Shown here: positions 1-64,000 of the stretch, piece by piece
Numbering within the stretch: the stretch's first letter is position 1
Layout: every line of letters begins with the position of its first letter
From: Opitutales bacterium
Lineage (GTDB): Bacteria > Verrucomicrobiota > Verrucomicrobiia > Opitutales > Coraliomargaritaceae
Assembly: GCA_018607135.1 (NCBI GenBank)
Contig: JABBCA010000012.1
Location: forward strand, 1-64,000
Length of the DNA stretch: 64,000 bases
Direction: 5' to 3'
The notes under the pieces: model-generated
Databases searched by the model: none
Seen by the model: the letters and a program-made list of their open reading frames with translations, nothing else
Told to the model about the DNA's origin: nothing
Translations under genes and position numbers: made by a program

Positions 1-34
1 GCCCGCCGACTCGAAAAGTCTGACGGGCTAAAAA
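1..34 (-). terminator. Hairpin directly after tRNA-Val, probable terminator
   Basis: Read on the minus strand, the bases right after the tRNA CCA end fold into a strong stem: GCCCGTC pairs with GGCGGGC and GACT with AGTC around a TTTCG loop, with one bulged A. The window ends here, so the T run expected of an intrinsic terminator cannot be seen. Position and stability fit a terminator for the tRNA transcript. Confidence 0.5.
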
Positions 35-111
35 TGGTGGGAGCTACAGAATTCGAATCTGCGACCTCATCCATGTCAAGGATGCGCTCTAACCAACTGA
101 GCTAAGCCCCC
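35..111 (-). tRNA. tRNA-Val (anticodon GAC)
   Basis: The minus strand reads as a complete cloverleaf of 77 bases with an encoded CCA end. The acceptor stem GGGGGCT pairs with AGCTCCC with one G-U pair. The D arm has TTAGCTCAGTTGGTTAGAGC, the anticodon stem CATCC/GGATG encloses the loop TTGACAT, giving anticodon GAC (valine), and the T arm has the usual TTCGAAT core. A hairpin follows immediately downstream. No neighbouring tRNA genes are visible. Confidence 0.96.
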
Positions 112-202
112 ATGTTTGGGAAGGCAGGAATAAAGGTAGGCACCTAAACAAGTGCAAGAATAAATTTGAAGATATCTCAAAGCTGATAACAGTGTCCTCA
201 AT

Positions 203-1006
203 ATGGAAATCGCACGTATACAACAAGCTGACGGCAGTATTCACTACGGCAGCGAAATCGGCAATCAAGTCTATCGCATCGAAGGTGACCTTTACGGCAA
301 ATTCCAACAAACCGATGAACTGTTGCAGCCAATCAAGCGACTCGCTCCCATCGTGCCGACGGCTATTTTTTGTATCGGACTCAACTATAAAGATCATGCC
401 GAAGAAACAGGCAGCCCCCTCCCCGAGCACCCGGTGGTGTTCATGAAAAATCCAGCCTCGGTGTGCCATCCATCCGACCTGATCCTTCTCCCTCGCCACC
501 TCCACAGCGACCAAGTCGACTTTGAAGCCGAACTCGCAGTGGTCATCGGCAAACGCTGCAAAAACGTCTCAGTGGATCATGCACTCGATTACGTGCTCGG
601 CTATACTTGCGCCAACGACGTCAGCGCCCGAGATTGGCAAAAGTTCCACGGTGGCGGGCAATGGGTGAAAGGCAAAAGTTTCGACACCTTTTGCCCGCTG
701 GGTCCGATCCTAGTCACTGCCGATCGCATTCCGAATCCGCAGATCTTGCCCATTCGCGGCATTCTCAACAGCGACATACGCCAAGAGTCTTGGACTGGCG
801 ACATGATCTTCTCGGTTGCTGAGATCATTTCATTCCTCAGTGGCAGCACCACGCTCTTACCTGGAACAGTCATTTTAACGGGCACGCCGTCCGGGGTCGG
901 GATGGCTGCAGATCCGCAGCGCTTCCTCAAACAAGGAGATCAGTTCACCGTTGAGATCACAGGCATTGGTTGCCTTCGCAACCCAGTCGCAGCAGAAACA
1001 ATCTAG
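203..1006 (+). CDS. Fumarylacetoacetate hydrolase family protein
   Basis: This 267-residue protein belongs to the FAH superfamily: Mg- or Ca-dependent cytosolic enzymes that hydrolyse or decarboxylate 2-oxo or beta-diketo acids (acylpyruvases, 5-oxopentene-tricarboxylate decarboxylases). Visible marks are [13 protein letters not shown] near residues 52-64, the acidic metal ligands in FEAEL (E108, E110) and [10 protein letters not shown] (D139), [12 protein letters not shown] in the middle, and LTGTPSGVG near residue 230. Length matches the short bacterial FAH members. The exact substrate cannot be read from sequence. The pseudouridine synthase gene begins 4 bases after the stop, so the two are probably cotranscribed. 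The start is the ATG at 203; no clear ribosome binding site precedes it. Confidence 0.93.
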
Positions 1007-1010
1007 TCGG

Positions 1011-1688
1011 ATGCGCACGCTCGACATTGAGCCCTTTATTCTGTCTCGCACAGAGGACTTGTTCATCCTCAACAAACCGCACGGATGGCCCACCACTGGC
1101 CGCACTGTTGAAGACGACGATTGTATCCAGCTTCACCTCATACGCTACCACGGCGCGATGGTCTGGGCGCTGCATCAACTCGACGCCGACACCTCTGGCA
1201 TCTGCTGCTTCACCAGCCGTAAAGATTGGGTGCAGCCGATCAAAACACTCTGGAGTCACCCAGAAACAACAAAAGAATACACCGCAGTCGTTCACGGTCG
1301 TCCAAGCTGGCAATCCATCGATGTCGATGCACCCATAGGAAAAGACCCTACTGGTCAACTTGGAGTCCATCCAGATGGCAAAGACGCACGTAGCCATTTT
1401 GAAGTCATTGATAGTCACAACGACTTCAGCCTCCTACGTGCCCTTATTTCCACGGGCAGAACCCATCAAATCCGTATCCACCTCCAGCACCTAGGCCATT
1501 CACTCGTTGGCGAAGAGTGGTATCGCTCACCACCTTGTAACTTACACCCTCGACAAGCACTCCACGCATCACGCTTATCTCTGCCCACGAACCCACACTT
1601 CGAGCAGCAGATCTATACAGCTCCACTCCCAGAAGACCTCACTAGGCTGATGCAATCACTCAAGCTTTCGACACTACTAAGCCACTGA
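1011..1688 (+). CDS. RluA-family pseudouridine synthase
   Basis: A protein of about 225 residues that would isomerise uridine to pseudouridine in rRNA or tRNA. The catalytic-loop motif is HQLDADTSG (family consensus HRLDxxTSG), with the nucleophilic Asp at residue 58 of this start, and GRTHQIRIHLQHLGH lies towards the C-terminus, as in the RluA/RluC/TruC group. There is no S4 RNA-binding domain at the N-terminus, so it is a short, RluA/TruC-like form. The frame is open back to 951 inside the FAH gene, but the ATG at 1011, just after the upstream stop, gives a normal family N-terminus. The exact RNA target is unknown. Confidence 0.9.
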   Translation: MRTLDIEPFILSRTEDLFILNKPHGWPTTGRTVEDDDCIQLHLIRYHGAMVWALHQLDADTSGICCFTSRKDWVQPIKTLWSHPETTKEYTAVVHGRPSWQSIDVDAPIGKDPTGQLGVHPDGKDARSHFEVIDSHNDFSLLRALISTGRTHQIRIHLQHLGHSLVGEEWYRSPPCNLHPRQALHASRLSLPTNPHFEQQIYTAPLPEDLTRLMQSLKLSTLLSH

Positions 1689-1823
1689 GCCTAATATGAT
1701 GCGTTGAACCGTCAGTTCATCAATAAGACAGAAGTGTAGGCACGTCGCTCTACGAATAGTGGTGTCTGAAATGTGTGGTGATGCTGAAATGTGACGAATT
1801 CTCACATCTGCGAGTGTCGCTAT

Positions 1824-1904
1824 TTTAATCTTACTCATAATCGTAATCTTAATCGAACTCTTGGCTGGTAAGGATTTATGCGAAATAAAGAGGATTAAGA
1901 TTAA
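1824..1904. repeat. Dispersed repeat with inverted arms (TTAATCTTACTCATAATC family)
   Basis: The left arm reads TTTTAATCTTACTCATAATC followed by GTAATCTTAATCGAACTC. After about 30 bases the right arm GAGGATTAAGATTAAG is its approximate reverse complement, so the element could form a long stem-loop. The same left-arm sequence and an inverted right arm occur at 7051-7112. It looks like a small REP- or MITE-like extragenic element. Confidence 0.6.
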
Positions 1905-1983
1905 GAAACAAATATGTAGGGATCGAGGTAAGTGTTTTGTATTTTTGAGACCGCTTGCTCAGGCCTACGGCACATCCAACACA

Positions 1984-2014
1984 CCTCGGGCGCGAGACAA
2001 GCTCGCACACTACA
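1984..2014 (-). repeat. Hairpin repeat (GTGTGCGAGCTTGTCTCGCGCC family), copy 1
   Basis: Read on the minus strand this is GTAGTGTGCGAGCTTGTCTC followed by GCGCCCGAG. GCGAG and CTCGC can pair around a short loop. A close copy lies at 52088-52117 on the plus strand, and both copies are followed a few tens of bases later by TAGGCCTG and then CAAGCG, so the repeat unit is probably about 60 bases. Confidence 0.6.
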
Positions 2015-2132
2015 GCCTTTCACACAAAATTGACGTTAATTAAGGTTAATTAACGGTTCAATAATCCAAACCTAAGCGAACCACCAAGTCATCTTCTGGA
2101 TAGATCCTATAGCGACTCTGCATCTGAATTCA

Positions 2133-3062
2133 CTAGTCGGTCTGATCACGAAACTGAGTCGGAGTTTTCCCTGTCACGCGCTTAAAGGAGCGGTTAAACT
2201 GCGAAATCGATTCAAAACCGGTTTCGAACGCAATCTCGCTCACACGCAAATGCGGATTTTGCAGCATGTTTTTAGCCTTTTCGACCCGCACACGCGCTAA
2301 ATAATCCGTAAAGGTAATACCAGTCGCCTCTTTGAAAACTTTGCAGAAATGACGAGTGCTTGCATTCACCGCGTGCGCAGCTTCATCGAGCGAGATTTTT
2401 TCACTATAGCGCTGTTTGATATAGCGCTTCGCATTGCTGACAAGCTTGGGCTCCTCAGCTGCGGCCTCAGTCTCGATGCTATTGCTAATCGTAGCGAGGT
2501 GCTCGGCGAAGGTCGAAAGCAGACGTAACATGGCACCATACTGCCCCTCATCAAAGACCTTAGTCTGAAAATAGGCCTCTTCCAAGGCTTTCAAATTCAC
2601 TTGGCTCCCCCATGCAAGCAGTTGCTTGGTCGTGCGAGAAAACTCCTCCTGATTGGGCTGGTGTAGCAAGATTTGCCCAGTCTGTAAAAAGGCGATGAGT
2701 TCATCACCCACACGAATGGGCACCGCACTATCACAAAGACCCGCAAAACAATGGAGTGATCTAGGCTCTAGCCCTGCTTTCACTTCCAATTCTTCCTGCA
2801 TTTTCAGGCAGTTTGCACAACCCGCGTTTGTGCGCGCCAATATCGCGCAAAACGGGTTCTCTCCCGGGGTTTCCCTAAGCGCATTGTCATAGGCCTTCGC
2901 CGGTCGAATCGCCAATGGTAGACCCGTTGCTTCGTAAAATGCCTTTTCGTAATCCTTAAACAATTGGGTGCTAGAGAGCTTGCTACTCAACTGTCGGCGA
3001 CGACGTGACTGCGATGCCTCGGCATCACATGCCGCACTACTTCCGGTAGACTTTGTTAGCAT
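2133..3062 (-). CDS. AraC-family regulator with PocR sensory domain
   Basis: A 309-residue one-component regulator. The N-terminal half (about residues 33-190) looks like the PocR ligand-sensing domain: LFKDYEKAFYEATGLPL, then a cysteine-rich stretch with NPFCAILARTNAGCANC and LHCFAGLCDSAVPI, then a GQILLHQP segment. PocR domains bind small ligands and some are thought to sense through cysteines. The C-terminal 100 residues form an AraC double helix-turn-helix with the typical VSEIAFETGFESISQFNRSF and GKTPTQFR ends. The gene is divergent from a Cys-rich protein and the cbb3 operon, so it may regulate them; this is inferred from position only. A dyad at 3094-3118 is a possible binding site. 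Confidence 0.88.
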   Translation of the reverse strand: MLTKSTGSSAACDAEASQSRRRRQLSSKLSSTQLFKDYEKAFYEATGLPLAIRPAKAYDNALRETPGENPFCAILARTNAGCANCLKMQEELEVKAGLEPRSLHCFAGLCDSAVPIRVGDELIAFLQTGQILLHQPNQEEFSRTTKQLLAWGSQVNLKALEEAYFQTKVFDEGQYGAMLRLLSTFAEHLATISNSIETEAAAEEPKLVSNAKRYIKQRYSEKISLDEAAHAVNASTRHFCKVFKEATGITFTDYLARVRVEKAKNMLQNPHLRVSEIAFETGFESISQFNRSFKRVTGKTPTQFRDQTD

Positions 3063-3093
3063 TTCTGGACTCAGTTTTTATCGATATAAGAAA

Positions 3094-3118
3094 ATATGCG
3101 CAGCTATGTGCGCAATAT
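3094..3118. promoter_or_regulatory. Dyad or direct repeat between divergent genes, possible operator
   Basis: The sequence holds ATATGCGCA and TGCGCAATAT separated by GCTATG, giving a near-palindrome built on two TGCGCA cores, and also an ATG-CGCA direct repeat. It lies between the PocR/AraC regulator and the divergent Cys-rich gene upstream of the cbb3 operon. A role as regulator binding site is plausible but unproven. Confidence 0.3.
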
Positions 3119-3158
3119 GCTGAGACAGCGTAGGCATGGATTTGCAATAATCAAGACC

Positions 3159-3629
3159 ATGCACGCACGTCTAATCAACTACCTCAGAGACAACCGGGAT
3201 CAAGTGATCGAAAACTGGTTGACTGAAGCGGAGGTCCCGACTCCCAACGGAAAAGTGTCGGAAACAGGTGTCGTCCCTTATGCATTTTTCGCAGACGCCT
3301 TTGATTCAGTTGTCGAAATCATCGAAAGCGGCAAAGCGCCGGAGAAAAACGACAACCTTATCCACATAAATTCTTTTATCGGAGCTACTTGCGACTGCAA
3401 ACAACGCTGTTTCGGTGGCCGTATCTGCATCGAGCTCCACGATTCTGGACTGAGTGCCTTCATGAGCATCTTCGACGAAGATTGGGACTGCGACCACGAG
3501 TTCAACCAACTCGACCGCACCTGCTGCCAAGACCGCATCAACCACGCGCTCTCAGGCTACTTTGCCAACGAGATCGAGCACTGCACCCGCAAAGATTTCC
3601 GCACCGACTGCCCCTTCGTCGCTCAATAG
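3159..3629 (+). CDS. Cysteine-rich protein of unknown function, upstream of cbb3 genes
   Basis: A protein of about 156 residues that I do not assign to a family. The N-terminus (INYLRDNRDQVIENWLTEAE) is an amphipathic helical stretch like those at the start of RsbR-type sensor N-terminal domains. The C-terminal half carries nine cysteines, including CDCKQRCFGGRIC, then DCDHE, TCCQDR, HCTRKD and DCPF, which suggests a metal or Fe-S site or redox thiols. No signal peptide or membrane segment is visible, so it is probably cytosolic. An in-frame ATG exists at 3096, but the ATG at 3159 removes an arginine-rich, unconserved-looking stretch and is preferred. It is 19 bases upstream of ccoS and probably cotranscribed with it, so a role in sensing oxygen or redox state, or in oxidase assembly, is inferred from position. 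Confidence 0.75.
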   Translation: MHARLINYLRDNRDQVIENWLTEAEVPTPNGKVSETGVVPYAFFADAFDSVVEIIESGKAPEKNDNLIHINSFIGATCDCKQRCFGGRICIELHDSGLSAFMSIFDEDWDCDHEFNQLDRTCCQDRINHALSGYFANEIEHCTRKDFRTDCPFVAQ

Positions 3630-3648
3630 AGACCACTACCAAACAACA

Positions 3649-3816
3649 ATGAACGTCCTCTTACTCACCGTCTTTCTCAGCATGCTCCTCGCATCACTGT
3701 TTCTGCTGTTCTTCCTGCGCGAACGTCGCAATCAGAACACTTTCTTTAATAGCCCCGAGCAGGATGCCTTGCGACCGTTCGATGTGGAAACCCCGAAAAA
3801 CGCTTTACGCAGATGA
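3649..3816 (+). CDS. ccoS: CcoS-like cbb3 oxidase assembly protein
   Basis: A 55-residue protein with one N-terminal membrane helix (LLLTVFLSMLLASLFLLFFL) followed by a charged tail that ends in PEQDALRPF. Size, topology and position directly before ccoN match CcoS, which is needed for cofactor insertion into cbb3 oxidase. The usual GQFDDLE-type motif after the helix is not clear here, so the assignment leans on context. The ATG at 3649 sits just after the stop of the preceding gene; a longer frame starting at 3562 would overlap that gene. The stop overlaps the ccoNO start by four bases (ATGA), showing translational coupling. Confidence 0.72.
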   Translation: MNVLLLTVFLSMLLASLFLLFFLRERRNQNTFFNSPEQDALRPFDVETPKNALRR

Positions 3817-6134
3817 ATACAAACAACACGACCACCACCATCACCATCACCTACGATGATGACATTGTAAGGAAGTTCATGATCGCTTCCATCTTCTGGG
3901 CCCTTGTGGGTTTGGGAGCCGGTGTCCTCATCGCCTCACAGCTAAATTTCTGGCAGGCTAACTTTAATATGGAATGGCTGACCTTTGGTCGCCTCCGCCC
4001 ACTGCATACCAATGCCGCGATCTTCGCCTTTGTGGGCAATATGATGTTTGCTGGGGTCTACTACTCCTCGCAACGCTTGTTACGAGTGCGCATGGCCTCC
4101 GACCTACTCTCGAAGATAAACTTCTGGGGCTGGCAATTCATCATTGTCTGCGCAGCGATCACCCTACCGCTCGGCTACAGCCGTGGTAAAGAATATGCAG
4201 AGCTCATCTGGCCCATCAACATTCTCGTTGCCGTCATCTGGCTCGTGTTTGCCGCCAACTTCTTCTGGACACTTGCAAAACGTAACGAAAAATCCATCTA
4301 CGTCGGCATCTGGTTCTACATCGCAACCATTGTCACGATCACGATGCTCTATGTGGTCAATCACCTCTCGATTCCCACGAGCTTCACACACAGTTACCCC
4401 ATCTTCGGCGGCGTCCAAGACGCCCTCGTGCAATGGTGGTATGGGCACAACGCCGTAGCGTTCTTCCTCACCACACCAATGCTCGGCATCATGTATTACT
4501 TCGTGCCCAAAGCCGCGAATCGCCCAGTGTATTCGTATCGTCTTTCGATCATTCACTTCTGGTCCCTAGTATTCATCTACATCTGGGCTGGACCTCACCA
4601 CTTGCTCAACACCTCCCTCCCCGAGTGGCTGCAAACACTCGGCATGCTCTTCTCGCTCATGCTTTGGGCACCGTCTTGGGCTGGCATGCTCAATGGTCTG
4701 CTCACTCTACGTGGCGCATGGGATAAATTGCTCACCGATCCGGTGATTAAATTCTTTGCTGCCGCCGTGACTTTCTACGGTATGGCGACCTTCGAAGGAC
4801 CACTCCTTTCCATCAAATCGGTCAACGCGCTTTCGCACTATACAGACTGGACAGTCGGTCACGTGCATAGTGGCACACTCGGCTGGAACGGCTTCCTAGC
4901 TGCGGGAATGTTCTACTGGCTCGCGCCACGCCTCTGGAAAACAAAGCTACACTCCGTAGCCATGGCCAATGCACACTTCTGGCTAGGTATGGTCGGCATA
5001 CTACTCTACGTCGCCTCGATGTGGGTCTCTGGGATCACACAAGGACTCATGCTCAATGCCACCACTGAAGGCGGCACCGTGCTCCAATACCCGAATTTCT
5101 TGGACACTCTTCAAGCGATCCGTCCAGTCATGCTCTTCCGTGCAATTGGCGGTGGTCTCTACCTCGCAGGTTACTTCATGTTGGCTTACAATATCTGGAA
5201 AACCGCACGCAGCGGCACTCCAGTCAACGGCACTGTTGAAATCACTGTCGAAGAAGAGAATGCGTCTGAGAAACGATTCTCCACTTTCCTCAACGCGCCC
5301 GTCATCTACTCCGCTCTCATCGTATTTGCACTTTGCTTAACGATCTTCAGTAATGGCGCGCTCTTCATCTTTGGCATGTTCCTTACGATCACCTTCATCA
5401 TCGTAGCGATCGCCCACTTCGAGTTCTGCAAAGCATCCTGGAATGATTGGTATGAGAAACTACTCAAACACGGCTTCGGATTCAGCGTGCTCACCATCAT
5501 CGCCGCTGCAATCGGTGGCGCGGTGCAGATCATCCCAACGGTGACCATGCAACGCGCGGACAACATCGAAGGTCGTATCCAAGTTCCTTATACACCACTC
5601 GAACTCGCGGGCCGCGACATCTACGTCAGTGAGGGTTGCTACAACTGCCACTCGCAAATGATCCGCACACTCGTTCCAGAAGTCATGCGCTACGGTGACT
5701 ACTCACACCTCGGCGAATACGTTTACGACTTCCCATATCAATGGGGCTCTAAGCGCACTGGCCCAGACCTCGCTCGCGAAGGCGGGCTACGCTCCGACGA
5801 CTGGCACTATTTCCACATGCTCGATCCACGTAGCGTCTCTCCAGGATCCAACATGCCGAACTACCCATGGCTCTTCAAAAAGCCAATAAAGGTAAAGCAG
5901 TTGCCAAACAAGATCCACGCAATGCGTATGCTCGGCGTGCCGTATCCAATCGATCTCTCCGAAGAAGACATCCAAGCACAAATCGATGAACAAGCCGCAG
6001 GCATTGTCGCACGCCTCGCAGAGAAAGGAGCCTTCACCGATCCCGACAAGGAGATCGTCGCGCTCATCGCCTACCTACAAAAGCTAGGCACTTACGAGCT
6101 CACATCCGAAAAAGACGAAGTCGCTACCAAGTAA
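3813..6134 (+). CDS. ccoN: Cytochrome cbb3 oxidase, fused subunits CcoN-CcoO
   Basis: This 773-residue polypeptide joins the catalytic haem-copper subunit CcoN (about residues 15-480, twelve membrane helices) to the mono-haem cytochrome c subunit CcoO (about 535-765). CcoN marks are WWYGHNAVAFF, the GRPVYSYRLSIIHFW segment, WAGPHHLL and TVGHVHSGTLGW, which carry the metal-binding histidines. The CcoO part has its own membrane helix and then the haem-binding motif CYNCH at 609-613, followed by RTLVPEVMRYGDYSHLGEY and KRTGPDLAREGG. It reduces oxygen to water at the cytoplasmic membrane with high affinity. Fused CcoNO forms are known in other phyla. The separate ccoN/ccoO of the operon at 37-40 kb shows that this genome carries both forms. 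Confidence 0.95.
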   Translation: MNTNNTTTTITITYDDDIVRKFMIASIFWALVGLGAGVLIASQLNFWQANFNMEWLTFGRLRPLHTNAAIFAFVGNMMFAGVYYSSQRLLRVRMASDLLSKINFWGWQFIIVCAAITLPLGYSRGKEYAELIWPINILVAVIWLVFAANFFWTLAKRNEKSIYVGIWFYIATIVTITMLYVVNHLSIPTSFTHSYPIFGGVQDALVQWWYGHNAVAFFLTTPMLGIMYYFVPKAANRPVYSYRLSIIHFWSLVFIYIWAGPHHLLNTSLPEWLQTLGMLFSLMLWAPSWAGMLNGLLTLRGAWDKLLTDPVIKFFAAAVTFYGMATFEGPLLSIKSVNALSHYTDWTVGHVHSGTLGWNGFLAAGMFYWLAPRLWKTKLHSVAMANAHFWLGMVGILLYVASMWVSGITQGLMLNATTEGGTVLQYPNFLDTLQAIRPVMLFRAIGGGLYLAGYFMLAYNIWKTARSGTPVNGTVEITVEEENASEKRFSTFLNAPVIYSALIVFALCLTIFSNGALFIFGMFLTITFIIVAIAHFEFCKASWNDWYEKLLKHGFGFSVLTIIAAAIGGAVQIIPTVTMQRADNIEGRIQVPYTPLELAGRDIYVSEGCYNCHSQMIRTLVPEVMRYGDYSHLGEYVYDFPYQWGSKRTGPDLAREGGLRSDDWHYFHMLDPRSVSPGSNMPNYPWLFKKPIKVKQLPNKIHAMRMLGVPYPIDLSEEDIQAQIDEQAAGIVARLAEKGAFTDPDKEIVALIAYLQKLGTYELTSEKDEVATK

Positions 6135-6180
6135 TTACAACCATTAGCAATTATTCATTAGCTATTAGCCATTTAAAATC
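6132..6180. repeat. A/T-rich intercistronic repeat, copy 1
   Basis: The stretch between the ccoNO stop and the ccoQ ATG reads TAATTA, a short spacer, then AATTATTCATTAGC and TATTAGCCAT. A very similar segment fills the gap before hisF at 32511-32560, also starting exactly at a stop codon and ending just before an ATG. The second copy contains a perfect AATGAATAAT/ATTATTCATT hairpin. It is a dispersed extragenic repeat of unknown role. Confidence 0.6.
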
Positions 6181-6369
6181 ATGTTTAAACGAATCATCTA
6201 CGACGACTGGACCACCATTGTTCCAATCATCTCCTTCTGGCTCACCTTCGGCGTCTTTCTTGCGATCGTTGTTCGGGCCATGCTCTTGAAAAAGAATGCC
6301 GTCAATCATATGGAAAATCTCCCTCTTGAAGATGGAGACAGTTCAACCACCAACGCACACAACAAATGA
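6181..6369 (+). CDS. ccoQ: CcoQ/FixQ-like small cbb3 oxidase subunit
   Basis: A 62-residue protein with a single membrane helix (IVPIISFWLTFGVFLAIVV) followed by a short charged cytoplasmic tail. Its size, topology and place between ccoNO and ccoP match CcoQ, a small subunit thought to stabilise the cbb3 complex. Sequence conservation in this family is low, so the call rests on context. The stop overlaps the ccoP start by four bases. Confidence 0.78.
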   Translation: MFKRIIYDDWTTIVPIISFWLTFGVFLAIVVRAMLLKKNAVNHMENLPLEDGDSSTTNAHNK

Positions 6370-6941
6370 GCACAGGCGAAGAAAACAACGAAACCCTGGT
6401 GAAGGAGGAAGACCTACCCGAGGGCATCATCCTACGTGAACACGTCGTTGACGGCATTCAAGAATACGACCAGCGTCTACCATTCTGGTGGCTTTGTATT
6501 CTCTTCGGAATGATCACCTTCTCGATCATCTACTGGCTCGTCATGGACGATCGCAGCTATGAAGGTGGCAATAAAGCGAGTCTAGAAGCGAAGCTCGAAG
6601 AAGTGGCTACTGCGCGTCTAGCGAATTCCATCGATGTCACCAACGACAAGCTCTTCTGGGAAATGGCCAGTAACCCTGCCTTTGTCAGCGCAGGTGAAGC
6701 AGTCTACAATACGAATTGTATCGCTTGTCACGGAGCAGAGCTTCAAGGCGGTATTGGTTTCAACCTAGTGGATGCCGAATGGGTGCACGGGTCTAAACCA
6801 TCCGAAGTCTATGTAACTATCAGCAAGGGTGTCCTTGAAAAAGGCATGCAAGCATGGGAGCCGCTGCTTGGCCAAAAGCGTGTCGCAGAAGTCGTCGCGT
6901 TCGTCCTAAGCAAGAACCCAGATCTAAAACCAACAGAATAA
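6366..6941 (+). CDS. ccoP: Cytochrome cbb3 oxidase subunit CcoP, mono-haem form
   Basis: A 191-residue membrane-anchored cytochrome c. The N-terminal DGIQEYDQRLPFWW and the following helix are typical of CcoP. One class I cytochrome c domain follows, with CIACH at 118-122, GAELQGGIGFNLVDAEWVHG, and GMQAWEPLL supplying a likely methionine ligand. CcoP normally has two haem domains and about 300 residues; only one is present here. It passes electrons from soluble cytochrome c to CcoO. It overlaps ccoQ by four bases and is followed by a 179-base gap with a repeat before ccoG. Confidence 0.92.
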   Translation: MSTGEENNETLVKEEDLPEGIILREHVVDGIQEYDQRLPFWWLCILFGMITFSIIYWLVMDDRSYEGGNKASLEAKLEEVATARLANSIDVTNDKLFWEMASNPAFVSAGEAVYNTNCIACHGAELQGGIGFNLVDAEWVHGSKPSEVYVTISKGVLEKGMQAWEPLLGQKRVAEVVAFVLSKNPDLKPTE

Positions 6942-7050
6942 CATTATGGACGCGCAGATCTCGGTTTACGCACACGTCTAGCTAGTCCCGACAGAGATCT
7001 CCGAACGGAGCCGGACGCTCCCTAAAACAAGAGAATACGCATAACCGACC

Positions 7051-7112
7051 TTAATCTTACTCATAATCTTCATCTGAATCCATCACCCATGATTCGATTA
7101 CGATTAAGACTC
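7051..7112. repeat. Dispersed repeat with inverted arms (TTAATCTTACTCATAATC family), copy 2
   Basis: The left arm TTAATCTTACTCATAATC matches the left arm of the element at 1824-1904. The right arm GATTCGATTACGATTAAGAC is the approximate reverse complement of the left-arm extension of that copy (GTCTTAATCGTAATCGAATC). It ends a few bases before the ccoG start, so it lies in the 5' untranslated region of ccoG or in its promoter. Confidence 0.6.
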
Positions 7113-7120
7113 AGACACCA

Positions 7121-8524
7121 ATGAAACCCGCCACTCCATCCCGTGAAACGCCAACGACCATCAATATAGATGGTTCGCGAAATTTCCTACACCCAGCGGA
7201 TGTCTCTGGTTTCTTTACCACGTATCGCCGTATCTTTGCGCTGCTGCTCATCGGTATCTACGTCTCCCTGCCATGGATACCCATCAATGGCCATCCCGCA
7301 GTCTTCCTCGACGTCTTACAACGCCGCTTCCACTTATTCGGTCTCACCTTCGCCGCGCAAGATTTATGGATGGCATTCTTCCTGATTACAGGACTCGGCT
7401 TTTCGCTTTTTTTTGTGACATCGCTCTTAGGGCGTATCTGGTGCGGATGGGCCTGCCCACAAACGGTCTTTCTTGAGCACGTCTTTCGCCGTGTGGAGAG
7501 TTGGATCGATGGGGACGCGACCCAGCGCAAGAAACTCGACAAGCAAAACTGGGACAACGAGAAGATCATTAAACGTGTGTTCAAACACGGCCTCTTTCTT
7601 ATTTTCTCTGCACTCATTGCGCACCTCTTCCTCGCTTACTTTATATCAATCCCTGAGCTTTACCAATGGATGACCAGCAACCCAAAAGAACACTGGGGCA
7701 CCTTCGTTTTCATGGCAGTGGCCACTGGTATCATCTACGGGAATTTTGCATGGTTTCGCGAACAACTCTGTCTCGTCATCTGTCCCTATGGACGCTTGCA
7801 GTCCGCGTTGATTGATGACGACTCCATGATCATCGGCTACGATGTCGCACGTGGAGAACCACGCGGCCCCGCAAAGAAAGAAGGCATTGGAGACTGTGTC
7901 AATTGCACCCGTTGTGTGCAGGTCTGCCCCACCGGCATCGACATTCGCCAAGGCTTGCAGATCGAGTGTATCGGTTGCGCCAACTGCATAGATGCCTGCA
8001 ACACCATCATGGCGAAACTCAACCGTCCAAAGGGTCTCATTCGCTATGACTCCCAAGCAGGTCTCGATTCAAAGAAACGCCGAATCATACGTCCACGGGT
8101 ATTCATCTACGCAGCGCTTATGTTAGTAGGCGCGACTGCATTTGCGCTCTCCGCAATGCAGTTACGCAGTGCAAACATGAACGTCGTGCGCATGTCGGGA
8201 GCCCCCTACTTCTTAACCGACACAGGCGTGCGTAATCAATACATGGTTCGTGTGATCAACAAAACCAACGAAACCAAAGTCTATCAAATCAGCAGCGCTG
8301 CTGAAGGACAGGCTTACCGAATGGAGGGCAACGAAAAAGGCATCACCGTGCCCCCCATGGGTGAAGAGGTTCGTCCAGTCATCATCTCCATCAATAAAGA
8401 CGATTACACAGGCCAGTTCCCATTCACCCTCACCCTTGTATCACCAGACGGTGAAAAAGAAATTATCACGCGCGAAGCCGAATTCCTCGGTCCGAATCCA
8501 CGACTTTGGAAGGTCGCTGAATAA
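7121..8524 (+). CDS. ccoG: Cytochrome cbb3 oxidase accessory protein CcoG (FixG)
   Basis: A 467-residue polyferredoxin membrane protein required for cbb3 maturation, proposed to reduce Cu(II) to Cu(I) for CcoI/CcoS-dependent delivery. It has several membrane helices in the first 220 residues, the GRIWCGWACPQTVF signature near residue 105, two [4Fe-4S] motifs (CVNCTRCVQVCP and CIGCANCIDACN), another helix near 330, and a C-terminal immunoglobulin-like periplasmic domain (FixG_C). Length is normal for the family. The stop TAA shares its last base with the ATG of the next small gene. Confidence 0.95.
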   Translation: MKPATPSRETPTTINIDGSRNFLHPADVSGFFTTYRRIFALLLIGIYVSLPWIPINGHPAVFLDVLQRRFHLFGLTFAAQDLWMAFFLITGLGFSLFFVTSLLGRIWCGWACPQTVFLEHVFRRVESWIDGDATQRKKLDKQNWDNEKIIKRVFKHGLFLIFSALIAHLFLAYFISIPELYQWMTSNPKEHWGTFVFMAVATGIIYGNFAWFREQLCLVICPYGRLQSALIDDDSMIIGYDVARGEPRGPAKKEGIGDCVNCTRCVQVCPTGIDIRQGLQIECIGCANCIDACNTIMAKLNRPKGLIRYDSQAGLDSKKRRIIRPRVFIYAALMLVGATAFALSAMQLRSANMNVVRMSGAPYFLTDTGVRNQYMVRVINKTNETKVYQISSAAEGQAYRMEGNEKGITVPPMGEEVRPVIISINKDDYTGQFPFTLTLVSPDGEKEIITREAEFLGPNPRLWKVAE

Positions 8525-8667
8525 TGAGTGCTAAAAAGAAATTTGCATGGTCGCTTTGGATACCCGTGGTCTTGGCGTTTCTGCTCGTCTCGGCTGCGTG
8601 GTTCACGCTCATCAAAATCGCGAAAGACCACCCGACGCAAACCATCGAACTCAAACAACAACCATAA
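8524..8667 (+). CDS. Minimal one-helix FixH/CcoH-like protein
   Basis: A 47-residue protein: three lysines, a single membrane helix (SLWIPVVLAFLLVSAAWFTL) and a short polar tail. The position right after ccoG and before ccoI is where fixH (ccoH) is normally found, but FixH is about 150 residues with a periplasmic domain. Only the membrane anchor is present here, so this may be a reduced FixH or an unrelated small membrane protein. It is translationally coupled to ccoG (TAATG) and followed 13 bases later by a Cys-rich peptide. Confidence 0.6.
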   Translation: MSAKKKFAWSLWIPVVLAFLLVSAAWFTLIKIAKDHPTQTIELKQQP

Positions 8668-8680
8668 ACTACCAATTAAT

Positions 8681-8752
8681 ATGTGTGATCAAACGACTAA
8701 ACCCAAAGACAGCTGCAAAAAATGTAAGTGCGGAGGACGTTGCAAAAAGTAA
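8681..8752 (+). CDS. 23-residue Cys/Lys-rich peptide in cbb3 operon
   Basis: The ATG at 8681 opens a 23-codon frame whose product ends SCKKCKCGGRCKK and has five cysteines and seven lysines. The CxxCxCxxxC spacing is like that of small metallothioneins or Cu(I)-binding peptides. It lies between the fixH-like gene and the copper-pump gene ccoI, 9 bases upstream of the latter, all on the same strand. Being so short it could be a chance frame, but the spacing to its neighbours and its composition argue for a real microprotein, perhaps a copper carrier. No homologue is known to me. Confidence 0.5.
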   Translation: MCDQTTKPKDSCKKCKCGGRCKK

Positions 8753-8761
8753 CGCGCTGCA

Positions 8762-11143
8762 ATGGCCGCGACCGCATCAGCAAAGAGCACACAGTGCACA
8801 CACTGTGGCACGCCCTTCATCCCTAAATCCGATGAACACTTTTGCTGCCATGGGTGCTACTACGTGGCGCAACTCTTAGACGCACAAGACCTCGGTCGAT
8901 TCTATGAGCTCAAAGGCGATCAAGTCGTTCCCCCAGTGGGCTCAAAGGTCTTTCACGAGAATGACACGGTTGCGCTTGAAGCTGCGATCCGCGAGGTCGA
9001 AGTCACCACAGAGAAGCCAGTCGCCCACATACGTTTCAGCATCGAAGGCATCAGCTGTATTGGCTGTGTCTGGTTGATCGAAGCCATCTTTAAGCGCCAA
9101 GCAGGCGCCGCAGGTGTGCGAATCGATCCACGTTCCAGTGCTGTCGAACTCAGTTGGCAAACCGCGCACTTCGACATCAAAGCTTTCGCCACCGAGCTAC
9201 AAAAAATCGGCTATCGCCTCAGCCTCTACACTGAAGATTCAAACGTCCACAACAGCACTAAGCAACTCACGCATCGCATCGGGCTCTGCGGATTCTTTCT
9301 ACTCAACACCATGCTCTTCACCCTACCAGGGTATCTGGGCATGGCAGACGATTTCTTTCTCGCTCCACTCTTTCAATTACTCGGTGCACTCTTTGCCACG
9401 TTAAGTTTATGCGTAGGCGGTGGCTATTTCATCCATCGAGCGTGGCAAGCAGCACAAAACAAAGTGCTTCACATCGATCTACCAATTGCGACTGGACTGA
9501 TTGCAGCTTACCTCGGCTCGCTTATCGGTTGGTATAGCGGCACGATCGAGCTCATCTATTTCGACTTCGTCGCCACTTTTGTCTTCCTCATGCTCGCGGG
9601 GCGCTGGCTGCAAGAATACGCACTCGAAAAGAACCGAAGCCACCTGCAACGACAACAAGTTGGGCCACGAAAAGTCACACAGCTCGGCGGCGCTAACGAT
9701 GGCCAATCCATCACGGTGCAATCCGTCACCAAGGATCTCGAATACAGCATTGCGCCTGGGGAAATCAATCCAGTCGCAGCAGATCTCCTTGATGACAGCG
9801 GCACCCTCAGTCTCGAATGGATCAACGGCGAGGCCGAACCCCTCATCTGGAAAAGAGAACGTATCACCCCCGCAGGCTCGATCAATGTCGGGATGCAGAG
9901 TTTACGTTTTCGTGCACGTGAGAGCTGGGCAGACAGCCTGCTCGCCAAATTACTCGAACGCCCCGGTGATGTCTTTCAAGAGAGCCGCCTACAAACCGTC
10001 CTCAAATGGTATATCGGCACGATTCTGATCATCGCAGGAGTCGGTTTTACCGCATGGCTCGTAAGCACTGGAAATGTGCTCAAGGCCACACAAGTATTAA
10101 TCTCGATCTTGGTGGTTTCCTGCCCATGCGCGCTTGGCGTCGCACTGCCGATGTGTGACGAATTTGCGACGACCCGACTGCGCAGGGCAGGCCTGTTCAT
10201 CAAAACCAGTCAGATCTGGGAACGTATCCGCCAAGTCTCTACAGTCGTCTTCGATAAGACTGGCACCTTAACGATGGACATCCCACGCTTAGACAACCCA
10301 AAGGCCATCCAAGAACTGGACCCACTCTCTATCCAAGCGCTGGCACACCTAGTCGATCATAACTTACACCCAATCGCTCGTTCACTCCGAGAAGCCCTAC
10401 TCGCCAATCACCCACATCTCGGACAGGCACTCTTGTCTGTCCCTATAGTCGAAGAATTCGTGGGCAACGGCGTCGCTTGGAAAGCCGCGGCACACAACGA
10501 ATGGACACTTGGTAAGCCCAACTGGAAAGCCGCTCACAGCGATGCAGCAGACGCCCACTCCGCCCTACGTCAAAACGGACTCCTCATCGCAGTCTTCCAC
10601 TTCAGTGAAGACGTTAGGGACGACGCAAAAAAAGCTATCGAAGCCTTTCAACAAGCCAAGATCCGCACCACCATCTTAAGCGGCGACATCGAGAGCCGAG
10701 TCACACAGATCGCCCAGCAACTCGGTTTATCAGAAGCACACACACGATCCAGTTGCACACCCAGCGACAAAGCAGATTGGATCGATACACAGGCAAACGG
10801 CTCCGCGCTTATGATCGGCGATGGAGTCAATGATAGCCTAGCATTCGATAAAGCAATTTGCCGCGGCACCCCAGTCGTCGACCGCAGCATACTACAAGCC
10901 TCTGCCGATTTCTTTTTCTTTGGCCGTAGTCTTCGCTGTATCCCTGAGCTCTTCACCACTACACAGCTACGCCGCCATACCATCCAGATGGTCTTCACCG
11001 CCGCCGTGCTCTACAACATCGCGGCAGTCACCCTCTGCCTAATGGGCAAGATGCACCCACTACTCGCAGCCATCCTTATGCCACTCAGTTCCATCGCGAC
11101 CTTAGCGATCGCTTGGTTGGGCATGAACCGCAAGCCAGTTTAA
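8762..11143 (+). CDS. ccoI: Copper-translocating P-type ATPase CcoI
   Basis: A 793-residue P1B-type ATPase that supplies copper for cbb3 oxidase. It starts with a Cys-rich N-terminal domain typical of FixI/CcoI (CTHCGTPF to CCHGCYYVAQLL, residues 12-36). A heavy-metal-associated domain with GISCIGC follows near residue 96. Eight membrane helices surround the ion-binding motif SCPCALG (C454, C456). The phosphorylated Asp is D498 in DKTGTLTMD, an HP motif is at NLHPIARSL, and GDGVNDSLAF closes the P domain. It is the last gene of the cbb3 assembly set and is probably cotranscribed with ccoG. No TauE-like ccoH gene follows. Confidence 0.95.
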   Translation: MAATASAKSTQCTHCGTPFIPKSDEHFCCHGCYYVAQLLDAQDLGRFYELKGDQVVPPVGSKVFHENDTVALEAAIREVEVTTEKPVAHIRFSIEGISCIGCVWLIEAIFKRQAGAAGVRIDPRSSAVELSWQTAHFDIKAFATELQKIGYRLSLYTEDSNVHNSTKQLTHRIGLCGFFLLNTMLFTLPGYLGMADDFFLAPLFQLLGALFATLSLCVGGGYFIHRAWQAAQNKVLHIDLPIATGLIAAYLGSLIGWYSGTIELIYFDFVATFVFLMLAGRWLQEYALEKNRSHLQRQQVGPRKVTQLGGANDGQSITVQSVTKDLEYSIAPGEINPVAADLLDDSGTLSLEWINGEAEPLIWKRERITPAGSINVGMQSLRFRARESWADSLLAKLLERPGDVFQESRLQTVLKWYIGTILIIAGVGFTAWLVSTGNVLKATQVLISILVVSCPCALGVALPMCDEFATTRLRRAGLFIKTSQIWERIRQVSTVVFDKTGTLTMDIPRLDNPKAIQELDPLSIQALAHLVDHNLHPIARSLREALLANHPHLGQALLSVPIVEEFVGNGVAWKAAAHNEWTLGKPNWKAAHSDAADAHSALRQNGLLIAVFHFSEDVRDDAKKAIEAFQQAKIRTTILSGDIESRVTQIAQQLGLSEAHTRSSCTPSDKADWIDTQANGSALMIGDGVNDSLAFDKAICRGTPVVDRSILQASADFFFFGRSLRCIPELFTTTQLRRHTIQMVFTAAVLYNIAAVTLCLMGKMHPLLAAILMPLSSIATLAIAWLGMNRKPV

Positions 11144-11669
11144 TAAAACTACCAATAAACGTAGCCGAACCAACTACCTAAATCTTAGCACCCACAGGCT
11201 TCGATGCTTTACTTCAGGCTGCCATCGACGCAGCAGCTAACGCCTTCTATTTCAGTCTCTCGAAGCTCAATGCGCGCGCGCATACGCCACTCTTTTCACA
11301 TCAAAGACCTTGAAACAATAATGGACCATTGTCGTGAAACTAGCTTTCGTGTTCACCGAAAATGTCTCTGCAAACCGCGACGCCTACGGGTAAAAATGCC
11401 GCAAGGAATACAGTCTAAAAGACATAGATGAGGGCAAAAAAACTCCTCATCGATAAAAATTTTTCGGGCCTCTAGGCGACATTGTGAGCATACATTTTTC
11501 TCGATCCAGTCATTGATGCGAGTGTGTATACCTTACAATCGAAGGCCATGGTCGACCCCCCGAATACGACAAACTGGTGGCATGCGTCGACCGCAAATCA
11601 GCTGATACAGTGCAGAATGGCAGCGACTCAAAAGAGCTGGTCGTAAAGCTCCTTTGAGGACATAAAGTA
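11144..11669. other. Intergenic region without recognisable genes
   Basis: This 526-base stretch follows ccoI. A 75-codon frame at 11204-11431 has no recognisable features and unusual composition, so it is not called. A hairpin sits at 11427-11451 (listed separately). Several short frames near 11490-11660 without start codons could be relics of a decayed gene, but nothing identifiable remains. Confidence 0.5.
11427..11451 (+). terminator. Possible terminator-like hairpin downstream of ccoI
   Basis: GATGAGG and CCTCATC can pair across an A-rich 11-base loop; the right arm is followed by GATAAAAATTTTT. It lies about 280 bases after ccoI, so it is a candidate end for that transcript, though the loop is large and the T run is offset from the stem by eight bases. 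Confidence 0.3.
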
Positions 11670-12875
11670 TTAATTCAGGTTTTCAAGTGAGCGCTTTAAT
11701 TGCTCACGAAGAGACGCTTGCAACTCTGGATTACTCATCGCATCGATAGAGTGCTCAATTTCAGAATGCGTCAGCAGTGCACTGTCTTGATTACGAAGTG
11801 TAGTGCTTAGAAATGTGTTTACTAAAAGATCATACACTTCGCTGGCATGCAGATCGACGAATTCAGTTTCTTTTTTAGGTGACCCGATTCTGTCGATCAC
11901 ATCTTCGTTATTGAGCCATTCAAGTGCCCGCTTTGGTTCAGTGACTGTAAGCGTCTCAAATGCAGACTGAAGTGCCGCATGCCTAGAGTTCATGCTCAGG
12001 CTTTCGATCCATTGCAGCGCCTGTTCAGGCTCTTGATTTACATAGCTCACAGAAAACTCAGGTATCGCGCTTCTGAGTCGTATATCTGTATCATACGTTT
12101 TCAGTTTTGCAGCAACTGGCTCCATCATTTCTGGGCCTGCATATTGACTGATACTGGCAAGTGCCACGATAGCCGTGTCCGTATTACCGTCCGCTTCTTG
12201 AGCGTTTGCCCAGTCTAGCCATTCTTGTCCGTAATCATTTTCAAAATAAAGTTTGGCGAGCACCCTTAAATAATAGGCCCCTAGAGGCTCGGCAATCCCA
12301 CCTTCGATCTCATTAGCCACATTTTCGGATAATGCCTCGATCGCCTGATTAAAGTCCGCTGGCTCATTTTGCTGCCAATGATAAAGCGGAATGCTTTGAT
12401 AAACATCATAGTCAAAGTCTAACTGCATCTTTGAAATCGTATTCAAATAGTTTAACGTAGCTAGATGATCTTCATGAGTCCAAAGATCTATAAAAATCCC
12501 GAAAGCCGCCAAGATCGCAGAGTTCTGATGATCTTGGCGGAGACTCTCGAGGATGTCTTTGAATTCCAGTGCAACGAGGTCCCACTGTTTGTCGGTCAAA
12601 CTCTCGAAAAATGCGACCACTTCAGTCTCAGAGGCCCCAAATTGAAGTAGCTGCTTAAGCGTATCTATCGGACCTTTGGCCAGTTGTGTCGACGCCACCT
12701 CTATGTCCGCAGATGCTAGGCCAGTTGAAATATCACCCTGCTCTAATGGTTTCTGCTGTTTCTCCACATCTGCCGTTTCAATGATCACTACTGAATGCTT
12801 CGTAAACCGTATGGTGACGAAAATCAGTATCAGTAGACTCGCCACAGCGGCGATGGATTTATATACAGATTTCAT
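11670..12875 (-). CDS. Membrane-anchored protein with helical repeats, unknown function
   Basis: About 401 residues, starting with a membrane anchor or uncleaved signal (SIAAVASLLILIFVTIRF) and followed by an all-helical region. Repeated segments such as PEQALQWIESL and PKRALEWLNN suggest TPR- or HEAT-like helical hairpins, a type of periplasmic helical protein I associate with Verrucomicrobiota. No catalytic motif is visible. The frame is open to 12899, but the ATG at 12875 (MKSVYKS) gives a normal signal-anchor with Lys before the helix and is preferred. It is flanked by a 56-base gap to the next minus-strand gene. Confidence 0.75.
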   Translation of the reverse strand: MKSVYKSIAAVASLLILIFVTIRFTKHSVVIIETADVEKQQKPLEQGDISTGLASADIEVASTQLAKGPIDTLKQLLQFGASETEVVAFFESLTDKQWDLVALEFKDILESLRQDHQNSAILAAFGIFIDLWTHEDHLATLNYLNTISKMQLDFDYDVYQSIPLYHWQQNEPADFNQAIEALSENVANEIEGGIAEPLGAYYLRVLAKLYFENDYGQEWLDWANAQEADGNTDTAIVALASISQYAGPEMMEPVAAKLKTYDTDIRLRSAIPEFSVSYVNQEPEQALQWIESLSMNSRHAALQSAFETLTVTEPKRALEWLNNEDVIDRIGSPKKETEFVDLHASEVYDLLVNTFLSTTLRNQDSALLTHSEIEHSIDAMSNPELQASLREQLKRSLENLN

Positions 12876-12931
12876 ATGAAACATCAGGCAATGACACAAT
12901 AAGCAACTAGCTATAGTCGGCAGAGGCTATT

Positions 12932-13963
12932 TCATTTAGGCACGCTGCTTCTCTGGTTGTAGAGTTGGCGCATGACCGTCTTTACTGAATTTAGAGACCC
13001 TGCAATAATGTATGAGCGTGCAGTGTAAGTGGTATTTGCATTACGATTTGCCCAAGGAGTCACCGCGCCACATTTTTGCACATTACCAAAAGTGCCTGGC
13101 TTAAAAATACTAAAGTGGCTAATGCTACCACCTACTGCAGTAGTTGCACCATAAATACCGATCGCGCGGCTCCCATTATCCGTCGCATAAATACAGCCGC
13201 CATACCCCGAGGCTGGCTTAAAAGATATACCAGTATTGGTTCGGTCAGTTAAGTTCTCTGATTGAGCGTCAAAAGAGTAAGCCTTATTCAGATGATTCAA
13301 CATGTAGATGGTCGGCGCTTCCCAACGCCAGACTCCTGTAGTCGTCGGGTCGTATACACTCACGTATTGCGCTGCGTGTTCCGACTTAAAACCTAAAGTG
13401 AGGTCTTTTCCAATTAAGCAGTTACTATGTTGTATTTCGCGACCACGAGGAAAACGCTGAATAGCATTATCGTCAAAGCCCCATCGGTAACCATCCCAGT
13501 CCATCGGCTTAGAACGTGTAATATGAGTATCTCCTGAATTATAACTGTTGGTAGTCACCGACTTGTGGTGCCCGTTTGAAACGTTACTGCCTGCTTCATT
13601 TGGATTAACTGGACGAAAGGGAATTCCAATAAACGGATCCTTGTTATTAAAGATCGTGCTGTAATAGAGACTCGATCCACGAATCTTCCATGTTTTCCCT
13701 GGACGTGTATCCGCTTGAAACTTTGGCCAATTTTCAATAAAGGCGGCGACCTGCATTTCGCGACCAGCGTCCAAGACATCGACGAATTCATAACCGTCCC
13801 ATTTATAAGAAACCACGGCCCCTCCCCAATCTGTATTGGAAGTGACGCTAAGTCGGTCTTTGGTTTTGGTTAGTCCTGTGCGTGGCAGGTCAGTCGCCGC
13901 ACTTAACGCAGCGCTAAAGCCTAAAAAAAGGCCAAGGAATAGGGGTAATTTAGCTTTTATCAT
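12932..13963 (-). CDS. Secreted protein of unknown function, beta-rich
   Basis: About 343 residues with a clear cleavable signal peptide (KAKLPLFLGLFLGFSAALSA then ATD). The mature part is rich in aromatic residues, Gly, Asn and Thr and looks like a beta-sandwich: segments such as DWGGAVVSYKWDGYEFVD and AGREMQVAAF recall galactose-mutarotase-like or polysaccharide-active folds, but this is only an impression. No family is assigned. The frame extends to 14056, but the ATG at 13963 directly precedes the signal peptide. It may act on polysaccharides outside the cell; unproven. Confidence 0.72.
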   Translation of the reverse strand: MIKAKLPLFLGLFLGFSAALSAATDLPRTGLTKTKDRLSVTSNTDWGGAVVSYKWDGYEFVDVLDAGREMQVAAFIENWPKFQADTRPGKTWKIRGSSLYYSTIFNNKDPFIGIPFRPVNPNEAGSNVSNGHHKSVTTNSYNSGDTHITRSKPMDWDGYRWGFDDNAIQRFPRGREIQHSNCLIGKDLTLGFKSEHAAQYVSVYDPTTTGVWRWEAPTIYMLNHLNKAYSFDAQSENLTDRTNTGISFKPASGYGGCIYATDNGSRAIGIYGATTAVGGSISHFSIFKPGTFGNVQKCGAVTPWANRNANTTYTARSYIIAGSLNSVKTVMRQLYNQRSSVPK

Positions 13964-14546
13964 ATGGAGTTTAGGGTGTGCCGGAGTGGATACATGGCTC
14001 GCTCCGAAAGGCACGTGGGGCTCGCCTGAACATTTAGGGCAAATGAAAGTGATCATATCTATAAGAATCCTTTCTTAAGCGTATAAGAAACTATTCTTTC
14101 ACAACTCTGTCGAGCCGCAATCGAGTTAAAATAATGTTAACTTAAAGACCGCCTCCGCGAGTAAGTTGCTCGCAAAAGTCATCTGCTAAAACCGATTAAC
14201 CATCGCCAAAAAGATCTACGCCCACAGGGTGATAGCAACTAACAACTAATTAGTTATCCACATTCCTAACGAATTGTAGTTGATTGCTGAATACCAAAAT
14301 CACTGACAGATACTTTTTCTGGTGCCGCTTCGACGAACAAGCAGATTACTCTTTTCCTCATACCCATAAGTGAAAGCATCTCTGCCGCCACTACTGGTTT
14401 AGAAGCGGCCAAATACGTCATGGCCATAGGTGGTAGACGACCCGAAGATCACCCTCACCTGAGAGACAATAAGGGATATCCAGCAGAACTCCCAAGGGCA
14501 TCTAAATTACGAGTCAGTTGAAGACTTTAGTAAAAAGTGCTACAAC
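13964..14546. other. Intergenic region, possible gene remnant
   Basis: No gene with a start codon is supported in these 583 bases. On the plus strand, a frame without an ATG runs open from about 14287 to the TGA at 14520-14522 and contains SAATTGLEAAKYVMAIGG, which has protein-like composition. It could be the decayed 3' end of a gene. An A/T-rich palindrome (AACTAATTAGTT) is near 14243. Confidence 0.4.
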
Positions 14547-15230
14547 TTATCCAATACGTGGAGCGGTTGAAATCGGCTCCCTCGTGTATGCAGTTGTGCT
14601 TGCGGGTAAACTACCACGAAACGCCATTGATGGCATCACTAGCGCTCGCTTACCTAAAATCGAGCCAGGATTTAAAACTGAATTACACCCGACTTCCGCC
14701 TCGTCCCCAAGCAAAGCACCTAGCTTACGCATACCTGAGGAAACGCGTTCTCCATCTGCTAGCTGCACGGGAACTTCGGTTTGGTCTAGCCGTAGGTTTG
14801 AGCAAATCACACCTGCACCCAGATGCGCTTTATTGCCCAAAACACTGTCACCTACATAGCTGAAATGCGGCACCTGCACCCCATCCAACAACAAACAGTT
14901 TTTAAACTCACAGGAATTACCCAGCACGCAACCCGCGCCCGCAATTACATTCCCACGAATATAGACCCCGGGTCTTAACTCACAACCTTCCGCAATATAA
15001 GCAGGCCCCTGAATCGCGCCAAAAGCAGGTAATCGCACGGATGGGTGAATGTAAACCGAGCCTTCAATTTCAAAACCTGGCGGAACTTCACCATCGTAGG
15101 ATACAAACTCAATCCCAGCCAATGCCTTCTTAATTAAAGGAACCCACTCCCATGGCGCAGAATCAGCAGGAAACGTAGCTCCAAAGGGCAAGGATTCGGG
15201 GAAGGTAAACAAATCACTGGCTTTCAACAT
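14547..15230 (-). CDS. Left-handed beta-helix (hexapeptide repeat) protein, GlmU-C-like
   Basis: A 227-residue protein made largely of hexapeptide repeats, for example SVYIHPSVRLPAFGAI and GPAYIAEGCELRPGVYIRG, that form a left-handed beta-helix. The arrangement resembles the acyltransferase half of GlmU-type bifunctional enzymes, with an N-terminal segment of about 45 residues in place of the nucleotidyltransferase domain. It could acetylate a sugar nucleotide or act as a regulatory partner of a sugar-1-phosphate transferase; the substrate is unknown. The gene stands alone with long gaps on both sides. Confidence 0.82.
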   Translation of the reverse strand: MLKASDLFTFPESLPFGATFPADSAPWEWVPLIKKALAGIEFVSYDGEVPPGFEIEGSVYIHPSVRLPAFGAIQGPAYIAEGCELRPGVYIRGNVIAGAGCVLGNSCEFKNCLLLDGVQVPHFSYVGDSVLGNKAHLGAGVICSNLRLDQTEVPVQLADGERVSSGMRKLGALLGDEAEVGCNSVLNPGSILGKRALVMPSMAFRGSLPASTTAYTREPISTAPRIG

Positions 15231-15551
15231 AAATCAAATCAGAACGAATCCCAAGCGGCTGGGCGACTCAAAAAATGACAGACAAGCGTATTCAGTATAA
15301 GAACGGTGCCTGAGGCTTTGGAGGGCCACGCTTCTGAGTGAACGCGGTTTTCCAATCAGGTATTAATATAAACCGCCCTCAAGCCAGACACGTGGAAGCG
15401 CGTCCCTCCATTTTACAAGCGTTGTAGAGTCACCAATCGCGCATAAATTTATCCAACATAATTCAGGCTACTATGCGTCGCAGAATCAATTATTGGTTGT
15501 GGACTCGGACGACATACTACCTAAATTGATCCGTTTTCCAATTTCCCACTT
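15231..15551. other. Intergenic region between GlmU-C-like gene and hflX
   Basis: This 321-base divergent region has no coding frame. It contains a pair of inverted TGGAGGG-type repeats at 15319-15410 (listed separately) and should include the promoters of both flanking genes, but no clear -35/-10 pair stands out. Confidence 0.5.
15319..15410. repeat. Inverted pair of TGGAGGG-family repeats
   Basis: TGGAGGGCCACGCTTC on the plus strand at 15319 is matched by TGGAGGGACGCGCTTCCAC on the minus strand ending at 15410, so the two copies face each other about 60 bases apart. A third element that starts with the same TGGAGGG and then forms its own hairpin lies at 54770-54797. They look like extragenic palindromic elements. 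Confidence 0.55.
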
Positions 15552-16847
15552 GTGCACGACGTAAAAGAAAAACCTAAAATGGTCGAAAAGGCCATGCTTA
15601 TTGGCATTACTCTACCTCAGGGTGAGGAGTCCACTACGCGCAGCCTACTCGATGAGTTGCGCGAACTCGTCACGACTCTAGGGATCGGCATTCAGCACGA
15701 GCGAATCATTAGTATTCGTAAGCCGCAAGCGAAACTCCTCGTCGGCTCAGGTAAAGCCGAGGAGCTCGTTGAAGAAGCCAAAGCACATGGCTGCGATGTG
15801 ATTGTGTTCGACAACGAGCTCACTCCTGCACAGCAGCGCAATTGGGAAAAAGCAGCCGATGACAAGATTCTAGTCATTGATCGCCAAGAAGTAATTCTGG
15901 ATATTTTCGGCACTCGTGCACAAACAAAAGAAGCGGTTCTGCAAGTTGAGCTCGCACGACTCGAATACAATTTACCTCGCCTCAAAAGTGCGTGGACACA
16001 CCTAAGCCGTCAGCGAGGCGGTGGCTCGATGCAGCGTGATGCGGGTGAAACTCAGCTAGAGCTCGACCAACGTATGGTCCGCACACAGATTTCTCGCGTA
16101 AAGCGCGAGTTGGTCAGTGTGATCAAACACCGTGAAGTGCAGCGCAAGAAGCGAATGACGGTGCCTGTGCCGACCTGCGCAATTGTCGGCTACACCAATG
16201 CGGGTAAGTCGTCACTACTCAACAAACTGACTAATTCCGACATTCTTGCTGAGGATAAACTCTTTGCGACGCTCGATCCGACCTCGCGACGCTGCCCGCT
16301 GCCGAGTGGCCAGCCACTAGTTGTTACCGACACGGTAGGCTTCGTTCGCAATCTGCCGCACCGACTTGTCGACGCGTTTAAAGCGACGCTAGAGGAAGCC
16401 ATCGTATCTAATTTTTTAATACATGTGCTCGACGTGAATAGCCCTGAGGTGGAAGCCCATGCAAAAACCACACTCGATGTGCTCAACGATCTAGGCGCTA
16501 AGGACAAAAAGATGATCACTGTCTTCAACAAGATTGACGACATGTGGGACGATAGCGTCATACCTAGCCTCAAGATCACTTATCCCGATGCGCTTTTTAT
16601 TAGCGCACATACGGGCGAGGGCATCCCCGAGCTTCTTCAACAAATCGAAGCCATCATTGAAAGCGATTTTGCTCAATTACGTCTACTCGTTCCTCATGAG
16701 CGCTACGACTTAGTCGCGCGACTGCACCGCGAAGGAGGCGTTCGCAAAGAAGAAGCCAGGGATGACGGCACCTATTTAGTCAGCTCAGTCCCTGAACGCA
16801 TGCTTTCAGCAGTCAAGCCATACATACTGGCGAGCCAAGAAGCTTAG
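15552..16847 (+). CDS. hflX: GTPase HflX
   Basis: A 431-residue translational GTPase that binds the 50S subunit and splits stalled or heat-damaged ribosomes. The HflX-specific N-terminal domain (to about 185) contains the glycine-rich QRGGGSMQRDAGETQLELD stretch. The G domain follows with G1 GYTNAGKSSLLNKLT, G3 DTVGFVRNLPH, and G4 NKIDD, then a short C-terminal domain. The start is probably the GTG at 15552; an ATG at 15579 is the alternative. Its last four bases overlap the end of the convergent gene at 16844, so no terminator separates them. Confidence 0.96.
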   Translation: MHDVKEKPKMVEKAMLIGITLPQGEESTTRSLLDELRELVTTLGIGIQHERIISIRKPQAKLLVGSGKAEELVEEAKAHGCDVIVFDNELTPAQQRNWEKAADDKILVIDRQEVILDIFGTRAQTKEAVLQVELARLEYNLPRLKSAWTHLSRQRGGGSMQRDAGETQLELDQRMVRTQISRVKRELVSVIKHREVQRKKRMTVPVPTCAIVGYTNAGKSSLLNKLTNSDILAEDKLFATLDPTSRRCPLPSGQPLVVTDTVGFVRNLPHRLVDAFKATLEEAIVSNFLIHVLDVNSPEVEAHAKTTLDVLNDLGAKDKKMITVFNKIDDMWDDSVIPSLKITYPDALFISAHTGEGIPELLQQIEAIIESDFAQLRLLVPHERYDLVARLHREGGVRKEEARDDGTYLVSSVPERMLSAVKPYILASQEA

Positions 16848-17890
16848 TTTGACTGTGGCTTAGAATCGCGAATCATTTCGCGTAAATCATCGATACTTTC
16901 ACTGTCGTCGGGAAGAGTGATTTTCTCAATTTCTTGATTCAAGTCTGACTCGCCAGCAAGTGAAGGTAAGAGACATGCCATGGAGAGATGTAACAACCAG
17001 TGTAGCACACCTTCTGTCTGCGGATCATTCAGAAACATTAATTCACGTGCCTTGTAAGCTGAATCATGTAAACGGATTGGCAAGCGCGGTTGCCGCTGTG
17101 AAAAATAGTGCAGGCAGTCAAAGATCTCAGGCAATAACTTCTTACCAACCACATGGGGCAACTCCAATGCCTTCCCCATCAATCGACTCCGTTTACGGCG
17201 ACGTTCATGATACTCATAAACCATTTGCAGCTCATGACGACTTAAGCGATTCAAGCAAAAGGCAAGTGCTTCGGGCAAATGAAAGCCACGATGCCCCTTA
17301 CGATAGGGAAAATACTTTGAGAGCCCTTTCTCGTCACCATGAGCAAAAACGTTCTGCAGGTTTTTATAGGAACCGCCGATCCAAGCCTTGTCCGCAAGCT
17401 TATCTAAAAACTCCATCAAATCGACGAAGGTAATAATCTCTTCAGCCTGACACAATTCGTGTAAGTCAGCCCCGAGGTTCGCCAAGCGCACAGGATAATC
17501 TTGGTAGATACCATATTCCTCCACGAAGCGCATTCGCTGGGCGTTAGCCTGCGTATCGATCTCTTCAAAAGACCCTAAGTCATCACATTCTGCTTCGAAC
17601 AGGAATGTAGTTTCACAGATCTCAATGAGATGCTCTGCCGTCTTCAGATCCAAATGCTCAACTTCCAACAATTCTTCAAAAGTCAGATAAATATAACGAG
17701 CGACCGTATCTCCCTTCACCTTACCACCAGGACGCGACCAAGCACGCACGCCAGTATTCTTGGCAAGGCCCGCAAGTGTCAAATCCTCGAAGGGAGATCC
17801 TTGTGCGCGAAACGCAACCTTGTCCCAACGCGCGGAAAGCGCGTCTCTCTTCTCAAGATCGTCACAAGGTGCTGAGTTACTTTCGCTCAT
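16844..17890 (-). CDS. Unknown conserved-looking protein, last gene of ParA/pseudokinase cluster
   Basis: A 348-residue, charged, mostly helical protein without signal peptide or membrane helix. I do not recognise a family. Features seen: an acidic N-terminus, a central basic patch (YHERRRKRSRLMGKALE near residue 230), and an acidic C-terminus. The first 90 residues mention helix-turn-helix-like spacing (LTLAGLAKNTGVRAW) but no convincing DNA-binding motif. It begins 30 bases after the ParA gene and is the fifth gene of a one-strand cluster, so it probably works with ParA, the degenerate kinase and the membrane protein. Confidence 0.78.
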   Translation of the reverse strand: MSESNSAPCDDLEKRDALSARWDKVAFRAQGSPFEDLTLAGLAKNTGVRAWSRPGGKVKGDTVARYIYLTFEELLEVEHLDLKTAEHLIEICETTFLFEAECDDLGSFEEIDTQANAQRMRFVEEYGIYQDYPVRLANLGADLHELCQAEEIITFVDLMEFLDKLADKAWIGGSYKNLQNVFAHGDEKGLSKYFPYRKGHRGFHLPEALAFCLNRLSRHELQMVYEYHERRRKRSRLMGKALELPHVVGKKLLPEIFDCLHYFSQRQPRLPIRLHDSAYKARELMFLNDPQTEGVLHWLLHLSMACLLPSLAGESDLNQEIEKITLPDDSESIDDLREMIRDSKPQSN

Positions 17891-17920
17891 TATAGTCTAT
17901 GAAACACCAAGTAGTGTGAA

Positions 17921-18841
17921 CTAAGAGGCACTGGCCATATCCGAAGATGGAGCCGATGCATTGACGTTGTGCGCAAGGATTTCTTCAGCCAAATCATCAT
18001 AGTCTTGGCCCACGCCGTCAACCACATCACGACTCTCAACCAAGCAAACTGGCAAACCCAGTGTCACTGCTCGACGAACGATCGTCGCATCACGCACGCA
18101 AGCGTTGTAGATCTTTGCCTCATTCGAAACCAGTCGCTGCTTCTTGAATTGATTCAAGCGCAGTTGCATACGCATTTTAGGGACGCCGATATCAACATTT
18201 GCTTTAATTGAATTAAAGATCACTCCAGAGACGCGAGCGAAGTTACCCATTTCCTGGGTGCGGAAACCTGCAGAACGGCGATAAAAGAGTAAGAGTTTCT
18301 CGATCATCAAGGTAAAGCCAATCAGTGATAGTGCATCTGGATTGGATGGAACATAAAGTTCGTCCGCACTAAAAATACCACACTGTGATGCGTTCAAGAC
18401 ATTCGGAGGGCAATCGTAGAGGATAAAATCGTAGTCTTTCTCAACTTCACGAATTTGCTCATTGAAGATCAAATAGTGAGGATTCTGAGGGTTGATCTTA
18501 TACTCATTCTCAATATCGATCAGATTGAATGTCGTAGGGAGCAGATCCAATCCTGGCAATTGAACGTTGCCTTGGTTATCTCGGACGACGTCTTTGACAA
18601 TGATGTCTTTAATACGGTCCTCACCTGGATCAAAGATCGAGTAACTCGAACCGCGTTTCTCCATATTGATACGGTTCCAACGCTCGATACGTAGTAGCCA
18701 GATGCTGGAGTTCGACTGTGTGTCCAAATCACAAAGAAGCACACGTTTGCCCTTCTTTGCGAGACATGCAGCAATGTTTACAATGAGTGATGTCTTACCG
18801 ACTCCACCTTTATAATTAATGAAAGCTAACTTTCGTGCCAT
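17921..18841 (-). CDS. ParA-family ATPase (orphan, no ParB)
   Basis: About 306 residues of the ParA/MinD P-loop ATPase superfamily, which position DNA or protein complexes by dynamic binding to nucleoid or membrane. Seen: deviant Walker A KGGVGKTSL at the N-terminus (residues 9-17), LCDLDTQSNSS (Walker A'), and DFILYDCPPNVLNASQCG (Walker B region). There is no N-terminal HTH and no C-terminal amphipathic MinD helix. No parB or parS lies nearby, so chromosome segregation is unlikely; positioning of a protein complex encoded by the cluster is more plausible. The frame is open to 18895, but the ATG at 18841 (MARKLAFIN) fits the family. Confidence 0.92.
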   Translation of the reverse strand: MARKLAFINYKGGVGKTSLIVNIAACLAKKGKRVLLCDLDTQSNSSIWLLRIERWNRINMEKRGSSYSIFDPGEDRIKDIIVKDVVRDNQGNVQLPGLDLLPTTFNLIDIENEYKINPQNPHYLIFNEQIREVEKDYDFILYDCPPNVLNASQCGIFSADELYVPSNPDALSLIGFTLMIEKLLLFYRRSAGFRTQEMGNFARVSGVIFNSIKANVDIGVPKMRMQLRLNQFKKQRLVSNEAKIYNACVRDATIVRRAVTLGLPVCLVESRDVVDGVGQDYDDLAEEILAHNVNASAPSSDMASAS

Positions 18842-18898
18842 GGTAAATCCTTTGGTTAAATGTAATAGTATACTGTTAGTAAGAATGACAATCAACGA

Positions 18899-19627
18899 CT
18901 AGAACTTGTTTTCAAAATCGTCGATTGTAGGTAGATCCTCAGAGAATCCGACGGAGAAATCACCGAACTCATCGACACCATCATGCGTGCCAGTTTTGCC
19001 GCTAGGTGCTTGTTGGTTCTCCAAAATCTTTTCCGAGACTGCCTTATCAATGTAGAGTTCAGCCCAATAACCATTTTCAACCTCATAATCGTCTGGAACG
19101 TATCCATACTTGTCCAAGATTTCGAGAATCAAGGATGAATCTGGAGTCGCACTAAAGCCTGAGAGCATACCGCGATCTTCATGAGCAGTAAGCACCTCGT
19201 CGACAATGAACGGAGGCACGATTCCATCATATGAAGGATGGATTGCGTGCTGCTTTGACCACCGTTGCCAACGTTCGCGATCGACCGAGCGCTCCGTCTT
19301 GGAGAGTGCTTCGAAGTAATAAACTTTACGGCGGCTAAGACGACGAACCAATGCACATGCTTTAATGTCACCATGTTCGATCTCGAGCCAATCCCCGCGA
19401 CGTGGTTCTGTAATAGGATCACGTGTTTGTGAAATATCTTCTGGGGCTTCCAGGAAGTCTTTACCTCCAGCGAAACAGTATTTCACGTCGGTTTCACCAT
19501 GACGCAGGATATCAATCTTGCCTTTTTTAATCAGTTCTTCTTGAAATTTTTCCGCGTCTTCGCGAGACGACGCCCACATAAATTGAGTGACCGAAGTTGT
19601 TACTTTGAATTTTCGTTGAATAGACAT
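18899..19627 (-). CDS. Unknown protein of ParA/pseudokinase cluster
   Basis: A 242-residue soluble protein with no family I recognise. The first 120 residues look alpha/beta with a basic patch (VRRLSRRKVYYFEALSK), and the C-terminus is acidic (DDFENKF). No signal peptide or membrane helix. It lies between the kinase-like gene (45 bases upstream) and parA (57 bases downstream), so it is probably part of the same machine, perhaps as adaptor between ParA and its cargo; this is a guess from position. Confidence 0.78.
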   Translation of the reverse strand: MSIQRKFKVTTSVTQFMWASSREDAEKFQEELIKKGKIDILRHGETDVKYCFAGGKDFLEAPEDISQTRDPITEPRRGDWLEIEHGDIKACALVRRLSRRKVYYFEALSKTERSVDRERWQRWSKQHAIHPSYDGIVPPFIVDEVLTAHEDRGMLSGFSATPDSSLILEILDKYGYVPDDYEVENGYWAELYIDKAVSEKILENQQAPSGKTGTHDGVDEFGDFSVGFSEDLPTIDDFENKF

Positions 19628-19672
19628 GACTTATATTGGTTGTTTTATAATTAAAGGGGTTGATAAAATAGG

Positions 19673-20620
19673 TTAACTCGCAGCTTTTTCTTCGTCTGCA
19701 CTCGACTCTTCACCTGAACTATCCAGTCCGGGTATTTCTTGCAACATTTCAGCTGCAGATTGAAAACGATTCTCTGGGTTGTAAGCCAGAGCCTTAGCCA
19801 TCCATGCATTCCAACGAGGATTGATGCCATTTACTGCATTCGTCGGTTGGTCTAAGGAAAGACAATGGCGACCGGTTAACATGCGATAGCTAATCAAGCC
19901 CACTGAATACAAATTACTCACTGCATCTGGCTCGTTACCGGCACGCTGCTCTGGACTGTAAAACTCGAAGGCTGCCAACAAGGCAGGTAGTGCACGGCTG
20001 AATCCAGGCAAGGGATCAAATGGAGTGGGCTCAAAACGTGCATCTTTTCTCAACAGATGGAAATCATCCCATGCATGACCAATCAACTCTGTGACACCAA
20101 GCTCAGCAAGTTTCACACCTTCGTCGGCTATCATTACATTTGCGGGCTTTAAATCCGCATGAATGACACCTTGCGCATGCGCGTGGTCGAGACCGAGCAA
20201 CAAGTAGTAGAGATAATAGCAGATCTCTTCTTCACTCATGGGTCCTTTGTTGTTACGCATCAAATCTTCTAATGTGCGGATGCGCTTCTTCTCAGAAGTC
20301 ATCTCACCATCAATGAGCTCCATACGTAACCAATAAAACATATCTTCTTCTCCTAAGTCATCGACCCGAAGGATATGTGGATGCTCCAACTTTGTTTGTA
20401 TGCGGGCAGCACGTTTGAAGGCTTCCGAAGCTTCGTTTCCTGAAAAGCCTTTAGGTATGACTTTAACGGCGAATTCTTTGCCTAATATATCGTGCTGAGC
20501 TATATAGACCTCACCGATAGCGCCTTTTCCGACAAAACTCACGATGTGCAAGTTGCCAAGCGTCATACCTGGCTGCAGCGAGCTGAGTTCGTCTGTAAAT
20601 CCCATTCCAGAAATATCCAT
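19673..20620 (-). CDS. Ser/Thr protein kinase-like protein, probable pseudokinase
   Basis: A 315-residue Hanks-type kinase domain without a membrane segment. The glycine loop (VGKGAIGEVY, 30-39), the ATP-anchoring lysine (AVK, K53), the catalytic-loop aspartate (IHADLKPANV, D156, N161) and SPEQ (222-225) are present. However, the helix-C glutamate is Ala71 (FKRAAR instead of FxREA), HRD is HAD, DFG is ELG (173-175), and the SDxYSxG aspartate is Asn (SNLYSVG, 235-241). These changes hit Mg and structural positions, so it may be a pseudokinase or a weak, atypical kinase. The C-terminus is a short acidic tail. It follows the membrane-protein gene by 42 bases. Confidence 0.88.
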   Translation of the reverse strand: MDISGMGFTDELSSLQPGMTLGNLHIVSFVGKGAIGEVYIAQHDILGKEFAVKVIPKGFSGNEASEAFKRAARIQTKLEHPHILRVDDLGEEDMFYWLRMELIDGEMTSEKKRIRTLEDLMRNNKGPMSEEEICYYLYYLLLGLDHAHAQGVIHADLKPANVMIADEGVKLAELGVTELIGHAWDDFHLLRKDARFEPTPFDPLPGFSRALPALLAAFEFYSPEQRAGNEPDAVSNLYSVGLISYRMLTGRHCLSLDQPTNAVNGINPRWNAWMAKALAYNPENRFQSAAEMLQEIPGLDSSGEESSADEEKAAS

Positions 20621-20662
20621 AATTAATTGGGGTTGAAGTTTGAAAACAAATAAAGGGTAGAG

Positions 20663-21460
20663 TTAAAAACGTTTTTTAGGCTTTGAAGGTGCCTTGATCT
20701 GGCTGGGTGCATTCGGTGCAGAGGAGGATTTGCCAGAATTTGGTTTTTTAGGAGGTGCTATACGAGTGGGAAGCTTCGGCTTACGCACATTTGGTGGGGG
20801 GGGCGTTGCCGCAGCCTTCTGCTCCACTGGTTTCGTTGGCTTCGGTGTAGTCACCACTTCAATATCAGACTCACTATTGAGAAATTCAATAATTGGGTCA
20901 GGCTGTGCGGCTGTCGTCGCTGCGACTGGAGCTGGGTTCGAATCAGTCTTAGCGGTAGCTTTAGATTTGGTAGCGGATTTAGACTTCACCGCTGGCGCCG
21001 CGCCTTTGGATTTATTCATAAATACAAATACCGCGGCTCCGACCACGCAGAAAACCAGTATGATCCCTATGATGATACCCATGCCTGAACCACTTTCAGG
21101 AGCAGGTTTGACTGATTCCGCAGCCACTACCTCTGTAGCTTGGCTTGCAACCTCTGTAGGTTGGCTTACATCCACTGCCGGCTCAAGCGGCTCAAATACT
21201 GCAACATCTTCCTTGGCCTTATCATAGATTACTGGCTTGAGCAGTGAACTCTTGTCGGCAGTCCCAGTCTCTTTATTAGCCTTTACTTCTGATAATAAAC
21301 TCTTACGCTCACCTACATTAATTTTTGATTGAAGCAGATTAACTGGTTCTTTCGACTGGCTAGATTCAGAATTAATCGGAGTTAACAACGAGCTTTTCTT
21401 CACTGGCTCAGACTTCGAAACTGGGGCGATCGGAGTTAAAAGTGTAGCTTTTTCAGACAT
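20663..21460 (-). CDS. Single-helix membrane protein with repeated SLLxPI/V motif
   Basis: A 265-residue protein, first gene of the five-gene cluster. Residues 1-80 carry four copies of a short linear motif: ATLLTPI (5-11), SSLLTPI (23-29), KSLLSEV (53-59) and SSLLKPV (71-77), with a weaker NLLQSKI near 41-47. A negatively charged linker with SQPTEVASQATEVV follows, then one membrane helix (about 127-149, GIIIGIILVFCVVGAAVFVF), and a Lys/Ala/Pro-rich tail that ends in PPKKPN and KPKKRF. The positive charge after the helix favours the tail on the cytoplasmic side, but the topology is uncertain. The motifs could be docking or phosphorylation sites for the adjacent kinase-like protein; not demonstrated. 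Confidence 0.8.
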   Translation of the reverse strand: MSEKATLLTPIAPVSKSEPVKKSSLLTPINSESSQSKEPVNLLQSKINVGERKSLLSEVKANKETGTADKSSLLKPVIYDKAKEDVAVFEPLEPAVDVSQPTEVASQATEVVAAESVKPAPESGSGMGIIIGIILVFCVVGAAVFVFMNKSKGAAPAVKSKSATKSKATAKTDSNPAPVAATTAAQPDPIIEFLNSESDIEVVTTPKPTKPVEQKAAATPPPPNVRKPKLPTRIAPPKKPNSGKSSSAPNAPSQIKAPSKPKKRF

Positions 21461-21583
21461 AAAATCGATTCAAGGGGCTTAAACAAAGGAATTGGTATGT
21501 GCGCAAGATAGGTGAGCTACCAATCCCCAGTAAAGTAGTAAAACACAAATAGTAAAGTTTTTACACTTTCTTCAATAATTCAC

Positions 21584-21610
21584 GTAGGTCCCATAGGGCG
21601 AACACCCTAC
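21584..21610. promoter_or_regulatory. Hairpin upstream of ParA/pseudokinase cluster
   Basis: GTAGG and CCTAC flank an inner stem TAGGG-CGAACA-CCCTA. It is about 125 bases upstream of the first gene of the minus-strand cluster and about 145 bases upstream of the divergent membrane gene, so it could be an operator or a transcript leader element. No promoter pair is convincing. Confidence 0.25.
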
Positions 21611-21754
21611 TTATAGCCGCTTTCCCCTATAATTTATAAGTAAGTTGCTGAGAATCGCGCTAAGGATTAATAAACAACAGCTCGCTAAAAACAGTAAAGA
21701 TAGCTGGCTCAATTGACATCTGGTGGTAGTCGATTACCTCAGCAGTCATTTCAG

Positions 21755-22303
21755 ATGGATTTAAAAGACAAACTAAATCAGCGCAGCCGACTGCTGTTAA
21801 CGCTTTGGTGCTTGTTATTTATAAAATGCCTCAGCCTAGAGTTTTGCGTGACCTACTACTCAGTCCCGATCGATTCAAAGTTCTACGTCTGGGCATTATC
21901 AATATTTATGGCCACTTTCGCCACCCTACTGTCATTCAAGGCGTCAGGAAGCACACAGGATCTGCTAACACCGCATCGACTAATATGGTTAGCATGCATC
22001 ATTGGAGGCGCCGCTTGTGCCACCATAGCCAAACTATCAGACGACGTAAGCGCGCTCATCGTCCTGCCGACGACTGCACTATTGATTGGTAGTGGTTACA
22101 TCGCACAAGGACTACTACTGAAACAGCGGATTGATATCGCGAGCGGTGCCGGCTGGTGGACAGGTGCGGCCATACTTTTTAGGGTCGATACGCCGCATGA
22201 CTATTTAATTGCTGCCGTTTGCGTATTCATATTCAGCCTCGCTCCCACGTTGATTCGTTACTTGCAAGTCCGCAGAAAGATAAAACGCGCTTCAGTTGAT
22301 TGA
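21755..22303 (+). CDS. Integral membrane protein of unknown function
   Basis: About 182 residues with five or six hydrophobic helices (for example LLLTLWCLLFIKCLSLEFCV and LIWLACIIGGAACATIAKL) and a basic C-terminus (RYLQVRRKIKRASVD). No family recognised. The frame is open back to a TTG at 21713, but the ATG at 21755 (MDLKDKLNQ) is the better start. The stop overlaps or abuts the beginning of the uracil-DNA glycosylase frame, so the two are probably cotranscribed. Function unknown. Confidence 0.7.
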   Translation: MDLKDKLNQRSRLLLTLWCLLFIKCLSLEFCVTYYSVPIDSKFYVWALSIFMATFATLLSFKASGSTQDLLTPHRLIWLACIIGGAACATIAKLSDDVSALIVLPTTALLIGSGYIAQGLLLKQRIDIASGAGWWTGAAILFRVDTPHDYLIAAVCVFIFSLAPTLIRYLQVRRKIKRASVD

Positions 22304-22367
22304 GTTATTGAATGAATATACAAGAAGTGGCTCGACGGAACTTGGCTCATACTCAAGTTTAAGATTT

Positions 22368-23261
22368 ATGTTCGAGGGATTAGATGCGATATATGATGAA
22401 CTCCGCCGCTTGCAGAAAGAAGGCGTAGGACATATTTATATTGATGATGAGACCAAGGATTTGCTCAAGCCTGCACTGTTAGAGACAAAGCACCGTAAAC
22501 GGGGTAAACCCGTTGAGCATGCCAACCTAGCAGAGCTACTAAAAAAGCCTCAACCAGTCGAAAAAACGGTAAATAAGCCTGTGAAAGAAATATCGATTGA
22601 GCCACTTCCTGCTCCACCGACGCTAGAAGTGCCTGAGGCGGATAAAGCAGATCAACTTAATTGGCTAAAGAAAAGCTTGTTAGCCTGTCCAACTTGCAAT
22701 GAGCGAAAAGGTGCCAGTGAACAACTCGTCACCGGAGACGGCAGCCCAGACGCGGACATTCTCTTTTGCGGCGATGCGCCCGGAACCGACGAAGCAATGG
22801 AAGGCAAGCCATTCATTGGCAATGCAGGACAACTCTTGGATAAGATCATTAAAGCAATGGGCTTAAGTCGTGAGCAGGTGTATTGCACCAATATCATGAA
22901 ATGGCGTCCTAATAATAATAAGCCTTATGGCAACCGCCCACCCAATGAGGACGAAATGACTTTTTGCCTACCCTATTTTCGCGCTGAGCTAGAAATCATT
23001 CAACCCAAGGTGATTATCGCCTTAGGCAATCACGCGGTAACTGGCTTGCTTGGCCATGATCCAAAGGTAAAATTTGGAAGCATCCGGGGCACCTGGCAGA
23101 CTTTTCAAGATATTGATGTCATGCTCACCTTCCACCCTTCTTACTTATTACGTAACGACACGTTGAAAACAAAACGCATGCTGTGGGAAGACTTACTTGC
23201 AGCAATGGCAAAGGTAGAGCTACCGATCAGCGATAAACAAAAGGGATTCTTCCTTAAATAA
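22368..23261 (+). CDS. Uracil-DNA glycosylase, family 4-like
   Basis: About 297 residues, with a glycosylase domain from about residue 105 to the end. It removes uracil from DNA. Seen: ACPTCNERKG supplying two cysteines of the [4Fe-4S] site, GDAPGTDEAMEGKPFIGNAG (motif A; GEAPG in most members), TNIMKWRPNNNK, the fourth-ligand region MTFCLPYF, and the second active-site motif TFHPSYLLR. The cysteine usually seen in KCRPP is Trp here, a change known in some bacterial groups, so cluster ligation may differ. Residues 1-100 form a charged, Pro-rich extension unlike short UDGa. The ATG at 22368 is chosen; a TTG at 22296 would overlap the upstream gene. Confidence 0.9.
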   Translation: MFEGLDAIYDELRRLQKEGVGHIYIDDETKDLLKPALLETKHRKRGKPVEHANLAELLKKPQPVEKTVNKPVKEISIEPLPAPPTLEVPEADKADQLNWLKKSLLACPTCNERKGASEQLVTGDGSPDADILFCGDAPGTDEAMEGKPFIGNAGQLLDKIIKAMGLSREQVYCTNIMKWRPNNNKPYGNRPPNEDEMTFCLPYFRAELEIIQPKVIIALGNHAVTGLLGHDPKVKFGSIRGTWQTFQDIDVMLTFHPSYLLRNDTLKTKRMLWEDLLAAMAKVELPISDKQKGFFLK

Positions 23262-23262
23262 C

Positions 23263-23294
23263 AAAAAAGCCGTGGCATCGGCCACGACCTTTTG
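23263..23294. terminator. Bidirectional intrinsic terminator between UDG and clpC
   Basis: CGTGGC pairs with GCCACG (23271-23286, loop ATCG), flanked by AAAAAA on the left and CCTTTTG on the right, so a T run follows the stem on either strand. It sits between the convergent uracil-DNA glycosylase and clpC genes and can end both transcripts. Confidence 0.85.
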
Positions 23295-23316
23295 TATAGT
23301 GCCCTTAAGAGATCAA

Positions 23317-25812
23317 CTAAGAGCCCGTCGCACCTGAAACAGGCTGATCTTGCTCGAACTCCAGCTCCTTGGCGTCTTTGTTGACTCCAACTCGAATCAA
23401 CTCACCTGGTTTGATTTCACCCCCTAGGATAGCCTCAGCTAGATTATCTTCAAGATGACGCTCAATTGCACGACGTAGCGGACGTGCGCCATACTTCTCG
23501 TCGTAACCTTTCTCTATAAGGAAAGCCTTTGCTTCTTCGGAGAACTCGAAAGTAAAGTCTCGCTCCTTCAAACGCTTAGAAACATTGCGAAGCTCTAGTT
23601 CGACGATAGACTGCATATCTTCACGAGCGAGGGACTTAAAGATAACTAGATCGTTCAAACGATTCAAAAACTCTGGTTTGAACACGCGCTTTGTTTCATC
23701 GAGAATTTTTTCGCGAATCTTTTCGTATTCGTTCTCGGCGTTGCTTTCGACACCAAATCCCATGGATGTATTACGTTGCAAGATATCGGCCCCTACATTT
23801 GAAGTCATTATCAAGATCGTATTACGGAAATCAATCTTACGGCCCAAGCTATCAGTAAGCCGACCTTCCTCTAGGACCTGCAAGAGTAACTGAACCACGT
23901 CAGGATGTGCTTTTTCAATTTCATCAAAAAGAACGACTGAATAAGGCTTGCGGCGAACCGCTTCAGTTAATTGACCACCCTCCTCATAGCCCACGTAGCC
24001 TGGAGGTGAACCTACCAAACGCGACACCGCAAATTTTTCCATGTATTCAGACATATCGATCTGAATGATAGAGTCTTTATCGCCAAACATTTCTTCTGCG
24101 AGCACCTTAGCTAAAAGTGTTTTACCTACACCTGTTGGCCCAAGAAACATAAAAGAGCCAATTGGACGTTTGGGATCTTTCAAATCTGCACGCGAACGGC
24201 GCAGTGCCTTAGAAATGACTTCGGTGGCTATGTTTTGCCCGATCACCTCGCTCTGAAGTTGCTTTTCTAGCTTCAAGAGCTTCTTGCTTTCCTTCTGCTC
24301 CATGCGTGAAAGCGGGATGCCCGTCCAATCAGCAACGACTTGCAGCATTTCATCTTCATCCACGGTTAAACGGTTCTCTTCACGAGACTTCTTCCAAGCT
24401 TCAATGATGTCTTCCTGCTTCTTGCGGAGCTGCTTTTCTTGATCACGGAATTTAGCCGCCTCTTCGAAATGTTGCCCCGCAATAGCTTCTTCTTTTTTGG
24501 TGCAGACCTCTTCAATCGTCGCAGTCATCTTCTCAATTTCTGGAGGACGCTTGAGCGACTCGATACGGGAACGTGCGCCCGCCTCGTCTAGAATATCGAT
24601 CGCTTTATCGGGAAGAAAACGCGCGGTGATGTAGCGTTCCGAAAGTTTTGCAGCAGAGACCAAGGCTTCATCAGTAAAGATGACCTTATGGTGGTCTTCA
24701 TATTTACCACGGATACCCTTCAGTATGAGAACGGTGTCTTCAACGGAAGGCGCATCGACCTTTACGGACTGAAAACGACGATCTAACGCACTATCCTTTT
24801 CGATGTATTTGCGATACTCGGCGAGCGTAGTGGCACCGATACATTGCAACTCGCCACGACTCAGCGCAGGCTTGAAGATATTAGAGGCATCCATCGCACC
24901 CTCGGCCGCGCCCGCACCCACAATCGTGTGCAACTCGTCGATAAAAATGATGACGTTCTTTGCACGACGAATCTCATCCATGACTGCTTTGATACGCTCT
25001 TCGAATTGACCACGGTATTTCGTGCCAGCTACCATGAGCGCGAGGTCCAGGGTGATCACACGCTTGTCTTCTAAAATTTCTGGAACCAGACCCGATGCTA
25101 TTTCTTGTGCGAGCCCTTCAACGATGGCAGTCTTGCCGACGCCTGCCTCACCGATTAGGACTGGGTTATTCTTAGAACGCCGGCAAAGGATTTGCACCAC
25201 TCGGCGAATCTCATGTTTACGGCCGATCACAGGGTCAAGTTCACCGGCTTTGGCTAGCTCAGTCAGGTCACGACCAAAGGCTTTAAGCGCTGGAGTCTTT
25301 GTATCTTTCTTGTCTTCTGGAGCATTTCCTTGCCCGCCTGCAGAGGCCTCTTCAGGCTCGCCCGAAAAGTTAGGATCTAGCTCCGATAAAATTTCGTTAC
25401 GGCAGCGCTCAATATCCACGTCCAAAGACTTCAATACGCGTGCGGCCACGCCCTCACCTTCACGCAGGAGGCCTAGTAAAATATGCTCAGTGCCGACGTA
25501 AGAGTGGTTCAGTGCTTTCGCTTCTTTGCCAGCCAGCGCTAAAACCTTTTTTACGCGCGGTGTGTAAGGTATGTTACCCGATGGCTTACTTTCTGGCCCA
25601 GTGCCGACCTGCTTTTCCACCGCAGAACGCACGGTTTGGAGGTCGAGCCCCATTTTTTGGAGCACGTTGACAGCCACCCCTTGACCCAGATTAATCAAAC
25701 CTAGTAGTAGGTGCTCAGTCCCCACATAATTGTGGTGAAAGCGATCGGCTTCCTTTCTGGCGAGGGCTAAAACTTGTTGAGCGCGAGGGGTGAAATTGTT
25801 CATCGGTTCCAT
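23317..25812 (-). CDS. clpC: AAA+ unfoldase ClpC
   Basis: An 831-residue Hsp100 unfoldase that feeds substrates to ClpP. Order of domains: two Clp_N repeats (residues 1-150, [20 protein letters not shown]), AAA-1 with [13 protein letters not shown], the ClpC-type middle domain with a UVR motif ([17 protein letters not shown]), AAA-2 with [19 protein letters not shown] and the [17 protein letters not shown] pore/sensor region, and the C-terminal D2-small domain. Length is typical for ClpC. It is the last gene of mcsA-mcsB-clpC, 23 bases after mcsB, as in Firmicutes but without ctsR. An ATG three codons in (MNNFTPRA) is an alternative start. A terminator follows at 23271. Confidence 0.97.
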
Positions 25813-25835
25813 AAATTATATCAGTTAAATAATGT

Positions 25836-26924
25836 TTACTTCGATTCGCCAACCTTGTCAAAATTTAGAGGTGGAAGATGGCTAAACTCTTCCCGTAATT
25901 TGTCTGCACGCGCGATGTCACGGAGTTCAGGCTCAATGCCTTCATGAGCGGCATATTGTATGTGACCAGGCTGACACTCAATAAAGAGGCGATCCACATC
26001 AGATCGATTGGACTCGGGTAGCATGTTGAAATCAACTGACAGTCGCATCAATGAAAGTAAGTTCATCGCTTCATTCGAAGAAAGAAAATGCACGTTTTGT
26101 AACACACCGAATGCGCGGCCGATCTTATCGAGTAGTTTCGCGCGATTCTCTTCGAGATATTTGAAACGCGCATTCACCTCATGATCGATAATGGTCTTAA
26201 GCACACTGCCAAGACGGGTGATAATCTCAGATTCGCTCTCCCCCAAAGTTTGCTGATTAGAGATCTGAAAAACATGTCCTGTCGCGTCGGAGCCCTCGCC
26301 AAACAAGCCACGCACAGTGATGCCGAGCTGGTTCACGGCACGAATTACGCGCTCCATCTGCTCTGAGATCACTAGACCAGGAAGATGCATCATGACTGAG
26401 GCTCGCAAGCCAGTGCCTAAATTGGTCGGGCATGCGGTTAAAAATCCAAATTCAGATGAAAACGCGACATCGAGTAGATCTTCCAAATCACTATCAAAAC
26501 GATCCATCTGCTTCCAGACCGAGTTCAAATTGAAGCCTGTTTTCAAAAACTGTATGCGCAAATGATCTTCCTCATTGATCATCACCGAACATGTTTGGTC
26601 CTTGTTGATGATTACGCCCGAGCCTTGCTCGCTCTCACAAAGTTCACGGCTAATCAAATGGCGCTCCACCAAAACCTGCTTCTCAAGCTCAGAAAGTTGA
26701 GAAATATCGAAAAAGGCACCGCTTTTCATCTGCTTCAATCCGCCAATATGATCGGCGCACTTAGACAAAACGTCACTGCGCTGCGCCGAAGTGGCACGCT
26801 CTGGGAATGGGATATCCGACAAATTACGAGCGAGTCGCACACGAGTGCTGAGAACGACAGGTGAGCCTTTTCTAGTGCTCTGAGTTAACTCGGCCCGGTC
26901 ACTTTTGATGAGTGATTCAATCAT
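25836..26924 (-). CDS. mcsB: Protein-arginine kinase McsB
   Basis: A 362-residue ATP:guanido phosphotransferase that phosphorylates arginines on proteins and marks them for ClpCP. Seen: LSTRVRLARNL (25-35, phosphate-binding arginines), INEEDHLRIQ (116-125, catalytic acidic loop), ACPTNLGTGLRASVMMHLP with Cys165, and the phosphoarginine-binding RDxxRA motif as RDIARA (335-340). The last motif separates McsB from free-arginine or creatine kinases. It overlaps mcsA by four bases, so the pair is translationally coupled, and precedes clpC, which is the expected partner. Confidence 0.95.
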   Translation of the reverse strand: MIESLIKSDRAELTQSTRKGSPVVLSTRVRLARNLSDIPFPERATSAQRSDVLSKCADHIGGLKQMKSGAFFDISQLSELEKQVLVERHLISRELCESEQGSGVIINKDQTCSVMINEEDHLRIQFLKTGFNLNSVWKQMDRFDSDLEDLLDVAFSSEFGFLTACPTNLGTGLRASVMMHLPGLVISEQMERVIRAVNQLGITVRGLFGEGSDATGHVFQISNQQTLGESESEIITRLGSVLKTIIDHEVNARFKYLEENRAKLLDKIGRAFGVLQNVHFLSSNEAMNLLSLMRLSVDFNMLPESNRSDVDRLFIECQPGHIQYAAHEGIEPELRDIARADKLREEFSHLPPLNFDKVGESK

Positions 26925-27433
26925 GCTTCGGTCACCTCCAACTCAGCTACAGCCACTTCGAGCTCGTGTATGAGGTCACGCAATTTAGCAGCCTCTTCGT
27001 AGGCTTCTTCAGCGATCGCACTCGCGAGTGAATCTTTGAGCGCTTGCAATTGAGCCTGGCTGTTTTGACGAGTCAGCGCGACTTCAGGGATCTTGCCCTT
27101 GTGCGTTAAACCCACGTGCATATCTTCTAAGGCAGGACGCACCAAGTCGCCGAATACTTGGAAACAAGCGGAACAACCGAGTCTACCGGTGCGGCGAAAA
27201 TCAGAAGTCTCAAGCCCACAGTTAGGGCAGACTAAGCTGGCCTCGGACGAATCAGGCGTCAAAGCAGTCTTCGAAAGTAAATCTGCTAGTGAAAACCCTT
27301 GAGGATCGGTCACCCCTTTCTTTTGAGCGCACGACTCACATAAATCCACTTTGTGGATCTTATTGTTCACGATTTGAGTCAAATGAACGGTCGCCTCTTT
27401 ATTACAGTTACTGCACTTCAGATTATCTGCCAT
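26921..27433 (-). CDS. mcsA: McsA, zinc-finger activator of McsB
   Basis: A 170-residue protein with four CxxC motifs (CSNC at 7-10, CESC near 32-35, CPNC and CSAC in the middle), giving two zinc sites as in McsA, and a C-terminal UVR coiled-coil (EEAYEEAAKLRDLIHELE) that contacts McsB/ClpC. In Bacillus, McsA activates McsB and acts as a ClpC adaptor. It is the first gene of the operon; no ctsR-like repressor is upstream. Length and motif order fit the family well. Confidence 0.94.
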   Translation of the reverse strand: MADNLKCSNCNKEATVHLTQIVNNKIHKVDLCESCAQKKGVTDPQGFSLADLLSKTALTPDSSEASLVCPNCGLETSDFRRTGRLGCSACFQVFGDLVRPALEDMHVGLTHKGKIPEVALTRQNSQAQLQALKDSLASAIAEEAYEEAAKLRDLIHELEVAVAELEVTEA

Positions 27434-27597
27434 AATTTAATAATAGGAATGTCTGAAAAGATCGCAAAGCGAAAGTATATTTTGTAGCTGCCTCATTACG
27501 AATTGCAAACGGATCAAATACTAAGACCGCACATTGCAATAATTGTGCCAATGCATCACCTGACTGAGGCGCGAGCAACCAGAGCCCTATAAAATGC

Positions 27598-28464
27598 TTA
27601 GAGCATCGTGCCATCGCGAACCACGCGGTGACGGAAGCTCTCAAGGAATTTTGCGGTAATCGGACCTGGTTTACCGTCGCCTATTGGACGTGCATCCACT
27701 TCGACGATCGGAACGATCTCCGCAGCAGTTCCAGTAAGGAACAACTCATCAGCAACCCAGACATCGTAGCGAGTCATGTTTGCTTCGCGCCATGGAATGC
27801 CGAGCTCTTCAGCAATTTCCAATGCAGTATCACGGGTGATCCCCTTCAGGGCGCCGGCACTAGCAGACGGAGTGATCAATTCACCCTTGTGGATGATAAA
27901 CACGTTGTCGCCTGTGCACTCCGCCACGTAGCCCTGATCATTTAGCATAATAGCCTCATGATAACCAAGGTGCTGAGCCTCAATTTTCGCTAAGATATTG
28001 TTTAAATAATTGAGCGACTTCACCGTCGGAGGCAACGCAGCTGGATTGCAGCGACGAGTCGGAACGGTGATGATTTTGAGGCCATTCTCGTAGAATTCCT
28101 GCGGGTAGAGCTGGATCTTATCGGCAATGATAATGAGCTGCGGCGTATCACAATTCTTAATCGACAAACCAAGGCTACCCACGCCACGCGTCACCACCAA
28201 GCGTATGTAACCATCCTTTAAGCCATTTGCAGAGCAGGTTTCACGAACTGCGTCGGAAATCTCCTTACGCGACCATGGCATCTCTAGCATGATCGCCTTT
28301 GCAGAATACTCTAAGCGCTCTAAATGCTCCTCAAGCTTAAAGACACAGCCGTTGTAGAGACGGATCCCCTCAAAGATTCCATCGCCATACAGTAAACCAT
28401 GATCAAACACCGAGACCTTAGCCTCGGATTGATCCACCAACCCGTCATTCATGTAAATTTTCAT
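27598..28464 (-). CDS. ilvE: Branched-chain amino-acid aminotransferase
   Basis: A 288-residue class IV PLP-dependent aminotransferase of the IlvE/DAAT fold. It transfers the amino group between Leu/Ile/Val and 2-oxoglutarate. Seen: FDHGLLYGDGIFEGIRLY near the start, the PLP lysine in VKSLNYLNNILAK, the YVAECTGDNVF loop, and the phosphate-binding GITRDTALEIAEELGI and FLTGTAAEI. Length is slightly short but within the range of bacterial IlvE. A D-amino-acid transaminase or aminodeoxychorismate lyase is the main alternative; the motifs favour IlvE. The gene stands between mcsA and acs with gaps, so it may have its own promoter. Confidence 0.9.
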   Translation of the reverse strand: MKIYMNDGLVDQSEAKVSVFDHGLLYGDGIFEGIRLYNGCVFKLEEHLERLEYSAKAIMLEMPWSRKEISDAVRETCSANGLKDGYIRLVVTRGVGSLGLSIKNCDTPQLIIIADKIQLYPQEFYENGLKIITVPTRRCNPAALPPTVKSLNYLNNILAKIEAQHLGYHEAIMLNDQGYVAECTGDNVFIIHKGELITPSASAGALKGITRDTALEIAEELGIPWREANMTRYDVWVADELFLTGTAAEIVPIVEVDARPIGDGKPGPITAKFLESFRHRVVRDGTML

Positions 28465-28548
28465 AAAGTGCGTGGATGATGAGCGCGGATTCGGTTTTGT
28501 CTAGTCTGCATCGCTGATTGGAGTAGCCAAAAGCGCAAAGTTTTTCAT

Positions 28549-30513
28549 TTATCCGTTCAAATACTGTTGTTGCAGCTCCTCAACGACACTCGGGTCGGCC
28601 AAAGTCGTGGTATTGCCTAGCTCCTTACCTTCAGCAATGTCACGCAATAAACGGCGCATGATCTTACCTGAACGAGTCTTCGGCAGGTCTGAGGAAAAAA
28701 GAATACGCTCTGGACGCGCAAATTTACCAATGCCCTTATCAATCATTGTGACGAGCTCCTTGCGCAAATGATCATCGTGGTCGCGGCCATCAATAACCGT
28801 CACAAAGGCAATCAGTCCCTGTCCTTTGATCTCGTGAGGCACACCAACGACTGCGGATTCCGCTACGTCCTTATGCTCAACAAAGACTGACTCCAATTCG
28901 GCAGTGCCGATACGGTGCCCCGAGACATTCACCACGTCATCGACCCGACCAAGTATCCAAATGTAGCCGTCCTCATCCCGCCGCGCACCATCTCCGGGGA
29001 AGTAATACTGACCATCCCACTTGCACCAATAGGTATCTTTGAAACGCTGAGGATCGCCATAAATACCGCGCAGCATGCCTGGCCAAGGCTTCTTGATCGC
29101 CAAAATACCGGCATCGACCTCCTTGGCATCGTCAGTCAAAATTGCGGGTTCAACTCCGAAAAACGGCAAGGTCGCACAGCCTGGCTTGGTGGGCACCGCC
29201 CCAGGAATCGGGGTCAACATGTGGCCACCCGTTTCCGTTTGCCACCAGGTATCCACGATCGGGCAGCGCTCGCCGCCGATCTTGCTATGATACCACATCC
29301 ATGCTTCTGGATTGATGGGTTCACCGACTGTGCCCAGCAGGCGTAATGACGATAAGTCACGTCCATCGACCCACTGATCACCCCACTTCATGAACGCACG
29401 AATTGCAGTCGGAGCCGTATAGAAAATAGAAACCTTATACTTCTCCACAATTTCCCAAAAACGCCCCTCGTCCGGGTGATTCGGGGCGCCCTCATACATC
29501 ACCTGCGTCACACCATTCTGCATGATACCATAAACGATGTAAGTGTGCCCCGTAATCCAACCAACGTCGGCGGTGCACCAATAAACATCCTCCTGCTTGA
29601 GATCGAAAACGTATTTCGAAGTCAGATAGCTAAACACCTGATACCCAGCAGTCGTGTGCATAATGCCCTTCGGTTTGCCTGTGGTGCCACTGGTATAGAG
29701 TAGAAACAAGAGATCCTCAGCTTCCATTTCCTCAGCAGGACATTCATCGCTCACATCCGCTACCAAATCATGATACCATGAATCACGGCCCGCGACCATA
29801 CTGCAATCGACTGGATGATCCTCGCCGCGCTTCACCACGATTACGTCTTTTACGCAGGCACATGTTTCAACACCCTCATCAACGATCTTCTTCAATTCCA
29901 GCATCTTGCCACGACGGTAGCCACCGTCCGCGGTGATCACCATGCAGGTCTCACTATCAAGCACACGGTCACGAATCGAATCTGCCGAGAAACCAGCAAA
30001 AATCACGGAATGCACTGCGCCAATTCGCGCACAAGCCAGCACTGCGATCGCTAGCTCTGGAACCATTGGTAGGTAAATCGCAATACGGTCGCCCTTACTC
30101 ACACCACGAGCCTTCAGCACATTGGCAAAACGTGACACCTCGAGCAACATCTGACTGTAGGTCAGGTCACGCGTATCACCTGGTTCGCCCTCCCAATGTA
30201 TTGCAACTTTATCGCCACGCCCCTCCGCAACATGACGATCCAGGCAATTATACGAAAGATTGGTGCGACTGCCATCATACCACTTGAAAAATGGAGCATT
30301 CGAATCGTCCAAAACAGTATCCCATTTCTTAAACCAGTGCAGCTCCTCAGCTGCTTCAGCCCAAAATCCCTCAGGGTCTTGAATACTTTTCTCATACATC
30401 GCCCGATACGCATCCATTCCGGAAACGGCAGCTTTTTGAGCAAATTCAGAAGTTGGGGCGAAAAGTCGGTTTTCGTGTGAAACCGACTCCATAGAGGAAG
30501 ATTCTTCAGACAT
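28549..30513 (-). CDS. acs: Acetyl-CoA synthetase
   Basis: A 654-residue AMP-forming acetyl-CoA synthetase: acetate, ATP and CoA to acetyl-CoA, AMP and PPi. Seen: the ACS_N start (DPEGFWAEAAEELHWFKKW), the A3 phosphate loop LLYTSGTTGKPKGIMHTT, DTWWQTETGGHMLTPIPGA for acetate binding, the GDGARRDEDGYIWILGRVDD hinge, and the acetylatable lysine in PKTRSGKIMRRLLR near the C-terminus. The frame is open to 30546, but the ATG at 30513 (MSEESSS) is a better start. It may allow growth on acetate or scavenge overflow acetate. Confidence 0.96.
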   Translation of the reverse strand: MSEESSSMESVSHENRLFAPTSEFAQKAAVSGMDAYRAMYEKSIQDPEGFWAEAAEELHWFKKWDTVLDDSNAPFFKWYDGSRTNLSYNCLDRHVAEGRGDKVAIHWEGEPGDTRDLTYSQMLLEVSRFANVLKARGVSKGDRIAIYLPMVPELAIAVLACARIGAVHSVIFAGFSADSIRDRVLDSETCMVITADGGYRRGKMLELKKIVDEGVETCACVKDVIVVKRGEDHPVDCSMVAGRDSWYHDLVADVSDECPAEEMEAEDLLFLLYTSGTTGKPKGIMHTTAGYQVFSYLTSKYVFDLKQEDVYWCTADVGWITGHTYIVYGIMQNGVTQVMYEGAPNHPDEGRFWEIVEKYKVSIFYTAPTAIRAFMKWGDQWVDGRDLSSLRLLGTVGEPINPEAWMWYHSKIGGERCPIVDTWWQTETGGHMLTPIPGAVPTKPGCATLPFFGVEPAILTDDAKEVDAGILAIKKPWPGMLRGIYGDPQRFKDTYWCKWDGQYYFPGDGARRDEDGYIWILGRVDDVVNVSGHRIGTAELESVFVEHKDVAESAVVGVPHEIKGQGLIAFVTVIDGRDHDDHLRKELVTMIDKGIGKFARPERILFSSDLPKTRSGKIMRRLLRDIAEGKELGNTTTLADPSVVEELQQQYLNG

Positions 30514-30737
30514 GGTGAATGAGTTAAACGATGGATTTACTATCACAGCGCAAAAGCCCTGCTAATGAACTAAATAACCAAACTGTGAGCGCACAAGGGT
30601 CAATGACTTTTCACCCGTTTTCGTATTCCTTGGTAACCATTGCACTATATATGTAGTTCGGCCCAAAAGCTATTGACAATGGATTCCCTTAAAAGCATCA
30701 CCTTCTGCTCTACGCGTAAAAAAGACGCCTTTAGCTA

Positions 30738-32513
30738 ATGGAAAATTTTGCAGATCAATGCCTCGACATGGCCCAGTCAATCCTGGGACATAATTTAGAA
30801 TCAATCAGTGAGCAGGGAAGTATCACCCCAGTAGCTGGAGAAGACAGCCGCCTGGACGAACCGGGTCACGCTGCGCTCGCAATCGGTGAGTATTATCGCG
30901 CGACGAACGAAACGGAACTTGCAGGTTATGACTTGGTCGACCTCTCCGCACGCTGCATTACCGCACAAGCGTTCTCACCCGAAGTTCACGAAAACGGCCT
31001 AGCTTACTCAGCATTGGGCCTACTCTCCTTCGGGCCAGCCAAGGATCGTAACCCAGTATGGGAGCGCCTCATGGATCCGACTCGTGAGCAACTTGACAAG
31101 CTCCTCCTTGAGCGCAGCGATTACGACAATCACTACCAAAGTTTCAACATCGCTAAGGCGGTTACACGCTTCAGCCTAGGACTCTCAAAGAAGGACGAGA
31201 CTGGCCGCTTGATTGACCGCTTCCTTGAGCGTATCGACTCCAGCTCATCCACAGGATACTTCGACGATTCCAGCGCTGCCGATGGTCAGTTGAATGGCTC
31301 GTTCGACATCTATGGCGTGCTCAGCTTCGTTTTCATTCGTCAAGCGCTTCAGCTCCACGCGAATCTACACCTTCGCGAGCGCAAGCTTCCGAGCCTACGC
31401 ACCTACTCTGAGAAATACCTCAAGTTGATTCCAGACCTCGCTCGTCAAGACGGCGTCGGACTCGCTTATGGTCGCTCGCTCGGTGCCTACGGCCAAATGC
31501 ACTGTATCAGCCTCACACTTCAAGCACTTCGTGATGGCTGGGTGCCCGCAGCACAGCGCGATTTATACACAGATGCCGTGCGCCGCTTGTTCATGAATTT
31601 CTTCGTCACTTACCTTGACCAAGAACACGGCTACCTCGTGATTCGCGATGAAGAGCGAAACACAGTGCCCTACCACACTACACGTATGGCCAACTTCGAT
31701 GCGGCTCGCTATCTCTGCCAATGGGCACGTCTTGCACGTTCCACAGGTGGCAGTGCGGCACCCGCCGCGCCAGTGGCTCCTCGCAAAGTTGCCCGCTACG
31801 TCAGTTTTGATAAGAGCAACAAAAAAGAACAAGGCCTCTTCGTATATCAAGATCCAGACTCAGGGCTCGCACTACAACTGCCACTGATCGCTTCCAGCAA
31901 ACTGGGTAAAGGCACCTCCGATTATTTAGCATTTCCTCACTCACCTGGTATCTTCGATTGGCCCGTTGCAAAGTATGTTCCGATCATGATGCCCGAACTC
32001 ACCTTTGGCGACAAAGTGATCGTGCCTTCATTCTATGGAAAGAACTGCACCACCAGCATGGGTCTGCGCAACGCACTCAATTTTAAATACGATCAACCTG
32101 AGCTCATCACCAAGGACGAGCAAATCGTCCCTGGCCTTGGCAGTTGCAAAGTCATTTGGTCCTTCAAGGGCGGTCAGATCGGTTGCGAATTCTGCTTCAC
32201 TGTGAAGCAACAAGTTCAACTCGACAAAATGCGCTACGTGCTCGCAATTGCAGCACCACACAGCCGTTACCGTGTAGCCACTGCATTTACACTTGGCGAA
32301 GGCGGACACCGCACCGAAGTCGTGAAAGATGATTTCCAAGCAGAGTGGAAAGAACTGGAGGTCGTTACCGACAACCCGGACTACCGCACCTATTACGGAA
32401 ACTTACACTACTTGCAAATCCTCGAACGCGATCATCCATTGATCATGCGTCCAGGCATGCAATACCGCCTAGCACTGACTTTCGAGCCAGACATCACATT
32501 CGCGGATGAATAA
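30738..32513 (+). CDS. Unknown cytosolic protein, alpha-toroid-like with beta domain
   Basis: A 591-residue protein with no signal peptide. The N-terminal about 350 residues look all-helical with GLAYGRSLGAYGQMHCISL and GELAxY-like spacing recalling (alpha/alpha)6 toroids of glycan-active enzymes and the DUF2264 group; the C-terminal about 240 residues look beta-rich (LALQLPLIASSKLGKGTSDY). An Ala/Pro linker (GGSAAPAAPVAPRK) separates them. No family is assigned with confidence. The start is an ATG just after GCTA at 30735. It is divergent from acs and followed by hisF. A polysaccharide- or sugar-related role is only a structural guess. Confidence 0.78.
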   Translation: MENFADQCLDMAQSILGHNLESISEQGSITPVAGEDSRLDEPGHAALAIGEYYRATNETELAGYDLVDLSARCITAQAFSPEVHENGLAYSALGLLSFGPAKDRNPVWERLMDPTREQLDKLLLERSDYDNHYQSFNIAKAVTRFSLGLSKKDETGRLIDRFLERIDSSSSTGYFDDSSAADGQLNGSFDIYGVLSFVFIRQALQLHANLHLRERKLPSLRTYSEKYLKLIPDLARQDGVGLAYGRSLGAYGQMHCISLTLQALRDGWVPAAQRDLYTDAVRRLFMNFFVTYLDQEHGYLVIRDEERNTVPYHTTRMANFDAARYLCQWARLARSTGGSAAPAAPVAPRKVARYVSFDKSNKKEQGLFVYQDPDSGLALQLPLIASSKLGKGTSDYLAFPHSPGIFDWPVAKYVPIMMPELTFGDKVIVPSFYGKNCTTSMGLRNALNFKYDQPELITKDEQIVPGLGSCKVIWSFKGGQIGCEFCFTVKQQVQLDKMRYVLAIAAPHSRYRVATAFTLGEGGHRTEVVKDDFQAEWKELEVVTDNPDYRTYYGNLHYLQILERDHPLIMRPGMQYRLALTFEPDITFADE

Positions 32514-32560
32514 TTACTAATGAATAATAGCTAATTATTCATTAACCATTATTCATAAAA
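32511..32560. repeat. A/T-rich intercistronic repeat, copy 2
   Basis: Starts at the stop codon of the 591-residue gene and ends at the hisF ATG. It contains a perfect inverted repeat AATGAATAAT-AGCTA-ATTATTCATT and the sequence AATTATTCATTA also present at 6132-6180. The A/T hairpin is too weak to be a terminator and lacks a trailing T run. Confidence 0.6.
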
Positions 32561-33325
32561 ATGCTTTCGGTTCGCATCATACCGTGCCTCGATGTTCATG
32601 ACGGTCGTGTCGTGAAAGGCGTGAACTTCGTCAACCTCATCGACGCAGGTGATCCCGTTGAGCAAGCCAAAGCTTACGAGCTGCAAGGTGCGGATGAACT
32701 CGTCTTTCTAGACATCACCGCCTCCAGTGATGAGCGTAACACCATGATTGACGTCGTGCGTCGCACGGCATCCGAGTGCTTCATGCCGCTCACCGTCGGT
32801 GGCGGTCTCCGCAACGTCGAGAATATCCGCGACATGCTCAATGCAGGTGCCGATAAGGTCAGCCTAAACACCGCAGCGATTCTCAATCCAGAGCTGATCA
32901 AAGAATCCTCTTCCAAATTCGGCAACCAATGCATCGTCGTCGCAATCGATGCCAAGCGCGTGCCCGACCAACCTGGCAAATGGCAGGTTTACACACATGG
33001 TGGCCGCAACAATACAGGCCTCGACGCCATCGAATGGGCGAAGAAGGTCGTTTCACTCGGCGCAGGCGAAATCTTGCTCACGAGTATGGATTCTGATGGC
33101 ACCAAAGCTGGCTTCGACAACGAGCTCAATAAAGCCGTCAGCGAAGCCGTCGAAGTGCCTGTCATCGCCTCAGGCGGAGCTGGCACGCTCGACCACCTCG
33201 CTGATGCCATTACCGAAGGTAAAACCAGCGCGGTGCTGGCAGCATCCATCTTCCACTTTGGCACATTTACGATCAAACAAGCCAAAGAACACCTACAATC
33301 CCGCGGCCTTCCCGTGCGATTGTAA
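32561..33325 (+). CDS. hisF: Imidazole glycerol phosphate synthase, cyclase subunit HisF
   Basis: A 254-residue TIM barrel that, with the glutaminase HisH, makes imidazole glycerol phosphate and AICAR in histidine synthesis. Seen: [16 protein letters not shown] with the catalytic Asp, [24 protein letters not shown] with the second Asp (about residue 131), [16 protein letters not shown] and [13 protein letters not shown]. Length is standard. No other his gene is in the window, so histidine genes are scattered in this genome. Confidence 0.97.
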
Positions 33326-33382
33326 CAATATGTTCACTGCTAGGTGACTTGACCTCTGCGCTTGTGGTTTCTATAAAAAATC

Positions 33383-34174
33383 ATGACCTATAAAAAACTT
33401 TATGCCTGCGCCCTACTCGCGAGCATCGGCGCAACCACCGCAACCTACGCAGCCTTCGACCTCGCTGCTGTTCAAGTCGGCGGTTTCTTCTCTGACGGAT
33501 CTGTAGATAACGATCCAACCGACCAGAACTACTATGTCGGCTACTCAACCAGTAGCTCCATCGCCGAGCGTCGAAACTTTTTTGTTTTTGATACTTCGGG
33601 ACTCACAACTGATATTTCCGCAGCGAGTCTGTCGCTCACCCTATTTGATGGCGGGCTCATTTTTGGGGTAGATACTCCTGGTATTCCTCCAATTTTTGAT
33701 GCTACGGAAGACTTCATTCTCTCTGGAACTCCAGCCACCAGTCTCGAAATCCTCGAGCCAATGATTGACGCGCCTTCCGCAATCGGCATCTGGGACACGT
33801 TCGGCGATCCGTCTGAAGGAATCGGCGCAATAGGCTTCGCTGCAGATGAACCCGTCCCCATTCCACCCGAAGGCCTAGAAATCGTAATCGATCTTACTGC
33901 CGCTGGAGTCATGCTCATCAACGACAGCCTACTTGGCAATGGAGGTAGCGGAGAAGTCATCCTCACCGGTCGTATGCTCGATGTCAGCATTCTCATTCCA
34001 GAGCCCGAAATGGATGAACTCATGTTCGGCTTTACCGACGTCATCAAAGACGGATTGCCCGCAACAACTGACATGCCCTTTCTCAGTTTAACTGAAGTGC
34101 CAGAATCCAGCAGCGCCGCATGGCTAATGGGACTCGTCGCAACCGCAGCGATTCTGAATCGCCGCAAGCGGTAA
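33383..34174 (+). CDS. Secreted protein with PEP-CTERM-like sorting signal
   Basis: A 263-residue exported protein. It begins with a signal peptide (LYACALLASIGATTATYA) and ends with a PEP-CTERM-like tripartite tail: EVPESSSAAWL, a hydrophobic helix, and a basic end (LNRRKR). Such tails are recognised by exosortase, which anchors or releases proteins at the surface of biofilm-forming Gram-negatives; VPESS instead of VPEP is an allowed variant. The body is acidic and beta-rich, low in Cys, with no catalytic motif; a role in matrix or cell surface is likely. No exosortase gene is in the window. Confidence 0.85.
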   Translation: MTYKKLYACALLASIGATTATYAAFDLAAVQVGGFFSDGSVDNDPTDQNYYVGYSTSSSIAERRNFFVFDTSGLTTDISAASLSLTLFDGGLIFGVDTPGIPPIFDATEDFILSGTPATSLEILEPMIDAPSAIGIWDTFGDPSEGIGAIGFAADEPVPIPPEGLEIVIDLTAAGVMLINDSLLGNGGSGEVILTGRMLDVSILIPEPEMDELMFGFTDVIKDGLPATTDMPFLSLTEVPESSSAAWLMGLVATAAILNRRKR

Positions 34175-34189
34175 CATCTCAGCCTACTC

Positions 34190-35092
34190 TTACTCTGGAA
34201 GCATGCGGGTCGAGTCAGTCCAACGCTGCTTCAACTGACGCACAAAATCTTCGTCTAAGTCCATCTCAGGCGAAAGAAAGAATGTGAACTCGACGCCATC
34301 CTTACGAGTTACCGTGACATAGGTATCTCCAAGAAGGTCGCTATCATCGACTGCGATGTCGGCGATATCTGCGTAATAGGCGAACTCCCCCTCGTAACCG
34401 CCGTCGTAGAAATCCTCCCAATACGAGACGACGCGTTTATCTGTAAAAAACTGCCCACCTTCCTTAAACGAAAAAATCCCTTCTGAGTAAAAGAGCAGAA
34501 TTTCTTCATCAGGAGTATACACCCCCAACTCTGTCATAAACTCTTTATGACTTTCTGGAACTCTAGAACCAGGGACAATAAATGTCGTCGGAATCACATT
34601 AAAGGCTGGCAACAAAATTAATGAAACCAATCCCACCCCGATCACAGATACAACTAGATGCTTCAGACGAAATGTAGAATAACTCGATTGCTCACGCACT
34701 TCCTGCGCTGCATTCAAAAGGTTCACACTTTGAACTACAGGCAATAATGGGACAAAAGTGAGCAGCGAGAACAACCAATACGGATCTGGTAATTGCGTGA
34801 TGCCGCTCAAAAAGAAATAAGCAGTCGCCAATACGATCATACGAGTTTGATCACCATCAGGATCCAGCTCTTTATTCAGGCTGAACAACCAAATCGGTGC
34901 AAAGATCGCCCTCCATATCGGTGAAACCTCGGGCCGACCATTTGCTTTTATGAACTTCCAACACTTATAGCTCCAATAGATTTCGTATAGGCCTAAAGTT
35001 GTCAGTGAAAGTAAGATAAACTTCCAACGAGCGACCGGATGAAACAATACCGAGTTATCAACTGCAGTAGTAATTGGTGGAGGTTCACTCAT
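34190..35092 (-). CDS. Membrane protein of unknown function
   Basis: A 300-residue protein with four to five membrane segments. The start has TLGLYEIYWSYKCWKFIKAN, a pattern seen in short DUF4234-like membrane proteins, followed by helices near 85-115 and 145-165. The C-terminal 130 residues form a soluble domain with YSEGIFSFKEGGQFFTDKR, recalling a PH-like or GRAM-like fold. Function unknown. It is convergent with the PEP-CTERM protein (15-base gap), with no terminator seen. Confidence 0.75.
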   Translation of the reverse strand: MSEPPPITTAVDNSVLFHPVARWKFILLSLTTLGLYEIYWSYKCWKFIKANGRPEVSPIWRAIFAPIWLFSLNKELDPDGDQTRMIVLATAYFFLSGITQLPDPYWLFSLLTFVPLLPVVQSVNLLNAAQEVREQSSYSTFRLKHLVVSVIGVGLVSLILLPAFNVIPTTFIVPGSRVPESHKEFMTELGVYTPDEEILLFYSEGIFSFKEGGQFFTDKRVVSYWEDFYDGGYEGEFAYYADIADIAVDDSDLLGDTYVTVTRKDGVEFTFFLSPEMDLDEDFVRQLKQRWTDSTRMLPE

Positions 35093-35239
35093 AGCATAAT
35101 AATTAAGCTTACCACCGTTATGTCGAGGCTAAGGATTCATTAAAATCTTTCAATCAATAAGCACTTGTTAGTTTTCTCATAGAGACACCTATATAAATCT
35201 CCACCACAAATCATACAGGCTAAAATATCCAACTTAATC

Positions 35240-37342
35240 TCACTTTGGCAATAATCTCAGTCGTATGAATACAGCATCATTCTCTTGAGCCGACTTGTAG
35301 GACCTGAACGACTGAATTGCTGTATTCGTCTCATCAAAAGATAGATCGTAGCTAAGAATATCGTCTGAAGACCATGTCGTCAGATCAGAACTACATTCAG
35401 CGACCACTCGAATATATGCTAAAGCATCACGATTGAATGTATATTGCGCATTCAAATAATTATGAGTCTCACTAGTCATTCCATCAAAAACGAAACCTGA
35501 CGTAAAGAATAGCTGGGCTAGTGCACCTTGGTCCGAAATGGTCGGATTTGTCCCAAATACAAATTCTTCCAAATTTGAAAAACCATCCAAATCTTCATCC
35601 CCATTAGCTAATAATCCTATATTTGAAGCATCACTGGCAAACATCGCCTCAAACGCATCCGAAAGTCCATCACTATCCGAATCGAGGTTAGCTCCATCAT
35701 AAACAAACTCATAGGCTCCAATGTCTACATGGTTCCCACTGACTCGTGGATTTCCATTAACGTCAGTCAGTAGATCTTGAACTTGATTGATGCCAGGACC
35801 GGCATCATCTAAATCTACGGTCTTGTCCCCCATACCAATTGCGGGGGAGTGCAGACTCAACCTGAAGTCATCTGCAGCTATAAACATAGGATCATTTCCG
35901 GGATCCAGTCCGTTTATGTTGTTAATGTGGCCACTCCTCGAAGCGATTAAGCTACTTTTCACCACTATGTTCGAAGGAGACAGAATACCTGATTTCTGCG
36001 CTATTGAAGGTGAAGTAAAAATAAATTGCTCCCCACCATTGCTACTCAACATCGGCGTATCACTGCTTCCATAGGACAAATTATCCCAAACGAGTAAATT
36101 TGAAAATACTGCTTCGGTGGTATGCAAATATATACTTCCATAACCAGAAACTGCCTCATTTTGAGTAAACGTGCAGTTAGTTAGAATTGGACGAATGGAT
36201 CGGACTGCAATGGCTCCTGCTCCGAAATTCTCAGTGATGTTACCAACAAATAGACAATTATATGCTACCAGAGTATACCACTCAAATTCTTCACCGAATG
36301 GGTAAGTAGCTGTCAAATTAATCGCGCTACCCCCACCCTCAGTTATATTTCCATCAAAAATCGTAGATTCAACTCTCAACAAAATATTCAACCCGCCAAT
36401 CGCACAGGCAGTATTCTCAGTAAACTCAGATCCAGTTATTCGAATTTCAGAGTCACCGACACCATAAATTGCACCACCCACGCTTGAATACGAATATGTA
36501 TTATTTCCCGATCCAATAGATGAACCATTCAAACCACTGTAATTCAAGGGAAACCCATTTTCTCGAAAAAGACACTTATCAAAGGAAGGAGATGCCTCCT
36601 CTGTGAAGACTGCCCCGCCAGAATACCCTAGGTTTGATTCAAATCTACAATTCACAAACGAAATACCAGAATAACTAACCGGAGGAGGATTGCCATCATC
36701 TCCCAAGTAGGCTCCGCCACCTTCGTAGCCATAGTTATTTATAAAGTTACAATCAGTAATCTCAGCAGAGGCGAATGGGCTATACAACCCTCCTCCTTGT
36801 TTACCATGATTCGGCTCTTCAGGCGTGGTAGTCCATGCACAACCTGCCGTAATAGTAATCCCACTGATTCGAGTAATCGTGCCACTACCTCTCTCAAGCC
36901 ATAACACATGATATGCATTCGCTAAAATTGAAGCCCTAGGAATATAATCACCAAAGCTAATCCCAGATTCATCCTGATTAATGTCTCCAGAAAAGATTGC
37001 CACATGGCCAATTGGGTCACGCGCCTCACGAGCCTTTTCATTTCCAGCAAAGCCACCATATAAGTTAACTCCTGCTTTCACATAAAACATCGAATTTCGA
37101 TCATCATCGATTTGATTCTGACCTTCATCTGGATAGTAGATTCCATCAGCAACCCAGATTTCATCTCCAACCTGAGCGAGTAGCAAAGCACGCTGGAGAT
37201 TCGTAACCTTACTCGCTCCCCAACCAGAACCATTATTACTATTCCCAGAATCAGCCGACGGTTTCACACGTATCACAACCGCACTCACATGCTGCCCAAA
37301 ACAACATCCGATTAATGCAACACACAAAAGCAATCGATTCAT
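35240..37342 (-). CDS. Secreted right-handed beta-helix protein, choice-of-anchor Q type
   Basis: A 700-residue exported protein with a signal peptide (MNRLLLCVALIGCCFGQHVSA). Residues about 25-550 are a right-handed beta-helix of many short strands: DGIYYPDEGQNQID, NLYGGFAGNE, then repeats such as ITDCNFINNYGYEGGGAYL and FVNCRFESNLGYSGGAVF, like polymorphic outer-membrane proteins. The segment VDIGAYEF closes the helix as in choice-of-anchor Q proteins. A Ca-binding linker follows (DSDSDGLSDAFEAMF, GDEDLDGFSNLEEF; thrombospondin type 3-like), then a small C-terminal beta domain. Probable surface adhesin or polysaccharide-binding protein. Its codon and A/T use is richer in A/T than neighbours, hinting at acquisition or fast change. 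Confidence 0.82.
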   Translation of the reverse strand: MNRLLLCVALIGCCFGQHVSAVVIRVKPSADSGNSNNGSGWGASKVTNLQRALLLAQVGDEIWVADGIYYPDEGQNQIDDDRNSMFYVKAGVNLYGGFAGNEKAREARDPIGHVAIFSGDINQDESGISFGDYIPRASILANAYHVLWLERGSGTITRISGITITAGCAWTTTPEEPNHGKQGGGLYSPFASAEITDCNFINNYGYEGGGAYLGDDGNPPPVSYSGISFVNCRFESNLGYSGGAVFTEEASPSFDKCLFRENGFPLNYSGLNGSSIGSGNNTYSYSSVGGAIYGVGDSEIRITGSEFTENTACAIGGLNILLRVESTIFDGNITEGGGSAINLTATYPFGEEFEWYTLVAYNCLFVGNITENFGAGAIAVRSIRPILTNCTFTQNEAVSGYGSIYLHTTEAVFSNLLVWDNLSYGSSDTPMLSSNGGEQFIFTSPSIAQKSGILSPSNIVVKSSLIASRSGHINNINGLDPGNDPMFIAADDFRLSLHSPAIGMGDKTVDLDDAGPGINQVQDLLTDVNGNPRVSGNHVDIGAYEFVYDGANLDSDSDGLSDAFEAMFASDASNIGLLANGDEDLDGFSNLEEFVFGTNPTISDQGALAQLFFTSGFVFDGMTSETHNYLNAQYTFNRDALAYIRVVAECSSDLTTWSSDDILSYDLSFDETNTAIQSFRSYKSAQENDAVFIRLRLLPK

Positions 37343-37407
37343 TGCTAATAGTATCTCTAACGATTTTTAAATAGCAACATCTATCCAGCTGAGCCGTAAG
37401 CACAAAA

Positions 37408-37433
37408 AAGCGCCACTCCTTTGGGTGACGCTT
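37408..37433 (-). terminator. Intrinsic terminator of the ACIII-cbb3 operon
   Basis: Read on the minus strand, AAGCG-CAC-CC pairs with GG-GTG-CGCTT around an AAA-centred loop, and the stem is followed at once by TTTTTTG. It lies about 25 bases after the stop of the last operon gene. This is the clearest one-direction terminator in the window and defines the 3' end of the respiratory operon. Confidence 0.88.
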
Positions 37434-37456
37434 ATTGAGTTTAAAATGGACTTTGT

Positions 37457-38227
37457 TTAGTGAGCGGCCTCTTCGGCGTGTGGCTCTTCAGCTTCTGCGG
37501 CTTCACCTTCTGCGGCTTCTTCAACCACAGGCTCCGGTTCTGGAACGGGGCCGAGACCTTCCTTTAACTCGGGAGCGGTCCATGGTGTGGAGCGACTTGC
37601 GTAGGCTGCTTGGTAGTCAGTGACCATCGCAACAGTCATATCAGATGCTTCGTTGCCCCACTCCTGACGGATGTAAGTCATCACACCTGCGAGGTCTTTG
37701 TCACTTAGATTCAAACCACCGGGGCCAAAGGCAGGCATGTTGCCGTTATAAGTATTACCCTTCACTTCAATCGGACCATTCAGACCGTTGATCAAAATAC
37801 GTGCGAGCACTTCAGGATGTTCGGTAACCCAGCTAGAGCCAACCATTGGAGGATACACACCTGGAACACCTGCTCCAGATGCCTGGTGGCAAACCGCACA
37901 CTGCTGTGCAAAAACTTTTTGACCGCGCACGAAAAGTGGAATCTCCACTGGAGCTGGTTTGTCTGCATTTGGATCAAAATACGGACTATATGCATCCCAA
38001 CGGAATTTAGCGGAATAATGCACCAGATACACACCGCCCCAGAAGCAGAGTGCTGCAAAAAGGAACATCAACACGATTGGCACCGGGGAGAACCCTTCGT
38101 GTGGCTCTTCCTTCTCGCGCATGAGCTGCGCGTGCACATCTTGCATGCTGTTGTCCTGCATCGCTGCTTGTTCCAGCGACTCCTTGTTATTCGGATGTGG
38201 ACCTGAACTTTTTGTATCTTCGCTCAT
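37457..38227 (-). CDS. ccoP: Cytochrome c subunit, CcoP-like, mono-haem
   Basis: A 256-residue membrane-anchored cytochrome c, last gene of the operon. One membrane helix ([19 protein letters not shown]) is followed by one class I haem domain: [22 protein letters not shown], then [21 protein letters not shown] with the probable methionine ligand. Only one CxxCH is present, as in the CcoP of the first oxidase. The last about 40 residues are acidic with Glu-Ala repeats and a final His. It overlaps ccoO by one base. It would take electrons from ActE or soluble cytochrome c and pass them to CcoO. Confidence 0.92.
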
Positions 38228-38877
38228 TATTCGACAATCTGTGCTTCAGGTAAGCTGTAATCCAATTTCAAGCTGAGCATATACTCAACCAATGCTTCGG
38301 CGCGACGAGTCGGCACGACTTCATAACCGGCCTCTGGGCTAAATTCTGAATTGGGTGGAAATTTGAGTGCGTTGGCAGCAGGTGCACCTTCGATCTTACG
38401 TGTTTCGTAAAGGAAGGGGAACGGAGCCATGTTGGAACCTGGCGATGTAATCTGCGGATTGTAGAGGTGCAGGTGATGCCAGTCTGCATTGAGCGGGCGA
38501 CCGCCTACGTGCATGAGATCTGGACCGGTGCGCATTGTGCCGAGTAGGACGCGATCTTGAGTGATGTAATCACGAGCAACAGTTTGACGTGGGCCCCAGT
38601 TACGGCCGGTGTCTCCACCAAATCCATCGCGACGCACTTGTTGTGTGTGGCAATAGATGCAGCCCATCTCAATGTAAACTTGCTTGCCCTGTTGAGCGAG
38701 ACCAGAGGCCATCAACGGATAGAGGGTTTCACCTTCCATAGGGTTGCCGTTTTCATCTTCAGTCTCAGTCGTCTGAGTGAGGGAACCTATTTGGATGTTA
38801 CTGGAGAGAACCAATCCAGTGAACGAAAATGCGAGTGCGAAGAAAATTCCGCAAAACAGTAAAGGTAAGTTTTTCAT
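38227..38877 (-). CDS. ccoO: Cytochrome cbb3 oxidase subunit CcoO
   Basis: A 216-residue mono-haem cytochrome c with an N-terminal membrane helix ([19 protein letters not shown]). The haem motif is [20 protein letters not shown], followed by the CcoO landmarks [13 protein letters not shown] and [14 protein letters not shown] with the methionine ligand. It mediates electron transfer between CcoP and CcoN. The stop and start codons overlap with those of ccoP and ccoN by one base each, showing tight coupling. Length is normal for unfused CcoO. Confidence 0.94.
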
Positions 38878-40358
38878 TACGCTGCACCCTCCTCGCTAGT
38901 AGAATCAAGGAGTGTTGGACCTTGCTTGGCGCGGATAGCACCCGCAGCAAAGAGCATCCAGAAGAAATTCACTGCAAACGCAATGTGTGCCACGGTGAGG
39001 AAGACACCAGATACGGTGCGCGCCTTGAGCCATGGCATTGTGTTTTGCACGATTTCGAGAAAAGGAATTTCAGAGTTGTTCATTTCAACACCTTGAATCC
39101 ACCCACCAATTTGTAGTGCGACCACCATTACAGTAATCCCGATGGCACTTCCCCAGAAGTGTAGCTTGATCAAAGTTGCGGATGGCCACTCGCGTTTGAG
39201 CAAACGTGGCATCATGTAATAAACACCACCAAACATTATCATACTGAAGAACGCATACACACCGTGGTGCGCGTGTCCGACTGTGAAGTGTGTGAAGTGT
39301 GTCACCTCATTGACTGTGCGAACTGCCATGGCAGAACCAATCAAGCTCACCAATGTATAAGAGATCGCACCAAAAACCGTGAATCGAAGTGTCGGACTGC
39401 GCCAGACCTCCTTGTGAAGACCGACGACCGACATGTGGTGATTCAAACCCACCACAATCACAGGAATCACCATCATCACCGAAGCGACGATACCCGCAGA
39501 GATCAACCAGACTGGAATCGGTCCACCAATCAAGTGGTGCACGCCGGCCCAGTTGTAGAAAATCGCAAGTGCCCAGAAACCGAGAACGGACAAGTAGTAA
39601 GAATAAATGGGACGTCCCAAGACTTTAGGGATCAAGTAGTAAGCAGTCGCCAAAGCCATCGGTGTGAGCCAGAGGCCGAGCACGTTGTGCGCAAACCACC
39701 AGTTCGTCACGGACTGCACAACACCTCGAGCTGGGAACCAGATAATCATGATCTGTGCGATCACATATAACCAAGGGAACCAGAACAATGCCGCCAGGAT
39801 ATACCACTGAGACACGTAGACGTGCTCCCCTTTACGGAACTTAAAAGCAACGATGCCCCAGACACCGATCAGTGCATATGAAATCGCAAGTAGCGGAGTC
39901 GCGTAGTGAGGAATTTCGAGCCACTCCACAGAAGTGATGTCGCCCTTAATGATACCTGCGATACCGAGTGTCAGACCGAGATTCCAAAAGATACCCGCAA
40001 TAGTGAGCATACCACCGTGACGGATTGGAGAGCGGCAAAGACGCGCCATGATCCAGAGCCCCACGGCAAAGATAATATTATTTCCCCAGCCGAGTGCCAT
40101 CGCGTTCAAGTGAGCGGAACGCATACGGCCAAAAGTCGTCAATGCGCTGTCTCCCATGAAGGAAGGTTCGTGTGCTTTATACGCAGCGATCAGCGCAAAA
40201 ACGGTTCCTGCCAACAACCAAAAGATAGCCGACACCGTAAAGAAAAGTGCCGACGACCGAATGGATGCATCTATCTGGCTCAGCTCGGCGCGCTCCGCAG
40301 CGTCTTGCGACGAATACGGATTGACCGACTGGCTGTTTGACTGAGGAGCTGTGCTCAT
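38877..40358 (-). CDS. ccoN: Cytochrome cbb3 oxidase catalytic subunit CcoN
   Basis: A 493-residue, twelve-helix haem-copper oxidase subunit. Seen: [16 protein letters not shown] (haem b ligand region), [34 protein letters not shown] (region of the crosslinked tyrosine), WAGVHHLI, and [17 protein letters not shown] with the haem ligands. It reduces oxygen to water with proton pumping. It is less like the CcoN part of the fused gene at 3.8 kb than two recent copies would be, so this is a distinct isoenzyme. It starts 9 bases after the CcoS-like gene. Confidence 0.95.
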
Positions 40359-40367
40359 TAAATGAAA

Positions 40368-40562
40368 TTAGTATTTGCTTGGAAAAGAATCGGAGATTTC
40401 GCCTTCAGGTTCTTCTTTAGTGAAGATCGTCTTGGCTTGATCGTCGAAATTACGGAGTTGGCCGCGCTTGGAAGACCAGTAAAGCATGGCGATCGCAGAG
40501 ATGAAGAACACCACACCCAGAAGGATGATCGGCATCAAATCGGTGTAGCTATCGACGTCCAT
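40368..40562 (-). CDS. Small one-helix protein, CcoS-like
   Basis: A 64-residue protein with one membrane helix (MPIILLGVVFFISAIAMLYW) followed by SSKRGQLRNFDDQAKTIF. The GQ-x-FDD-like stretch after the helix resembles CcoS (GQFDDLE). Its place directly before ccoN fits an assembly factor or small subunit of this oxidase. A CcoQ-like role is the alternative. Spacing is 6 bases to the upstream gene and 9 to ccoN. Confidence 0.62.
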   Translation of the reverse strand: MDVDSYTDLMPIILLGVVFFISAIAMLYWSSKRGQLRNFDDQAKTIFTKEEPEGEISDSFPSKY

Positions 40563-40568
40563 GAGAAC

Positions 40569-40817
40569 TTACTTTTGGTATTCGCTTACGGTCGCCTCCA
40601 TTGCGGATTCGAGATTACCAAGCTTGGCAATACCTTGACCGCGAATTTCGTCGGCCTTCGCTTGGCGGTCCGCATTCACTTGTGCATCCACAGGAGCTGG
40701 ACGGTTCGGCAAATACGCAACGAATAGAATCAACGCGAAGATGAGGATCGCGCCGAGCCCGCCGAGAACGGTGAGCAAGTTCGTGCAATCGCATTTTGGT
40801 TTTTGTGAGTCAGACAT
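40569..40817 (-). CDS. Small membrane protein at ACIII-cbb3 junction
   Basis: An 82-residue protein with an N-terminal KCDC motif, one membrane helix (LLTVLGGLGAILIFALILFV) and a charged periplasmic helix of about 45 residues (QVNADRQAKADEIRGQ). I do not recognise a family. It is placed between actF and the CcoS-like gene with 5-6 base gaps, so it is very likely a subunit or assembly factor that links alternative complex III with the oxidase. The CxC could be a metal or lipid attachment site; not established. Confidence 0.65.
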   Translation of the reverse strand: MSDSQKPKCDCTNLLTVLGGLGAILIFALILFVAYLPNRPAPVDAQVNADRQAKADEIRGQGIAKLGNLESAMEATVSEYQK

Positions 40818-40822
40818 CGTAA

Positions 40823-42094
40823 TTACTCCGTGTAGTCGAGGGACGTTTGAATGTTTGGATCGCGCACAGGAATCGGCTCAGCCTTCTTCATGCTGCGGCA
40901 CATCGCGAAGATGCAGATACCACCGATACCCACGAGTGCCGCGATATCGTAGATGCTGATCGAGAACTGGCGCACGAGGTATCCAGGTGCGTGATCCGGT
41001 GCAACGAGCTTACCAGGAACGATGTTCCAGTAAAGGTCGAGGATGTGGAACGCGAGAATCCAGATTGAAATGCCGACGGTGCGCCAAACCACAACTTTAG
41101 TCTTATACCATAGCAGACAAAGGAAGGGCGTGAGGAAGTGACCGAAGATCAGACCCATGCTCACCCACCACCAGCTGTTCAAACCGCCGTCGAAATTCTT
41201 TTCGCGGATATTATACCAGAACGTTTCTTCTGGAATATTCGCACTATAGATAAGGAAATACTGAGAAAAGCTGATGTATGCCCAGAAAACCGTAAATGCG
41301 AGCATCATACAAGCGACGTCGTAGCGGTGCGCTTGCTTGAGGATACCCTTGAGGTAGCCCTTAGCGGCAAGGATCACTGTAAGGATAATGATCGAAGCCA
41401 GTGCGGCACGCATACACGCTGCGAAGAACCACACACCATACATTGTTGAGAACCAGTGATATTCGAGTGACTTAAACCAATCGATGGCGCCCATAGTCAT
41501 CGCAACTGCACAAAGGAAGAGTCCCAGCGAGGAAAGAATGCGGGCCTTGTGTGTATTCTTAATATCACCTGTGGTATCGGTATCGAAAGAGAACTTGCGA
41601 AGGAGACCAGAGATCACAATGAACACACCAAAGATACCGATTGCGCGGATCGCAAAGAATGGAATGTTCAAGAAAGGTGACTTCCAAGTGTAGAGCGGGT
41701 CTTCACCGACAGTGCCATGACCTGGCAATTCGTTCGCGCCATTCATCCACTTCCAGAGCACGCCTGGATTGTCGTGCAGGAAAGGAATCGCAAGCAATGG
41801 AAGAAACAAGACGAGCAAATATGGAAATGCTGCCATGAAGTGCTCACATTGACGGCGAATGATCACCGGCCAGCGAGCATGGAACACATACCAGATCTGA
41901 GTGAGGAAGAGCATGCCAATCGCAATCGAGAGCCAGAAGGCGAAACCGATAAGCCAGCTCATCAGTGGGCGTGCATCATCATTATTCCAGCCCTGCATGA
42001 AGCCAAATAAGGCAATCGCAATACCGATGACACCGACTACGAGAGCGATGAGCCCGACGTTGCTACCTTTGGAGTTAGTTGTATCCGAACTCAT
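40823..42094 (-). CDS. actF: Alternative complex III subunit ActF
   Basis: A 423-residue, about ten-helix membrane protein of the NrfD/PsrC type, the second quinol-site-like subunit of alternative complex III. Seen: LIALVVGVIGIAIALFGFMQ at the start, GLILGHF-type segments, FAACMRAALASIIILTVIL, and FSQYFLIYSANIPEETFWY late in the protein. The pair ActC and ActF is typical of ACIII, which oxidises menaquinol or ubiquinol and reduces cytochrome c. It starts 4 bases after actE and is followed at 5 bases by the 82-residue gene. Confidence 0.92.
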   Translation of the reverse strand: MSSDTTNSKGSNVGLIALVVGVIGIAIALFGFMQGWNNDDARPLMSWLIGFAFWLSIAIGMLFLTQIWYVFHARWPVIIRRQCEHFMAAFPYLLVLFLPLLAIPFLHDNPGVLWKWMNGANELPGHGTVGEDPLYTWKSPFLNIPFFAIRAIGIFGVFIVISGLLRKFSFDTDTTGDIKNTHKARILSSLGLFLCAVAMTMGAIDWFKSLEYHWFSTMYGVWFFAACMRAALASIIILTVILAAKGYLKGILKQAHRYDVACMMLAFTVFWAYISFSQYFLIYSANIPEETFWYNIREKNFDGGLNSWWWVSMGLIFGHFLTPFLCLLWYKTKVVVWRTVGISIWILAFHILDLYWNIVPGKLVAPDHAPGYLVRQFSISIYDIAALVGIGGICIFAMCRSMKKAEPIPVRDPNIQTSLDYTE

Positions 42095-42098
42095 AGTT

Positions 42099-42725
42099 TT
42101 AAATTCCTTCCTCCGCTACAGTGTTTTGCGACTTTTGCAGAGCGCGCACGTAGAGCACGATTGCCCAGCGCTCTTCTGGAGTAATGCGGTCGTTCAATGG
42201 AAGCATCAGACCTTTACCATTAGTAATCACATCGAAGATGTAACCATCGGCTTCATTGCGAAGTCGATCATCGTGGTAGTTCGTCGCGAGCACACCGTAT
42301 GGCTTCGTCACACCGTTACCATCACCCGCCGCACCATGGCAAACCGCACAGAAGATATCATACTTTTCCTTACCTTGCTCGATGAGCTCGTAAGTGACTT
42401 CGATTGGAAGCTTCTCCACAAAAGAGCCGTCCTCGTTTTTACCTTCGAGGAAAGTCGTATCACCGAGGCGTGTGTCTTCGAAATCTTCAGAGAAGACTTC
42501 TTGCTGGTTAAAGTAGTTACCGCGAGCGACTGTGCCAGCTGGCGAGAGGCGATCGTTGCGACCATCGGCGAAAAACTCGTTTTCTGCCTGTGGCTTGTAA
42601 CGGGCCTGACGGTCCATATCTGGAAAGACTTCGAGGGGCGGCTTTGTGCTAGTCGAACCGCGGAAGCCGAGAATCGACAAGGTCGCGACGACCACAAAGA
42701 GATAGATTGCTAGAAAGATACGCAT
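42099..42725 (-). CDS. actE: Alternative complex III subunit ActE, mono-haem cytochrome c
   Basis: A 208-residue cytochrome c with an N-terminal helix (IFLAIYLFVVVATLSILGF). ACIII-specific features are EVFPDMDRQARYKPQAENEFFADG and the haem motif IFCAVCHGAAGDGNGV, with GKGLMLPLNDRI giving the methionine ligand. It accepts electrons from ActA/ActB and hands them to the cytochrome c side of the oxidase. It is 9 bases after actD and 4 before actF. Length fits the family. Confidence 0.93.
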   Translation of the reverse strand: MRIFLAIYLFVVVATLSILGFRGSTSTKPPLEVFPDMDRQARYKPQAENEFFADGRNDRLSPAGTVARGNYFNQQEVFSEDFEDTRLGDTTFLEGKNEDGSFVEKLPIEVTYELIEQGKEKYDIFCAVCHGAAGDGNGVTKPYGVLATNYHDDRLRNEADGYIFDVITNGKGLMLPLNDRITPEERWAIVLYVRALQKSQNTVAEEGI

Positions 42726-42734
42726 GATGATGAC

Positions 42735-43264
42735 CTACGCGGAGACCTCCTCAATATCAGTTCCACCGATTTCTTCTAAGAATCGGCGTGTTGCTTCTGG
42801 ATCGTATTTAGCATCGCGAGCTTCAATCGCGATGACGAGACGGTCACCAGAAACCTCTAAGAACTTTTCGCTGTTAAAAAGTGAATTGTAGTGTTGTGGG
42901 AGCAAGTTCATGATAAACATGCCGCCAAGTGTTCCGAATGCAGAGAGCAAAATGGTGAGCTCATACATGATTGGAAATGGAAAAACGGGACTGAAGAAAG
43001 GCTGGCCACGAATGATCAACGGATAGTCAAATGCATTCATATACCAGACGATGAACGTTCCGAGCGTGAATCCAAATAAACCGCCACAGAATGTGAAGAC
43101 TGGCACCTTAGAACGTGGCTGGCCCTGAGCAGCGGGCATCCCGTGGACTGGAAAGGACGAATAAGTGTCCCACTTCTTGTAACCGGCATCCCTCACCTTT
43201 TCTGCCGCATGGAAGAAAGAAGGTGTATCTGGAAAGCTTGCGATGATTCCGTATGATTCAGACA

Positions 43265-43265
<1 letters not shown>
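42735..43265 (-). CDS. actD: Alternative complex III subunit ActD (DUF3341)
   Basis: A 176-residue DUF3341 protein with two membrane helices ([19 protein letters not shown] and [20 protein letters not shown]). Typical of ActD are [20 protein letters not shown] and [13 protein letters not shown] at the start, which form a soluble cytoplasmic domain. It is a structural subunit; its exact role is unclear. It shares one base with actC (TAATG) and is 9 bases before actE. Confidence 0.93.
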
Positions 43266-44791
<1,526 letters not shown>

Positions 44792-44815
44792 TATTAAAGG
44801 TTCCGTATATTCAAA

Positions 44816-48235
<3,420 letters not shown>

Positions 48236-48252
48236 TGCTCAATAAAAATCGA

Positions 48253-48906
48253 TTAACGGTGGCAGCCAGAACAGCTTTGCGGTGGGTTAACACCCCAATC
48301 ATGGACAAAACCTTCAAATTCGGCTTCGGCATCAGCACCTTGAGGGCGCTCCCAATCGAGGTTATAAACTTCTTCAGTCGGACGAATATATTCTTCCGGA
48401 TTACGGTGACACTCTAAGCAGAAGGACATGCTGAAAGATTTGGTGTGCTCAACGACTTCCATTTCATCCACGCGACCATGACACTCCACGCAGCTGATGC
48501 CACGGTTGACGTGCACGGAGTGATTGAAGTAAACGTAGTCAGGAGTCTTATGAACACGCACCCAAGGAATCGGCTCGCCCGACTCGTAGCTCTCGCGAAC
48601 CGGAGCCAGTAAGGGGTCATCCTTACGCACCATACTGTGGCAGGTCATACAGACATTAGAACCAGGCACATTTGAATGCTCTGAACGGTCTACATAAGTG
48701 TGGCAATAGCGGCAATCGATTTCAAGCTGACCTGCGTGCAGGGCGTGGCTGAAAGCGACGGGCTGTGTCGGCGCATAGCCGACTCGGGTGTATTTAGGAG
48801 TGGCGTAGTAAGTCACCCCCAACACGACCGCTGTCTTAATTAAGACAATTGCAATAATTACTTTAATCGGGATCGTGTTGACCCACTTTGGAAATACATT
48901 CGCCAT
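48253..48906 (-). CDS. actA: Alternative complex III subunit ActA, pentahaem cytochrome c
   Basis: A 217-residue multihaem cytochrome with an N-terminal membrane anchor (VIIAIVLIKTAVVLGVTYYA). Five CxxCH motifs are visible: CRYCH, CMTCH, CVECH, CLECH and CSGCH, the last at the C-terminus. SHALHAGQLEIDCRYCHTYV and VNRGISCVECHGRV are characteristic of ActA. It works with ActB and ActE to reduce cytochrome c. It is the first respiratory subunit gene of the operon, 32 bases after the small Tat-like gene. Confidence 0.95.
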   Translation of the reverse strand: MANVFPKWVNTIPIKVIIAIVLIKTAVVLGVTYYATPKYTRVGYAPTQPVAFSHALHAGQLEIDCRYCHTYVDRSEHSNVPGSNVCMTCHSMVRKDDPLLAPVRESYESGEPIPWVRVHKTPDYVYFNHSVHVNRGISCVECHGRVDEMEVVEHTKSFSMSFCLECHRNPEEYIRPTEEVYNLDWERPQGADAEAEFEGFVHDWGVNPPQSCSGCHR

Positions 48907-48938
48907 TGCTATATGTGTATTAAATTCTCCGTAGCACG

Positions 48939-49148
48939 TTAAGCCAAGTCGACTGACTTACGGGCGACTGCTCCTTTCGCAGGGCGAATACGCGACCATG
49001 CACTCGGCGTTTGCACCTGAGCGTTCGTCTGTTTCGGTGAGGATGTAGCGTGCGCGGTGCCGCCCAACGTGAACGCAGCAGCCATTGCTATGCCAACGCG
49101 TTTCAGAAATCCTTTGCGAGTAGTATGAGTAGTAGTTCCGGTGTCCAT
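48939..49148 (-). CDS. Small Tat-like exported protein upstream of actA
   Basis: A 69-residue protein with a twin-arginine-like leader (TTRKGFLKRVGIAMAAAFTL then AHATSS) and a short basic C-terminus (SRIRPAKGAVARK). It has no Cys or His for a cofactor. The plan resembles the small Tat-target proteins found beside formate dehydrogenase operons, which are also short and basic at the end. The frame is open to 49280, but the ATG at 49148 fits the leader. It is 32 bases before actA and likely the first gene of the operon; its role is unknown. Confidence 0.6.
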   Translation of the reverse strand: MDTGTTTHTTRKGFLKRVGIAMAAAFTLGGTAHATSSPKQTNAQVQTPSAWSRIRPAKGAVARKSVDLA

Positions 49149-49515
49149 CGGTTTTAAAGTGGCTGATAAAAGACCCGCTCTTTCGCTTGGCAACCGTTTT
49201 TTAAGCACATTTTCAAAAACACTGGGAACCTTTTTGAGTATTTGCCATGGGATGCGCTGCATAATTCCCCCAAGATTCAAGCCTTAGACGTGTTTTACAA
49301 ATTTCCCTTAAGTTCAGTAAGCTTGCTTATAAGGGCTAATAATTAGCCGTCTCAATAACCTGCATCACTGTTACTTATCGATTGAAACTACGTAAAAACT
49401 TAACCCGCCGAGCCTTTGCCCGCAAAGTGCAGCCAGTTAACCAGTCCTCTGGCCCTCGTGCATTCACGCGATCGAAGACAACTCCAGCCCTACAAAAAAA
49501 ACAACACACAGCCAA

Positions 49516-51501
49516 CTACCCCACTCGAGTGCTTAACGCCCGCGCAGTCACCATGAAACTCGAAACCAACATAATCGCCGCTGCCACAACGGGATGCAAC
49601 CAACCAACAGCCGCCAAAGCCATACCAATCAAATTATAGCTGGCCGCATAGATTAGATTGCCACGCAAACGGCGGCTGATGCCTCGACAGAGCGCAATCG
49701 CATCTGGCAACACATCGATTTGATCCGACGTGAGTTGCCCAGTCGCGGCGGACCGAGTAAATCCTGCGCCAGTCCCCATCACTACCGATGCATCTGCACA
49801 CGCCATAGCCGACGCATCGTTGACACCGTCTCCAACAAAAACAGGAGCCTCTCCACTCTGCTGCGCCTTTATAATATACTGAGCCTTTTCCCTCGCAGAG
49901 AGCCCCGCATGCAAATCGACGGATTCTGGCAACGCAAATTGCGGCTCGGGGTCCCCAGTCAACACCGTCGTTTGAATCCCCTTCGCCTCCAATTGACCCC
50001 AAAGCGTTGCAACTCCATCACGCTCACGCTCTCGCAAAACAAAAATCGCCACGGGAACTCCATCAACAAACACAAAAGTGCGCTTCCCCTTCTGCTCAAG
50101 CAGCTGATTAACAATCGCTTCCGTCGAGGCATCCACTAAATCACGCTCACCTATTCGCAACTCACAGCGCTTGCCCGCCAACAGCACATTCGCTTGCACC
50201 CCCTGCCCCGGGAGCAATTTCAAATCCTGAACATCCGCCCTCTCACCGCCCAAGGGAATCGCCCGCACCAAAGCCCTCGCAATTGGATGCGCAACGCGAT
50301 CTTGAATTGCACGAACCGCACCCAACAAAGCATCTCTTTTTGCCTCAAACGATTCGACAACCAGCAGTTCAGTCACACGCATTTCAGATTCACTCAACGT
50401 GCCCGTCTTATCGAAGAACACGTGCTTCGTATGCGCCAACCCATCGATCAACGATCCATTTCGACTCACCAGACCCATCTGCGCCAGTCGATACAGCCCC
50501 TGCCAAATCGCAACAGGAGTTGCCAGACCCAAGGCACAGGGACAGGCAACCAAAAGCACCGCCATACTGTTAAACACCGCTTCCACCCACACGCCCATCC
50601 ACAACCAATAGAGCGCAGTCAACACACTCACACCCGCTACCAAGGGCAAAAACCATTGAATCAAAGTATTCGCCTGCACCTGCATTTCAGATGGCTGACC
50701 TGCAACATCTTCCACAGTCTGTAAAATCTGGTCCAATTCACGCGCACCGCCCGCAGCTTCGACTTCCAGCTCAAAAGCACCGTCGACCGACCAAGTCCCC
50801 GCACGCACACGATCCCCCACTCGGCGCACCACAGGCAAGGGCTCGCCAGTCAAAGCCGTCTCACGCACATATCCTTGCCCTGAAACCACCACACCGTCCA
50901 CAGTAAACGCAGTCCCAGGATCGACTCGCACGCGCATGCCGACTTCGACCTCAGCCACTAACATCGCTTCAACGTGCCCAGCAGCATCCAGCACCCAAGC
51001 CGTCTCATACGTCTCACGCAACTGCTCACTCTCCAACGCCAGTCGCGCTTGCGAGCGCTCACTCAACATCCGCCCCACAGTATAGATCGCGATAACGATC
51101 GAAACGACCTCATAGTAAACACCCCCCTCACCCGTCAAGCTACTCGCCAACGAGCCCACAAAGGCACCCATCAAGCTCAGCGTAAACAAGCCCTCAATCG
51201 AGAGCCGCCGCGAGCGCAACATACCTAGAGTCGAGCGAAACAAAGGGCCGCCAAGAAACAACATCACGATCACCGCCGAAAACACCAAGCCCCCGTGCAA
51301 CACCCAATACGCAGTCGAAGCATACGGCGGCGGTGTCATATTCATCGCCAACGAGAACACCATCCCCTGTCCCGCAAACACACCCGCAACCGCAATTCGC
51401 AACCACGAACGCGCCAGCTGTTGATCCAAAGCATCACACGACTGATCCTCCGTCGTGCAAACGACCGAAGATGAACTAGAAACGGATGACTCAGAAGACA
51501 T
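49516..51501 (-). CDS. Copper-type P1B-ATPase without N-terminal metal-binding domain
   Basis: A 661-residue heavy-metal P-type ATPase. Seen: [14 protein letters not shown] (actuator), [12 protein letters not shown] (ion-binding CPC helix), [13 protein letters not shown] (phosphorylated Asp), [14 protein letters not shown] (HP loop) and [13 protein letters not shown]. It lacks the usual HMA domain; its N-terminus has only a Ser-rich stretch and two cysteines ([10 protein letters not shown]). It likely exports Cu(I), either for detoxification or for cytochrome oxidase copper supply, and would complement CcoI. Its proximity to the ACIII-cbb3 operon suggests a link. It is divergent from the 145-residue gene, and an inverted-repeat element lies between them. 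Confidence 0.93.
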
Positions 51502-51510
51502 ATCAATGAA

Positions 51511-51598
51511 TTAGACAGAATGATTTTTGACAGAACGATTAAAAAAGCATCCGTTGCATCATCGTAGTCATTATTCTGTCATCAATCATTCTGTCTAA
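51511..51598. repeat. Long inverted repeat (GACAGAATGATT family)
   Basis: The left arm TTAGACAGAATGATT followed by TTTGACAGAACGATT is mirrored by the right arm, whose reverse complement reads TTAGACAGAATGATT then GATGACAGAATAATG. Each arm thus contains two tandem GACAGAATGATT-like units, so the element is both a direct and an inverted repeat of about 30 bases per arm. It fills the divergent promoter region, so it could be an operator or a dispersed element. Confidence 0.6.
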
Positions 51599-51607
51599 AT
51601 TCACTCT

Positions 51608-52045
51608 ATGAAAGGCAAATACGTAGCCATTATCCTAGTCCTACTCACCGGCATCGTCGGCGGACTGTTCATCGTGCTCGGCCCCAAAGCCACCGAACGC
51701 TCCCCAGGCGTCGTGCACGTCGGCATCCGCTACGTGGATGAAATGACGATCGCCTTCACCCACTACCCCAAAGGGGGCCCCGGAGCGAACATCGAATTCA
51801 TCGCTCCAGACGGCAGTATCGCTTTCACTTTTGAAGGTCTAAAAATCGGTCGCAATCTTATGCCCCTCGAAGGAGTGCCCAACGGCCCCTACACCGCTCG
51901 CCTCTCGGCCACCGATTACAAAACCGTCGAAATCCCCATCATCGTCGAAGGCCGCATGATCAACCCACCCAAAGACGCCGAATTTCAAGCAGGCACCCGC
52001 GCCGACTACAACATGCTCGGCGTGCGGTTTGAAAAGAACCCGTAA
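51608..52045 (+). CDS. Membrane-anchored periplasmic protein of unknown function
   Basis: A 145-residue protein with an N-terminal helix (YVAIILVLLTGIVGGLFIVL) that acts as signal anchor, then a beta-rich domain (GVVHVGIRYVDEMTIAFTHY, IEFIAPDGSIAFTFEGLKIG) that looks like a small beta-sandwich. No family recognised and no Cys for metal binding. It is divergent from the copper ATPase, so a role in copper handling is possible but unsupported by motifs. The ATG at 51608 is preceded by the GACAGAATGATT element. Confidence 0.7.
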   Translation: MKGKYVAIILVLLTGIVGGLFIVLGPKATERSPGVVHVGIRYVDEMTIAFTHYPKGGPGANIEFIAPDGSIAFTFEGLKIGRNLMPLEGVPNGPYTARLSATDYKTVEIPIIVEGRMINPPKDAEFQAGTRADYNMLGVRFEKNP

Positions 52046-52087
52046 GGGCGAAGCATCCCCAGCAGCGACTCAGTTCCGTGCCAATTT

Positions 52088-52117
52088 ATAGTGTGCGGGC
52101 TTGCTCGCGCCCCAGAG
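52088..52117 (+). repeat. Hairpin repeat (GTGTGCGAGCTTGTCTCGCGCC family), copy 2
   Basis: Reads ATAGTGTGCGGGCTTGCTCG then CGCCCCAGAG, with GCGGGC and GCTCGC able to pair. It matches copy 1 at 1984-2014 (minus strand), and the shared TAGGCCTG plus CAAGCG follow at 52122-52138. It lies between the convergent 145-residue gene and uvrB and may act as a transcription stop for either. Confidence 0.6.
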
Positions 52118-52158
52118 TATATAGGCCTGCGACAAGCGCAGACACTACGACTCAAATC

Positions 52159-54219
52159 CTACCGTTTCTTCTTAGGCAACCCCTTCGCGTTATACACCGC
52201 TTTACGCTTCTTTTTCGGTTTCGCCTTCGCTCCACCCGAGCTACCACCACCGTGCTTGCCACTTTGCAACGTCTCTATCTGATCACGGATCATCGCGGCT
52301 TTTTCAAACTGTAACTCACGCGCCGCTTCGAGCATCTCCTCTTCCATCTCAGCTATCACCTCGGCAACGTCACGATCAGAATCTTCCGCTGCAATCAAAT
52401 CATGTGGATCTGGCTCATCGTAGCGTTTACCTGGCGCGTGTAGACTGTCATCAATTCCGCGCTTCACACCCTTCGGTGTGATGCCATGCTCCTTATTATA
52501 AGCCAGCTGCTTTTCGCGGCGGTAACTCGTCGTCTCCAGGGTCTTCTCTATCGATCCGGTAATCACGTCAGCATACAGTAACACCCGTCCCTTCTCGTGA
52601 CGCGCCGCACGACCTGCGGTCTGAATCAAACTTGTCGCGCTCCGTAAAAAGCCTTCCTTATCCGCATCCAGAATCGCGACTAAAGCCACTTCTGGAAGGT
52701 CCAAACCTTCACGCAAGAGATTCACCCCGATCAACACATCAAAGTCCCCCTTACGTAAACGCCGTAAAATTTCCACCCGCTCGATCGCATCGATATCTGA
52801 GTGTAAGTATTCCACCTTCAGTCCCGCCTCACGCACAAAGTCGGCCAAATCTTCCGACATCCGCTTAGTTAAGGTCGTGATCAATGTGCGCTCGTTCTCG
52901 GCTGCCGCTTTGCGCACTTCACCGATCACATCCTCCACCTGCCCTCTGATCGGACGAATCTCCATCTCTGGATCCACCAGGCCCGTAGGACGAATCACTT
53001 GTTCCGCCACGACTTTCGAAACAGTTACCTCATGATCCGCAGGAGTCGCTGAAACATACACCGTCTGCCCAGTGATCTCTTCAAATTCTTCCAGCTTCTG
53101 CGGGCGGTTATCCAGCGCCGATGGTAAACGAAAGCCATACTCGACAAGACGCTCCTTGCGCGCGCGATCGCCATTATACATCGCCCGCACCTGCGGCAAT
53201 GTCACATGACTCTCGTCAATAAACACCATGAAGTCCTCTGGGAAAAAATCGATCAAACAGAATGGACGATCCCCTGGATTGCGCCCCGATAAATAACGCG
53301 AGTAATTTTCAATTCCCGTGCAGAAGCCCATCTCTTGCAGCAATTCGATATCATATTCCGTGCGCATCTTGATGCGCTGCGCCTCGATCAACTTATTCTC
53401 TTTTTCAAAATGCGCCACCTGCTCCTCAAGCTCTTTACGAATTCCACCAATCGCGCCATCAATCTTATCCTTTGGAGTCACGTATTGAGTTGCTGGATAC
53501 AAATTAAACATTTCCAGCTTTTCACCTGTGCTCCCTGTCAACGGATCCAACTCGCGAATGCTCTCCAGTTCATCGCCCCAGAATTCGACACGTATCGCGC
53601 TCTCCATGTAGGCCGGATAGACATCCACTACATCACCGCGCACCCGAAAGGTGCCACGTTTAAAATCGACGTCATTGCGATTATACAGAATCGTCACTAA
53701 GTTCTCTAAAAATGCATCGCGTGAGATCTCCATGCCCACTTCTAGCGGCAACATCATCTCCTTAAAATCCTCTGGCGAACCAAGACCGTAGATACACGAC
53801 ACCGAAGCGACCACAATCACATCCTTGCGACTGATCAACGAAGACGAAGCCGCGATACGTAGCCGCTCAATCTCCTCATTGATCGAAGAGTCTTTCTCAA
53901 TGTAAGTGTCGGTGCTCGGCATATAAGCCTCTGGCTGATAGTAATCGTAATAGCTTACGAAATACTCCACCGCATTCTCTGGAAAAAAGGCCTTAAACTC
54001 AGAGTAAAGCTGCGCCGCCAAGGTCTTATTATGCGAAAGGATCAAAGTCGGTCGCTGGACCTCTTGAATCACATTCGCCATGGAAAAAGTCTTCCCCGAC
54101 CCCGTCACCCCCAACAGCGTCTGATAGCGATTGCCCGCATTCAGGGAAGCCACCAACGCTTTAATAGCAGCCGGCTGATCCCCTTGCGGCGAGTAATCAC
54201 TCTTGAGTTTAAAATCCAC
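52159..54219 (-). CDS. uvrB: Excinuclease ABC subunit B
   Basis: A 686-residue DNA-repair helicase of nucleotide excision repair that works with UvrA and UvrC. Seen: GVTGSGKTFSMANVI (Walker A), the beta-hairpin YYDYYQPEAYMPSTDTYIEK that clamps damaged DNA, IDESHVTLPQ (Walker B), helicase motifs LREGLDLPEVALVAILDAD and QTAGRAARHEKGRVLLYAD, and a C-terminal UVR domain (LQFEKAAMIRDQIETL). The start is uncertain: GTG at 54219 gives the family N-terminus DFKLKSDYSPQGDQPAAI; a TTG at 54237 is an alternative. The basic tail (KPKKKRKAVYNAKGLPKKKR) extends beyond the UVR domain. Confidence 0.96.
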   Translation of the reverse strand: MDFKLKSDYSPQGDQPAAIKALVASLNAGNRYQTLLGVTGSGKTFSMANVIQEVQRPTLILSHNKTLAAQLYSEFKAFFPENAVEYFVSYYDYYQPEAYMPSTDTYIEKDSSINEEIERLRIAASSSLISRKDVIVVASVSCIYGLGSPEDFKEMMLPLEVGMEISRDAFLENLVTILYNRNDVDFKRGTFRVRGDVVDVYPAYMESAIRVEFWGDELESIRELDPLTGSTGEKLEMFNLYPATQYVTPKDKIDGAIGGIRKELEEQVAHFEKENKLIEAQRIKMRTEYDIELLQEMGFCTGIENYSRYLSGRNPGDRPFCLIDFFPEDFMVFIDESHVTLPQVRAMYNGDRARKERLVEYGFRLPSALDNRPQKLEEFEEITGQTVYVSATPADHEVTVSKVVAEQVIRPTGLVDPEMEIRPIRGQVEDVIGEVRKAAAENERTLITTLTKRMSEDLADFVREAGLKVEYLHSDIDAIERVEILRRLRKGDFDVLIGVNLLREGLDLPEVALVAILDADKEGFLRSATSLIQTAGRAARHEKGRVLLYADVITGSIEKTLETTSYRREKQLAYNKEHGITPKGVKRGIDDSLHAPGKRYDEPDPHDLIAAEDSDRDVAEVIAEMEEEMLEAARELQFEKAAMIRDQIETLQSGKHGGGSSGGAKAKPKKKRKAVYNAKGLPKKKR

Positions 54220-54345
54220 GAGCCAAGAGAAAGCCAACTCCGATCGTTTCGCAACGTTGATTCACAAAACACATGCGCTTTAATCCATGGCTAAAATCCT
54301 TCGGTATCATTCGACAGAGCTACGAGAGCATGCACTGTTAACGAG

Positions 54346-54738
54346 ATGAATAGGATATTGTTCTATGATGGAGACTGCGGGATCTGCACACGCTCGGTGC
54401 GCTTTCTATTAAAACGCGACGTGCAACAGCGCCTTCGATTTGCGCCACTCCAAGGAAGCACTGCCCAATCACTCCTCCCTCAAGGCTTACGCAAGGAACT
54501 CTCAACTGCGGTTTACCGTCGCAAAGAAGGCGAAGTCTATCTGCGCTCCGATGCGGTCTTTAAAGCACTCATCGACACTGGCAGTTGGTTGCGCATGCCT
54601 GCAAAAGTCGCCCTTTGGTTCCCAACAGGATTTCGCAATGCCTGTTACGACTGGGTCGCTCGCAACCGAGAACGTCTCTCTCAAAGCGGAGCCTGCGCAC
54701 TGCCGACAGGGCAAGAACGCAAGCAGCTGCTGCCGTAG
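54346..54738 (+). CDS. DCC-family (DUF393) thiol-disulfide protein
   Basis: A 130-residue protein of the DUF393/DCC family, named for the N-terminal DxxCxxC motif seen here as YDGDCGICTRSVRFLL (C11, C14). The later segments VFKALIDTGSWLRMP and CYDWVARNRERLS are typical of the group. The fold is thought to be thioredoxin-like; its biological role is not settled. It is divergent from uvrB with a 107-base spacer. Length is normal. Confidence 0.92.
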   Translation: MNRILFYDGDCGICTRSVRFLLKRDVQQRLRFAPLQGSTAQSLLPQGLRKELSTAVYRRKEGEVYLRSDAVFKALIDTGSWLRMPAKVALWFPTGFRNACYDWVARNRERLSQSGACALPTGQERKQLLP

Positions 54739-54769
54739 ATTTGGAAGTTCAAACTAGGAACTGCAAAAT

Positions 54770-54797
54770 GGAGGGCGGTGCCCTGTCACCGCCGTCG
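54770..54797 (+). repeat. TGGAGGG hairpin repeat (GGCGGTG-CCCTGT-CACCGCC)
   Basis: TGGAGGG is followed by a perfect 7-base stem (54774-54780 with 54787-54793). It belongs with the two facing TGGAGGG copies at 15319-15410. It lies between the DCC gene and the FKBP gene, which are convergent, so it may serve as a terminator for either; the T run is missing. Confidence 0.55.
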
Positions 54798-54901
54798 ACA
54801 GAACCGAAATCTTAGAAAGCAAAAGCGCTTGCCACAGAGCGCAAGCTTCCAACAAGAGCTGCCTCCATCCACTAGCTATGAAAACCGATCTACTACCCGA
54901 T

Positions 54902-55675
54902 CTACTGACCGATCTTCAACAACTCGACATCAAAGACCAATGTGCCAGCAGGTGCGCCACCTTGCGGGTTGTCGCCGTAGGCGAGCTTGCCGGGAATCCA
55001 GAAACGGCGCTTTTCACCGACCACCATGAGCTGCACACCTTCGGTCCAGCCTGGGATCACTTGAAATAAACCAAAACTTGCGGGCTGACCACGCGCCACA
55101 GAGCTATCAAACATCTGACCATCGGTGGTCCAACCACTGTAGTGCACGGTGACCATGTCTTCCTTTTTAGGATGCACATCACCCGTGCCTCCGCTCAATA
55201 CGCGAGACGCCAATCCGCTCTCACGGACTTCTGCATTCGCAGGCACAGTAGCCACATCTTCAGGAACCTTTGGTGGCTCAGGAGCCTTTTCGATACCAAT
55301 TAGCTCCACATCAAACACTAGCAGACCACCTGGGCGACCGCCACCTGGGTTTTCACCGTATGCCAACTCCGCAGGGATCCAAAAACGACGTTTCTCGCCA
55401 ATCGACATGAGCTGTAGGCCTTCAGTCCAGCCCTTGATCACACGATTTAAAGGGAAACTAGTCGGCTGACCACGCTTCACAGAGCTATCAAACATTTGGC
55501 CATCAGTCGTCCAACCGCTGTAATGCACAGTGACCGTATCTACCGCTGCAGGCTGGCCTTCGCCAGAACCCGCTTCGAGCACTGTAGAAGCGAGACCGCT
55601 CGCAGTTACTTCTGCATCCGCAGGTGCGGCGCTAACATCTTTTGGTGTTTCTAACATGCGGGGCATACCGAGCAT
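54902..55675 (-). CDS. Tandem FKBP-type peptidyl-prolyl isomerase
   Basis: About 257 residues with two FKBP domains in tandem (about 40-125 and 160-257), each with VTVHYSGWTTDGQMFDSS, GWTEGLQLM or GWTEGVQLM and AYGENPGGG or AYGDNPQGG, preserving the Tyr, Asp, Phe and Trp of the active site. The two domains are very similar, so one arose by recent duplication. No signal peptide is visible; the upstream TTG at 55693 adds six residues, so the ATG at 55675 is chosen. It speeds Pro isomerisation and may act as chaperone in the cytosol. Confidence 0.9.
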   Translation of the reverse strand: MLGMPRMLETPKDVSAAPADAEVTASGLASTVLEAGSGEGQPAAVDTVTVHYSGWTTDGQMFDSSVKRGQPTSFPLNRVIKGWTEGLQLMSIGEKRRFWIPAELAYGENPGGGRPGGLLVFDVELIGIEKAPEPPKVPEDVATVPANAEVRESGLASRVLSGGTGDVHPKKEDMVTVHYSGWTTDGQMFDSSVARGQPASFGLFQVIPGWTEGVQLMVVGEKRRFWIPGKLAYGDNPQGGAPAGTLVFDVELLKIGQ

Positions 55676-55804
55676 ACGAGCGAGATCGGTCAACCGAAAA
55701 GCTGAATTCGAAATTAGATCCGATATAAAACCTCAAATTAACTGAATTCATTCAAGCTGAGGACGCACTGTCGAAGCGGGTTTGCTCCACGCGCCACAGG
55801 AGCT

Positions 55805-56176
55805 TCAAAGCAACCAAAAATCAGTATCGTCCCCTTCGTGATGCAATTGCGCTCCAACTGGATCGACCACTTTCTCTGGAGTGGTCTCAGCTGCCTTGGA
55901 CTTCACCTCAAGATTCACCGCAGCATCGCAACATTCCAATACTCGCTGTGGATACTTCGTAGCGACGCGCATCAATAGTAAAGCACAAGGCGGTGGCTTG
56001 CGCCGCCCCTGCTCCCAACCCTGGACGGTTCCTAGCGGAGTATCTAACAAATGCGCAAAGGCATCTTGAGTCAGCCCTAGCTTCATACGAGCCGTCGTCA
56101 CTTCATTCGCATCAGCGCTCTTCATCGGTTCAATCGCTTTTTTCAAAATCAATAAGGGTTTCGGTGGCCATTCCAT
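55805..56176 (-). CDS. Xre-type HTH regulator, HigA/NadS-like
   Basis: About 123 residues with a helix-turn-helix at 28-60 (ARMKLGLTQDAFAHLLDTPL then TVQGWEQGRRKPPPCALLLM), typical of HigA/NadS antitoxin-like regulators. A Glu/Lys-rich tail follows. No toxin gene of HigB type is next to it, so it may be an orphan antitoxin or a regulator of the upstream region. The ATG at 56176 is preferred over a TTG at 56194. A palindrome at 56190-56202 overlaps its promoter and may be its own operator. Confidence 0.82.
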   Translation of the reverse strand: MEWPPKPLLILKKAIEPMKSADANEVTTARMKLGLTQDAFAHLLDTPLGTVQGWEQGRRKPPPCALLLMRVATKYPQRVLECCDAAVNLEVKSKAAETTPEKVVDPVGAQLHHEGDDTDFWLL

Positions 56177-56189
56177 ATAGTAGATAACA

Positions 56190-56202
56190 ACCAACTAGTG
56201 GT
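56190..56202. promoter_or_regulatory. Palindrome upstream of HTH regulator, possible operator
   Basis: ACCAACTAGTGGT is a near-perfect palindrome centred on CTAG, 13 bases before the ATG of the HTH gene (minus strand). Xre-type antitoxins commonly repress their own promoters from such sites; this is an inference from placement and symmetry. Confidence 0.35.
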
Positions 56203-56294
56203 CAATATGCTCAAAACAAGAGATAAGTCAATGACGCACCAATCGGGCAAGATAACTTCCTTCAGCAAACCCAAAGAACTGCGTGGCCTTTCGA

Positions 56295-57731
56295 CTACGA
56301 ACGCTGCAAATAAACTACTTGAGTCTGCATAAACTCATAGAGGCCGTGCTTTCCATCGGCTCCGCCGATACCTGACTTGCGCCAGCCGGCATGATAGCCC
56401 TGCATTGCCTCAAAATGCTCACGATTTACGTAAGTCTCTCCAAACTTTAGAGCTTCTACGCAATTCATCGCTTCGTTGATGTCAGTTGAAAAGACAGATG
56501 AGGTCAGGCCGTATTCGGTGTCATTGGCCATCGCGAGGGCTTCATCGATTTCGTCGAAGACAATGATCGGGATCACAGGGCCAAAAATTTCGCTTTGCAC
56601 GATGTCCATCGCTTGCGTGCAATTTGCCACAACCGTAGGCTCAATATAGTAGCCCGAGGTATCGGCCCCTCGCTTACCACCACAAAGAACTTGTGCACCA
56701 TCATTCACAGCACTCTCTAGCAAGGCCATTACCTTATCAAAGCCAGCCTGGTTGACCATCGGCCCGTAATCGACCGTTTCATCTTCCAAAGGATTGCCAA
56801 AACGAGCGGCATTCATCTTTTCGACCAACTTTTCAGTAAAGGCCTCAGCCACGTCACGCTGCACGTAGATCCGCTCCGCACAATTACAAACCTGCCCACT
56901 ATTGATCACACGCGATGCCTGAATCGCAGTCGTAGCAAGGTCGAGGTCTGCATTCTTGGTCACGATTGCCGGAGCCTTCCCTCCAAGCTCTAGATTCACC
57001 CGCGTCATATGCTGTGCCGCAGTTTGCATAATGCGAGACCCAGTATCGACACTCCCTGTAAAGCTGATCAGCCCGACCTTCGCATTCTCAGTGAGCGCAC
57101 GGCCAGCGCCCGCGCCAGAGCCTGAAACCATATTGACTAGGCCTGCCGGAATCTCGGTTTCTGCCAAGAGCTTGCAGAACTCAAAGGCATTGTTCGGCGT
57201 CTCCTCGCTGGGTTTTAATACGATTGCATTTCCTGTCAGCAATGCTGGGGCCAACTTACGGGCAATCAGGAAGAACGGAAAATTCCATGGTAAAATACCT
57301 GCGACCACACCGATCGGCTTATGAAACAAAAAGATGTTCTCTTTGGGACGGTCACTCTCGATAATTTCGCCTTCGATACGTCGGCCCCACTCAGCCATGT
57401 AATCAATATAATCAGCGGTGAAATTCACCTCCACGCGGGCGAGGGGAAGCGTCTTGCCTTGCTCCTCTGTGATCACCCGAGCCAACGGTTCGACTTGCGC
57501 GCGTATCGTATCAGCCAATACATGCAACTGCTTTGCTCGCGCCACCGCAGGCAACGCCGCCCATTCAGGCTGTGCCACCTCTGCCGCATTGACTGCTGCC
57601 GCAACCTCTTCGTCTGAACTATCTGGAATCGTCGAAATCGCTTCGCCTGTCGCAGGATTGATAACGGTGATCACATTGCCGTGGGTGGATTCGACAAATT
57701 GACCTTGAATAAAGTTGGAGTAATGAATCAT
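56295..57731 (-). CDS. aldA: Aldehyde dehydrogenase, lactaldehyde/glycolaldehyde type
   Basis: About 478 residues of the NAD-dependent aldehyde dehydrogenase superfamily. It is closest in landmarks to AldA, which oxidises lactaldehyde or glycolaldehyde, as in fucose and rhamnose breakdown. Seen: GILPWNFPFFLIARKLAPAL, the NAD motif SFTGSVDTGSRI, the catalytic Glu in NLELGGKAPAIV, and the nucleophilic Cys in INSGQVCNCAERIYV (the AldA-type double Cys). The frame is open to 57779, but the ATG at 57731 (MIHYSNF) fits the family. A fucose-using marine bacterium would need such an enzyme; here no sugar genes are near, so the substrate is uncertain. Confidence 0.9.
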   Translation of the reverse strand: MIHYSNFIQGQFVESTHGNVITVINPATGEAISTIPDSSDEEVAAAVNAAEVAQPEWAALPAVARAKQLHVLADTIRAQVEPLARVITEEQGKTLPLARVEVNFTADYIDYMAEWGRRIEGEIIESDRPKENIFLFHKPIGVVAGILPWNFPFFLIARKLAPALLTGNAIVLKPSEETPNNAFEFCKLLAETEIPAGLVNMVSGSGAGAGRALTENAKVGLISFTGSVDTGSRIMQTAAQHMTRVNLELGGKAPAIVTKNADLDLATTAIQASRVINSGQVCNCAERIYVQRDVAEAFTEKLVEKMNAARFGNPLEDETVDYGPMVNQAGFDKVMALLESAVNDGAQVLCGGKRGADTSGYYIEPTVVANCTQAMDIVQSEIFGPVIPIIVFDEIDEALAMANDTEYGLTSSVFSTDINEAMNCVEALKFGETYVNREHFEAMQGYHAGWRKSGIGGADGKHGLYEFMQTQVVYLQRS

Positions 57732-57781
57732 GCGAAGAATCATCATTCGCTTCCTGAATAGATTCAACCAGAAAGCCACCC

Positions 57782-58924
57782 TTAATAACCAGACAGATCA
57801 ATCGCTTCGCTCGGTTTCATTGGCACACGCTGCCCCATCTTCTTTTGAATCACATAGAAATGTGGCTCCTCCTCGTCTGTAACGAGTGAAATCGCCTCGC
57901 CGAGTGCCTTTGCCCGCCCCGTGCGACCGATGCGATGCATATAGTCTTTCGGTGAACGTGGGAGCTCGTAATTAATAACATGAGTCAAGGTATCGATATC
58001 AATACCGCGCGCTAATAAATCCGTAGCGACTAACACCCTTATGCGTCCTTGTTTAAATGCCTCCAAGGTGTCACGCCGTGCCTGTTGCCCCATCTTAGAA
58101 TGAATCGCCTTCGCGTTGATATCGTTCTTACGCAACTTCGAGGTCAAGTTGTCCGCCTTCTTTTTCGACGACACAAACACCAGGGCTCGCTCCAATTGTT
58201 CAGACTTAATAATGAAACGCAGTAAAGGCCCCTTGCGTTCTTCCGTCACAGAATAAGCCCACTGATGTATCTGCTCAATCGACTCCCCCACTGAATCCAT
58301 CTCCAAAATCTGCGGCTCCTTCAATATCAAGCGCTGCATCTTCGCGACATCCTTATTGAGCGTCGCCGAGAACAAAAGATTCTGACGCTGAATCGGCAAC
58401 AAAAGGAAGATCTGATTCATTTCTGCCTCAAAACCGAGGTTCAACAACTTGTCAGCCTCATCTAGCACCAAGGTGCGAATGCATGAGAGCCGCACCGCAT
58501 TCTTCTCAATCAAATCAAGCAACCGCCCGGGTGTCGCTACGAGCACATCCACACGTCGCAGTGCCTGCATTTGCGCATTAATCGAAACTCCACCATAAAC
58601 TGCCAGACAACTCAACCGTGACGTCAAACACGGCGCAAATTCACGTAGAACCTGCGTCACTTGATCCGCCAACTCACGCGTCGGCACGAGGACTAGCACC
58701 GTCGGCTCACGATGCGGCGAGACCAGTGTGCCTTCTAGTTGCTGCAAGATCGGCAACACATAAGCCGCCGTCTTCCCTGAACCTGTCTTCGCAATCCCTA
58801 GAACATCTTCGCCCCTCAAGATAGCTGGTATTGCCTTCTGCTGAATCGGCGTCGGCTCCGCATAATCTGCGCTCGCGAGCGCTTCCGAAAAGAGAGGATT
58901 CAGTCCAAGATGGGAGAATGACAT
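57782..58924 (-). CDS. DEAD-box RNA helicase, RhlE-like
   Basis: A 380-residue ATP-dependent RNA helicase. Seen: the Q motif (LGLNPLFSEALASADYAEPT), AKTGSGKTAAYVLPI (I), VPTRELADQ (Ia), VATPGRLLDLI (Ib), VLDEADKLL (II), FSATL (III), VFVSSKKKAD (IV), ATDLLARGIDIDTLTHVINY (V) and HRIGRTGRA (VI). It lacks a long C-terminal extension, so it resembles a core RhlE. It may act in ribosome assembly or RNA turnover. The frame is open to 59038; the ATG at 58924 (MSFSHLG) is preferred. It is 50 bases upstream of the aldehyde dehydrogenase start. Confidence 0.94.
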   Translation of the reverse strand: MSFSHLGLNPLFSEALASADYAEPTPIQQKAIPAILRGEDVLGIAKTGSGKTAAYVLPILQQLEGTLVSPHREPTVLVLVPTRELADQVTQVLREFAPCLTSRLSCLAVYGGVSINAQMQALRRVDVLVATPGRLLDLIEKNAVRLSCIRTLVLDEADKLLNLGFEAEMNQIFLLLPIQRQNLLFSATLNKDVAKMQRLILKEPQILEMDSVGESIEQIHQWAYSVTEERKGPLLRFIIKSEQLERALVFVSSKKKADNLTSKLRKNDINAKAIHSKMGQQARRDTLEAFKQGRIRVLVATDLLARGIDIDTLTHVINYELPRSPKDYMHRIGRTGRAKALGEAISLVTDEEEPHFYVIQKKMGQRVPMKPSEAIDLSGY

Positions 58925-59092
58925 AGGTGGAGCCAGCAGAACCCAGAGACCCTGCGATGTCGAAGGCTTTCCAGCAGTTCTCAAAGAAAACATACAGGGC
59001 CTTCGCTCGCGGAGCGCCGCCGCATGATTACTCAGCACTCTAAGTGCTCAAAACTCAGTTGCCTATCGAATCCTGAGACTTAAAAAAACGAC

Positions 59093-59539
59093 ATGACAAT
59101 CGCAGCCGCCAACTCAGACGCTTGGAATATAGCCAAAGGTAAAAATCCAGAAAAACCGACAGTCTTACGCTTTCGCCCCAGCTTGGAAGCATTTCTCGGA
59201 GATGAGAAGTATCCCAAACGACTCGCAATCTTTTGGAAATTTGACGCCGCAGATTACAGCGGTATGCCGACGGATAGCCAGAGTGCAGACATGAAAGAGT
59301 TTGAAGACATCCTCATCGAAGCACTCGACCCCGACCGTCTGGCAGTGCTCGCATTCGTCTTCACCAGTAGCGGCACGCGAGAGTGGAATTTCTATTTATC
59401 AGATGTCAGCGAAGTCGGTGTCCGAATCAATAAAGCCCTCTCGGCAGTTCCCAAATTACCCATTGAATTGAAGGTCGAAGACGATCCCAACTGGGACGAA
59501 CTCCGACAGGTTTATCAGATGTGTGGGCGAGGCGCTTAA
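59093..59539 (+). CDS. DUF695 family protein
   Basis: A 148-residue protein. Its core fits DUF695: RFRPSLEAFLGDEKYPKRLA followed by IFWKFDAADYSGMPTDSQ, EFEDILIEALDPDRLAVLAF and TREWNFYLSDVSEVGVRINK. The function of DUF695 is unknown; the fold is alpha/beta and the protein is cytosolic. It stands alone, divergent from the helicase gene, with a 217-base gap to the next gene. Confidence 0.85.
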   Translation: MTIAAANSDAWNIAKGKNPEKPTVLRFRPSLEAFLGDEKYPKRLAIFWKFDAADYSGMPTDSQSADMKEFEDILIEALDPDRLAVLAFVFTSSGTREWNFYLSDVSEVGVRINKALSAVPKLPIELKVEDDPNWDELRQVYQMCGRGA

Positions 59540-59757
59540 CGAGAATCAAAAAAGTAGCAGCTCAGTTCCAACTGTTTAGAGGCTGCGTCTACAAGACAAG
59601 TTATGGAGCAAGAAAAGCCTGAACATCCGTATTTTTTTTAACTCCCTTAGATCCATACAAGGTTTCCTACTCTACCAATAGCATGCCCCATTTTCAAAAA
59701 AGCGCCCCGTTACTTTTCAGTCGCGCAATACGCCTCCACCCATAAGCTGAGACATAC

Positions 59758-60561
59758 ATGAGTATCTTAAACACGCTGAGGAGTGAATTCTCTAGGCAGC
59801 CCACCAAGCACGCCTTTAAACAAGAATGGATACACACGCTGAAAAATTCGATGCCGCTGTATGCGCGCCTGCCACCAGCGCTCAAAGAGACCTTGCATCA
59901 AAAGATCACGCACTTCGTCGGCACCACTAGTTTCGAAGGGCGCGACGGGCTGGAGCTTTCTGACGAAATCATTTTATCGGTCTCCGCACAGGCATGCCTG
60001 CTCGTGCTCAACCACGAAGACGCACCCTACCCAGACCTACACACGGTCGTGCTCTTTCCTACAGCATTTAGTTCAACCATCGAAGCAATCGAGGACGACG
60101 GCATCCTCCACGAAACCACGGTCCAATGCGAAGGCGAGTCATGGGAAGATGGCACTGTCCTGCTCGCATGGGATTCGGTGAATGGAGGTGCTAGTAATCT
60201 CTCCGATGGTGAAAACGTCACACTGCATGAATTTGCCCATCAGCTCGACGCTCTAGACGGTGATACCGACGGCGTTCCTATTTTATCATGCGTAGACGCC
60301 TTCCACACTTGGGCAACCGTCCTCGGCGAGCACTGCTGCGACTTTCTAGAAAAAGTCATGCAAGGCGAAGTCACCGTGCTCGATCCCTATGCAGCCACCA
60401 GCCCAGGTGAATTCTTTGCCGTGGCCACCGAAACCTTTTTCGAAAAGCCACACCAACTAAAAGCAAAACGCCCGAGCCTCTACGCGGAACTCCAAGGCTT
60501 CTACAAACTCGACCCCGCAGCTTGGTTTGAAGGATACATAGACAGCCCTGAAAACGTTTAA
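59758..60561 (+). CDS. mtfA: MtfA/YeeI-like zinc peptidase
   Basis: A 267-residue protein of the MtfA family (M90). The zinc-binding HExxH is seen as NVTLHEFAHQLDALDGDTDG (about residues 155-175), followed by ATSPGEFFAVATETFFEKP containing the third zinc ligand. Segments GRDGLELSDEIILSVSAQA and LVLNHEDAPYPDL are typical of the group. In E. coli, MtfA binds the glucose regulator Mlc and has aminopeptidase activity; targets here are unknown. Length matches the family. Confidence 0.93.
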   Translation: MSILNTLRSEFSRQPTKHAFKQEWIHTLKNSMPLYARLPPALKETLHQKITHFVGTTSFEGRDGLELSDEIILSVSAQACLLVLNHEDAPYPDLHTVVLFPTAFSSTIEAIEDDGILHETTVQCEGESWEDGTVLLAWDSVNGGASNLSDGENVTLHEFAHQLDALDGDTDGVPILSCVDAFHTWATVLGEHCCDFLEKVMQGEVTVLDPYAATSPGEFFAVATETFFEKPHQLKAKRPSLYAELQGFYKLDPAAWFEGYIDSPENV

Positions 60562-60638
60562 AGCCGTCGCGCGCCCCAGATCTAGGGATATTGAACAAGT
60601 AATCTGCAAGGTTTTAGAGCAAACACCGTTCAATCAAT

Positions 60639-61829
60639 GTGTTTCCAACAAACAAAGCTTTAGCGACTCAACACCTAGAGGAGTTCCTCCCACGTGCAGG
60701 AATCGATTATACCTCTACACGCAATTACGACTACGGTCGAGGCTGGCGGCAAAACGTATCGATGCTCTCACCTTGCGTGCGCTTGCGATTACTTCCGGAA
60801 TGGGAAATATGCCGTAAAGCCTTGGCGCACTATAAGATTTCACAGGCGTCTAAATTTATCGATGAAGTCTGCTGGAGAACCTACTGGAAAGGCTGGCTCG
60901 AACAGAGGCCATCGGTATGGGCTACATATCTAACCGAGCTTAAATCTGAGTTGACGAATCGCTTCGACGGCTCCGAGTATCATAAAATCACTGAGGGTAA
61001 TTCAGGTATCAAATTTATGGATACTTGGACACGTGAACTTAAAGAAACAGGCTATCTTCATAACCACACTCGCATGTGGTATGCAAGCATCTGGATTCAT
61101 ACACTAAAGTTACCATGGGTTTTAGGAGCAGATTTCTTTATGCGACATTTACTGGATGCAGATCCAGCTTCGAACACGCTCAGTTGGCGCTGGGTCGCGG
61201 GTTTACACACTCCAGGCAAATGCTACTTGGCTCAGGCAGATAACATTCGAAAATTTACCAACGGACAGATCAATCCAGATATTCAACTAGCCACGGAACC
61301 AGCTGAACTCGCCTTAAGCACAATACAGCCAGAGCCAGAACGACTCACCCACTCAAAGCCACTTCCAACTCAAGGACGCATTGGGCTCTTATTGCACGAC
61401 GAAGATTTGTCTGCGGCTAGCTGGTTGAAGCAAACCTCCAACTGTGAATCCATCGCTGGAATCCTTCCAGTGTCCGATTACCGCTGCCACAAACTCTCCG
61501 CATCTGTAACTGAGTTTCGCAGCGCTTGCTTGAAGGAAACTCTTGCGGAGAACGATGGCACTTACTGCACCACCGTCGAAGCAGTGCTGGACTGGGCGCA
61601 GGCAACTAAACTGGATCATGTGATCATGGCGCAACCCTCCGTCGGCATCTGGTCTGAGGTGCTGCCGACCTTAGAAACGGCGTTCAACACTCAGAACATT
61701 CAACTAACAACGAAACGCCATTGGTGGGATGAACAGCTGTTCCCCCATGCAACTGCAGGTTTCTTCAAATTCAAGAAGGCAATCCCATCGGCACTTACGC
61801 AATTGGAGACACCCCTATTAAAACTATGA
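60639..61829 (+). CDS. Photolyase/cryptochrome-like FAD protein with rearranged domains
   Basis: A 396-residue protein whose N-terminal 215 residues match the photolyase/cryptochrome FAD-binding domain: SPCVRLRLL, FIDEVCWRTYWKGWLEQRP, LHNHTRMWYASIWIHTLKLP and DADPASNTLSWRWVAGLHT. The usual N-terminal antenna alpha/beta domain is missing; instead a Rossmann-like alpha/beta domain follows after a linker (GRIGLLLHDEDLSAASWL to the end), so the order is inverted relative to photolyases. It may repair DNA or sense light; the catalytic status is unknown. The start is a GTG at 60639. The stop overlaps the next start by four bases. Confidence 0.88.
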   Translation: MFPTNKALATQHLEEFLPRAGIDYTSTRNYDYGRGWRQNVSMLSPCVRLRLLPEWEICRKALAHYKISQASKFIDEVCWRTYWKGWLEQRPSVWATYLTELKSELTNRFDGSEYHKITEGNSGIKFMDTWTRELKETGYLHNHTRMWYASIWIHTLKLPWVLGADFFMRHLLDADPASNTLSWRWVAGLHTPGKCYLAQADNIRKFTNGQINPDIQLATEPAELALSTIQPEPERLTHSKPLPTQGRIGLLLHDEDLSAASWLKQTSNCESIAGILPVSDYRCHKLSASVTEFRSACLKETLAENDGTYCTTVEAVLDWAQATKLDHVIMAQPSVGIWSEVLPTLETAFNTQNIQLTTKRHWWDEQLFPHATAGFFKFKKAIPSALTQLETPLLKL

Positions 61830-62824
61830 ACGAAACCTATCAAAATGCGATGCTCGGTGCACTGGTCGCAGACGCCGTCGCGATGCCAGTTCATTGGTAT
61901 TACGACACCTCTGCACTCGACAACGATTACGGAAAGCTCCGCTCGTATGTAAGTCCCAAAAACCCACACAGCGGGAGCATTCTCTGGCGCTCAAAATACC
62001 ACCCGCGTAATGCCAAAGGCGATATTCTCAAAGCTCAAGCACAGTTTTGGGGCCAACGCGGCATCCATTATCATCAATTTCTCAAAGCGGGCGAAAACAC
62101 ACTCAACTACAAACTGGCCACCGAACTCTACATCCAAGTGCTGGATGAAGGCACTTACAATGTCTCACGATGGGCAGACCGCTACGTTGAATGTATGCTT
62201 CAAGAAGGCTGGCACAATGACACCTATGCAGAAGAATATCATCGCGCGTATTTCGACAACTACGCTCAAGGAAAAGCGCCGCTCAATTGCGGAATTGATG
62301 ACCTACATATTGGCGGCCTAAGCCACGTGCCCTCACTCTTAGCTGCCTTGCAGAAAATAGGGATCACCGAGCTCGACGCGCAACTCGAGTGTGTCAACAC
62401 ACACGTCCGACTGACCCACAAAAACAAACACGTAAGCGATGCTGCAAACGCACTGACACAGATGCTACATGCGCTCTCGAAAGGCTACAGCTTACAAGAA
62501 AGCCTAAACGGATCTAAAGACTTCAGCATTGATCTCTCCCAATTTGAAACCTGGTCAAACTTCCCAGACCGAACCGTTGTCGGCAGGCATCTCAGCACTG
62601 CTTGCTACCTACCAGAGTCATTCCTCGCCAGCCTCTACCTGACGTGGCGGCATACCGACGACTTCAGCGCAGGCATTCTAGCCAACGCGCATTGCGGCGG
62701 TGATAACTGCCACCGCGGCGCCGTAGTCGGCTCACTCTTAGCTGCCGCAAATGGAATCTCGAAACCATGGCTCGCAGGTTTACGAGCACATGCAGACTTA
62801 GAACTTAGCACCCAGCACAAATGA
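61826..62824 (+). CDS. ADP-ribosylglycohydrolase family protein
   Basis: A 332-residue all-helical protein of the DraG/ARH superfamily, which removes ADP-ribose from proteins or nucleotides using two divalent ions. Seen: MLGALVADAVAMPVHWYYD at the start (GxxxGD-like position) and AHCGGDNCHRGAVVGSLLAA near the C-terminus (GGDTD-like metal site, partly altered: DNCHR instead of DTDxx). The substitutions at the metal site leave the activity open. It overlaps both the upstream photolyase-like gene and the downstream small gene by four bases, so these are translationally coupled. Confidence 0.88.
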   Translation: MNETYQNAMLGALVADAVAMPVHWYYDTSALDNDYGKLRSYVSPKNPHSGSILWRSKYHPRNAKGDILKAQAQFWGQRGIHYHQFLKAGENTLNYKLATELYIQVLDEGTYNVSRWADRYVECMLQEGWHNDTYAEEYHRAYFDNYAQGKAPLNCGIDDLHIGGLSHVPSLLAALQKIGITELDAQLECVNTHVRLTHKNKHVSDAANALTQMLHALSKGYSLQESLNGSKDFSIDLSQFETWSNFPDRTVVGRHLSTACYLPESFLASLYLTWRHTDDFSAGILANAHCGGDNCHRGAVVGSLLAAANGISKPWLAGLRAHADLELSTQHK

Positions 62825-63057
62825 GCTCGAAATACACAGGCAAAATTACCGCGCTGCCTGCACCACAATCTTCAAGCGGAATGATCTTAACGTATGAAAC
62901 AAGCACGAGTCGCAAAGTCATTCACCTACCACCTAAAACGATATCCAGCACAGAATCCGCCCCGCATGGAGCCGGCAGCTACCACGACCCTGAGCATCAT
63001 ATGAAACTCATGGAGCGCGTGCATGCCCTGCTGCTCAATTCGAACGCCAAAAAATGA
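62821..63057 (+). CDS. Small protein of unknown function in photolyase-like operon
   Basis: A 78-residue soluble protein, polar and Ser/Thr/His-rich (SPHG, HDPEHH, LMERVHALLL), with a C-terminal amphipathic helix. No family recognised. The ATG overlaps the stop of the ADP-ribosylglycohydrolase gene (ATGA), and the frame ends 52 bases before the thioesterase start, so it is part of the operon. The HDPEHH motif could bind a metal but this is untested. Confidence 0.7.
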   Translation: MSSKYTGKITALPAPQSSSGMILTYETSTSRKVIHLPPKTISSTESAPHGAGSYHDPEHHMKLMERVHALLLNSNAKK

Positions 63058-63109
63058 GCACTTCGCCATAAGCGTTGTAAGCTCACCGAGCACAATACGA
63101 TCACTCAAC

Positions 63110-63535
63110 ATGTCCAAAACCTTTACCTACCATTCCAATGTCTATTTCGATGAACTCGACGGACTCGGCCTCCTGCACCATACTCGTTATCTGCTACACC
63201 TTGAGCGCGCTCAGCAGAAATTTTTTGAGCAGTTGTTGGGTGTGGATGATTTCGATGCCGATCGTGATGAAGACATCTATGTAGTGGTTCACAGCCTAAC
63301 GTCCCGCTTTCGCCAACCGGTCAGTAAGCCAGGTCAGATCGTCGTCGATTATACGATACAAAGAATTCGCAATGGCGGTGTCACCATGGCTTACCGTATT
63401 CGGTGCGCAAAGGGCGACACCCTTTACTGTGATGGTGAGCGAACCGTCTGCAAGCTTTCTGCCAAAACACATCGCCCAGCTCCGTGGTCTGAGCCTTTTC
63501 GCAAGGCATTAGAAGCATTCCAAAAAAACGATTAA
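63110..63535 (+). CDS. Hotdog-fold acyl-CoA thioesterase
   Basis: A 141-residue protein of the 4-hydroxybenzoyl-CoA thioesterase/YbgC group. Seen: FDELDGLGLLHHTRYLLHLE, with the Asp and the HHTRY stretch at the active-site helix, and SRFRQPVSKPGQIVVDYTIQ of the beta-sheet. It hydrolyses acyl-CoA, substrate unknown. The frame is open upstream to 63023, but the ATG at 63110 (MSKTFTYHS) starts the domain properly. It follows the small gene in the same operon. Confidence 0.88.
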   Translation: MSKTFTYHSNVYFDELDGLGLLHHTRYLLHLERAQQKFFEQLLGVDDFDADRDEDIYVVVHSLTSRFRQPVSKPGQIVVDYTIQRIRNGGVTMAYRIRCAKGDTLYCDGERTVCKLSAKTHRPAPWSEPFRKALEAFQKND

Positions 63536-63549
63536 CTCAGACGCAAGAC

Positions 63550-63813
63550 GTGCCCTCTAAACAAAACAAAGCACTCAGTGAAGAGCAAGTGGACCACATC
63601 ATTCGCATGGCGTGGTGCGACCGCACGAGTTTTGAAGCCATCCAAGAAAAGACTCAATTTGCTGAAAACGAGGTCATCGCACTCATGCGCACTAAGCTCA
63701 AACGAAAAAGCTTCAACCTCTGGCGCGCACGTGTGAGTGGACGCATCACCAAGCACCGTAAGCGCTTCCGTCGTGAGCAGAAAGCACGACACAGCGATTG
63801 CGATCGAATTTGA
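63550..63813 (+). CDS. TIGR03643 family protein (DUF2805)
   Basis: An 87-residue protein. LSEEQVDHIIRMAWCDRTSF, EAIQEKTQFAENEVIALM and NLWRARVSGRITKH fit TIGR03643 closely, a small helical family mostly of marine bacteria, with a tail of basic residues here. The middle looks helix-turn-helix-like, so DNA binding is possible. The start is a GTG at 63550, 14 bases after the thioesterase stop. It is the last visible gene of the operon; its function is unknown. Confidence 0.88.
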   Translation: MPSKQNKALSEEQVDHIIRMAWCDRTSFEAIQEKTQFAENEVIALMRTKLKRKSFNLWRARVSGRITKHRKRFRREQKARHSDCDRI

Positions 63814-64000
63814 GTCAGTCGCTACAGCAATTCGCCCTAGCCTTCTAGCAGAACTCAAATCTTCTACAGGCCTGCCCATTGGCGTGGCAATATACCAGCC
63901 AGTAGCAAGTGCCTAGAGCTGGGACAAACCTCTCCTAACGGGGCGTAAAATTCAACCCACAAAGAATTAACGATCCGCGACCATACGAAAAAACAGTTGC

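Follow-up and report, generated by a model that had tools for sequence, protein, structure and literature searches.

We describe a pseudokinase of the Hanks type that has lost the same catalytic residues throughout a family of Opitutales, is held under purifying selection, occupies a fixed place in a five-gene operon with a ParA-type ATPase, and decays together with neighboring genes in some relatives. We propose, as a reading whose chances we consider evenly poised, that this conserved protein has given up ordinary protein phosphorylation and serves as an adaptor or scaffold subunit of the ParA-type ATPase system. Experimental knowledge of bacterial Ser/Thr pseudokinases is scant (PMC12599244); among ParA-type ATPases, too, many are orphans whose partner or cargo is not known (PMC10241942). 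Bacterial pseudokinases and orphan ParA-type systems are each known, and their combination is absent from the open-licence literature searched, where we found no paper joining a pseudokinase with a ParA-like ATPase. Here the two meet in a single conserved operon, whose natural variants (without the pseudokinase, with the pseudokinase lost, or with a differently broken one) allow the role of a dead kinase in a cell-organization system to be tested.

Encoded on the minus strand at 19673..20620 of the window (the whole stretch of 64,000 nucleotides that was analyzed), with the ATG at 20620, the pseudokinase is a single-domain protein of 315 aa for which Pfam returned kinase-type models only. The Pkinase profile matched across both the N and C lobes (E=2.8e-29; 102.8 bits, cut-off 31.7), placing the protein in the kinase superfamily, and the best solved homologues were StkP/PknB (PDB 9ruk and 1mru; E about 1e-27 to 1e-24). 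The glycine loop (GKGAIGEV), N161 and the SPEQ motif are intact, and the beta3 (VAVK) lysine is present as K53 (20462..20464, minus strand; FAVK here). On the same strand, the helix-C Glu is replaced by A71 (20408..20410, within FKRAARIQ), the DFG Asp by E173 (20102..20104, ELG at 173-175) and the SDxYSxG Asp by N236 (19913..19915, in SNLYSVG), while the catalytic Asp persists as D156 (20153..20155) within a HAD motif at 154-156 in which the HRD Arg is replaced. The initial annotation had called A71, HAD, ELG and N236 as departures from the canonical kinase, with K53 and D156 retained, and each of these calls was correct on reading the minus-strand ORF. The AlphaFold2 model of the protein was poor (pLDDT 53, pTM 0.51), and for that reason we drew no claims from it on the structure of the pocket or of a docking face.

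Orthologues were sought in 57 related genomes and found, at 62-83% identity, within one family only; with two further genomes added, the family set comprises 11 sequences, that of the window included. Orthologue identity is 61-83%, and a scan of the named genomes places the hosts in the Opitutales (Verrucomicrobiota), as Coraliomargarita and 'Puniceicoccaceae' MAGs. Ala for the helix-C Glu, Glu for the DFG Asp and Asn for the SD Asp occur in all 11 sequences, as do K53, the glycine loop, N161 and hence an acidic residue at the DFG position. The HRD Asp is kept in the window and eight others and is Asn (HAN) in L033 and L034. The order also contains canonical cousins (L010, L011 and L013), which keep the Lys, Glu, HRD and DFG; L010 is a long multi-domain kinase, 37% identical to the pseudokinase. 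Given that positions 71, 173 and 236 do not vary among the 11 sequences while these same-order cousins stay canonical, the substitutions are not the product of chance. Between L033 and L034, the pair that has lost the catalytic Asp, dN/dS of the pseudokinase was 0.031 versus 0.030 for the adjacent ParA gene, a value that rests on this one close pair, several more distant pairs being undefined owing to synonymous saturation; since it equals that of the neighboring ParA, loss of the catalytic Asp has not visibly relaxed selection. A bacterial pseudokinase is defined by loss of the beta3 Lys, the HRD Asp and/or the DFG Asp (PMC12599244), and loss of the DFG Asp is a conserved trait of every family sequence. 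The earlier designation as a pseudokinase is therefore borne out by the absence of the DFG Asp, helix-C Glu and SD Asp from all 11, and homologues with a canonical DFG and helix-C Glu, which had been put forward as the sign of a degraded allele, were not found among the family orthologues. Family-wide conservation and low dN/dS largely rule out a degraded allele, and the 315-aa protein is very probably something other than an ordinary protein kinase.

Conservation within the pseudokinase is unevenly distributed. Among ten aligned sequences 130 of 315 positions are invariant, and in these closely related sequences, with regions chosen after alignment so that the P values are descriptive, invariant sites are enriched in the remodelled activation segment (residues 179-216, LIGHAWDDFHLLR...EPTPFDPLPGFSRALPALLA; 19973..20086, minus strand; 25/38, hypergeometric P = 0.001) and in the glycine-loop/beta3 region (residues 24-60; 25/37, P=0.0006), with no enrichment in the catalytic loop/DFG stretch (residues 151-178; 9/28, P=0.89). 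Such a pattern suits a working active site less well than it does a putative binding surface combined with a pocket roof that has been kept.

The pseudokinase gene is the second of five on one strand, separated by gaps of tens of bases, in the order membrane protein, pseudokinase, 242-aa protein, ParA and 348-aa protein, and the same order recurs in the pseudokinase-bearing family members with long enough contigs. The 'cluster' to which the initial annotation had assigned the kinase is thus real and is a ParA-type ATPase operon. The ParA/MinD-type ATPase gene (17921..18841, minus strand; likely ATG at 18841, ORF open to 18895) carries the deviant Walker A motif KGGVGKT, found in 9/9 sequences, and matched the AAA_31 profile (2.4e-35) and Soj structures (E=7.6e-14), which assigns it to the ParA/MinD ATPases; a separate Soj-like ParA on another contig of the genome is distinct from it. 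Directly 3' of ParA, wherever both are recognized together, is the gene for the 348-aa protein (16844..17890, minus strand), with which an HflX-like GTPase gene (15552-16847, plus strand) is convergent, their ends overlapping by four bases at 16844-16847. The 242-aa protein (18899..19627, minus strand) is predicted to contain a small beta barrel at about residues 78-130, the only region in which its predicted structure is confident (pLDDT about 90), and the structural matches were weak and Tudor/KOW/SH3-like, none significant. Neither the 242-aa nor the 348-aa protein matched a family in Pfam, PADLOC, NCBIfam or PHROGs, and no ParB model was found among the operon neighbors tested. A defense system was set aside: the PADLOC hits of the kinase (PD-T4-6 and mad6) seem to reflect no more than similarity among kinases in general, and no convincing defense family is seen among the other genes of the cluster.

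The membrane protein gene (20663..21460, minus strand) encodes in most orthologues seven hydrophobic/TM segments, a linker that varies and a C-terminal tail, KAPxKPKKRF, that is near-invariant. This basic tail is the most conserved part of the protein, is retained in the window (...NAPSQIKAPSKPKKRF), and its positive charge after a hydrophobic segment suggests a cytoplasmic location. The gene is degenerating in several relatives: the window copy (20663-21460) has one TM segment and lacks the other six of the seven, the gene is frameshifted in the L031 assembly (L031:7300-8444), and remnants are present in L082 and L083.

Searching with a profile of the 242-aa protein brought up the cluster in f20 and f22, two more families of the order, and in one genome of a third (G520) the 242-aa gene alone was recognized. 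In f20 the 242-aa gene is divergent from a run of ParA, 348-aa gene and a coiled coil of about 200 aa, with no kinase alongside, whereas f22 (L065) has the full order of membrane protein, kinase, 242, ParA and 348. The L065 kinase is 25% identical to the pseudokinase and broken at other positions, with His at the beta3 Lys, HGS for HRD (Ser at the catalytic Asp) and His for the Asn, the DFG-position motif being DAG and the SD motif kept; a tree test of the f22 kinase and the family as one clade did not reject it (p-AU 0.37), on a very long f22 branch. Two genomes, G027 and G030, have lost the pseudokinase; ParA and the 242-aa gene are intact there, but the genes for the 348-aa and membrane proteins are missing or survive as remnants. 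By this co-loss the pseudokinase seems tied above all to the products of the latter two genes. Relatives also carry a second ParA - 348-like locus without a kinase or 242-aa gene (L121:6443-8791, L125:6525-9065, L124:5629-7517 and L123:6055-7795), followed in two genomes by a coiled-coil gene, and in G000 (L120:6991-7956) and G010 (L122:7410-8363) the 348-like gene alone was recognized. Because ParA modules without the pseudokinase exist, in f20 and at this second paralogous locus, the pseudokinase seems to have joined a ParA/348 core that is older, with addition, rather than loss, as the presumed direction. A homologue of the f20 coiled coil is encoded elsewhere in most cluster-bearing genomes, and in some cluster-less ones, and is a candidate ParA partner because its f20 counterpart sits in a ParA operon. 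This conserved protein (L116:3965-4573; L115:6958-7554) has a Pro-rich basic N-terminus, PPPPxxPKRRLSLK, and its gene lies near a protease-like gene.

Comparison with known systems places the pseudokinase apart from each of them. It resembles the PknB/StkP-type Ser/Thr kinases (PF00069) in its both-lobe match, glycine loop, beta3 Lys and SPEQ motif, but lacks their DFG Asp, helix-C Glu, HRD Arg and SD Asp, and has neither PASTA domains nor a TM segment in its chain. Seven bacterial pseudokinase families have been reviewed (ActPs1-3, GLW, CP1, DYD and DLHK), which share with this one fixed losses in catalytic motifs and are in some cases membrane-linked (PMC12599244). Those families are reported mainly from actinobacteria, proteobacteria, cyanobacteria and firmicutes, whereas this one is from Opitutales; the beta3 Lys is lost or changed in ActPs1-3, GLW, DYD and DLHK, while K53 is invariant here; and CP1 has a physically linked COG3899 ATPase domain that is absent from the 315-aa protein (PMC12599244), which as a single-domain protein has none of the fused domains named for CP1 and DLHK. 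By the features that could be compared, namely the beta3 Lys and the COG3899 domain, the pseudokinase appears to fit none of the seven. EssB/YukC of type VII secretion is similar in that a kinase fold is used structurally, without catalysis, in a conserved membrane-tied gene cluster, but no type VII genes were seen around the pseudokinase in the window. The kinase domain of EssB is fused to a membrane segment. Like McdA/McdB and related ParA/MinD systems (PMC10241942), the operon combines a ParA-type ATPase with neighboring partners that have candidate basic disordered ends; unlike them, it has no recognized McdB, ParB or MinE and includes a pseudokinase and a multi-TM protein, and among the neighbors tested none matched the adjacent ParB required in ParABS partition.

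ParA-type ATPases are coupled to cargo via partner proteins with basic disordered ends, and EssB/YukC and MviN are bacterial precedents for pseudokinases as non-catalytic scaffolds (PMC10241942; PMC12599244). We propose that ParA and the 348-aa and 242-aa proteins, possibly with the unlinked coiled coil and its basic N-terminus, would assemble on the nucleoid into a module of positioning or partition-like type, which the pseudokinase would link to the membrane protein and its KPKKRF tail, using the remodelled activation segment and the retained nucleotide-pocket roof as a putative docking face. Two candidates for the partner ends that couple cargo would be the KPKKRF tail and the basic stretch at the N-terminus of the coiled coil, and a nucleotide bound without catalysis may serve as a switch or do no more than stabilize the fold. 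ParA-type ATPases also have roles other than positioning. The same gene order in f22 despite different catalytic losses favors an adaptor; against it, in G027 and G030 the pseudokinase is missing although ParA and the 242-aa protein are retained, so it is dispensable to whatever that pair does. A strict membrane-link role is weakened, because the genus of the window has a shortened or frameshifted membrane gene next to an intact pseudokinase. In its fullest form the proposal is that Opitutales possess a novel type of ParA system, in which a dedicated pseudokinase adaptor, possibly nucleotide-switched, would join a seven-TM protein to a ParA machine bound to the nucleoid and would be the first pseudokinase to serve as a subunit of such a positioning system; this form is tentative and in our estimate unlikely to hold in every part.

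The conserved glycine loop and Lys bear on two further explanations. If ATP bound without productive Mg coordination switched the ParA module between states, the protein would be a nucleotide-binding sensor, which the initial annotation had named beside a scaffold, and the invariance of the glycine loop, K53, N161 and an acidic DFG-position residue across the family, the enrichment of invariant sites at residues 24-60 (P=0.0006) and the modelling of other bacterial pseudokinase families with bound ATP despite their lost residues (PMC12599244) are all consistent with this; in the syntenic f22 relative, however, the Lys is replaced by His and the catalytic Asp by Ser, so binding would not be general, and we regard a sensor as rather doubtful. 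The invariant glycine loop and Lys could also accompany residual or altered catalysis, whether by a weak kinase that uses Glu173 for the metal or by transfer of AMP or another group as in SelO/SidJ. Precedents for altered catalysis exist among pseudokinases (PMC12599244), and besides the Lys and glycine loop the Asn is retained, as is the Asp in most orthologues. An active enzyme is nonetheless improbable, since D156 is Asn in two orthologues under equal purifying selection, the HRD Arg and SD Asp are lost as well, and invariant positions show no enrichment at residues 151-178 near the active site.

Far less credible still is that the gene is a decaying copy of a once-active kinase with no present function. 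The pseudokinase is absent from several genomes and is gone or decayed with two neighbors in G027 and G030, as decay would have it, but identical substitutions are fixed in 11 species at 61-83% identity, the frames are open, dN/dS is about 0.03 in the computable pair, and the place in the operon is conserved.

Two other kinase-like genes were noticed. Another pseudokinase present throughout the family, within a protein of roughly 1010 aa, lies at G000:C53:61090-61893 (L099), and its motifs, taken from the homologues of L099 (L017, L018, L019, L022 and L024) and not from L099 itself, show the beta3 Lys as Cys (Gly in L024), the catalytic-loop Asn as Leu and DFG as GLG, with HRD kept. In L014, its f20 relative, the corresponding motifs read Phe, HLN and ELG; a K53-E173 salt bridge compensating for the lost helix-C Glu had been considered for the 315-aa protein and was set aside, as L014 has ELG without the Lys and ELG alone is thus no evidence of such a bridge. 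Elsewhere, G000:C40 (L098:517-2975) encodes a divergent kinase-like protein (HVIGDFNPNN...LIDSDSF) adjoining an apparent PP2C-type phosphatase gene.
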